Positions 1-64,000 of a stretch of DNA of 64,000 nt are shown here, one piece after another; within the stretch, counting starts at the first letter, position 1; every line of letters begins with the position of its first letter. The stretch spans positions 14,351,001 through 14,415,000 of the forward strand of contig NC_086259.1 of NCBI RefSeq assembly GCF_021018805.1, in the 5' to 3' direction. Source of the DNA: Prinia subflava. Taxonomy: Eukaryota; Chordata; Aves; Passeriformes; Cisticolidae. The notes under the pieces were generated by a model, which worked only from the letters and a program-made list of their open reading frames with translations, was not told the DNA's origin and did not search any database. Made by a program: the position numbers and the translations under genes.

Positions 1-197
1 TACCCTCAGTGCCAGGAGGGGAGAAAAACATTCATTCAGGAGTGCCTATATGCCAGCATCCTTCTCCCACCTCACCTCTTCATCCTTTCCAAATGCCTTT
101 TCCAGCAAGTGGGGACAAGAGGGGACCAATGCCACCAGCAATGGCAGAGGCCCCACAATCTGATCCTGCTCCAAAGGTACCCCAGGAGCTTGGATGG

Positions 198-859
198 TTT
201 ATTGAGTAAGTTTAGGTAGGGTCCTGCACTGTTTATTACAAAAAATATCCAGCAGAGTTATGCTGTAGAAATTAAAAATTGTATATTTTTTAAATACACA
301 GCTCTTGTATTAAAAAGAAAAAGGAAAATAAAAACCAAAACAAGCATCTTGCTTTGTCGTAAACATCCGTGTAAGGAATGCGTTTGGTCCGGAGCAGAGG
401 GCAACACAGGAGAAAGCCACGGGGGTGTGAGGATGGCGCTGGTGCCGTCGGGGAGCTGCGGGGATGGAGCTGCGTGCTGCAAGGCGCTGGGGCGTGGTCC
501 CGCTGCTGGAAGCCTGCGTCTGGCGGGGGCTGCAGAGCGCCCCCCTGGGGTCAGAGCTGGAGTGGTGAAAGTGCCTTGGGAATGCGTCCTAAAAATAGCT
601 GGCAGCCTAAAATCACCGGCTCCCCCGCTGCAGCCCACAGCGACAGAGGGCACTGGGGACTGCAACACCACTGGATGTGTCCTGCAGGCTCTGACAGTCC
701 CTGGCATCCTGGGCGATGCTGGTGGCCTGGCTGTCCCCGTGGCGAAAACTGGGCGATGCCATCGTTGGCACATCCACGCCAGCCTGGTGCCCCGTCTATC
801 CTCTCCTACCCCAGCTGCCAAGCACCCCGGCACGGCGCACTTGCTTGCAGGGTTTTATT
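198..859 (-). promoter_or_regulatory. CARMIL2: CARMIL2 3' UTR with alternative poly(A) signals
   Basis: Downstream of the stop at 888 the minus strand has AATAAA at 854-859, only about 30 nt past the stop, then two more AATAAA hexamers at 232-237 and 198-203 after an AT-rich U-tract-like stretch (about 240-340). The composition of 240-340 is typical of a vertebrate 3' UTR end. I infer a short isoform ending near 835 and a longer one ending near 180-220. A convergent plus-strand gene (ACD lies here in mammals) could also end near here; nothing coding for it is visible. Confidence 0.45.
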
Positions 860-887
860 GGGAGCAGCGTGGTGACATGCAGGGGCT

Positions 888-3666
888 TCACTGTCCCAGG
901 GCTGGCTCTTCCTGGCCTGGCATTGGGCGTCTTTGGTCTATGGCAGCTGAGTCCTGTGCATTCCCAACAGTTTGTGCCAGGGCTTGCGGCTGCTCACCCT
1001 CAGTGCCTGTGCCAGCCTGCGGCTCCTCTGGCCCGGCACGGGGCCAGTCCTTCAGAGTGGCACCTGCAGAGGTCACAGGAGCTGCTGTGAGCATGGGGGG
1101 ACCCTTGGTACCCCAACACCTGCTTTAGCAGGGAGGGGAACATCTCACCTTCAGCATCCGAGGTTGGTCCAGGCTCACCCTCCATCTCTGAGAGGGACTC
1201 GTGCTTGGTCCTGTGCCTGAGCACAGGCGAACGCCGCAGGCGCAGGGGAACGGTGTCCGCTGGGGGAAACACAACCCAGCCTCATGTTAGGGTGGGGCAC
1301 CTTGGCTGGCTCCTGCTGGAACTGCTCCCAGTGCTGAATTCCCCTTGGGAAAACCCCAATGTGGCAGTGCCATTGTCTAGCACCCACCAGCTGGGAGAGG
1401 CAGCACCAGCACGCACATGGAACACCACCACCCGCCTCCATTGGTGTTAGGTGCAAGGAGGGCTGGGGGTCCCACTCCAGACCCAACTTACTTCCCAGCT
1501 CCGCCGGGCACTCGGGCTCCCTGAGCTGCTCCTCATGGACGGACAGTGCTCGGCGGCTGGTCCCCCGTGGCGCTGCCAGCCGTGCCATCAGCCGGTTGTC
1601 TGTGTAAGCAATGGGGTGGTGCCATTGGAGGATAGCCCACAGCACCCCGCTTGACAGGCCCCATCAGCACCCAGCACCCACTGTGTGCTTGGCTCCCTGC
1701 TGCCCTCCATTCCCAAGGGCTCCAAGAACAGGCCAGCAGTGGAATGAGGCACCCACAGGCACCTCATGCATCCCTACCTTCAGTATTGGGTGGTGTGGGC
1801 AGGGTGGGCAGGGTGCCAGCACCCACCTCCCCACCATGGCTGACCCTCCGTGGCAGCGCCACCGGCGCGCTCCTGCCCAGCCGTGGCAGGCTGCTGCTCC
1901 AGCCCTCCCGGCCTCCGGGCTCCGGCAGCCCGCTGGGCTCTGCTAGGGTGAAGGAGCGCCGGGGCTGGTCGGAGCTGGTGGCCAGTGGCTCAGCGGGCAG
2001 CTGCCTTCCCAGGGCTTTCCAGGCTGGCCGGGGCTCGGCGCTGGGCTCCGTCCTGGCAGCTGGGCTGCGGAAGGGTGCGTCTGTGGGGCAGGCAGGATGG
2101 AGCTGTGGGCGCCCACAAGTGACAGCCCCAGGGACGGGAACCAGCCTGCAGCCAGCCCAGGGGTGGGCAATGGGCTGGGTGTCCATCTGCTGTCACCAGG
2201 GATGGGCACCCATGGGTGTAGGGCACCCTCTCGAGGGTGGAATTCTGCCCACATGCCTGTGCCCACCAGACCCTGTTGGCTCCAGTCCCAATGCTTGGTG
2301 CTAGGAGAGGGGATAAAGCCCTCTGCCCCAGGGGCTGCTGTGACCCCCCAGCACGCACTGCTGACCCACCTGTGGACACAGAGTGTGTGCGGGCCTTCAG
2401 GGACGGGGGTGAGTCCGCAGAGCTGTCCACGATGTCCCCTGCAAGCAAAAGCCACCGGCCAGCATCAGTGAGCTGTGGTCTGCCCATTGCCACCAGCACC
2501 CCACAATGGGGACATGTAGTGGGACCCTCAGCTGGGAGTACAAGGGGGCCTGCCCATGGCCACCCATGGGTGCCCAGCTGGGTGGGGGTCAGGGTAGGGA
2601 GGGTGCAGCATCTCACCATCTGAGCCTGCTTTCTTGATCTCACTGTCTTTGCTCTGCAAGGGGGAAAAAAACTGGTAAGGGGGGTGTCAGGGAGGCAGTG
2701 CCCCCAGAGACAATGGGTGCAGAGGGCAGAGTGCTGCTGCCAGGCTCTGATGTGGCTGCAGGGAATGGGTGCATGCCAGGAAAGGAGGGGCGGACTCCAT
2801 GCCGTGGAGTGTGTAGGAATTCACTCCTTGCAGAGGGTTAGGGTCCATCCCAAAAATGGAACCAGTGCCCACCTGCTGCTTCTTGCTCTCAGCAGTCGGG
2901 CCCTTGGTGACGCCAATGCGATGGAGCATGACCTGCATGCGCTGCTCGAAGGAGCTGGACAACTCCCCCTCACTCTTCTCCAGGTGCCTCTTCTGCAGGG
3001 GAGACACAACCCTGCCAGGAACACGGACCCACCACAGCACCTATGGCACCCACACTCCTGCCTGCAGGGCACCCACAGTCCCAACCCCAGGCGTGCTGCC
3101 AGGAGATGGTGACATGGACAAGACACAGTGGGGATATCCCCAGCCATTACTCCAGTGTCCCCACATCCCCTGGTAACCCCACCGGCCTCCATGGGTGGGA
3201 GCAGCACCCACCAGGAGAGCTGAACAGTGGTGGTAGCTTGGTGACTGTGACAGTGCTCACCTTGTCGTGCCTGACCCCCAGTGCATCCTCGTCCTCCCCA
3301 GACAGCAAGATGAGTGACTGGGATTTGCCCTCCCTAGAGTATTTGGGCCGAATCCTCCGGGCAGAGTCAGGGGTCTGGCAGTGCTCAGGCTCTGCGTGGG
3401 GCTCGGCAGAGAGCCCCCCCTCCTCTGATTTACTCAGGGGCTTCACTGACTCGCCCGCCTTGCTGGGGGCTCGTAAAATGTCACTGAGCATCGAGCGCCT
3501 GCTCCTAGGGGCGGTGGGAGCACCCTCAGGCTCCTTCTCACATCTCGAGCCCCGACTGGATTTGGGTTTCTTGAAGGCAAAAAAATTCCCAATTTTCTTC
3601 TTGAGGGTGCGGGATCCAGAGGGAGCCAGAGGGGTTGATCCCAGGCAGGTCTCCGGAGTCGTGGGG
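888..3666 (-). CDS. CARMIL2: CARMIL2 exons 33-40: basic membrane-binding and proline-rich C-terminus
   Basis: These exons encode about residues 1042-1465. Exon 33 (406 nt) contains [20 protein letters not shown], matching the conserved basic-hydrophobic segment, and [19 protein letters not shown]. Exon 34 has [20 protein letters not shown]. Exon 35 is a 37-nt microexon ([13 protein letters not shown]) and exon 36 has KARTHSVST. Exons 37-40 are proline/arginine-rich and diverge. I chose the exon 37 donor at 1834/1835 because only that phase keeps exon 38 open; a better-looking donor at 1826/1827 would run into a stop. The stop codon is at 888-890. The last exon is the least certain because its protein has no strong family match. 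Confidence 0.75.
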
Positions 3667-6600
3667 CTGGGGAGAAATGAAGCATTGGAAAAGGTAAGCT
3701 CCAGGCTGCCAAGAGGTAAGGGATCATTTTTTTCTCCCTGCCCACCCTAAAGGGATGGATCCAGACCCTGGACACATCACCTGAGACAGCAGTGTTCTGG
3801 CAAGGGCACCCATTCCCAGCATGGTTCCCATGGGTGCTGCCTCATTGCCTTCCCACGGTGGGACAGACTCCACAGCCACATCCTGCACACCATGGCTGCC
3901 ATCCCATTCCTCTTCCCCCAGCCTTGCCCTTGGTGATATCCCTGGGTGAGCTGGTTTCCCCAGCATCCCTTTTGCACTGGGACCAGCAGTGTTTGCAAGG
4001 AGGCTGCTGAAACCCTGGGGATGGGTGTGTGCTGGGCAGGAGAGCGGCCCTGGGCACCCTCCACACTTACGGCAGCGTTTCTGTGATGAGCCTCTTGGCA
4101 AAGAAGTCCTCCAGCCCCTCGTCCACGCGGGTGATGCTCCTGTCCTCGCTGTTCTCACAGGCCACGGGCTGCACCTGTGAGTGACAGCTGCTGTCAGCCC
4201 AGCACAGGGCAAAGGAGCCCCCAGGCACGAAGGTGTGTCACCCACCACTGGGCATGGACAAGTGGGTGCCCCTGCAGGATGGGTGCTGGCATGCTCCATC
4301 TCATACCCGGCATTAAAACCAAACCATGGTGTTATCAGCTGCATCTGAGCTCTAATCCTGCTCCCTCCCTTGAGCACTGGGAGCTCCAGGCAGCCCCAGG
4401 CTCCTTCCAACCCCTTGCCCAGCACACTGGCTGAGGTATGGCACTCAAACTGTGGGAGAAGCCTTTGGCAGTGATGCTTCCTCCATCTGAGCTCCAAGAA
4501 AGGGACCCCTGTGCTGCTGGCAGGTGACAGAGCAGGTGACCTGCAAGGACCCATATCTGCATCCTTCAGATGCTTCAAGTCCAACCTTGGAGTGCCACCA
4601 TGGCCTGCATGACAGCCACCTGCTCCATTCCTATCACAGAGTGGTCCACGCCATGGCCAAGCCTTCCTCCATGGCACCTTCCTCTCCCTGGCATGTGGCA
4701 CTGCATCAGTGGCTTCCTATCGATGAGAGGGAGGCGCTTCCCCATCGGTGGCATTTCAATCCATAATGACTTTTCATTACGGCTGGATTGATGCTGCTCA
4801 GGAGCCGTTCCAGCCATCTGAGATCTGCTCTCCCTGTCACATCCTATCCATCAAAGCCCGTCCTTGCTCAAGCCTCGGCCCACCCTGGGTGCCAGGCGTG
4901 CCTGTCCCACTGCAGGGTGATTGGGCCTGGGCCCTGCCAACCTGCAGCACCCACCCTGCCCATGGGACACAACTCCTGCCTCCCCTCCGGCCTCTGCCAG
5001 CCCCGATCCCACCGTGATCCAAGGGCAAGCATCACCACAGCCATGCAAGCCAGGGCTTTCCAGCAAGTGAACGGATCCAGCTGCATCACGGTGGCAAGGG
5101 GATGAGGTGATGCCAGCAGGATCCAGCCCCAGGGACAGTGACGGAGCTGGACTCGCCGCTGACTGCACCCAAAAGTTACTTTTCCTTTGGGAAGGGGGGT
5201 GCAAAGGCAGGATCCCCATCCAGTCGCCTGTTGGATGGGGGGAGCACAGCCCACCTCATCACGGCTGGCAGAGCCCCACCAGCATCACCGGGAGCTGTGG
5301 TGGCCACCAGTGCTTCAGGGATGATGGATTTTGGATAAGGGGGAGTAAACGGAGCTCAGGAGGGAGGCAGCTGGAGCCATTGCCGAACACATTGCTGGCC
5401 CTCTGCACCCCAAACTCTGCAGGTTTTTTCATTCCTCTCCTGGCTCCCACTGCTCAGCATCTCCCAGTGGGGAGCAGGGAAAATGATGGATGATTCCCCT
5501 CGCCCTCCCCAGCCCCCTTGCCCATCCTTTCAGGCTGCCCCCCTCCGAGGAGGAGGCTCCGGCAGCAGCTGAAATGCAGAATAATAAACCCACCGCGTCT
5601 TTGCGCATCTCATTTTCCTGCCTTGCAACAAATACTGACCGCAGTAATTCACCCGAGCAGAAAAAAAGAAAGGGAAAAACACACAGAATACACCCCACCT
5701 CCCTTGCCAGCCATACCCCCCCTTACATTCGGCTTGCTGGGCGGCTGCCTGTGCCGGCGGTTGGGCCGGGGCCTGGCTTTGGTGCAATGCTCCAGCTTCT
5801 CGCCGGCGGTCGGCAGGTCCATAAGGAATCCGGTGGCGGTGGCAGGCTGCGTGGCGGGGAGCGAGCCGCTCGCAGGCTCAGCATCCTTTGTGGAGGCAGG
5901 GCGTGCCGGCGGCGCGGCGGGGCTGAGTGACGGCGGCGCCCGGTGAGCTCGGAGCCCGCTGGCGTCTCGACCCGCTGCCGGCTCCAGCTCCGAGACACCT
6001 ACGAGAGGCGAGAGGGTCCCTGTTGACACCCGCCCTCGCCAGGCCTCCCCATCATCATCATCATCACCATCATCATCACCGACGCCGTCACCTTCGCCCA
6101 CGCGTGGAGGGTCAGCGGGGCAGTGGCTGCGCCGCGGGGAGGGGAGCGCCGGGAGCGTGCGTGGCGGCTTTGCGGCGCAGCCCGGGATGGATCCTGCCTC
6201 CGCCGCCGGAGGTTTGCGTGCAGGGGATGATGCTGCGGGGGGACTATGGGGGGATGCTCAGGCAGGGGCCGAGCCGAGCCCCGCAGACAGCCCTGAGACC
6301 GGCAGCAGGCAGCAGAGGCACGAATTCTGCCGGCGCTGGCCCGGCATGAGCAGCACTCACAAACACGCCAGTTTTGCTCTGCAGGCAGCTTCTCACCTCC
6401 CCCCAGGTACCCTCTGGATGGGTGTCAGGGTGCTGCGGGGCTCAGGGATCCCCTGAGGACACAGGGGTGCTGAGTGCTGGAGTCTGCATGAGCTCTGCTT
6501 TAGCCAAAGCAGAGTCACCCATCGGCTGATCATTATCTGTGCCCCCCGAGATTCACTCCCCTCCCAGGCGTGCAGGGCTCCGGGGGCAACAGCAGCCACA

Positions 6601-9600
6601 AGGAAAACCCATGGGCAGTGTCTTCTCCCCAAGGTGGCTGGGTGAGTGGATGATGTCTGTCTCCAGGGTGGACCCTGGGATGGCTGTGGGAGATACCATG
6701 GCACCCACAACCACAGACAAACCTCCTACCCCTGGCTGGCTGTGTGGGGAGGGAGTTCAGGGCATTTACTCCACTGCCCAAGGGCACTGAACCAGCTGAG
6801 GCCCAAAACCAGCACAAGAGCAAGGTAAAGGTGAGCTTCCCCCACAGACCCCAACAACAGCACTGGGAGAGGCTCTCTGAAGGGTCCAGATCCTGCTGCC
6901 CTGGGCCCATGACCATGAGGGGCTCTGACCGTGAGGCTCCCAGGTTGCCCCCAGGTTGCCCCCATCCCTGCCATGTCCCCGTGGCACCCACAGAGCTGCA
7001 GCAGAGGGGCAGTTCCCCCGTGACCTTACTTCTCACAGTCGGTGTGGGCCGAATGCTCCTGAAATGCTTGTTCCTCCTCCGCAGGGCCATCTTGTACTGC
7101 AGGGAGAGAGGGATGGTGGCAGCTCTGGCATGGACAAGCTGGCTGTGCCAAGAGGCATCCTATGGCAGCCGGAGCCAGCCAGGCTTCGCCCAGTGATGGG
7201 TACAATCCCTCCATCACCCCTAGGCTGCCAGGGCTGCACCCCCTCATCTTGTCCCAGCTCCAAAACTACCCACGGTGCTGCACTGGATACTTCCCCATCC
7301 AAAAGCATGCACTACACTGGATCTCAGGTCCCAAAGCAGCAACAGCAGGACAAGGTACAGCAGCCAGGCCGCCACAAGGACACATTCCCAGTGCCAGCAG
7401 CATGGCCAGGCGGGTTAATTGTCCCATTTCTCAGCACTAATTGCCTTAGCACTGCCCTGGGGGGGTGCCGGGGGTGCATGCACCCAGAGAGGCTGTGGCT
7501 TTAAGCCCGGCATCATCCGGTAAGGCGGATAAAGGGCGGTTATACCACGGGCATCACGCGGCGGCAGCGGGTCCGGACCCTACCTCCTCTGCAGCCAGGT
7601 CCGGAGGATTCCTGCCCCTTGCCAGCGCCGTGGCATCGTCCTCAGCCGACTCCGGCAGCAGCACCAGGAGGTCGAGCCCCTGCTTGGAGAGGCTCTCTGC
7701 CTAAAACCATTAGGAAGCGCTTAAATTATCCCAGGGGCTGAAGCGCGGCTGCCCTGTGTGCTCCGTGCTGCTCTGCTCACTACCCACGGCTGGGATTTGT
7801 GAGCGGATTTAGGCCTGATTAGCCGGTGTCCAGCCCAGCACAGCTGCCTTGCTGCAGGAGTGCCCAGCGTCACCCCAGCACCCCCTACCACACGGCTGCA
7901 GTGCTGGGACTTTGCTCAGGGTGTTAATGTTGCTGTGACCACACTGGGAAAAGATTACCTGTGAGGAAAACCGGTCTGGGTGGGAATTGTCCTGCTTCCC
8001 AGACTGCAAATCCACAGTCACAGCATTGGTGTTCAGGTACCTGGACAATGCTGGGGTACCCTGACCCCCATCCTGCATCCCAGCCCTGCATCCCCATCCC
8101 GCAGGTGCTGGCAGCCCCCAGCACTCACCAGTTTGCACTGGGCCATGGTCAGGTCTCCCAGCACGGCATCCATGATGCAGTTGGCTACAGCAGCAGTGAT
8201 GGACAGCTTGATTTCACTGGGAGCACAAAGAGGGCTCTCAGGGCCAGCACCCACCAGCCCTGCAAGCCGTGGGGCCACCTCCCCAGGAGGGCTTTGCTGA
8301 GGAGATGGATGCTTGGCTGTGGCTCACAGAGGGGCTCCCCAGGCATGCCCGTGTGCTGTGGCTTGCTGGGTCTATGCTGCCAGGGAAGGAATGGGAATAG
8401 GCACTGACTGGGATGGAGAATGCCAAATGCATCCCACTGTTGATGGTCAGGGCCAGCCAAGGGCCTGACCCAAACCCCATGGGTTTCCCCAGCACCCTAG
8501 GGACTCATCCAAAGTGGCTCCAAGCAGGAAGCAAAGCTATAGCTGGAAAAACACAGCAGCAAGACACAGCACACCTCTACCACAATGTGGGCAGAGGAGA
8601 AGTTGGTAGAGAGCCCCCAGAATGCTCCTCTGGCCCTACAGGTCAGTGCCAGGGACTGAGAGAGAAGCAAGAACAACACATCACCCACTTCAGCTTGCTG
8701 AAGACATCGGTGACCATCTGGTCCAGGACAGCACTGAGGCTGAGGTGGTCCTGGAGGCAGATCTGCTCCGACATGGCATTGACCAGCTGATCCCTGACCC
8801 CGCTCTTCTGCACCACAGCTGGGCACAGGCCGTGCGCCGTGTCCAGCACTGCCTGCATGATTGCCTGAAGTGGGGGGAGGAAAGGAAGGTTTCAGTTTCT
8901 TTTCTATCAAGATTCACCAGGTTTCCAGTAGACACCCTCCCTCTTATCCTTGGGCCAAGGGTGACAAACCTCCCAGGCTGCCCATGGGTGCCCACCTGGA
9001 TTTCTCGGCTGCAGATCTGTGACGCTTCCTCCGTGAGACATTCCAGCTTGTGCTGCAGCTTGCCATTCTGGTAGGGGGAGTTTCCTGCCTCATACAAGAG
9101 GGGCAGGATCTGACACGGGAAGGGAGACAGCGTGAGTCATCCCATGTCACCTCATCTTCCCATATTTCCATGTACAGCCTGCATCCATGGCTGCCCCATG
9201 AAAGAGCATCACCCACATCAGCTGGGGACACCCAGTGATCTTTTGGCTTTGCTGGGCCAGGTTTGGACATTCTCATCCCTCACAGGATGAGGATGCAAAT
9301 CCCTCAATTTTTCCTCACCACTCACTGACTCTCCTTCCTCTCTTGCACCTCACCCCACTGCTACCTGTGTCAGGGAGACCCTTAACCAACACTTTCACCA
9401 CCTTTCCAACATCAGTACTGTCTTCTTAAATCCTGTCTCTGCCAGATTAAGTAACTAGGGGGGTGCCAGAGAGTTGGGGAAAAGGGGAAAGGAGGTGGTT
9501 TGAAGAGAAGTAGAGGAGGAGGAGAAAAAGGGGCAATGAGGAGAGAGAACCAAGACCAGGAGGATCAAACCAGGAGCTGCCAAGCCAACATGATGGATTT

Positions 9601-12600
9601 TGTCATGGGCTGATGGCTCACAATTCTTATTGCTGGGGTGGGATGAAGGTGCCACAGGGAGGGATCTCTCAGGGATTCAGGGAAGTTTCTCACCAGTGTG
9701 GGCATCTGTGGGTTGCAGGGAGCTCTGAAAGCTGGAACACCCATCTCTCCCAAGGAGGGACATGTGAGCATGGGATACCAGAGGAAGAGGGGTTGTAGCC
9801 CTGTGAGGGGTGTGCACACAGCTGTCTCTGGGGCAAGGGGACTAAGAACATTTTGATCTTTGTTCTAGAAGGGAATTCAGAAATTCTCAGCTGTTCTTTA
9901 ATATTTGCAAGTGCTCAGTGGTGTCTGTTGCATCGACGTCCTGGAATTCCCTGGCTGCTGGTTAATGATGTCGTTAAGGAATCGATGCCCTGCCTCGATC
10001 CGAAGGGATGCCTGCTGAGCTGAGGGGATTCCTGCACTGTGGACTCACACTGACAGAGAGGTTGGCATTCCTGATGGCCTCCTCGGCACAGAGGATGTCC
10101 GTCTCCACCTCCCTGCCCGCACAGGTGCTGAGGATGTCCACGTGTTTCTGCACACTCAGGCAGATCTCATTCACCATCTGCAGCACAGAGAGGCTGTGTC
10201 ATGTGCTAGTGCTGGAGCAGCACTGCCAGTTCCCCTCCTTGCTGTGACTTTTCCAGAGAGGAGTGTGCTTGGAGGGGGCACAGGCAGGTTACAGCCTTTG
10301 AGAGCATCCCTGCCTATTAACCAGGGGTGCCACACAGCAGGGATTTGCTGGCAAGAATGCACAGGGAGCAGGAACACGCTGTATAGGTTTGTAGCAGCAA
10401 GTTATCTCAGCAGTGCATATGCATGAAATGCATGGATGCAGTCAGCAGGATTCCAGGAGATCTGCTTTCCATCCACCCCCACCCTCATCACAGAACCATG
10501 AAAAGGTTTGGGTTGGAAGGGATCTTTGAGGTCCTCTCGTTCCAACCCCCCTGCCATGGTGAGGGACACCTTGGAGCCCAACCTGGGCTTTAACACATCC
10601 AGAGATTTGGCATCCACAATTTCTCTGAGCAACCTGTTCCATCCCTCCCATCTGCTCTGCCTTCCACTCAGGAAAGGTTAAAAGGGTGTTTTCCTTCTTG
10701 CAAGAGCTCTCATGAGCAGGCCTGGGTCATTTGGGTCAGGGGAGGAGCAGCCCCATGCAGCAAATTGTCCATCCAACCTGTTCGGAGGAGCTGGTGAGGA
10801 TGCCCTGCTGCAGGCGGAAGGTCTGTGCGGGCAGAGTCTGCCGCAGCTGGTTCCTGGTCAGGCAGGACTGGAGCTGCAAAGGCAAGAGGCCGTGAGCAGT
10901 GATGGTGGCACCTGGCCCTGCACTCCCAGCCCACATCCCCACCTTGTGCACAGCCTCCTCCGTCCTCTCGGGGTGGCTGCGGTAGGCCTGCGCCACGTCG
11001 CTCATCGGCAGCGGCATCGACTTGAGCGTGTAATTCCTGCCAGGCACAGTGGGAATTCCTGCTGCACCCAGGGCTCATCCCCCCTGTTTGTGTCCCCACA
11101 GACATGACACAGGCCCAGAGCCCACCCAAGAGCAGCCTGGACGTTGTCCTGAGGTCCAGCCCTGGAGACAGGAATGGTCAAACTCTAGTTCTCAGCAGAC
11201 CCTGATGGGGTGGCAGTGACCATCTGCCCAGGCTCCCCTCTTTCTTCAGACCTCCAGAGATCTGCACAGCCAAACACCAGGCAGGGTGGTGGATGTGCTC
11301 AGCAGGTGAACAAACCCCACCCACCCGTCACAGGCAGGGACGAGAGGAGCATCATGTCACCACCACCAGCAGATCCCCCTGAATCTGGGGGCTCCTTGGG
11401 TGACATGAGGCTGTGCTGGTTGGCATGGAGAGCCCAGGGGAGTCCCTGAGGTTGGAAATGGGGGTGTCATCACCAAATGGGGTGTCAGGTTGCTTTTCTG
11501 GCCACAAGACCAGAGCTGTGGACCAAATCCCTAGGGACATGTATGAAACTGTGTGATGGCCTCACCATTCAAGGGGAAAAAAGGCCCTGGGGACAGTGAC
11601 ATGCTGGTGACAGAGGCTCTTTTGCATGGTGGCAACAAGCCAGCAGGACCAAGAGCCTCCCTCCTTACCTCTCCAAAGCTTGAGCCACCTCTAGGAGCCC
11701 ATGGGCAGTTGTGTTGTTCCTGTCCCAAACCACAGTCCTGCAAGAAGAGGGACCTGGTGAACCCTGCCCACACACACACTGCCCTGAGGTGGTGCCAGCA
11801 AGAGACAGCCCAAGGCTGACCCCAGGCATCAGAGAGCCTAGAAGTGGGATTAAAACCTACAATTTTCAGTATGCAAACCCCAAACTTGGGCTTTGCAAGG
11901 AGCTATAAATTGGGTGGGTGCCTGGAGGGAGTGAAGGGCTGGGAGGGCACATTCAGGCATCATCCTGTGGGCAGGGACAGACATCTCCCAGAGGAGCAGC
12001 CCTGGCTGAACACCATTCCCTGTCCTCTGCAGACACCCCTGCTTTGCCTTTGTGTACACAATGTGGTCAAAAATGATGTTTTAGGAGCTGATGGCACAGC
12101 AGGAGGCAAGGGCAGTGACCACAAAGGTCTGCCTGCAGCATGCTGGGCTGTGCAGGAGCCTGGAAAAGAGGTGGCAAGCACCAGAGCAGGGATTGAGCTG
12201 CTCTCTTGTCCTTCACACGTCCCCTGCCAGCACTGCCAGATGACTGCCATGGGTGCAAAATGCACTCATAGCATCTGCCCATGTACCAGGAGTGGTCCAG
12301 GACCACATCCATGGCCAGCAGGAGCCACAACAAGCCTCCTCTGATGGCATCAGCATCACAACCATCACATCAGGGCCAGCACAGGGTCACCCACAGGGTG
12401 TTCTAGAGCTGCTGCTACCTGAGCTTGGTGTTGATCTGCAGGGCCTTGGCGAGCATCTTGGCCCCCGTGTCCCCCATGGCGTTGCCACTGATGTCCAGGG
12501 AGACGAGGCTGGTGTTACTGCCCAGGGCACTCAGCAGGACGTTGGTTCCCAGTTTGAGGCGTGATTCAGCCACAGACAGTGACTGGAGAGGCTAGGAAAG

Positions 12601-15600
12601 GGACAAGGAGGGGGACAGGTGGGAGGACGTGTCAAGGTGCGTGTTACCCTTCAGACACAGCCTCCACCCCTGTGCAGCAGCCTCTGGGCTGGTGCTGGTT
12701 TTGGAGAGAACAAGTGATGCTGGACCCCAAGAAACAGGAGGGCAGTGAGTGCTTGGCAACAGGCTGGATCTAGCTCAGATGCCTGGCAGGCAGTGAGGAG
12801 AAAAGAGAGGTTTTTTGGGAAAGCTGTGCTGAATCCAGGTTACACCAAGTGTCTCCTCCATGCCTTTAGCCAGACACAGGTTCCCATTTTCCCAGATGAA
12901 TGGGAACAGCTCCCACTTCTCTATCTGAGCTTCTGCTTCAGACTGAGGAAAAATAAAAGCAGAAGGACTTGAATGGCAGTGGGAGAGAGGGAGGATTGCT
13001 CCCAGCCTGTGTGGGAGGGATCTGGATGGCACCCCAGCATGGAGGCTGCGCAGTGGTGGCTGGGGGTGACCAGGAGCATGGATGGGATGGTTGTGGTGGC
13101 TGAGGGCAAGCTGGACTTACACAATCCTCCTCCTGGGTGAGCTGGACAATGCGGTGCAGGACATCCAACAGACCTTCCCTGCCAGAGACAGATGGTGTGT
13201 GTGAGACCTGTGCTTGCCCTGGGGCCACAGAAGAAGCTGGAAGAGCTCTGTCTTCCCTCCCACCCTTGCCTGGGCTATGACTCATCTCTGACACTGCACC
13301 GGGTGCTGGCAATGGTGACCCTCCCCGTTGGAGCAGCCAGGATGGGCAGGCAACTCCTACCAGCCCATGGGCTTTTGATGGGAGAGAAAGCCAAGGTGGG
13401 TGCACAATTCCAGGCTGGCTCCAAGCCTGGGTGCTGCTGCTTTGCACTCACTTGGATTTGATGTTGAAGTTCTTCCCCAGGGAGACGTGCCTAATGGATT
13501 TGCTTCTGCCGATGGAGAGCACCAGTGTCACCATGTCGGGGTCAAAGCCTGCAGGAGATGGGACACACACCAAGATGCTTCAACAAATCCATGGAGGTGG
13601 CACCAAGGTGGGCCCTCACAGGACACCTGCAGAGCCACCAAACTGCCACGCTGGGATGCTGGAGATGCCCAGAGAAGTTCCTGGGAATCTTCCTCCCTTT
13701 CTGGCTTCCCCAAGGAGATTGAAGACCTGTGCAGAGCTGGAGTCCCTGGGAAATGACCTCAGGGAAGGAGCAGCCTCTGTGGACACTCCTGATATGGGAG
13801 TGCCAAGGCTGTGCTGAGCCATGGGAGAACTAAGGGAGCTGGAGATGTCACTTGCTTTCTGCCATCCCTCAAGGATGTGATCCCCACCACCCACCTACCA
13901 CCCTGGACAGCATGGGCTGAGTTCAGCTCCCAGGCAGCTGCCTGCACTCCCATCCTGGCTGCACCATCACCAGGGAAATGGGGCAGACACGGGCAGGGAT
14001 CTGCTCACCCAGCAGCTCAACCAGCCCAGGGCACCAGGCACCAACACCCACTATGGACTGTCCCTCCTGCACAGAGATGCTCTACTGGGAAAGCCAAAAA
14101 TAGAAGCATATTTTGACAAAAGTTAACCAGATATTTTGGGTTATGAGTGCGTGAGCTTTTGGAACATCAGTGTCCTGAAGGACTCCAAACCACATCAGCT
14201 TTCCCAGAGGCATTTGGCTACTGAGGAGTTGCATGGTCTGCTGTAAGATCTTAGCAAGGGTGTTTGAAAGTTTAAAACCCTTTAGGTGAAATTAACCACT
14301 GGCAGAGGTGATGTTTGCGATGATCAGGGTCACTTGCCCATGGCTTTGGAGGCCACAGCAGGACAAGGCTGGCAGCAGAGGCTACAAACACCTGCAGAGA
14401 GATGGGAAGTTTCTGCCCAGGGAGACCCTTTCAGTATTTCAAACCCTGAACCAGCAACACAAGACCACTTCAGATTCAGTGAACTGAAGAGGACTGTACC
14501 AAGAAATATGTGAAATGAGATTTTTTGGCAAGTCTTGAGGCAGGAGGGCATAAACAAATCACCACTCCATGTGCCAAGTGTCTGGATATGAAGGCCCAGG
14601 AGATGGAGGAGATTTTCTCCCAGGCTGGGCAAAAGCAGCCTACCATTGTCAGACAAGTCCAGGTGACTGATGGAGCTGGCATCAGGGATGAGATCCTGGA
14701 TGACTTGGGCCCCCGCTGATCTCAGCTTGGAAGAAACAGCAAGACATCAGTACAAGGGGAGGCAGCGAGCCCTGCAAACGAGATCCTTCTGTCGGGGAGC
14801 TCAGACAGGGCATGGACCTTCCCAGGCTGCCACGGTGGGAGCCCTGGCTGCAGGGGGGGTGCCCATGGCTGCTGGGCCCTCACCTCACAGCTGCTAAGAT
14901 CCAGGTGCAGGTCACTGATGTGACTGTTGTCTGCCAGCCCCTGCAGCAGTGCCCTGGAAAAGCCACCAAAGCCACCCCCATAGTGCAAGAAATGGGGGCA
15001 CCAGCACCTGCCACGGGGCACCCCCAACAGTCCAGGTAGTGGGAGTGGGATGCTGGAGAAGGCATCTGCCTCTCACAGCCCCTTCCATCCATCCTCCCCA
15101 CCCCCCTGACCAAGGTCTCCCCAGGCTATGCCCACCCCAAACCCATTCCCTGCAGTCCAGTCGCACCTTACAACATCGGCTGGCAGCTTGGTACCTGCCA
15201 GGGAGACGTGTCTGAGGGAGCAGGCCTGGCTGAAAAACTCCTTGATGTCAGGGGAGATGGTTTTCACCCTCCTGAAAAGGATGGGCACAGCGTGGCAACA
15301 ACTGCAACCCAGCACCAGCCATTCCCCTGGATACCACACCCCCCTCACACCATCCCAGGGCTTACTTGTGGGAGTACATGTTTTTGGAGAGATCCAGGTG
15401 GATGAGGCTGGTGTGGGATCCATGGACCAGGGCTCCAAAGAGCTGCCAGGGTGGGGATGTGAGCCATGTGGAGCTCAGAGGCTGTGCAGCCCCTCACACA
15501 GCCCAGGGATGGAGGGGGACTGAGGGCAGGGCTCACTGCCAGGACGCCCTGCATGGTACTCACAGCATCCAAAGGACAGTCTGTGCCAGCCAGGCTAAGG

Positions 15601-18600
15601 TGGGACAGCGAGTGGCAATGGCGAAGGAGGCTCTGCAGGTTCTGTGAGCAGAGGGGGCTCAGCAGCTTTGCCCCTGAATCCCACCCCCCACCCAGCATCC
15701 CACAGCCCTGGAATCCCAGTTCCAGCCTGTCCCCTCCCTCCTGCTGAGCACAGGGGTGAATCGTGCACACATGAACCCACTGTCTCATGGGATGCATCCT
15801 TGCTCCAGATGGCATCCCCACACTCCCACAAGGACATGCAGAGGGATGTCCCCAGGGTGTCCCCAGCTGCTCCCAGGCAGGCACGGGGTGTTGCAGCCAT
15901 GACACCCCCATCCCTGGGGTGCTGCAGGGCAGGGCACAGAACAGAGGACACCAAAGCCATCCAAGCCACACTGGGGACAGAGCCTGAGTGATGTCACCCC
16001 ACGCCGTCACAGCATGCACACTCACACTGATGTCATCCCCAGCCAGGGTGCCGGGGTTTCCAGAGAGGTCCAAGTGCCGGAGGGAGAATCCAAAGGCTTT
16101 GTTATCTGTGAGGGCTTTGCATAACGTGCTCATCCCTGCTCGGAGAGAGTGGGAGAGATGGATGGCTGTGGGCTCCCTGCACTGGGGAGAGCCATGGAGC
16201 AGAGCAAGGGAACTTCCCTCCAGCTGGGTGACAGGACATCACATCCATGCAGGTGCCCTTTCCAGAGTGTCCCTGCTCCCCCTCCAGTCACCCCTTTTGT
16301 GGAGTGGGGCAAGGGCATCTGGGCTCTACCTTTGGCTGTGAGCGTTGTCCTGGCCAAGCTGAGGCTCTGCAGACCCTTGGAACTCTTCTCCATGTACCGG
16401 CTGAGGGCAGTGACCCCTGATGGGAGCAGAGAGCTCTGAACGGCTGTGCCAGCACAGCTGGGAGTCCCTTCCACCCTGAGCTGCAGCCTCCAGGACAGGA
16501 GGCAGCTGCTGCTGGGATCTGGAGTTGAACATGGGGTTTTGTGGGTGTAAACTCATCTCAGCCCTCAATTTGAGTACCTCTGTCCTCCAGCTGGTTGCCA
16601 GCGAGGTTGATGGTGTGCAGGACAGAGTCAGGATGGCTGCTGAGCGCCTGGGCCATCCTCTGCACAAAGTCACTGTGGGGAGAAGAGTCACCCATCTGAG
16701 CAGTGCTTGGACACCTCCAGGAAGCACAGCCAACCCTGCAGTCTCACAGAGACATGGCACCAGCTCCTGCCTGTGAGACACACCTGGCTCCCTCTGAGCA
16801 GCCAGAAGGAAGCAGAGCACCTCCAGGGCAGGTGGTATTCACTGGCCTTCCAGGCTATGGGAGCCTCTGCTCCCAGTGAGCTTCCCAGTGTGGAGGGGAT
16901 GGAGCCACCAACCCCTGGCACAAGGGTCCATGTATGGACCTCCCTGCTCCATGCACTGAGGGAAGAACCACCAGGCTGCCAAGATCCTGCTCATCATTGC
17001 CTTGCAACACCTTCACTTACGCTTTCAACCCACTGTTCTCCAGCACCAGCTCCTCCAGTGCCACTGATTTGCTGAGCATGTAGAGCAGCTGCTCTGAAAT
17101 CTCCTGGTTCTGGTGGGGAAGAAGAAAGCCTTTCTGGGAACCTGGCCACCTCCAGTGCACCCAGAGCCACAGCACCAGCACTCACCAGCCTGAAATCCTT
17201 GCAGGAGAGCTTGGTGAACCACAGGTTGAAGGACAAAGCAGCAACACTCAGTGCCACATCCCTGCAGGGTGACAGGGACGAGGGAGTCGAGGGCCAGGAG
17301 GAACCAAGGCTAGTTCCAAATGGGTGACCCAAAACACTCAGCTGGGGTGAGTCCCAAAACATCCAGCCCCAGGGTGCCCCAAAACACCCAGGATGCCAGA
17401 ACACATCAATTCCATAGTGCCCCAACCTCAGTGTGCCCCAACACAATGTTCAACAGAACAGAACTGGGGATTGTGGGTTTAAAGCAACCCACAGGTACAG
17501 ATCATCCTCCCCAGATTATTCCCTTAGGGAAAATAAAATTAATCAAAATATTTGCATGCTTCTGTCTAAACCTCAGGGTTTTAAATTCTTTTTAACTCTG
17601 AGCTGTCATGTGAGCAACACCACAGGCTTTGCTTGAGTGGAAACAAGTTTCTTTTTTACTTCCTCCTCCAAAGAAATCTCTAAAACTGTCTCCTTTTTGG
17701 CCAGCTGAACACAGATCCTCTGTTCCCCAAAACACTCACCCCAGAACTTTGACTCACTGCAGCCCAGCCTCCCCTGAGAGCTGAGCCCTTGCTCCATCTT
17801 TCTTGGGATGGCATCGTGGCTGAGCCCCTCAGGGAGAACTCCAGGCACAGCTGGAGCTCACAACCCCACTATCAGGTTATAATCAGGTTATAATCAGGTT
17901 ATAATCAGGTTATAATCAGGTTATAATCAGGTTATAATCAGGTGATAACAAGGCCATAACAGATATCTGGGGGCTGGTAGGGAGCAGGGCAAGTTTCAGG
18001 GTGGCAAGCTGCACCAGCTGCTTTGCATAGGGAAACACCTGACAGCCACGAGCTGCAAGAAGCTGCCGTGACATTGGGTCATATTGCCATAAACAGATCC
18101 CGGGCTGATCTAAGAGTTAAAAATGAACAGAGAGGCTGCCTGGACTCTCAGCTGCTGCCCCATGGGATGGGGCTCAGAGCGTTGGGTGAGGGGAAGTGTC
18201 AGGCTGCAGATGTGGCATCCCTGGGGCGTGTAAGATGTAAAAGCTCCTAACGTGGGCAGAAGAGTGTGTTGGGCCCCCCAGCAGGGACAGGGAGAGTGAG
18301 GATGACTGTGGTACATGGAACACTGCAGGCAGCCTGGCTGGGGGACTCACCTGCTCTCCAGGTGGCTGAAGTCCAGCAGGTTGAATTCCCGGCAGTCCTG
18401 GCTGTGGTAAATGTTGTCCACGTCCTTCCCAGAGGATGGACACATGGATCAGGCTCAACACAGGGTCCTGGGGAGGGCTCAGGTGCCTGGTGCTGCTGGA
18501 GGGAGCTGAGCCCTTGGGGAGCCTCTTCTGGGGGAGTCCCTTGCCTAACCCCAAGGCCTAAAACCTTCCCTATTTCCCTGGCTGGCAGAGGACATGTCCT

Positions 18601-21600
18601 GGCTTGGCAGGACAGATGGGTGAGTCTTGAACAGCTTCTGCAGGGAACGATGAGAAGACAACACACCCCAGGCTGGTGGGAGTGAGGGTGTGGGGAGAGA
18701 TGAGCTGAGATCAGAGTCCAGAGGAAGGGGGGACAGTGAGTCCTGCTATGGCTGGGTCCCAGCAGGATTCTCCTCTACTAGGACACTCAGCAAGGTCCCA
18801 GATTTCCAGGGGCTCCCCTTTGGTCACAGTCTGGGAAACAAAGTGGTCTAAGGCACCCCACTGCCTCCTGCACTTTGATTCCAGCCAGGCAAGGCTGCAG
18901 TTCCCAGATCTGGACAGTCCCAGCCCCAGCAGCTCCACAAGGCACCCACAAGCATCCTGCTCCCCTGCCCACCAAGTGTCACACTGCCACTGCTCCCCCA
19001 TGGGATGGACCAGCTCACCCACTGGATCTCCTCGCGGAAGGCAAAGCCGTTGTAATCACACAGGGCAGCGTAGGTCTCTGAGAAACCCCCTGCAAAGAGA
19101 AGGCACTTTTGGGGGCAGATCTTCCCACAGGAACACAGAGGAGAACTTTGGGGAGAGTGGGAAACAGGAGAGGGATGGCAGGGACTCAGAAGTGATGCTG
19201 AGGGCTCCCCCTTCACTCCTCAAAGGGGAGAGAGATCTACTGTCAGCCCCCAAAGAGGGGCTGTGGCTGGCTTTGCTTGATCCATGTGGATACCAGGCAC
19301 GGCACATTACTGTGGTGATAATGGAAGTATCCTGCTCCAGACCAGGTTACAGGAAAAGCTCCTGGCCCTGCAGTGATGCCATATGAGGTGGGTAGAAGCA
19401 TGCAGAGCTAGCAGGTGAATTCTGAGCAAGATTGCCTGCTATCCTGCTTCTTCCTGGAGAACTACATCCCCTCAAACCTGCTTCTGCCCCAAGGGATGGG
19501 GTGGGCTGGTGGACAGCAGACCCCAGCAGCAGGGCTCCATCTGACCAAAGCCATCACAGGTACCCTGCTGGCAGAGGTGGGGCTGTCAGCAGAGCTGCTG
19601 TTGATGGATGCAGGGCTGGAATGGTCCCCAGGGTGCTCCAACCCTCCTGGTCCTGCCTGAGGGAGGTTATGGCTGGACTTACCACAGGGCCCAGGGTTGC
19701 TCTGCAGCATTTCCTCCAGTGAGTCTGTGATCTGCTGGATCCTCTCATACAGATTGGGTGGGGAGTTCTTGAGCAGCATCCTGGGGATGGAGCAGAGGGG
19801 ATGTCAGGATGGGCCAGGAGAAGAGCATCCCCACCACTTTATCTTAGCTGCAACCCTTGTGTGTAGGGTGGTCAGAAATATTCAGTCAGGGAACAGGGTT
19901 TTGCCTCCATCCATGTGTTTTTCTCCTGCTTAAAGCACTGTTGTAGACCCATCCTAAATTTGTGATTTTCTAGCTGCAGGTGTCCCGGTTCATGGCAGGT
20001 GGGTTGGAGCTAGATGATCTTTAAGGTTCCTTCCAACACAAACCATTCCAGGATTCTACAGTCTGGGGCTTTTCTGGGCAAAGGGGTTGCTCTGGTTCCT
20101 ACACAACCACCCCTCAGGAGTAGAAGACTCTTACCCAAGGGATGAGTCTGGAAAGACTTTCTTAAGTGACATGGTGACATGGATAACAACGTGTTCCAAA
20201 TCATCCAAGGACATGAACCGGAAGGCATAAGACGCTGCATATGTTTCTATGACAACCTGCAGGGTCCAAAGGATGAGAGATGCCTGAGTGAGCTGGCAGC
20301 ACACAGCGTCCCCAAGCCCCCAGACACAACAGTGGCAGCCATCAGCTCCTCACTGCCAACCCAGCCAGAGCACCGTAAGCACAGGGAACACTGCAAGCAC
20401 CAGGAATTTAAGATAAAATACATTAGTGTGCCAGAATAAGGCATAAAACTCCTGAAAATTCAACTTAAGCTGATGCAGAGGCAGCCTGATGCAGTGAGGT
20501 GAGAACAGCCTTGTCTCTGCCTGCAGCAGCTGCAGCTGTGGATGGAGGTTTCCTCCCTGAATTTATTTAAGTGAGGTTTAGGGCTTTTTTAGCTTATGGT
20601 TCCTACCAGAAAAAAACCAAACCCAACAAAAACCCATGGCAACATGCTCCCTGATTTAATTACACGCTGATTGAGGCGTGGGAGCAGGATGACAATTATC
20701 TACTGGCATCGTGCGAGGACGGCGCTTCCGCCAGTGCCCGGGGCTGTGGAGGCAGGGGAGCGTAGGGCTGCACATTAACAATCCCTGGGCTTTCTACATC
20801 TCAGTCAGGTGTCTCGCCCCCCTCCACCCTGAGGTTTCCACTCCCTGCACCCCTCAGTCTCTGCCCAGCTCCTTCAGTTCCCTCCCCCGGAGCTCAGCCA
20901 CGCAGCCTGCTGAGCAGCAGAAACCCCGTGTGGAGGCTGAGGCCATGGCTGCTGCTGATGCTTTAACAAGAAAAAGCCAGAAAGGACATTAGAAAGGACC
21001 AGACAGGAGAGTAACCAGGACTATAGACCTATTTCAGCCAATACATCCAAGCCTTGATATCCAATTCCTCTCTTCCATGGTTCCCACAGCCACATCTGCC
21101 CTATGTGCCCGCCTCTCTCTAAGAGGATTAACAGGGTTTAAAACACCCTCCTGCTAAATTTGTCTTCACCTTGGTAAGCCTGCAGCCGTTTGTCACCTTG
21201 TCCCTGCTGAGCAGGAGGTGCCATGGCCAGACACTGTCCGTGGATACCAGAGGGGAAAAAGTGCAGGCACCCACCCAGCTCCAGGGCAGTACCCCTGGTG
21301 AGGATTAACACTGGTGACCCTCAATGTGCAGTGGGGGACCAGAACACCCCCAGATCCTATGGTGAGCTCCAGACCTACGGGGGAGTGGGCAGAAGGGGGA
21401 TAATGCCCAGGTTAGGTTGGTCTCAGTTGTTGGTGCCACTCACCACACTGGCCTCTTGGACTGTCATCTCCTTCACCTCCAGGAAGCTGAAGCTGCTGTG
21501 AACCTGTGGGTGAGAAGAGCAGGATCAACCCCAGTGCTGATGGAGAAAGGAAACCCAAGGGTGCCCCCCCAACTCCCACACTTTCCCATTCCTCAAGTAG

Positions 21601-23275
21601 TGCTTGGCCTTGGCCCCACCCTTCACCAGCCCTCAAACAAGACCCTCTCCCCTTCCCCCCATTTCTCTCCTCATCCTGCTCTTGAGAGCTTCCCAGACCC
21701 TGTGGCCCAGGTGACCCATGGGTCACTCTCCCCAGTGCCCCAAGGCCCCCCAGGAACCCCAGGGCTGTGCCATGGCACAGGGTCCCCACACTTACTCTCA
21801 CTGGCAGCATCACAGGCAGCACATAGGCTCGCCAGGGTGTCAGGACCTAGGCAAGGGGTGACAAGGGACCATGGTGACATGGGAGCCACCCCTGTCTCTC
21901 ACTGCAGCCATAAAACACCTTCCTGGGGAAACCAGGAAAGCAGGAACCAGGCTGGACTCTGCACATACCAAGATAAAGTCATCATACTTGGATTTCACCT
22001 GCAGCTGGATGCTCAGCACCAGGAGCACCTTCTTTGTTCCCAGGAAGGTGGTGATGCCCTCTGAAAAGACCAATGTCCACAAGAAATTAGGTGGCTGAAG
22101 TCAGCTTGGTCCTCTCCCATGCGTCCTGCTGTTCTTGGGGATCCTGTCCCCTCCTGAATCATCTTCTCTCCCTCTAGCAGACCCTGATTGCTCTCAGACA
22201 AGCCTCACACTTCACCATCTGTGGGTATCCTTTACTGTTTGGGTGATGTTCCCACCTCCCCATCTTCTGCCACAGCCTCAATCAAGCACAGGGCTTTAGG
22301 GCTGGTTCACACTGCCTGTGCTGCCTCACCCACTGGGAGTTGGCACTCAGTGATAAGCGGGTCCTGATTTCCCTTCCTTCCTTTCCAAATTTTCCACTAG
22401 GGAGCAGCTGGTCCCCCAAGTCCTTCCCCTCCACAGAGCAGCCAGGGTGGTCACATGTGCCAACCTCCCCAAGTTCACGGACTGGTCGCTCCCACAGTCA
22501 GTGGGCCAGTGTGAGCATCGCTCCTGCCTTGAGAACCACCTCCATGCCCTCCTGGTTCACACCTCACCAGGAGAAACAGGACCAAACCACAGCTGCCCAT
22601 CACTGTGCAGAGCAAACCAGGCCTTCACAAGGACATCGAGCCCCATGGGTCCAGTGGCTCGAGCCACGCGTCCCCAGGGACCCACCTTGGTAGAGCAGGG
22701 CCTGAGGCTGTGGGGACACGGTGACCCAGCTCCCTCCACCTCACTGCAAGCCTCGCTGGGCTAATGAGGCTGAAGGGCCCCGAGATCCCTGCGGCCTTTT
22801 GCTTTTTCAGTCGGCCAAGAGAAGGCTGTGAGCAGTGGTACTTCACACGCCCCCACGCTGAGCTGCAGGCTGTGCCTTCCTGGGGAGCTGCTGGGGACCC
22901 CCAACTGGCCAGGGGAACCCAAGCCCACGGGACTGAGCAGCACCAAGCTGCACCCCCAAATCCGGCAGCTTGAGCTGTGCAGAATCCCATCCTTGAGGAG
23001 CCAGGTTATCTGAGGATGCTCTTGGTCCAAGGTCCATCCTCAGGCAGATGAGTTTTGCGGACAAGAGGAACCCCCAGATACTTCATGGGCCCCCCTTAAC
23101 CTCAGCTGTTGCAGCTGAGGGGCCCAAAAGTGCCTCTGCCAAGCCCAGCGAGGCAAAGCGGGGCCAAGCAGGCCCCGTAGGGCAGCGTCCATGTGGCAGC
23201 GATGCCCCGGCAGCGCGGCGGCGGGCGATGCTTACCTTGCAGCTCGGCGGGGATCCCTCCGGGGCCTGCAGCCAT
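888..23275 (-). CDS. CARMIL2: CARMIL2 (RLTPR), capping protein regulator and myosin 1 linker 2; 40 coding exons
   Basis: Exons in transcript order: 23236-23275, 21969-22060, 21796-21846, 21444-21503, 20135-20256, 19683-19780, 19019-19089, 18351-18424, 17186-17261, 17021-17103, 16578-16672, 16330-16416, 16026-16135, 15564-15641, 15366-15442, 15167-15271, 14884-14953, 14644-14725, 13452-13548, 13121-13178, 12419-12591, 11669-11737, 10943-11036, 10778-10873, 10049-10177, 8996-9109, 8689-8864, 8129-8216, 7584-7700, 7030-7096, 5727-5998, 4071-4174, 3261-3666, 2873-2992, 2617-2653, 2370-2438, 1835-2080, 1492-1599, 1149-1259, 888-1063. All borders are GT-AG and all phases join; the total is 1465 codons plus stop, close to the human protein (about 1435). 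The start ATG sits in a GC-rich exon and the next codons resemble the family N-terminus. In mammals CARMIL2 is a cytoplasmic scaffold that binds actin capping protein, membrane and vimentin, and is needed for CD28 costimulation of T cells. Lying directly downstream of CTCF favours CARMIL2 over CARMIL1/3. The last three exons are the least certain. Confidence 0.93.
4071..7700 (-). CDS. CARMIL2: CARMIL2 exons 29-32: linker and capping-protein-binding region (CPI and CSI)
   Basis: These exons encode about residues 856-1041. Exon 31 (5727-5998) ends with the capping-protein interaction motif [19 protein letters not shown] (residues about 985-1003, bases 5739-5795), which fits the LxHxTxxRPx(6)P pattern. 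Exon 32 (4071-4174) carries [17 protein letters not shown], corresponding to the CARMIL-specific interaction region. Together these bind the CP alpha/beta heterodimer and weaken its barbed-end capping, the defining CARMIL activity. The linker in exon 31 is alanine/proline-rich and unusually GC-rich. No key CPI residue is missing. Confidence 0.92.
6050..6080. repeat. (CAT/ATC)n microsatellite in CARMIL2 intron 30
   Basis: About ten near-perfect CAT triplets with one or two CAC interruptions. They lie about 50 bp upstream (in transcript sense) of the acceptor of the CPI exon. Such a tract is length-variable by nature; no coding role. Confidence 0.9.
8129..11036 (-). CDS. CARMIL2: CARMIL2 exons 23-28: helical homodimerisation domain
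   Basis: These exons encode about residues 623-855, a leucine-rich, coiled, mostly helical stretch matching the CARMIL dimerisation domain. Landmarks are [25 protein letters not shown] (shortened here: [18 protein letters not shown]) in exon 23, [13 protein letters not shown] in exon 25, [13 protein letters not shown] in exon 26 and [19 protein letters not shown] in exon 28. In the family this domain makes an antiparallel dimer of two LRR solenoids. Exon 24 ends at a weak donor (GTTGGA), but its reading frame and its continuation into exon 25 are exact. Confidence 0.88.
10491..10660 (-). mobile_element. CR1 LINE 3'-end fragment, minus orientation, in CARMIL2 intron 24
   Basis: The plus strand reads ccatgaaaaggtttgggttg, then a run close to the antisense CR1 consensus (TGAGGTCCTCTCGTTCCAAC, then GCAACCTGTTCC), the typical avian CR1 tail signature reversed. 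It is a 5'-truncated dead copy between exons 24 and 25. The short terminal repeats usual at CR1 ends are not evident. Confidence 0.8.
11669..19089 (-). CDS. CARMIL2: CARMIL2 exons 7-22: N-cap and leucine-rich repeat solenoid
   Basis: Sixteen short exons cover about residues 155-622. Exon 7 carries the hallmark N-cap sequence [20 protein letters not shown], nearly identical to the mammalian protein. The repeats follow with regular LxxLxLxxN/C spacing, for example [11 protein letters not shown] (exon 13), [11 protein letters not shown] (exon 14), LIHLDLSKN (exon 15), [11 protein letters not shown] (exon 16), LHLDLSSCE (exon 17), LDLSDNGF (exons 18-19) and [13 protein letters not shown] (exon 21). 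The LRR horseshoe is the platform for CARMIL protein contacts, including the CD28-CARMA1 pathway in T cells. Most LRR exons are 58-110 nt, as in the human gene. Exon 22 (11669-11737) is isolated between two larger introns but matches the expected VVWDRNN segment. Confidence 0.9.
17871..17947. repeat. 11-bp tandem repeat, seven units, in CARMIL2 intron 8
   Basis: Seven head-to-tail copies of atcaggttata start at 17871, 17882, 17893, 17904, 17915, 17926 and 17937. The first six are identical and the last has one change (ggtgata). It is an AT-rich island in an otherwise GC-rich gene. The perfect identity suggests recent expansion. Confidence 0.95.
19683..23275 (-). CDS. CARMIL2: CARMIL2 exons 1-6: PH-like N-terminal domain
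   Basis: The six exons encode roughly residues 1-154. Exon 1 is only 40 nt of coding sequence (ATG at 23275-23273). Exons 2-5 give the pleckstrin-homology-like fold used by CARMILs to reach the plasma membrane. Visible family landmarks are [10 protein letters not shown] at the end of strand segment one (exons 2-3), the FLEVKEM strand (exon 4), and [16 protein letters not shown], which ends the PH region (exon 5). Exon 6 is an acidic helical linker ([17 protein letters not shown]). Introns here are 0.1-1.2 kb. Confidence 0.88.
19975..20062 (+). mobile_element. CR1 LINE 3'-terminal fragment, plus orientation, in CARMIL2 intron 5
   Basis: The sequence around 20005-20060 (ggttggagctagatgatctt, then aaggttccttccaacacaaa, then ccattccaggattctaca) matches the common avian CR1 3' end, finishing in an ATTCTA-type terminus. 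It is a very short 5'-truncated copy. Confidence 0.8.
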
Positions 23276-23560
23276 GCCTGGGACCGCGGGGTCACCTGCC
23301 CGGGGATGCGGGTCTCAGGGCAGCATCCTCGGGCGCCGCGGGAAAAGCACCCTGCCGGGAGGAAGCGCTGAGGTTACCAACCGACAGCGCCGCCGCCTCG
23401 GTGCCTCCTCCCCCTCCCGGTGCCTCTTCCTGCCCCGTCAGGCGAGATTTACCGCCTGAGCAAGAGAAGCGAAATGAAAGCGACGGTGCCCACGGCCCAC
23501 CGGCCCCGCCGGGAGGAGAGGGCGTCGCTACCCAGCACCGCTCCTCTCCCGGCACGGGAG
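23100..23560 (-). promoter_or_regulatory. CARMIL2: CpG-rich CARMIL2 promoter / first-exon region
   Basis: This stretch is markedly GC- and CpG-rich compared with the flanking DNA and contains the first coding exon (ATG at 23275). No TATA box stands out. Transcription start and any upstream untranslated exon cannot be fixed from sequence alone. The stretch is the natural promoter candidate for minus-strand CARMIL2 transcription. Confidence 0.55.
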
Positions 23561-25790
23561 AAGCAGTAGCATCTCCCCTTAGCTCCAGCCTTCCAGGGTT
23601 GAGGATCCATGACCTCTCTCTATCTCCCAAGGTGCTTCGTGGGGTTATATTTCAGCCTGAAGACGGCCGGTGAGTGTGTTATGGGCAAGTCTGCCCTTCC
23701 CAGCACTGGGCAGTCAGCCCAGCTCCATCGCCGTGCGCTGGGAATCTGCAGGGGGAGCTGATGGAGATGGGTGCTAGTGCCCGCTGCAGGCTGCTCGCTG
23801 GAGGATGGATGCCCATGGCAGGATGCTGAAGGAAGGGCTTTTCCAGAAATGCCCCAGGCGTTCTGCCAAAGTGAAACTGCAGTCCCAAAGCAAGGGCAAG
23901 AGGCGGAAGCCAGGTGACCTCCTTGGAGCAACAGGACTGAGCACATCAATCCCTCCACTCATCCAGGAAGGTGCTGGACCAGGAAGCGCTCCTGTGTCCC
24001 ATGACATGCTGCACAGCTTCCCTTGACTCAGGATTTGGCACTGTTGGCTCAGCTTGGCCCCATTAGAGTCTCAGGAAAGATGCTGAGGGAGAGGCAGAGC
24101 TGTTCTCAGCCAGCAGCCTGGGTCCCTGTGACCAGCATCCACCAGGATGGAGAGTGACAGCTGCCTTCTTCTCCTAAATTGCCCCTTTCTGACAAACTTC
24201 CAGGCTCCAATCTGCCAGTCTAGGAGATCACCGAGCTTTCCCAGAGGTCGAATGACTCAGGAGCAGGTGGTCCCTGGAAGGGATGGGTGACTTTACCCTC
24301 CTGCCACATGCAGCCAGGTCCCCAGTGCTTCTGAAACCACCTCCTGTGTGAAGGCAAAGGCAGGAAGTATCGCCCTGCAGGGACAGCGTCTTCACAGAGC
24401 CCAACCACAGCTCAAAGCTCTTCTCAAGGAGGTGACTGGGGAGAACATGGCTCAGCCTCTGCCAAGGCACCTCCTTGAGCCTCCTGAGCTACATCAGGAT
24501 GGATGAGCACCAGGAGGACAAAAGGCACAGGGTGTTCACCACCCGTGGAGTCAGCAACCACCAGCAGCTGTCCTGGCCAGATCCATGCTTTTTCCAGGCT
24601 GAGAGGAGGCTAGGCTATTGGTATCAGAACTTCTCTAAAGGGCACCATCTCCCAGCTTTGTCATGCAAGGATATTCAGGACACAGAGGGAGCAGCTGTCT
24701 CCTTTCATGCATCAGAATGGCCTCTCTGGAAGACTAGAAGCACAGAGGAGCTCCAGGCAAGTTGCATCCACAGATCATTCTCCAAAATACTGGTTCCCAC
24801 TTGCTGGAACATTCTGAGCACCAGCGCAGCACAACATGTACTCTAGGAGTGAGCCAGACATCCATGTGCATGAGTGTTCTCTGCCTCTGTGCAAGCCCAG
24901 GCACAGCAGGATGTCTGGAGCAACACATCTCCTCCGTGTCCAGCAGAGAACAGCAGCCCAAGCACCAGGGATGGGAGTCAGGCCAAGCCACGGGCAGAGG
25001 CAGTGATGCTCTTTGGATCTATCCCAGCCCTGGCTTTCCACTCAGAGCCCAGGGCCCAGCTTTTCCAGCACCGATAACAGCTCTTGGCTTGAGCAGAATT
25101 GTTCTGTCCATACTCAGGCTTTGGATGCTGCCCTTGGATGTGTCCTTGGCAGCAGGCTGGGATATTGCTCTGCATCTCTCCAAAACAGCTCCTCCAACAG
25201 CAAACCTAAAGCCTGCAAGAGGCACAAGCAGAGATCTCTGCCCAAGGCAGGAGCCTGAGCTCAAATCAAATAAAACCCAGTCTGCGTAACAGGACCATCG
25301 ACTGAGCAAGCACAGAGAAACCAGGTCAACTGAGCAGATCGCAAGGTAACACGCCAGGCTGGGGAACAAAGGAGGATGGCCACAGGGTGAGAGCTTCCAT
25401 CCTCACTAAACCTCTACTGGAGTCTGTGAAGAAAGTTCTAGAATCAGATCACAATAAAGAAGTTGCTCAGAAATCGCTCCTCAGATCTGGGTTAAGGGTT
25501 AGGGTTGAGAGCCAAAGAGCCTTGAGCGCCAGAACATTGGCACTGGAAAAGGCCTGCCAAGGCCATCATGGCAAAGGCCCCACCATTGCTACACACAGGG
25601 CAGCACACCCTGATTTAGGGTCATGGACAGGTACCTTGCATTTGGCAGGGGGCAGAGGGAACACCTGCAGTGAGAAAGGAGCTGGTCCCTGTTGACAGCA
25701 TCCTTCTGGGAAGGGCAGCTTTTCCATCTGGAGATGGCTGCCAGGTCGTGTACACAAAGAAAGCAGCCAGTGAGCACACGTGTTAATCCG
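23561..25790. other. Intergenic stretch between CARMIL2 and CTCF
   Basis: I see no exon with recognisable protein similarity, no RNA gene and no clear LTR here. Open frames are short and look like chance. Composition is moderate GC with many CA/TG dinucleotides. A short TTAGGG-like string near 25490-25508 is two imperfect units only. A weak degenerate CR1-like patch may lie near 25530-25600, but I would not call it. Regulatory elements for CARMIL2 could be here. Confidence 0.5.
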
Positions 25791-25796
25791 TTATTA

Positions 25797-28128
25797 TTTA
25801 TTAGCTGTACAGCAGTATATTCTCCTTCCCAGCTTTCAAACCCCATTACATATTTTATAACAGTATTTTTTTTCCCCATGTTGGCTTCCTAAAATAATGA
25901 AAAATATCACACAGTACAGCTAAGTACAAAAATGCATCAACCTAGAGTCTGATAGCTAAACTGATAGCTCTCTTAAAAGCGATACATAGAAGAAAAATTT
26001 GTTTGAAATCAGCAAGACTGAGGCTCTATAAAAAGCTTACATATTTTAACATGTGACATTTTCATATACAGGCATCATTTGTATTTCACATTATTCCTTT
26101 TCTTGTCTTTATCAGAGATTCAAAAATTGTAGAATTACTGACCTATTAATAAAATTTCCTGGCCCAGGCTGAGGGCTGCAGTGACCCACTTATAAATCAC
26201 CACTTTTGTCTTAACATAGGATTCATAAACACAAAATACAACTACAAGATAGAGCAAAGAAAATGTATTTGTGAAATTATAACTCAAAAAGGTTAATTAT
26301 ATGTTTCAAATCGGTTGCATGGTCACATCCAGAGGGCAGTGGTCAACGGCTCAGACTCCAGATGGACAGCAGCGACTGGTGCCCCTCAGGGGTCCATACT
26401 GGGACCAGTGTTATTTAATATCATCATTAATGGAATAGAGGAAGGGATTGAGTGCACCCTCAGCAGGTTTGAAACACCTAAAGGACAGGGCTATCCAGGG
26501 CCACACTTGGACAAGAAGAGGCCCACGGGAACTGCAGGAGGCTTAACAAGACCCAAGTGAAGGTGGTGCACTTGGTCTGGGGCAACCCCCGGGACCAATC
26601 CAGGCTGGGAATGAACAGATCCAGTGCAGCCCTGGGGAGAAGGACTTGGGGGAGCTGGGGAGGGAGACTGGATATGCCCCAGCCGTGTGTGCTGGGCTGC
26701 ACACAAAGCCCTGTGGGCAGCAGGAAGGGGAGAATTCTGCCCCTCTGCTGCACTCAGGTGAGACCCCACCTGCAGCATTGCATCCAGGACATCAAACTGT
26801 CAGAGCGAGTCCAGAGGAGGCCACAAACATGATTTGAGGGATGGAGCACCATTCCTATGAGGAAAGACAGAGAGCTGGAGGTATTCAGCCTGGAGAAGAG
26901 AAGGTTTTGGGATGACCTAATTGTGGCCTTACAGAACTCGCAGGGAGCCTACAAGAATGCTGGAGAGGGACTTTTGGCAAGGGAATGGAGAGACAGGACA
27001 ACAGGGAATGGCTTTAAACTGACAGAGGGCAAGGTTAGATGGCCTATTAGGAAGAAATTCTTCCTTGTAAGGGTGGTGAGGCCCTGGCACAGGTTGTCCA
27101 GACAAACTGTTGCTGCCCCATCCCTGGAAGTGTTCAAGGCCAGGTTGGACAGAGCTTGGAGGAAGCTGTTCTACCAAAAGGTGTCCCTGCCCATGGGACA
27201 GACTAGATGTTCTGTAAGTGCCTTCTAACCCAAGCCAGTCTAAGATTCTATAAAATACATTTTTTTTTTTGTGCTTCAAAACCAGATTTCACATGTGAGT
27301 TTCTCTTTTTCTGCAAGCAACAGTCTGGGTACATCTTTTCTCTACCTTATCAACAGCTTTTCCAACATTTACACTCTATCAATTCTCTTGTCACTTGGTT
27401 TGAAAGGAATTAGAATACTGGGGTTTCTTTAAACTGCATTTTTTGCATACCTCTTAATTCATGGAAAAAGATTAAAATGTAAAAAAAAAAAGTTATTTAC
27501 AGGCTTGACCATTACAGAAATGCTTTGCAGAAAGCAAAGCAAATTAAGGACAGAAACCAGTTGGAGCATGCCAAAACTACCGTGTGCAGCTGACTTGGAG
27601 AACCGGAGCTACTCAGTGGGAGAAAGCAAAACAAAAAAACCAAAAAACCAACCAAAAAAACATTTTAAAAGTCTAAAACCCTCCCAAGTCTGCATTTACA
27701 GTTAAAAACACTACTGAGAGAAGAGGCTCAAGGACTCTGGGAACTGGAAGGGCAAGTCCGGAGTGGTTTTCCACATACTCTAGTCAAGGCTTCCACTTCT
27801 GTATATTAAAACTTGGTGCATGTAAACACGGCCCTTGGACCAGCTTTACAATGCAGTTCAGAGCAAAACTAAATCAAGCATCTCAGAGGAAACCCTCAAG
27901 GACTCCAAAATATTTCCTAATGTTCCATGATCCTGTAATGCTAACATAAAACAGCAAGTTCTAGTTAAATCACATTCTAACATCGTCTTATTTCCCAGTA
28001 TGTTTGGTAAAATGGTCTAAAATGATGCATTTCCCAAAGCCAAGAAAAAAGATTAAAGGAAAAAAATAGATTTGAGCCGCTTAAACACAGCCCAGGCCAG
28101 TTCAGTCAGCCAACGTGGTCTTCCTCCA
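25797..28128 (-). other. CTCF: Probable CTCF 3' UTR, with a distal poly(A) signal
   Basis: Directly downstream of the CTCF stop the minus strand is AT-rich, non-coding and rich in U tracts, as expected of a long 3' UTR. A canonical AATAAA occurs on the minus strand at 25797-25802, before composition changes to the intergenic type. Between about 26310 and 27262 a CR1 LINE interrupts it. I saw no convincing nearer AATAAA in 27.3-28.1 kb, so the transcript may read through the CR1. The end point is inference. Confidence 0.5.
26310..27262 (+). mobile_element. CR1 LINE fragment with reverse-transcriptase remnant and full 3' end
   Basis: Around 26378-26430 the plus strand encodes [15 protein letters not shown], the conserved CR1 reverse-transcriptase motif. 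Downstream are decayed pieces of the rest of ORF2 and the 3' UTR, including gaagaaattcttccttgtaa and a tail (agactagatgttctgtaagt, then gattctataaaata). It is 5'-truncated, with frameshifts, so inactive. It lies antisense to CTCF, inside the inferred 3' UTR of that gene. Confidence 0.88.
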
Positions 28129-38413
<10,285 letters not shown>

Positions 38414-38987
38414 CTAGAAACATCCAACCCATCCTGATGATATTCAGAAAAGAGGAGCTGAGAGCTGTAGGTCTCCACAAGCCCATCACCACTGCAAACC
38501 AAGGCAATCACAGAATGCTGCCTGCAGTGAGACAATGTATCATCAGCCTCTTGGAAAGGAAGAAAAAAGCAAGGCTGAGAGATTAAGTGCTACACATGTT
38601 CCTATTTCTCAAAGACCACAAATCCCACCAGCAAGATGCACAGCAGTATTATTCCTTACTGAGCTTGTTTAATCATTTCACATAGCTTAGCAGTACCAGA
38701 GGCAGTCTGTGGCTATAAATTTTAAAGGTACAAAATCACCACACTGTTAAAATCAAAAAGCCAACCTTAGAGAAAGTAATGCATTTGAGAACTGCATAAC
38801 TTTTCCAGGATGTTGGGGGTTAGATTTGGTTTTTTTTTCTTCTCACAGAATTTCTTCCCATAAGTTTCCAAGAAGCCTTAATGACTACTTAGTCAGAACA
38901 AAAAGGGGTACTTGAGGGATATGGCAGCACGAGGCTACACCTATTGTTTCTGAGTCCCTGGGAGTGTCCCTCAGAGGGGAGAGAGGA

Positions 38988-39600
38988 TGAGCTTTGGGAA
39001 AGGCAAAAAGACAGATCTGGGGAAGGGAGAGGCACTCTTGCTCTCAGCGCCGAGGAGGACGGTCAGGCTGCCCTCTGCCTCTGCCTCGTCCTGGGAAATC
39101 CATCGTCATCTGCTGTGTACCCGGGAATCCTGAACTCGCTTTCTCCAGCCTCTCCCCCCACCGCCGCTGCTTCTTCGGACCTTTGAGGCTCTCCTGCTAC
39201 TCTGTAGCCCTGCACTGCCCAGCCCTGCCGGGACAGCCCTGCCTCCAGCTGCCAGCGCAGAGCTCCTCATCTGATCCACCAGCCCGGGACTTTTCCTTCC
39301 TTCCAGTTCGGCCTCTCGGAGTCCTGCAGGGGCACCCAGATCAAACTGCTCTGGGCTTTTGTAAAAGAAAGCCCTCAAGGTTCTTGATTCTGTTTATTAT
39401 TGATTCTGTAGTTGTTGTTTGTTTGTCGTTTTGTCCTATATACTAGTAAAGAACTGTTATTCCTACCCCCATACCTCTGCCTGAAAGCTCCTTTAATTTT
39501 CCTTTTAATTGGAATAATTTGGAGGGAGGGGATTTGAATTCTCCATCTCTAGGGAGGTCCTGCCCCTTCCTAGCAGATATCTGTCTTTCAAACCAAGACA
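38988..39600 (+). mobile_element. Solo LTR of an endogenous retrovirus with 5-bp target duplication
   Basis: The 613-bp block starts TG and ends CA and is flanked on both sides by GAGGA (38983-38987 and 39601-39605). Its last 200 bp (a TTGTTTGTTTG tract, then ctatatactagtaaagaact, cccatacctctgcctgaaag, aaaccaagaca) are the kind of sequence I associate with abundant songbird ERVL-type LTRs; that family assignment is from memory. No internal region or second LTR follows, so it is what remains after LTR-LTR recombination. It lies about 0.7 kb upstream of the first CTCF coding exon. Confidence 0.7.
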
Positions 39601-41759
39601 GAGGAATGCACCAAGAATTAAGCACAAGAACGTAAGTTGCACTTATTTCGTATCAAACTGCTATTACTTTAAGTCTAAGCTCCTCTGAACAACATAAGGA
39701 CATAAAGGAGTCAGGCATGTATGTCTCTTGAAGCAGGGTGGAGTTCAATTCCTGCTCCTGCCTCTGGCACTGCTGGGCCCTGAGTGGATCTGAAGATGCA
39801 CTGTGCACTCCCTCCTTGGCTGAACGAGCTCAGATAAAAATCTTAATTCAATGTAAAGGATGTGGACTCTGAGCTGGCTGGACTCTAAGGATCTCACAAT
39901 ACCTGTGTTAAATCCATCCATATAGTCACAAATACAGAAGCTCAGCTTTTTAATGGGCTTTAAACTGTAACTCTGACAAGTGCTGCATGCAAACATAACA
40001 CTGCGATTTTGTGCCTCCTCAGATCACCCAGTGTTCTTCACTGCAGTTGGGGAAAAATTTTAAACTCCTGTATTCTCATTATGCAGGAAGGTTGTTTCAA
40101 GAGTAACAAGAAAAAGAAAACGTAATTTTGCAGCTGTTTTTTCCCCAAATGAAAGGAATAAGATTATAGTAAAGGAGCATTTTGTAAGTTCATCTCTGTT
40201 CCAGGTGGTTCACTTTGTAAAAATAAAAGGTAGTGCCTAACCACACCAAACACTTTCCCTGCATCAGGATACCATTTTTTATACCCCTCATTAAGCACGA
40301 AAAAGGTACCAGGGTCAATTCTGGGTACGAAGAAAGGAACACAAAAGCCAGCTTCCTTACTAAGCCTGTGAAAAATTCCTGAATCCAGTTCCAGATTTGC
40401 TGAGAGACTTCTGTATATTCCCATTAGACTGACTGGCCTCTCAGACCAGCTAAGTGAATTAATATAAATATTTAATCTCCCTTACTAATTCAACACTTTA
40501 AAATCCCCATACTATTTTCAAATATCTACACTTAATCTTGCATACTGAATTTTGATTTTACACAAGACATAAACATGAAGCACAGCTATCAAGTCTCTAT
40601 TAGCTTTAAAAATTATAAAACATGTAATTTCTATTATTTTTAGACAGCTCTTGCTTTTACTCTACTGTCTTTTCTAGTATCCTCCACTTCTGCTGTGAAA
40701 ACAAAGCTCATGTTCTTCAGCCTGCCCAGGCTAGGGACATAAATTAACATCCTGTCTTGACACTCGTGATGTTGTGGGCAGCCACAGTCTCCAGAGGGCA
40801 CCAGATACCCAGGAATACCGACATATGGCTCATGCACACTCCCTGCAGGGATCCCGCCTCTCCTTCCCTTTACCACCCGTCAGCTTTTCAAGTCGGAGCA
40901 AATCCATATGGACAAACAGCTGAAGTACACGAGATGATGTAAGTACTTAACACCAGACAGCAGGCAATCAGAACAGAGCAGGTCTTTGGCTTACAGCAAC
41001 TGCAAAAATGTTTTACAATTATTTTAAGTATTTGCAGGGAGAAGACTTTCCAGGTGACCAAAAATGTCTGAACAAATAAAGGAAGGACATAGCTAAACAA
41101 CAAATAAAAATGTGATAAATGGGCAAGGAGGTAACAATAAAATATGTAAGACAGAGGGAAAAAATGGCAGAAGTCCATCTGCAAAGCTCATGCAACTCTG
41201 GTGCTGAGCAGAGGTCTGCAACCTTGATACAAGCACAGGCAGCTCTGAGCAGAGGTGGAGCCCCCATAAAGACCTTCACATTCACTGTTAATATCAGTTG
41301 GTAATAACACCAAGTCACCTGAAAGCAAGCCAACAGGCCAAAATTAGCCAATGTCCTCTATGATTCTTTAGTGGAGTAGTAGGAAGGCACCACTTCTGAC
41401 TTGTAAAGCAGAAAATTTTATGTCCACCAAGGAACAGCCCACTGGCATACATGAAGACTTTGGCATACAGCTCACACTGTCAGGAAGTTTGCCAGCCTAG
41501 GAATGCAGGTGTACAGGGACACGAAGGAAATGCCTGCAGCAGGACTCAGGTTAAAGACACTCACAGTGAGGGGCGAACCCGTGGGAAAGGAATGGACGGA
41601 TTCTTACAGCCGTCCGGTAAAGAAACTCAGACGCCACTACTGCTCCGTGACCCTCTGTCACCTCTCACCCCGATCCATGTCGCGCGGCTATCGGGGGTCA
41701 CACGGCGGGGCACGGCTGCCCCCGCGCGGCGAGATGCCGCACTGCACCGGGGCCGGGGC

Positions 41760-42540
41760 CGCTGCCTCCATCCTGCCTGCCACTGCACCCTGACCCTGAC
41801 ACCTCCATCCCTGCCTGCCACTGCACCGGGACCGAGGCCGCCGCCTCCATCCCTGCCTGCCACTGCACCCCGAACCTGCCACCTCCATCCTGCCTGCCAC
41901 TGCACCCTGACCCTGCCACCTCCATCCCTGCCTGCCACTGCACCCTGACCCTGCCACCTCCATCCCTGCCTGCCACTGCACCCCGACCCTGCCACCTCCA
42001 CCCCTGCCTGCCACTGCATCCTGACCCTGCCACCTCCATCCTGCCTGTTACTGCACCCTGACCCTTCCACCTCCATCCCTGCCTGCCACTGCACCGGGAC
42101 CGAGGCCGCCGCCTCCATCCCTGCCTGCCACTGCACCGGGACCGAGGCCGCCGCCTCCATCCCTGCCTGCCACTGCACCGGGACCGAGGCCGCCACCTCC
42201 ATCCCTGCCTGCCACTGCATCCTGACCCTGCCACCTCCATCCTGCCTGCTACTGCATCCTGACCCTGCCACCTCCATCCCTGCCTGCCACTGCATCCCGA
42301 CCCTGCCACCGCACCCTGACCCTGCTACTGCATCCTGACCCTGCTACCTCCATCCCTGCCTGCCACTGCACCGACCCTGCCACCTCCATCCCTGCCTGCC
42401 ACTGCACCCCGACCCTGCCACCTCACCCCGACCCTGCCACCTCCATCCCTGCCACCTCCATCCCTGCCTGCCACTGCACCCCGACCCTGCCACCTCCATC
42501 CCTGCCTGCCACTGCACCCCGACCCTGCCACCTCCAAGTC
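41760..42540. repeat. C-rich minisatellite with 38-bp and 42-bp unit variants
   Basis: Head-to-tail units read (plus) catccctgcctgccactgca then ccctgaccctgccacctc, 38 bp, with one-base-shorter forms. A second form of 42 bp has ccgggaccgaggccgccgcc in the second half. The two forms are interspersed in small blocks (42-bp units near 41815-41860 and 42075-42200). A decayed tail runs on to about 42655. Strand asymmetry is strong: the plus strand is C-rich and nearly free of G runs. It lies in the CTCF 5' intron. Confidence 0.95.
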
Positions 42541-43797
42541 ACCTCTCTGTCCCTGTCTGCCCCTTCCACTGTCCCAGTACACGCTGCATCCTGACACTGC
42601 CACTTCCACTGTCCCTGCCCACTGCTGCACCCTGATCCAGACCTCCTGGCCTTCAACATCCAGCACACGGATCAGCACTTACTCCTGCCTATTACAAAGT
42701 ATCCAGCATTGTCTGTTCCTTCCCATCAAAGGTAGTTATCTGAAAATGTCTGGTTTTAAACCAAACTCTTGCCACAGAGGAAATGTCACAATATACTAAA
42801 TGTCATAATAACAACATATAAAATTACAGAAATATACAGGCATCGTCTCATTCGATGCTTTGGACAGCCCAAAAATCTCATGAAACTGCTGAGATTTCCT
42901 CAAGAAGTATGGATTTACAAATCTCAAACTTCTTTAACTGTGGGGTGGGGACACAGGATGTACCCTAAATCTGACAGGAAAATGCATAGGTGCTCTCCTA
43001 TTAAATAAGCTCTCTGTAAAGACTCCATCTCTCTTGCAGTGAGCTTTGCACTGGCTGTCTGTGCCATTTTTCATTTACTCTGACTTGAACAATTTGCTAC
43101 CTTTTTTACTTTTTTTTTTCTTTACCCCAATTCTCCTTTTACATAAAGTGAGTCTCACAGGCAAGTTTTGTATTTATTGGAGGACATGTGTCATTTGCTA
43201 CAATTAAGATCATTATAGCAGAACACCAGGAATAAAAACTGCAGAGTTTCTCTCAACTTTTTATTTCTGGCTTTTGTCTCCAGCTCTCTTCCTACCAGGT
43301 ACTGCTACCTTACACCAACAGCTGAGTTCCACAATGACTGAATCTAAAAAGGAAAACAAAGCAGCAGGTTAAAAGATGCAGTAAATCAAGACTGAAAAAA
43401 AGCAGAAGAGAAAATATTCCATAATAAGGAGAATGACAAAAAAAAAAAAAAGACCAAAGATCTGAGAACACAACTCCCACTAAATAGCTCAAGCCAGGCC
43501 TTGCACAGGGCTCACTCAGCAGGCTCTACTGAGAGACACCGTGACACCAAACAGCTCAGTGCACTGTCACAGTTAGCCAGGTAAGGAGCTGTGACATTCA
43601 AACAGACCTAAGCTTGCTCAGACAACTGATGGACAGCCCATCTAAAAAGCTAGAAGAAGCAGAAATACGAAGTGCTGTGCATTTCATACAACTGACACTC
43701 CATTTGAATGAAAGCAATCAAAAGGTTGCTTAAAAGAAAGTAATTTAGTGCCAACTGTCCTACTGAGCACAGCACAGGAGAGTCTCAGCCCAGATAA

Positions 43798-43935
43798 ACT
43801 CACTTTCTTCCCACTATCCAATCTAACCACGCCCTGTGGCAGTGGGAAGCCATTCCTCCTTGTCCTGTCCCTCCATGCCCTTGTCCTAAGTCCCTCTCCG
43901 GCTCTCTTGAAGCCCCTTTAGGTACTTGAAGTGAA
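43798..43935 (-). mobile_element. CR1 LINE fragment, minus orientation
   Basis: The plus strand here (ccattcctccttgtcctgtc, catgcccttgtcctaagtcc, ctctccggctctcttgaagc, ccctttaggtactt) is the antisense of a familiar internal segment of the avian CR1 3' region. It is short, without either end, and decayed. Confidence 0.75.
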
Positions 43936-46900
43936 TTGCAGAAGCACTGAAAACAACTTGCTGTAGTAGTCAATGCAGAAAGTACAAACCCAGAGACAGG
44001 GATGGTTAGTGACAGTGCTTAATTTTTTAGTGGTGTTACTTATAATAAAGCTACTATCAAAGAGGCATTTGTCTGCCTCTCAGCCATATTAAAATCAAGG
44101 AACTCTGAACTACATCAAGCTTCATGTACCAAATGATACAAAAATACTTATTTTTGCCAAACAAGGCACAGTCTCAATAAAAACTGCTGAAACACTACCA
44201 AAATTGGAAAGTACATTTAGTGCTGTAATATGCACTTAACTCAAGAAAAAAAAATAGAACTCCAATGGAAACAATGAAACCAAATGGAAAATAGAACTCC
44301 AATGGAAACCAATGAAACCAGTAAATTTTTGACATTCACAAAATAATGAAAAGTATCAGCAGCTACGTTAGTGCAAATAACCCTATCACTCTGCACCATA
44401 TTCAGGCCTTGAATTCAAGTCAATCCACATACACATCCCACTCAAAAACTGACATGGCTTTGACACTTATAGATTAGCCACTTATTAAAAATTACATGGG
44501 AGTGGAAATAAAGCCTAACTTAAACTAGTTAAAACTAATGTTAAAATAGGAGACTTACATTTCTCCTGCATTCCCTGAGAACCTTTGAAAGCTGAATAGA
44601 GGAATAAACAAAAACTTCAACTAATAGTCTGCAGTTATGCACTGTATATTCCACTTAAAGCAAGAGAAAGATTGAAAAAAAGTATTTTTATATATATAAA
44701 AAATACATAAAGATATATATCCAACAGGGTTTATAGACAACAGAGTTCTTCCTCCCCTGCTTGCAGGTCACACGTCTGTGTAAGTATTTAAGGGCATGAG
44801 CAGATGCAGATTAACTGCAGGAGCGCTTGGCCATTCTCATTCCCACCATGAAACTGCCCTATCTTTTCCCTGAAATGTGTCCCAGCTAAGCACAGCCAAG
44901 GATAAGGCAGTTTAACAGGTAGGCAGCCTTTCCATTTCCTCAGCAGAGCTACCCTGATAAGAGATGAACATGGCATGAGCATAACTTACTCTAGAGCGGA
45001 CAGGCATACATCCAAACAGGCCAGCTGTGCCTTTCACATACAAAACTGCAAAGAGTTACGACCAACAGGAGAAACTAAAACATTAGGTAAGTTTCTCTCA
45101 CTAAGTAATTGTCTCTCAGTAAAAACTTAAGGCTTTCATTTGGCTACTGCAATCAATTCCATACCCACTGGTTATGACTGCTATGCCCATCTTCAGCTGC
45201 TTTCTCATTTCCTCCTTGCCACTTACAACACTGGTACCAAAAGCAAACAAGAAAAGTAAAATGGACAAACATTTATTGCTGCTTTAAATGAAAAAAGAGC
45301 AATCTCATTAAGCCACCATTAAGCAACTATTCTGAGAAATATTTCAGTATCTTGGAGGGCATAAGGAAAAGCAAGAAACCTAGAAGAGAAAAACAAACTT
45401 CACTACAGGTTAATCAATGTTTTTGCTTTTTCTCTGTATGAAAAGGGCCCTGTCAAGATTATGCCCCAAGAAATATATAAACCAGCTATGGCAATGAGAG
45501 TTGCAATTAGAAAATGCTGAGTTGTAGAAGGATGGTTTCCTTGAGTGCTGACCCTGTGAAGGGATCAGAGAAGACAGTCAGTGTTGGTGGTGGTTACCTA
45601 ACCAAGGTGTCTGTGCTGCGAGGTTGGTCTAAATAGGACAAGAAGAGCACACTGTTCCAGGAGTGATTCAAAGCTTTTAAGTGGATCCCTACACTAAACT
45701 GACATCTAGAGGAAACCACTTTTTCCTCACTAACAAGACAGGAGACCAGATTTTGAACTTGTGTAACAGTTCCACGGTCCCTGTAAGACAGGTAAATACA
45801 GCATTCACTGTCCAAAGAGCTGCTCTCAGCTTCTTCCTTCACAGTGACAGAATAATTCACCATAATCAGTTTGATCAAGAACTAATTCCAGCTGAAAACC
45901 AATGCAGAGAAAAACAATTCTGTTAGAGCATGTTCAGTTCCTGACCCAATTCCTCACACGAATACTTTGGTAAAGGAAAGGGATCACCTTAAGCTGCAGT
46001 ACCAGCATAAAGCTGTCAGCAAACCACAGCACCAAGGAATTTTGTATCCTGTGAGCTAGGTGTCTACACTGAGCTGTGTCCCTCCACTCTGTGCCATCCA
46101 CCCAGGACACACTACAGTGAAAGTGCTTTCTCTCAAGCATACTGCAGCCCTCTGGATTACAGTGAGTCTGTGGGCAAGCAAACAGTCTGAATTCCATGGT
46201 ATTTATCTGTGATCAGATTTCCGTCTGTAATTTACTCACTGAGTTGCTACTGTGAAACAAAGGTACCTTTTACTTACGCTCCTGTGAAGGCAGCACACTC
46301 TGGCCCAGATATTATCAAAGGTGATCTTTACCTTTAACCCCTACAAACTCCCAAGGGCACAGCCCAGCCTGTCCCTAGCTACAGGACACTCCCCACACCC
46401 ACTTGGTGCAGTGTCAGAATCAAAATGCATCTTGTGCCATTTCTCTACTTCCTCACTTTTCTTTTTTCCTTGCTACTCCTGTAACCTACAGAAGAAATCT
46501 TCCTTGCTACTGCTGCGCAGGGATCCCAGCAGAGCTCTTTCCAATTTCATTGTGTCTCATGAAATGATGGAAAGCAATGAGAAGCTTCGTTCAGCACTGA
46601 CCCTTATTTTTCATTCAGCACACAGCACACACCTGTGATCTCCTGCAGTTACTCAGAATAAAGCTGACCTTTCACTTTGGATCAGGAACTCAGGGAGTTC
46701 ATGCAAGACATGAAAACAAATATATCCGGGGCCTCCAGCCAGGCAGAAGGAAACTCAATTCCACATCTTTCCTCAGCTGTTTGCTGAACAAGCTCCCTCT
46801 TAATCCTTGCACCTGACAGTGGCAGAAAGCCCCAGATCACGGCTCTTCCAGAACTAATACTGCTAATTCTGCTGTAATAAGCTGCAGCCTACAATGGAGA

Positions 46901-49900
46901 GACAAGCAGATACAATAATGTCAACTGCTTGAAACTTCACTGTGGAACAAGGGACAAAAAAATCACTGCAGTTACTGGCAACAAATCTCACACATATTCA
47001 AGTCACTTGGGATATCCTGTAACCTGACAAGGAAAGCCTTGATGAAGAAAGCATTTCGGCTTTATTTCTGGAAGAATAACTTTCCCCTTGCTTTTCCTTT
47101 AGATTTGGAGAATTAAAGGTCTATTGAGAAGGTGACAGGGACAAAATTAGTTAATGTTCTTAAAATTTGTTCCATTCTTCCTTAATTTCTCCTTCCGTTT
47201 CTCTTCACACCATTCCTAACATTCTTTCAAATCCTAGTTTTAATTTTTCCCTATTTCTTTCAATAACTGCTAGTTCATCTCACTAAATGCCACTAGGCCT
47301 TTATTCATTCAGAGAATTCTCCACTGAAAGCTGGGAAATGCAAGTGAAATATACTCTTACCAATAGTTTTTTTAGTTTCCCTTCTTAATTTAGTAAGGAA
47401 GTCATCATGTTTTGCTAACCTGACAGTCCATTTCAGAAGGACAAATACACAATCTAATCAGTTGTAGAATACAGGAAGACTTACACTTTAAAAGAAGCAA
47501 TCACAAAAGAATTTCTTTTTAGCTGATGTTAAATCATAAAACTCATTAGTCTCTCCCTTTCACAGGTCTTCATAATGTAAAAGTGATGAAGGAGCTCATG
47601 AAAGACTATCAGAATACTTGAAGGTATTAAATTGAGAATCAAAAAACAATTTCAGGTTAAACAGCCTGTAAAATCCATTGCCAAAAAAAGTGAAGCCTTA
47701 TACTGTGGGCAGATACTGGAAGAGATTCTTAGTTTTATCAACAAGTATTTGTGGTCATTGCTCCCATCATACGTTAATTTAGTCTTTCATTTAGGCTGCT
47801 GGCAAACTGCTAACAGCAAAAGAAGATATTTCTTCAAAATAAGTCAGGGCAGAACAGGATTCTTTGGCCAGCTGATGTAGAGTTGTGTGATACCAAAATG
47901 GCAATACCAGCCACTCCCTCACCTGAAAAAAGACCTGTGCAACAAGTTTCATGGCATTCTAGAGACTTCATAATAAGTATCTGGATTTTGTTTTCCTCTA
48001 AAGCTTCATCTAGATAAACAAGTATCCAAGAATAAACTTTTGGGGAACAGCTACTTCTTTTATCTTTGCACAAGTACTCATTAAGTAGTGATACTCTAGC
48101 AGGACAAGGGAATTCAGGCTTCAAATTGGAGGAGCAGGAAGTGCTTATCCCTGGGATGGTAAACTGGGTCTTACCCCATGAACAACTGCTGCCCATGCAC
48201 TATTAGTCACCTCTAAAATCACACCTTGATGCACATAAGGAAAACTAAAGTCAGTGCTAGTTAACTTAATGTCAGGCTGCCAAACACAGAGCTGCAGTTT
48301 ACTGTTGTTGCAGCAGGGACAGGAAATTCCAGAAGAGTTTTGAAAGCACCTATGGCAGAAGGGTGGTGGACAAGACAAACTCCCAGAGCCTAAATTAAGA
48401 GATCCTTGCTTTTGAATCACAGAAAAGTAAGTCTAAATTAGTAAGTGTTGGAGCAGATGTAAACAGGATCAAACGCAGGTGAGTCCTTTAAAGTGACCCT
48501 CATGCTGAAATTTTAAGACGTTTCATTGTTTTACACACACCCCTAATTCATTTGGACTCGTATTCCAAATATTCTCATACACCAAAACCTAGAAGTGCTA
48601 CAATCAACCTTCAAAGCAGATGAAGCAAAAAATCCCCAAAATCCCATAAAGGCACTCGACCTTGGAAGAAAAAAAAACCACCTTTCTCCCAGGAAACAGT
48701 AAGGTTTCATTTCCAAACATACCCACTCTGCAAAGAAACTATTCCTGCCTTTAAATTGCCCACTCATTCCATCAGCCCAACTATTCCTTATGTTAACACA
48801 AGCACTTTCAAGGCTGCAGCTCCTCATCAGGAAACCAATCCAAACCAGAACTCACCCAGCCAAGGTACTTATTTCCATCCATATTTCCAGAGACTAGGTC
48901 TCTGGTGTGCCCCAACACTAGGGGCAGCCAAAAGAGAAGCAAGGCAAAAGGGTTTCTACTAGCACAATGTTAAGCTTTATGTTCAGGAAACTACTGCCTC
49001 AGCATGGAACACATACCACACCTCAAACCCCCTCAATTTACATTTATGTTCTTGATGTTTGTGCACTTCTGCCTGGACTGATTTGTTCTCTTCATGCTGG
49101 CTATTCTTCATGCAGCTCCTGAGGTCAGAACTCACTCTGGAACAGAACAGATGAACTAGTGAAACTACGTAAAAGAGAAAGGTAAGGGGCAGGGGGAAAA
49201 GGGGGTAACTAAAAGCAGTGTTCAATATTTAATGCTCGTTCAACAAAAGGTGTAGTCCCAGACCCCTAACAGAGCAGCACTGATAACTGCTTGAAGACCC
49301 CTTCACTTACCAAAAAAGCCATGAGCAAAACCAAAGAAATATTTTAATCAGCTTTAATACTTTCTCTAGGATGATTTAACTCACTTTACAAGCTTCTCTA
49401 CCTACCTGTTCTCAAGCTCTTTGGCATTTACAGTTCTGCCAACCTAAAGCTCCAGATGCCTCATGTCAGATTACAAGTGCAACATGACATTTTAGAGCCA
49501 GCTCTGCCTACTTCAGATGGCCTTTTTCTCCTGTGCTGTGGAATAGCACATCGCACACTGCAGGGTTTTCTATCGCTGAGGGGGTGTAAATGAGAGCAAA
49601 TATCACTCCTTACACACAGTCAATATAGCAGTGGATATACTGCTTATATCAAATAACAAAATCAGCTCTATTACAGTTCTAACCTTGCCACTCTGAGGAA
49701 CAGTAGCCTCTGCTCACTGAAGCAAGCTTATTACCCTTATCAATTAAAGGCTTAAAATAGTCACATTTATAGAAATACAGTATTTACAAGACAACACATT
49801 ATTTCTTTCTGTAATCCCTGTCAGTTTGCAGTATGCATACATGCTAAAAAACCTGAGAATGGTAAGGAAATCCAGAGGAGTAATTCTCAAGAGAAGCATG

Positions 49901-50640
49901 TACTCTTGCTGCACTCAGTGATGAGGGCCAAGCAGTGTTGGATTTCACACCCTTTGAATTTAAGTGCTTCACCTCCAGATCTTCTGTCATTTATTTAGTA
50001 CAAGGCACTCAAATCTGTGTCCTGGCTGCATTTTTTATTTGGCAAGTCTATTTTTAATTGTTTATCAGCTTCAAAGAGCATTACTGATAAGAGGTTTGTT
50101 GGAGCTGTGGATGCTCAGTGATAGTGAGGTTTTTAAAAATCTGGAAATTATCTCTTTTTATTTAACACTCACTCTGCAAAAATCATGAATGCTACATACA
50201 AGTCTTGACCAGGAAAGAGGATGCTCAGAGGATACATGGGGTGTGCTCCACTGCTAAGGACATATTAAGACTGCTGATGCAAGCTGCATCCTTGCCAGGT
50301 TCTGTGCTGTGCAACTCTTGAAAAGATTTCCTGAACTTTACAAACTTGTCAATTAACACAGAAGAGCCTTAAGAGAGAGGGACTTCTTCCTTAGATGACA
50401 CTTGATACAAAATGAACCTCCCACACAGAATATTATCACCTCAGAGGTTTTGTCACACACATAAGAAGACAACAGAACACACTGAATTCAATGGAAGCAT
50501 CTTTTTATCCACTTTGGGTTTCCTGAAATTTTGAATCAAGGGATAGTCTTCTTCCATTTTCCAACCTAATCTTCTGCCTTAGAAATTATTTAATAGTAAA
50601 GAAAGCTGTTTTAAATGAAGATTGTACTCAAACTCTTACA

Positions 50641-50646
50641 AGGGCG
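50641..50646. repeat. 6-bp target-site duplication, left copy (AGGGCG)
   Basis: The hexamer immediately precedes the TGTGGG start of the left LTR and is repeated directly after the right LTR at 55303-55308. Six bases fit alpha/betaretrovirus-like integrases. Confidence 0.93.
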
Positions 50647-50981
50647 TGTGGGCCTGACATTGGTCTGAATTTAGGCTTCAGGCTCTGCTAGTGTCTGTGT
50701 GAAAGGCAGACGAGCAACTTTCTCATGTTAGCCTGAGAAATCTAAAGGAGGAATTCAAACAAACCTTGGGAAGTGAGAAACCATCTGCAGGTGGTGTTTT
50801 TCCAACGTGTTTACTGGAAAGAAATGTTTACTAAAGGGTGTAGACGCTGAATAACCAATCATGTTCTTTGTACCGAACTACTCTATAAAAGTAGAATTTA
50901 GAAGAATAAAGTTTGCTCTCATCTTTACCATCATGGAGAGTCATGTTGTTATTTCTGTGCCGTCCGAAAACCATAGCAACA
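50647..50981 (+). repeat. Left (5') LTR
   Basis: TG...CA boundaries. Visible core signals are CCAAT at 50855-50859, TATAAAAG at 50884-50891 and AATAAA at 50905-50910. The AATAAA comes only 14 bases after the TATA box, so it would lie upstream of or at the start of R. Confidence 0.95.
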
Positions 50982-50983
50982 TC

Positions 50984-50998
50984 TGGTGACCTGACGTT
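50984..50998 (+). promoter_or_regulatory. Retroelement primer-binding site, probably tRNA-Trp-like
   Basis: Two bases after the left LTR the sequence is TGGTGACCTGACGTT. It resembles the complement of the tRNA-Trp 3' end (TGGTGACCCCGACGT), the primer of avian alpharetroviruses, with one base missing and one changed. The tRNA match is from memory; another tRNA is possible. Confidence 0.6.
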
Positions 50999-51769
50999 TC
51001 GAAGAAGTTCAGCGCAGCCAGGACTGATTCATGCAGCAAAGCTTGAAAATTCTACCTGCCTCCTCAGAGAGGTAAGCGAAATATCTCCACGTTTTTTCTA
51101 AAGAATGCTGGTCCTGCTGACCATGTCAATCCTGCCAAAAGACAGCAGGTCGGACGGCACCCAGCACAGCTGGACTTTAATTTCTAGAAAAGACAGCCGG
51201 GCAGAGGTTCCAGAAAAACCTGGGGAACCCCTCTCCTGAGAGAGGACAGCTTGTGCCTTTCCTGACAAGAGCAGCTGGAATTCTTCGCTGCCGACAGCTT
51301 GCCCAGCACTCCCCCGACCTTTTTCGGTTCTGTCTGGCCGAGATCAAAGCGAGCGTCTGTAAGCCTCTCCCGGCCGGCAGAGACGGCGCTTCCTTGGCTT
51401 TTCCTTCTCCTTTCTTCATACCACGGATGGCTGGCAGTGGTTCCTGCGCTATCATCCACTGCGACTAGTCTGTACCGTGACTTTAAAAGATGCTAGCCCG
51501 TCCAAGATACAGCTGGTCAGATTCCGACCCAGAGTGTGACACAACGATCCTTTCCTCGTCGGCGTGGGCCAACATCTGGCCTGCGGACGGGACCGGGATC
51601 GAAAACCTTTGATCCCTCTGTATCCTTCTGTGTGTTCAGGGCGAAAAGTTCACTTTATGAGTGTTTTATGCTTTTAACGTTACCTGTGCTTGTTTTTATG
51701 ATTGCCTGTGTGAGTTTAGGGCTTGTCTTTCTTTGTGTCTCTGTGTTTTAACTTTGTTCTTTCCCTTGT

Positions 51770-52490
51770 GCGGGGGTGGGGGGTGCGGTGAGACAGAGGC
51801 ATGGCAGCACGGATGCGATCTCTCTGCCTTCTCTCTCTCTCTGTCTCTTGCCGTTCCTAGTCCCTCCTTCTCCCTGCAGTGGAGCGGTATCAGACCATTC
51901 TCCCCCCCCACACACACACCTTTTCTGTTTTCCCTATGGGCAGTTCTCTCCCCACACCCATGGTTTCGCGGGCGCGATGGGAGAAGGGAGACCCGTGCCC
52001 TGGAGGGAGGTGCCGTCCCCCGCCTCCCTTTCCAGCTTTCTGGCGGGCGGCAGGCACTCCGGGCCGGCGGCGCCGGCGGCACACGATTTCTCTCTCTCGC
52101 CCTCCCTGTTTTCTCCCTCTCTCCCTCGGGTTTCCTCCCGTCTTGCCTCAGGGCGCTGCGCCTGACGCGGCGGTGGCTGCAACCTCTCTCGTTTTTCCGT
52201 ACTCGGTTTTTCCCCCCCCCCTTCCCCCCAGGGCGGTGAGGGGGGCCACCGGCTCTCCGCTTGAGACAGGCGGCGGCAGGGCGGCGGCGGGCTGAGCTCC
52301 GCCGAGCACCGCTCCGTTGTCCCCTCTCCGTTTCCCCTCCATTTCCTTCCCGCGTGAATTTGCACAGCAAGTCGTCATAGGAACGGAGGAGCGGTCTCCT
52401 CGCTCCTTTTCCCCCTTCCCCCCGCCATGAGCGGCGGGGTTCGCTCCCCCACTCCTTCCCTGCGGGCCAAGCGGCTGACTGCGAATAGGG
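51770..52490 (+). other. GC- and CpG-rich leader segment inside the LTR element
   Basis: This 0.7-kb segment is pyrimidine-rich and then strongly CpG-rich (for example near 52050-52080 and 52240-52320), unlike the AT-rich remainder of the element and the intron. Long open frames on both strands reflect composition and have no family match. It could contain packaging or promoter sequence. Confidence 0.6.
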
Positions 52491-52555
52491 CACGAGGAAC
52501 TTGCCGTTCCTCTAGACAGCGGATAATGCTGTGGGAGTTGCTTCGCTTGAATTTT

Positions 52556-52835
52556 TTTTCCTTTACAGAAAAATGGGGGCCACGTTTGTTTGGATTTCCC
52601 CCAGCTCCGCGGGGCGGCCCTGGGGCCATTGAGCCCCCAAAGCCCCACTCAGGGCAGGGCCAAATAGCTTCGTCGCCTTTGAGGTGAGCAGAAGCTTTTT
52701 CCTTTACAGAAAAATGGGGGCCACGTTTGTTTGGATTTCCCCCAGCTCCGCGGGGCGGCCCTGGGGCCCTTGAGCCCCCAAAGCCCCACTGAGGGAGGGC
52801 CAAATAGCTTCGTCGCCTTTGAGGTGAGCAGAAGC
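52556..52835 (+). repeat. 141-bp tandem duplication inside the LTR element
   Basis: Two adjacent copies (52556-52696 and 52697-about 52835), with the shared string acagaaaaatgggggccacg at 52565 and 52706. They differ by a few bases and a small deletion. Each ends in gaggtgagcagaagc, which contains a donor-like GGTGAG. Confidence 0.92.
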
Positions 52836-54482
52836 TTTTCCTTTTAGAGGGACAGTTGATTTTTGTTTGGGTTTTTTCCCTCCCCCCCTCCCTCAAAACA
52901 TTTCTTCTCGAGGCGTCTCTGTGAACAGAATTGGAGCCTTAAATGCCTGTTCATAATACAAGAAAAATGACAAGAAATACAAAAAACAAATAAGCAACCT
53001 TTGTTGCCTTTCGCAGATAACACAAGTATTATTAATAATTCTACAGTATAACCATCAGTTATGAGTTTTAAGTGTTATCTCAGTTTTTAAGATATTTGAT
53101 GTGAATTCACAGATATGATAAAGTTATTACAGTTCTACAGCCGGCTGCTGCTACTGCTGCTGCTTCTGCTTCTTCTTCTCATGTACTTTGCTATTTGTCT
53201 ATAATTGCCTGTAAGACACGTGTCACCCAAGAATTTTTTCTTGTTTTCTAGCTGTCTATGCTAGCTTTGCATTCATGATTTTCTAAATATTTTCAGATTT
53301 CCAGACAAGGTTATCTGAGTTTGTAAGAATGCCTCCTCTGTCCTGACGGTTTGGGATGCAGTTCCAATCCTGGTCACAGACCATCTCAAGAGCCTGCTGA
53401 GCTCAGAGCATCTCTACCCTGACAAATTTAGGAGGTGTCAATTATTATATTAGTTTCTTATTATAAGATTTTTAAGAAGTTTGTTTTTAAAATTGGTGTA
53501 AGGAATTCCTCTGCAGTTAGAGCTGGGCACTGGCCATGCCTTGGCTCTCTCTGGATGGGAATTGCCTGTTTGCCCAGATTTTTAACAAAAAATTGCATAT
53601 GAGTTATTTGACTCAACAATTTGGCCTTTAAATATAATAGCTGAATTGATCTTTGAGGTGAACCTGGAATTCCTGCCCGGGAAGGATGAACAGGATCTCA
53701 CTGGTAAAGAAGCACTTCAGCTTTTGCAGTTTCTGGGCTGATCAAAATTATTATTAAAAAGATAACTTGCAACAATGTAACATTTATGTTATGAACCTGA
53801 AGAAAAAGTAATTCTGAAACCTGGATGTTGAATTTAGACAATGGAGCCTGACAAGTTTGTTAACTTAAGGAGAAGATGTGCCTGTGTTTTATCATTAGCA
53901 GGTTCAGCAGTCGTGTTACCCATCACCTCTGAGGAGTGAAAAGGGACATTGCATAGCCTTAGTGGCTGTCACATAGACTGCAAAGATGACCATGTGGTTG
54001 GAAGTTATGGAGACAACAGAAGTCCTGTGTCAGCAGCATGGTCCTGTTTTCATCGATCATCCTTGAGTCACTCCCTGCTCCAGGCTTCAAGAAGACATCC
54101 AGTGATGCTAAGGATCAACATCTTGTCTCAATGGACTTTTTCTTTTCATGTGTTTTAATTTTATAGTAGATGTTGTTTCATTTAAGTTTCCTACATAGAT
54201 GTAGTTGTATTTTAGGTAATATTTCACGTGCCTTCGGTGTATGTTTTGTAGTTATTAAGGGCTGTTATTTCACTTTGTGGTTTTTGCCTTTCTGGTCATT
54301 GGGATCATGTAGATTTTTGGAGTCAGATATCTTTTTATTGATATTTTTATTAATTTTATTATTCTTTTTTTCTTTCTAGGTGACATCCTACAGGTATCAT
54401 GGGCCAATTGAGTGACCAGTGGTCCAGTCCTGCACATCCTGCAATGGGTCTTTGCCCTTTCAAACATCGCATGCATTTTTGC

Positions 54483-54486
<4 letters not shown>

Positions 54487-54529
<43 letters not shown>
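54487..54529 (+). repeat. Internal poly(A) tract of about 43 bases in the LTR element
   Basis: An uninterrupted run of A follows gcatgcatttttgcattt and is followed by ggtcaactcagg. No AATAAA stands just upstream. The tract is about 430 bp before the polypurine tract, an unusual place for such a long run. Confidence 0.9.
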
Positions 54530-54531
<2 letters not shown>

Positions 54532-54955
54532 TCAACTCAGGTTGTCCAAATAATTGGAAAATTAAATCAGTTTGCGGTTGCAGGTGTAATGCAAGGACCA
54601 CTGTCCTTTGCTAAAAGGCAGAAAAAGCCCTTGTTATCTGAAAGGATGATTCCTAGAGTGATGAATCTTGACAAATTAGACTGCCATTTTTGAGCAGGCT
54701 AATGATGGTTTGTTTTTTTCTGTATTAGAATTAGTAAATAGCTAAGCTTGACGCTGGTGCATGGACATGGTTATGAAGGGTCAACACCAAATGCCACAGA
54801 ACTTCCCTGACCATTTAAGTTGGTGCCCAATGAAAGTTCTGTTTAGTAATTGGTTGATTACTAATGGGACTTCTGGTGTCATGTTTGTCTTTTTTTCTCT
54901 TGCAAGGGCCCTGCAGGAGAGGACACAGACACAGACGCCGCCCTCAGCAAAAACT

Positions 54956-54967
54956 AAAAGGGGGAGA
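54956..54967 (+). promoter_or_regulatory. Polypurine tract of the LTR element
   Basis: AAAAGGGGGAGA directly abuts the TG of the right LTR, the standard primer for plus-strand DNA synthesis in LTR retroelements. Confidence 0.9.
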
Positions 54968-55302
54968 TGTGGGCCTGACATTGGTCTGAATTTAGGCTTC
55001 AGGCTCTGCTACTGTCTGTGTGAAAGGCAGACGAGCAACTTTCTCATGTTAGCCTGAGAAATCTAAAGGAGGAATTCAAACAAACCTTGGGAAGTGAGAA
55101 ACCATCTGCAGGTGGTGTTTTTCCAACGTGTTTACTGGAAAGAAATGTTTACTAAAGGGTGTAGACGCTGAATAACCAATCATGTTCTTTGTACCGAACT
55201 ACTCTATAAAAGTAGAATTTAGAAGAATAAAGTTTGCTCTCATCTTTACCATCATGGAGAGTCATGTTGTTATTTCTGTGCCGTCCGAAAACCATAGCAA
55301 CA
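54968..55302 (+). repeat. Right (3') LTR
   Basis: The 335 bases are aligned one-to-one with the left LTR at an offset of 4321, with a single mismatch (55012). AATAAA is at 55226-55231. It is followed by the AGGGCG duplication at 55303-55308. Confidence 0.95.
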
Positions 55303-55308
55303 AGGGCG
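55303..55308. repeat. 6-bp target-site duplication, right copy (AGGGCG)
   Basis: Perfect copy of the hexamer at 50641-50646, marking the pre-insertion site. Confidence 0.93.
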
Positions 55309-55959
55309 AAGAGAAAGCAAACCAGTAATGGCAGCTCTTTTTTACACCGGAGACAACACGAATGGAGAATATTTCACAGGGATCTCTGCAGATTAGCACT
55401 GATGGTGAGTTAATGCAAGGCACAGCCATTGCCCCTCTCTGTTTACAAGGTACTGGCTCTGAGCAAGAAAATAAGTTACTGGAGTTTAAGAGATGTTTTG
55501 AAGCTGCTTGGACACAGCTCAAGGCACTCAAAAAATGCAAGGCGTTCTTGTTCTGATCCACTCCAAGGGAATGTCCCAAAGGGAGAGGAAGTCACTTCTA
55601 CCCCCCTTCTCTGCAAAGATGACACCAAACTTCTGTTAAATATCTGGTGTATTTTCTGGCATAAAATACCTTGCATGAATTTACATTCCATCAGGTCTTT
55701 AACATGTGGGCAATGTTTGATAAGCTTGAAGGAAAACAGGCATAAACTGAAAATTGAAAAGTGCTTCACATGTCCATTGCTGAGCTTAGAACACATGGGA
55801 GAAAACACATCAGAAGGCTGCCAGAACAATGAGGTAGCTGGAATACAAGACCTACACAGCAGAATGATAAAGTTAGCTGTAAAAAGACCCAGGAGATTGT
55901 GTGAAAAGAGCATGGGGAGATCCTACTGTTAACTTTAAAGGGAAGCAAAGGTGGACCCA

Positions 55960-56190
55960 TACTCTTGGAAGCAGAGAGTCAGAGGACAAGAGCAACAGAC
56001 CAGCTGCAACAATGAGTGGTCAAACACTGGAGTAGGTTGCTCAGAGATGCTGTGGAAACAAGAATATTTCCTAAATACAACCCTAACTGACCTCATCTAG
56101 CATCAGTGCTGGCCCTGCAATGAGTCAGGGGTTGGACCAGGGTACCACAAGAAGCCCCTTCAACCAAAATTATTTTACCATTCTCTGGCA
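55960..56190 (+). mobile_element. Decayed CR1 LINE 3' region, plus orientation
   Basis: Segments such as ggagtaggttgctcagagat, tctagcatcagtgctggccc and ggggttggaccagggtacca align in order with the CR1 3' UTR (GGAACAGGTTGCCCAGAGAG, then the GGGGTTGGACTAGATGACC type end). Heavy divergence indicates an old copy. Confidence 0.6.
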
Positions 56191-58409
56191 CTACATAAAA
56201 TAAAGGACAAACTTCAAACATAAAATATTGAGACCTTTTTCCATCTATGCAGTTCTAACTATGATGCTCCTAGAACTGAGATTTACTGGTCTCAGCACTC
56301 ACTTCCACACAAGACCTAGAGGCCCTGGAACACTTCTGCAAGCTCTCATACACTGATCAGTTCTTCAGCAAACAAACAGATGTACAGTAACTCTTGGCAA
56401 TCTACTGAGGATCTGCACTTTCAAAGTGGTGGATATCCAAATCCACCCAGTATTGAAGAGAACAGCATTAGAAAAGCACAAATACTGTGTTTCACTGTTT
56501 AGGAGACAGAGAAGCACATGTACTATGAAGTACAAAGATCCATATCAGACAAGGCTCTTATAGGAGCTTCAGTAAGAACAGGAGGAAGCAGTACTGACAA
56601 AAGACCCCACTACTTATTTTTTATTAATTTGCAGGAGAAAACCCAAGACCAGAGTGAGTAAATCTAAACTACTACAAGAGGAAAAATCTGTCTTTGCAGT
56701 AGTAAGGGCTACTGAATGCTCTTTTCTCCAGGATGCTAACAAGAAATTGTATCTTGTCCGATAGGCAGTAGGAAAGGTGCCAAAAGGCAGATGAAAACTC
56801 TCCCTTGGCTGCCAGACTGCTTCAAGAGGCAGCACATCGTACTGACCAACAACTGCACTGGATCAAACACTTCTAACCCGGAAGAGCCAGACTGATAACA
56901 CAGCAGGACAAACTTGCAATGCTATCCCTCTCCTTTGAGTCTGGTGGAGATGGAGAAATCATCCCTAAGGATTTGTCTGCACAAGCCACTCACAGCACAT
57001 GTCTCCAAAAACATTACAGATGCCATGTCAGGCAGGAGAGACATCTAAATATTTGATAGTTGGCTCCATCATACTGTCATGGAAGCTCACAAATTCTTCT
57101 TCACGTAGGTCAAAATGCTGGTAGGACAAGGAGAGGATTCAGCTGCTTTAACAGGACAAAACTATTTCCACACACACTACAGGAGCAAAGCATAGTCTGG
57201 GATCACAGAATGCTCCAGGTAGCTCAGAGCAGGCAGGAGTCAACAGCAGTCACTCTTCAGCAGGAGGAGAGAAGAATATTAATAAATATGGAAGGTAGGC
57301 AAGGATCAAGTAATCAATGAGTACCTTTTCAGTATTCAGTATTGCCACAGGAAGCGATAAATCTCTCTTCAAAGATCAGAAGTGGCAGTAAGTTATATAC
57401 TCAGCAGGAATGCTGGATAACACTAACTTCTTCCATCCTCCAAAAAGAAAAGAAAAGAAGAAAGGTTTTAATAATCTGATAAGCTTTGAGTGAAACTACT
57501 AGCCTTCAAAAATGTAATTTTTTTCCAACCTGTAATCTGGAAACTCCTGAAGTGCCTCTAAGGGGTTTTCTTACAGTACATACTGGGAAAGCAAAACCGA
57601 AGTTTAGATTGCACTTCCACTGCAAACAGTTTGGCACACAGGAGAAAGCTACTGGCTAAAATGTTAACTTATGTTATTGAATTATATAACCAAAACCGGG
57701 GGTATATTTAATTCAGTAGCATTTCCTGCTTTCATTTTAAATTTCTGGATGTTAGAAGTGGTTTCAAGGGAAGAGCTTTGCAAATCAAATACAAGGAGAC
57801 AGAACAACTATACAAGAAGCTGAAGTAATTAGCCAAAATTCACTACTGGTTCTACTGCAGTGAAGGGCTCTTCCAGGAGCCAGTCCAGAGAAACCATGTC
57901 TCTTTCAACATTAAACAATGGGAGAATTCAATTGCCTGGACAATAATTTTAAACATACAGGAAAGTTTACAGCTCCATTTCAAAAGAGTAAAAAAATGTT
58001 TACAAATAGCCAAATACTGCTATTACTACTTGTGCTCTTGGCTTCCTTTGCAGAAAGCCTCTACTTAGCCCAAAATATTTTGGGGCACGGTTCCATGAAG
58101 GCTTAAATCAAACTCGAGGCTGCATTTTTTCCACATCCACTTACATGCCATTGCCCTCCTGAAGCAAATCTTGCTGACCAGTTCATCACCTGGGGATGCA
58201 ATTGCTAACACCTATGAGGAAGGAGATGGGGTCACAACAATCCTGATGCAAGCCAACCTAATTTTTCAGGGAAGCCCTGACTTTTACCTCCCTAAATGCT
58301 ATGGTGTTTATTCTCAAAATAGCAAGAATTTAAAATATCCTTGTATAGCTTTTATTGATTGGTTGGGAAAAAAGGAAAAAAATTCCTTTATCCAACATGA
58401 GCATAAAAT

Positions 58410-58620
58410 AAAGCCCTACAAGGACAGATTACTGTCCATTTAGTCCAGCAGTCTGTCTCCAAAAGGTCTAGCAGGAAACACTGTGTAGGGAGAGCAATCA
58501 GTCATGTCTGTGGCTTACCACCCTTATCCCAACACCCAGTCAAGGGATTAGGGAGCTTTGCCTCTAGACCTGCAGATCCCCTTCTGAACCTACAGTACCT
58601 CCACACAGTCTCTAACCAAA
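58410..58620. mobile_element. Possible very old CR1/LINE-derived fragment
   Basis: The stretch (ctgtccatttagtccagcag, tctgtctcca, agggattagggagctttgcc) recalls ancient sauropsid CR1 3' ends with a 'tccatctagtccagtatcctgtctcc' type core. Similarity is loose and from memory, and the orientation is uncertain. Confidence 0.35.
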
Positions 58621-60204
58621 ACAGGTTTTCCAAAAGTTGTGGTATATTTACCTCATTTTTTGCTCCTACAAGCTATAGGATGACCACAAAACTCACTGCA
58701 TTTACCCAAGAAGTTGGCCTTGTGTGAGCACTGGGAAGCACAGCAGCCAGACCTGGCACAGACTGAGCTCTGTGAAGAACTCAAGGGGCAGCAGCAGTGA
58801 CACCATTCACCTTCTTACAACCAACCAGGAGAAACCAGAACTGCCAAACTCAAGCATCACGTGCTTCTGTTGAAATTACCATGCAGAGGAGCACATGGAT
58901 TATATGCAAGTGTGCTCTGTAGCTCTGAGTTCTCAAGATTACACATCCCCTTCCCACCTTTTTAACATAAGTAAGACGTGAAAAAAAAAACCCTTAGCTT
59001 CCAGCAATCTCCACCTAGAAATGCTTAGGCCACCATCAAGGTGTTCTCTGTAACATCCTGGAGAGCTCAGAAAGTGTCAAACACTTGTGTCAAGTCTCCA
59101 CACGAGGCATTAACATAGCTTTAAAGTATTGTGTTGTTTACTCCTTCTTCCACAGCTTTATGCTTCAGTTTAATTCCTGATTAAGTCAGTATTTTACTCA
59201 GCATCCAGTTTAAAACTAGGATCACTGCAGATAATATAATTCCACACAACACACACAAACGCAATATATAAAATGAGTCAATAAATAATTTTATGTAACA
59301 CAAAATTTTATGGAGCTATGTTTTCTTTAGTGGATTCAATAAAAATCACCTTCTTCCCCTCTTGAACACTTTCCACGCTTAGAACTAGGAAGGAAGAACT
59401 TTGCTGATGCAAGGACTGTCTGGGCAGCAGTGCTCCTGCCAAGGTCCTTGGGCTGCTTGGTAGGCAGCGAGCTGGACACCAGCCAGCATCTTGTCCTGGC
59501 AGCAGAGAAGTAACATTTATCTTTCCAACAGCTCCCCAGTGCCACAGCCCCACACCAGGATGTATTAGTCACAAGTCTGGACCAAGTATACAGACACTAT
59601 TTGACACATCTCCAGTATATATCAATATCTGGAGTATATATCAATATCTTACTTCCCCCCATTCAAAAGATTTTACTGGTTTGATCATACTCTTGATTGA
59701 AAAGAAAAAGTCCTAAACCTCTCTCTGTTCAAAAAGAGGGAAGTTGGTTCAAGAGAAGAGGAGGTGCTATTAATCCTTTTTCTTTAGCACCCCTGGTTTA
59801 TCACCAAGTCTGACCTCTCATGAATGACAGTTCTCTAAATAGATATGAAACAAGAAAAGGTCAGCACCTTGCAGCTGGCTGAAGTGATTTTCAGATTTTT
59901 TTTTCCCACAATCTTGATTCAAAGATGATAAGAAATTAAGAAATACATGACTGTTCTTTATATCAATCCAATAGTTAATCACCCTCCCTATGGAAAACTT
60001 AAGCCTTTTAATCTGAATTTATTGGACTACAAATTCGTATTGTGTTTGTCAGCAAGCTCACTAACATCCAGTATAATTTTGTCAGTGACATATCTGAGGA
60101 CTCTCATCAAGTCACCTCAGTTCTGATGAGAAGCTGCACAACATTTTACTGTATATTAAGTTTTGGCTTGTGTTTGGGTGTTTTTGTTTGTTTGTTTGGT
60201 GGTT

Positions 60205-60241
60205 TTTTTTTTGGTTTTTTTTGTTTTTTTTTTTTTTTTTG
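60205..60241. repeat. Poly(T)-rich tract
   Basis: A run of T broken by a few G, preceded by TTTG repeats (60184-60200). It could be the remains of a retroposed tail on the minus strand; no element body is recognisable next to it. Confidence 0.7.
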
Positions 60242-63200
60242 CATACTTTACCTGCAGGAAAGTTTAAAATATATACAGGCTCCTAATGATGATTAATTAA
60301 TGATGAATAATTAATACAGCCAGGGGTGCAGTTCACACGCCAAACAATCTGCAATTTGTCTTCTGTTTTGCCAGAATTTGACAAATTCAATTATGCCAAC
60401 AGAAATTTTTTTACAGTATGAGGAAAAAAAGTGCAAAAGAAGATTTTCACTGTAAAATGAACTCACTTAACCCTGTCTTTACATTTGAGCCAAGCTTTCC
60501 AGTGAAACCCATGAAGCTTTAGAAATTTCATGAGTTTGCAGCTATAGCGGAAAAATTAGATGCTGCTAACTGACTGACATAACAATATGTATTTGGGCAG
60601 ACTACTTGCACTACAAGGAGGAAAAAAAATACCCTGTAGTTCAGCTTGCTGCACTGCTACCATAATAGAAGCTCTTGCTGGTGTCACTGGTCAGCATATC
60701 CTAACTGATCACTGCCCTTGTGCTTTTAAATACTTTCAAACATTCCTGGCCTCAACTCTTAATATGAACACCACACACTGAAATCGTCAGGTAAACTGTG
60801 GGAGGGCTTGAACTAAAAGGGTGTCTCTAAAAACAAACCTTTACATAAAAAATGCAACTCTATCTATGACTCATAACTTCACCTGTAGGGATAGTTAGAG
60901 AATAATGCTTCGGGAGTCCATTCTATGGGAGACGTCCCCTAAGTCAATGCACGTTAACTGCGCCATTCTTGAGAGCTGTCTCTGCACTACTTCTCTTTCC
61001 ACCTGTTAAGAACCACATTGGAAGGAAATTAAGATTTTATAGCTTCCAAGTTTTTATAAAACTGAGGAAAACTTCACTTTAATTTACATTAGATACCCAA
61101 ATCGAGTTCTTCTGTGTACAGTTACTTGAATGTCAACATGACCTGAAACATAAAACTCCCTACTCACCTTCTGTTTAGTCTGCTCTTCTTTTTGAGGTTA
61201 TTTTTGTTAATCAGAGAAAAACAGATCACTCAGCTGAGCAGCAACTCTTTAGCTTTCATATTAAATATGTCTGGGATAAGCATATCTCACTTAATTCCTA
61301 AAGACTGATAAATTATTGGACAGAAGTGAGAGGAGCAGCAGAACAGCTGTGTTGTAAATGAAATTCAAATATCCTTCAGCACAAAAAAAAGTATCTTCAG
61401 CTATAGTCAGGACAGATTTTCAGTTTCAGTAAAAAACCTGAAAGAACAACAGCCACCTATAATCTGAATCATTGTTATCAACACTAAATATAACCAATAA
61501 AAGGGAATTTCCTGTATCTCTGTGTGTCTCTAAGACCATGTAGGTTACAGAGTAGCAGAGCTTGATACTGTATTGACATTTCAAGGTTTAGTACAACAAA
61601 GAGTGAACTGGGCGTCTGAACTAAAGCCAAACGGATGAACAGGGGTTTACAGTTAAGTAAATAAATCAGTACAGTTCAGTAAGTTAACACAAACAAAACA
61701 AGCAGTCAAAGCCTTGGTTTCTTTCAGCTTTTGTCAGTGTGTGTCCTTGTGTTCAGGTAAAGCAGTGGCTGCTCCATATTACATGGATTTCTAGTGCATG
61801 TACAAGCACATTTGGGATCCTAATGCTTATTACTCCCTCGAGCATTCCCTCTCTGGTAAGAGCTAAGAGAAACTAAGTTGCCAGAATAGGGAATTAGGGA
61901 CTTTTTATGCAAATATAAACAACAATATAGCTGGAAGAGCTAATGTACAAAAAAAACTGTTCTGTGTTTGATAGAGCAGGGAGAGCTTCCCACAGGTCAC
62001 TGGAACATGTTTAAGCATTAGGGATAAGTAAAGGAATAGGCTGACTTTGGTCCAAGAACAGACAGACCTAAAAATATCCAACATTAAACTTCCAAAATCT
62101 AGAAAAGCAGGAGTTCTTGGACATGGAAGTCCCAAGCGGAGGAGAAGAAATTAAATTCTGGAGTAAGTTGTGCATAGAAATTCCTTAACAAGTTAGTAAT
62201 CCCATATAATTAGATTTTTCAGGTAAATGCTGAATAAAGTCAAGAACAACATGGGTCAGCTTCTGGCATTTCAAAACACAGCACTGGGAGTGCAGCAGGC
62301 GGGTATCAACCTGCAGCCCCAAGAGCTGGTGAGGATGCACACAAATTAGCTGTGGATCATCGTCAAGATCCAGCCTGCTCACACGAACACAGCTCTTGAA
62401 ATAGCTCCTTCCCTCAGTAACACTGCAGGCACGAGTCACCAGCAAACTTAACGCTGTAGTGACAGTTCTTCAAGTTCTGTCTGAAATGGATGAGCCTTGC
62501 TGTATTATTTCAGTTGCAGGGCCACTGGAGGCTACAGGAGCTCGAGCTTTGCACCTTTTGCTCAGATATTACTCGTCAAAAATACCCTACGAAGTTTCTT
62601 GAGCCTTTCCGTGCATCCTAATAACCATTCACGTACAGCGGACAACATTAAAACTGAGCTAGCCCTACACATCCAGAAGAAAAACAAAATGGAAGTAAAA
62701 ATCCATCAACCTAGAAAAAAAAAGGCAGCAAGCATTGCCATTGTACTAAAATTGTGCCTTTTTTCAGTTCTGCTGATGTCTTCTACACTAGAGAAAAGTG
62801 TTTAGGAGGATCATTTAAGTAAGAACAGCTTGAATACAGCATGGAATTATTTCTTATACCCGATGGGCTCCTGCAAATTCAACAGGCTCTGCAGAAGATG
62901 AATAAACTGGAGAATTTGAGACGATATTTACACACTTCCTGCACTGAAACAAAAACACGTACACTGGAAGTGGTAAACAGTATTTTAGATGCTTCGAATG
63001 GAGTTAGAAAAACCTCTGGAGTTTATTACCAGAATTCAGTAACTGGCGAGAGATGAGGAACAGTCATGCATGTATTTAAGGGAAAAAAGGCTCGGTAAAA
63101 AAATAGGAAGTCACAAACAGGAAAGAGAGCTCATTCTCACCAACAGGCAAGTCCTAAGGATTACACTGAACGGAGAAGGAACCATATAACACGACAAAAC

Positions 63201-63399
63201 CCCTCCATCAAAGTGATTTCACAAGGTTAACACAAGGCCAAATTCGATATCGTGTGAACATATATATTAAGAAATCTAAAGCTGATGTGGAACAAACAGC
63301 AAAAGCGTTTGGACACAGAGCATGGGCGATTTCCTCCTCTGCATCACAAAAAGAATCGGGTTTTGTGCTTTCCCCCAAGCAGCACAGACCCATGGAAGG

Positions 63400-64000
63400 G
63401 AGGAATAATGCCGTCCTTTGCCACGAGATTTCGGGCTCTGTCCCTGGGCAAGCGCCCGGCTGCGGAGGCCCGGGAGGCTCCCGGGGAGATGTCCGCGAGT
63501 CGGGCAGCCGGGCCAGGTCCCAGCAAGTGACACAGCTGGTCGGCAGCTGGTGGCAGCCCAGGTGCTCCCGATCGAAGCCTGAAGCCCCGTGGGGACCCCG
63601 GGCCCGAAGTGGGGTGGAGGGGACGGGACGGGGGAGGGGGGATGGACACAGAACGGCGGGGCCGCCGCTCTCCGGGAGCGGCGCGGGGGGTGCGGGGGGG
63701 CTGCCGGCCGGTCACCGCGGCGAGAGCGGGCGCCCCCCAGCCGTGCCCGCCCCGGTGCTGCTGCATGGCGCTGCTCAGCCTGCCTTGCAGAGGGAGCTCG
63801 AGTCCCGCTCTGCGCCTCGCAGCGCCTCTCACTCCGCCGCACACGCCAGCGCAGCGAGGCGGCGGCCGGCGGGAGCGGGACACGCAGCCGTCCCCGCGGG
63901 CAGCGCCCGGCCACACACCGCGGCAGGACACGGGCGGCGGGCCGAGAGCACCGGGCGAGCCCCGCGGAGGTGCGAGAAGTGGGGGGGGGGAGCGGAGACG
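63400..64000 (-). promoter_or_regulatory. CTCF: CpG island, probable CTCF promoter and first untranslated exon
   Basis: Composition changes abruptly from AT-rich intron to very GC- and CpG-rich DNA from about 63430 to the window end, with G-runs and no TATA box, as at housekeeping promoters. Its position upstream of CTCF on the minus strand makes it the likely transcription start. A possible donor (GTGAGA on the minus strand, revcomp near 63824-63829) could end the first exon, but that is a guess. Long open frames here are compositional. Confidence 0.6.

What the first reader, a model, noticed from the sequence alone, without database searches (positions are those of the whole stretch)
50647..55302. 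Very young, coding-less LTR element inserted in the first intron of CTCF
Both 335-bp LTRs, target duplication, PBS and PPT are intact, and the LTRs differ at a single base, yet no retroviral gene is detectable in 3.97 kb of internal sequence. That describes a recently mobile non-autonomous element parasitising another virus. At generally assumed avian neutral rates (a few substitutions per billion years per site) one change in 335 implies an age well under a few million years, so it may be polymorphic in the species.
Basis: partly seen in the sequence, partly recalled or inferred. Interest (0 to 1): 0.8.

Follow-up and report, generated by a model that had tools for sequence, protein, structure and literature searches.

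The report
Young helper-dependent retroelement near CTCF
A gene-less copy of a retrovirus-like element sits upstream of the CTCF coding sequence of what is probably a bird; it belongs to a family of many very recent copies that probably move with the enzymes of a different retrovirus, and one hybrid copy in the same genome points to which one.

Summary
Two 335-bp LTRs (50647-50981, 54968-55302) differ at one base; a 6-bp duplication, PBS and PPT are intact; no retroviral domain was found in the 3,986-bp interior. The host genome holds a family of it: 235-249 first-look places for interior pieces and 1,313 for the LTR (40 scored each). I examined 31 elements. In 30 with like LTRs, 22 pairs are identical, 7 differ at one base and 1 at two, although LTRs and interiors differ between copies. 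So the family moved very recently; the window copy (about 0.65 My, 0.02-3.6) is not among the youngest. No partner sharing its LTR was found, but only a few autonomous loci were checked at their LTRs. The 31st element, at C53:86.3 Mb, has a 5' LTR 325/326 identical to that of an autonomous class II ERV (identical LTRs, 933-aa open pol frame), joined at the PBS to this family's leader and ending in this family's 3' LTR, with one 6-bp duplication around the whole. This is best read as an intermolecular plus-strand transfer in a particle holding both RNAs, and names a likely helper. It works like mouse ETn or VL30: a new member of a known kind. Polymorphism, expression and the interior's origin remain untested.

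The parts
50641..50646 (+). target-site duplication AGGGCG, left
   Evidence: identical to 55303-55308
50647..50981 (+). 5' LTR, 335 bp; TATAAAA at 50884-50890, AATAAA at 50905-50910 (read by eye)
   Evidence: 14 LTR places in 8 elements, itself included, are identical to it; the 40 scored hits are 99-100%
50984..51001 (+). primer binding site, TGGTGACCTGACGTTTCG, tRNA-Trp-like (tRNA match recalled, not tested)
   Evidence: sequence; 13 of 17 copies read TGGTGACCTGACG, others vary
51072..51073 (+). splice donor-like GT in AGAGAG/GTAAGC
   Evidence: motif present in all 17 copies compared; use not tested
50982..51770 (+). leader, GC 0.51, CpG o/e 0.69
   Evidence: 235 candidate places in the genome, 40 scored
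51838..52260 (+). pyrimidine/GC-rich variable segment, longer and diverged in the window copy
52555..52849 (+). two tandem units of about 141 bp
   Evidence: no unit gained or lost in 16 other copies
52861..54486 (+). AT-rich part of unknown origin, GC 0.38, CpG o/e 0.21
54487..54529 (+). run of 43 A; longest A run of the interior is 27-56 in 16 other copies
54890..54906 (+). splice acceptor-like tract TTTTTTTCTCTTGCAAG
   Evidence: exact in 13 of 17 copies; use not tested
54956..54967 (+). polypurine tract AAAAGGGGGAGA
   Evidence: identical in all 17 copies compared
54968..55302 (+). 3' LTR, 335 bp, one difference from the 5' LTR
55303..55308 (+). target-site duplication AGGGCG, right
37496..38413 (-). 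stop-to-stop frame holding the first coding exon of CTCF (context, not part of the element)
   Evidence: phmmer to PDB 7w1m_H, Transcriptional repressor CTCF, E=3.7e-151

Best explanation
A young copy of a non-autonomous class II LTR retrotransposon family. Its LTR makes an RNA that carries replication signals (PBS, PPT, R region) and an interior without recognisable genes. The RNA is packaged in particles of an autonomous class II ERV of the same genome, is primed at a tRNA-Trp-like PBS, reverse transcribed, and integrated by the helper's integrase with a 6-bp duplication. Shown: structure, multi-copy family, identical LTR pairs, no recognisable gene, and one hybrid provirus with a helper-type 5' LTR. 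Inferred: that group B (326-bp LTR, 933-aa pol frame) is the usual helper, that its particles package this RNA, transcription from the LTR, and the identity of the tRNA.
For: Structure. No retroviral domain in the window copy and no similarity to pieces of the host's class II ERVs; the other copies' interiors are 95.7-97.5% like the window's. 22 of 30 LTR pairs identical, 7 with one difference, 1 with two; 6-bp duplication exact in 27 of 31 elements. Class II RVT_thumb is abundant in the genome: 1,751 candidates, 150 scored, many with open frames over 900 aa. Group B provirus at C5:3.05 Mb: LTRs identical over 326 bp, 6-bp duplication GTTAGT, same LTR/PBS junction ACA|TCTGGTGACC, GAGA before TGT at the 3' LTR. 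Hybrid at C53:86301532-86305861: 5' LTR differs from the group B LTR at 1 of 326; leader 98.2% window-type over 788; 3' LTR window-type (9 differences in 322); duplication CTTCTC on both sides; the PPT and LTR bases 1-12 lost at an ATTGGT microhomology. With the PPT gone, a plus-strand strong-stop DNA from the helper annealing at the shared PBS explains both junctions.
Against: The helper link rests on one hybrid (1 of 74 junction matches), of which I read the two ends and not the middle. Of 17 pol loci sampled, the LTR was located in 7 (none window-type); in the other 10 the fetched piece may not have reached the LTR. In local alignment the LTR resembles group C (scores 78, 91, 86; shuffle means 58-61, maxima 86-89.5) slightly more than group B (67, 67; means 55, maxima 73 and 86.5), and neither convincingly, so another group could be the usual helper. 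No expression data.
Confidence: 0.75

Rival explanations
1. The helper is an ERV sharing this LTR that is missing from the assembly, rare, or simply not sampled; group B is an occasional partner.
For: Only 150 of 1,751 pol candidates were scored, 17 sampled, and the LTR located in 7. [quoted passage not shown] The search for this LTR joined to a group B leader did not complete.
Against: An LTR-end+PBS pattern with two positions set against the family leader gave 15 matches: 14 read as family copies with indels and 1 is a chance site without LTR. Caveat: those codes also exclude the group B leader, and an LTR with another last six bases. Leader and 3'-end candidate counts are close (235, 249), so neither seems shared with a second large family.
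Confidence: 0.35
2. It is a decayed autonomous ERV: the interior is mutated gag/pol/env.
For: The GC-rich leader part resembles the 5' ends of host class II ERVs in composition. Two short frames (starting MLFHL, 57-81 aa, and MDMVM, 64-69 aa within the interior) occur in all 17 copies compared; they were not tested for selection.
Against: No domain in 48 frames; no frame similarity to the host's own ERV pieces; copies with identical LTRs share the same kind of interior, so it was gene-less when it moved. The middle and env regions of ERVs were tested by Pfam only, and Pfam on the window copy only.
Confidence: 0.06
3. The AT-rich part and A run (52861-54529) are a captured polyadenylated host transcript, the A run marking the junction where reverse transcription switched back to viral RNA.
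For: CpG o/e 0.21 and GC 0.38, nearer to the flanking host DNA (0.10-0.12; 0.40) than to the leader (0.69; 0.51); an A run of 27-56 in all 17 copies.
Against: No AATAAA or ATTAAA in the about 60 bases before the A run (read); no progenitor locus was found, because the two searches for it did not complete and family copies would fill the scored list; the last 438 bp also has low CpG (0.21).
Confidence: 0.3
4. The C53 hybrid is an assembly join or a later conversion, not a reverse-transcription product.
For: A single case; reads not available; its middle was not read.
Against: The same 6-bp duplication lies outside both ends, both breakpoints fit retroviral signals (PBS; microhomology), and its span fits a family interior. 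Conversion would need a tract ending exactly at the LTR start.
Confidence: 0.12

Closest known systems
Mouse ETn (with MusD)
   Same: LTRs without coding capacity, moved in trans by a class II ERV; about 240 ETn, about 100 MusD and about 550 solitary LTRs in one count; mutagenic insertions mostly in introns (PMC6466679, passages seen)
   Different: ETn has traces of retroviral homology that led to MusD, its likely progenitor; here no partner with the same LTR or leader was found in a small sample, and the link is one hybrid provirus
Mouse VL30
   Same: non-coding elements of 4-6 kb with intact replication signals; 42 of 86 full-length copies with identical LTRs; more solo LTRs (237) than full copies; co-packaged with MLV (PMC4859993 and PMC6466679, passages)
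   Different: VL30 is class I and keeps broken gag/pol; this one has a 6-bp duplication, a Trp-like PBS and no recognisable gag/pol
ART-CH of chicken
   Same: avian non-coding LTR element (recalled; papers seen only as listings)
   Different: sequence not compared; chicken element, host here unnamed
Passerine ERVK elements and solo LTRs
   Same: recent ERVK activity and many solo LTRs (PMC11009239, PMC10542752, passages)
   Different: the passages seen do not describe a gene-less family or a helper relation; 'non-autonomous' occurs in neither text

Membership tests
LTR retrotransposon / ERV | paired LTRs TG...CA, PBS, PPT, target-site duplication | tested here: met
class II (ERVK-like) ERV | 6-bp target-site duplication | tested here: met
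   exact in 27 of 31 elements; exceptions L016, L019, the C1:95.97 Mb copy and L072/L073. That 6 bp marks class II is recalled
class II (ERVK-like) ERV | class II pol in the element | tested here: not met
   no domain; class inferred from the duplication and the hybrid with a class II LTR
tRNA-Trp-primed ERV | PBS complementary to the host tRNA-Trp 3' end | tested here: inconclusive
   PBS resembles the recalled Trp PBS of alpharetroviruses; the search for the host tRNA gene was sent 13 times and never answered
non-autonomous LTR element | mobile although the copies carry no gag/pol | tested here: met
   identical LTRs in copies with the same kind of interior; domains sought in the window copy only
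ETn/MusD-type pair | shares LTR and leader with its autonomous partner (that ETn and MusD do so is recalled) | tested here: inconclusive
   no such partner in 17 sampled pol loci, but the LTR was located in only 7 of them
helper-dependent (works like VL30) | co-packaged with helper RNA | tested here: inconclusive
   one hybrid provirus implies it; no particle data

The most novel reading that the evidence does not exclude
A gene-less element with LTRs of its own is moved by an ERV with dissimilar LTRs, the two being tied mainly by a shared PBS neighbourhood. The shared PBS lets a copy that has lost its PPT be completed with the helper's LTR, giving heterologous-LTR proviruses. Part of the interior is a captured host transcript.
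Probability: 0.25. Interest if true: 0.68.

Novelty: new member of a known kind. Interest (0 to 1): 0.55.

Why it matters
It would be a counterpart of ETn or VL30 in what is probably a bird: a gene-less family moving recently, with a candidate helper in the same genome and a natural recombinant that records both in one particle. It places a new LTR pair and a CpG-rich stretch (52001-52500: GC 0.68, o/e 0.86) upstream of the CTCF coding sequence, probably in its first intron, so presence/absence in the population would test whether such insertions alter this regulator.

Tried and rejected
Rfam at gathering thresholds gave no match in the window and ARAGORN no tRNA. Gag/pol relics: rejected. LTR relation to group A (PBS CCTGGCGAACC, 533-bp LTR): rejected (55 against a shuffle mean of 52). 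Hit C1:81235598 for LTR-end+PBS: a chance site with no LTR. Never answered: the variable segment 51842-52205, 52900-53700 (once), 52900-54480 (once), the host tRNA-Trp gene (13 tries), the bare LTR-PBS junction (once), and this LTR joined to a group B leader. Papers: seven searches; passages seen in PMC10542752, PMC8310711, PMC5006616, PMC6466679, PMC11009239 and PMC4859993; no whole paper read.
Full report
What is there. The window copy is a structurally complete LTR element: LTRs of 335 bp at 50647-50981 and 54968-55302 with one difference, a 6-bp duplication AGGGCG, PBS TCTGGTGACC... and PPT AAAAGGGGGAGA. The LTR has a TATA box and AATAAA where an R region would need them (by reading). The interior (3,986 bp) has three kinds of composition: a leader and CpG-rich part (50982-52500, CpG o/e 0.69-0.77), a tandem pair of about 141-bp units (52555-52849), and an AT-rich part with CpG o/e 0.21, followed by a run of 43 A. 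Pfam on 48 frames of 45 aa or more gave six weak hits, none retroviral.

Place. A frame at 37496-38413 on the minus strand matches the N-terminal part of CTCF (PDB 7w1m_H, E=3.7e-151). A CpG-island-like bin lies at 63501-64000, at the window's end. The element lies between them, antisense to CTCF. Intron 1 is likely, but the untranslated exons were not mapped.

Family. An LTR search gave 1,313 first-look candidates, of which the best 40 were scored, all 99-100%. The leader gave 235 and the 3' interior 249 candidates, 40 scored each. Candidate counts are not verified copies. The 40 LTR hits resolve into 21 complete elements and 2 solo LTRs. One solo LTR has an exact duplication (CCACAG); the other differs at one base.

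Age. Elements chosen by LTR similarity (21): 15 identical pairs, 6 with one difference. This choice is biased towards the window's LTR. Elements chosen by leader similarity (10): 7 identical pairs, 1 with one difference, 1 with two adjacent changes near the 3' end of the LTR, and 1 hybrid. Members of the second set have LTRs up to 12 substitutions from the window's, yet their own two LTRs are identical. Interiors differ at 12-163 positions between the 17 copies aligned, so several lineages amplified in parallel. At 2.3e-9 per site, the flycatcher rate quoted in PMC10542752 (passage), the window copy is about 0.65 My old (95% Poisson limits 0.016-3.6). The 30 like pairs together (9 differences in 10,050 positions) average about 0.19 My; this last figure is my arithmetic.

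Variation. The window copy differs from the 16 others aligned in 51838-52260, where it is longer and diverged; outside that segment identity is 97.5-98.6%. The PBS region varies: 13 of 17 copies read TGGTGACCTGACG, one TGGTGACCCCGACG, three other forms; two further copies with CCCCGACG are. That form is closer to the alpharetroviral Trp PBS that I recall; this was not tested against the host tRNA. Short frames of 50 aa or more change length between copies; two (MLFHL..., MDMVM...) occur in all 17 and were not tested for selection.

Search for the helper. RVT_thumb (PF06817) gave 1,751 candidates, 150 scored, with recurring open frames of 958, 933 and 916 aa. Ends of two proviruses and 5' pieces of 15 more loci were fetched. 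No piece matches the window-type LTR or leader beyond short chance matches. The LTR/PBS was located in 7 of the 17 loci; in the other 10 the piece may not have reached it. Groups B (L039, L047, L055) and C (L049, L052, L053) share the TGGTGACC PBS. The group B provirus on C5 has identical LTRs of 326 bp, the 6-bp duplication GTTAGT and a 933-aa frame.

The hybrid. At C53:86301532-86305861 the 5' LTR is group B (one difference in 326) and the leader is this family's (98.2% over 788). Near the 3' end the family interior runs to the equivalent of window 54854 and then, at ATTGGT, jumps into base 13 of a window-type LTR (9 differences in 322) that ends GCAACA. CTTCTC flanks both outer ends. The middle was not fetched. 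The jump removes the PPT. A DNA that had lost its PPT could not start its own plus strand normally; a plus-strand strong-stop DNA from a co-packaged group B RNA, annealed at the shared PBS, would give this product. This mechanism is inferred. Of 74 matches to the junction pattern only this one carries the group B LTR end, so such events are rare or rarely kept.

Doubts. The helper claim rests on one locus and on an assembly. One search, meant to find this LTR on a foreign leader, would have missed a group B leader because of the codes used; the corrected search did not complete. The LTR resembles group C a little more than group B. The interior's origin is open: low CpG suggests host DNA, but there is no polyadenylation signal before the A run and no progenitor was found.

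Verdict. A kind of parasite well known from mouse ETn and VL30, here as a young family in what is probably a bird genome, with an unusual natural recombinant that points to a probable helper.

Noticed in passing
G000:C53:86301532-86305861 (L074, L075, L077): Provirus with unlike LTRs (group B 5', window-type 3') inside one 6-bp duplication CTTCTC; ends read, middle not fetched.
   Followed up: partly
G000 C36-C51, C7, C53 and others: Many class II pol loci with long open frames among the 150 scored, several groups with recurring frame lengths (958, 933, 916 aa): recent autonomous ERV activity; small contigs C36-C46 hold many of them (W chromosome possible, not tested).
   Followed up: partly
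window:51838-52260: Window copy carries a longer, diverged pyrimidine/GC-rich segment not seen in 16 aligned copies; search for it elsewhere did not complete.
   Followed up: partly
window:52555-52849: Tandem units bounded by TTTCCTTTACAG and GAG/GTGAGC, like exons with splice sites on both sides.
   Followed up: no
window:41627-42343: GC-rich stretch giving long repetitive frames, between the CTCF coding exon and the element.
   Followed up: no
window:50329-50351 and 53849-53871: 23-nt inverted match (87%) between the host flank and the interior of the element; probably chance.
   Followed up: no
G000:C37:5600651, C38:4686391, L012: Copies whose PBS reads TGGTGACCCCGACG instead of TGGTGACCTGACG, as if rewritten from the primer tRNA (not tested).
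   Followed up: partly
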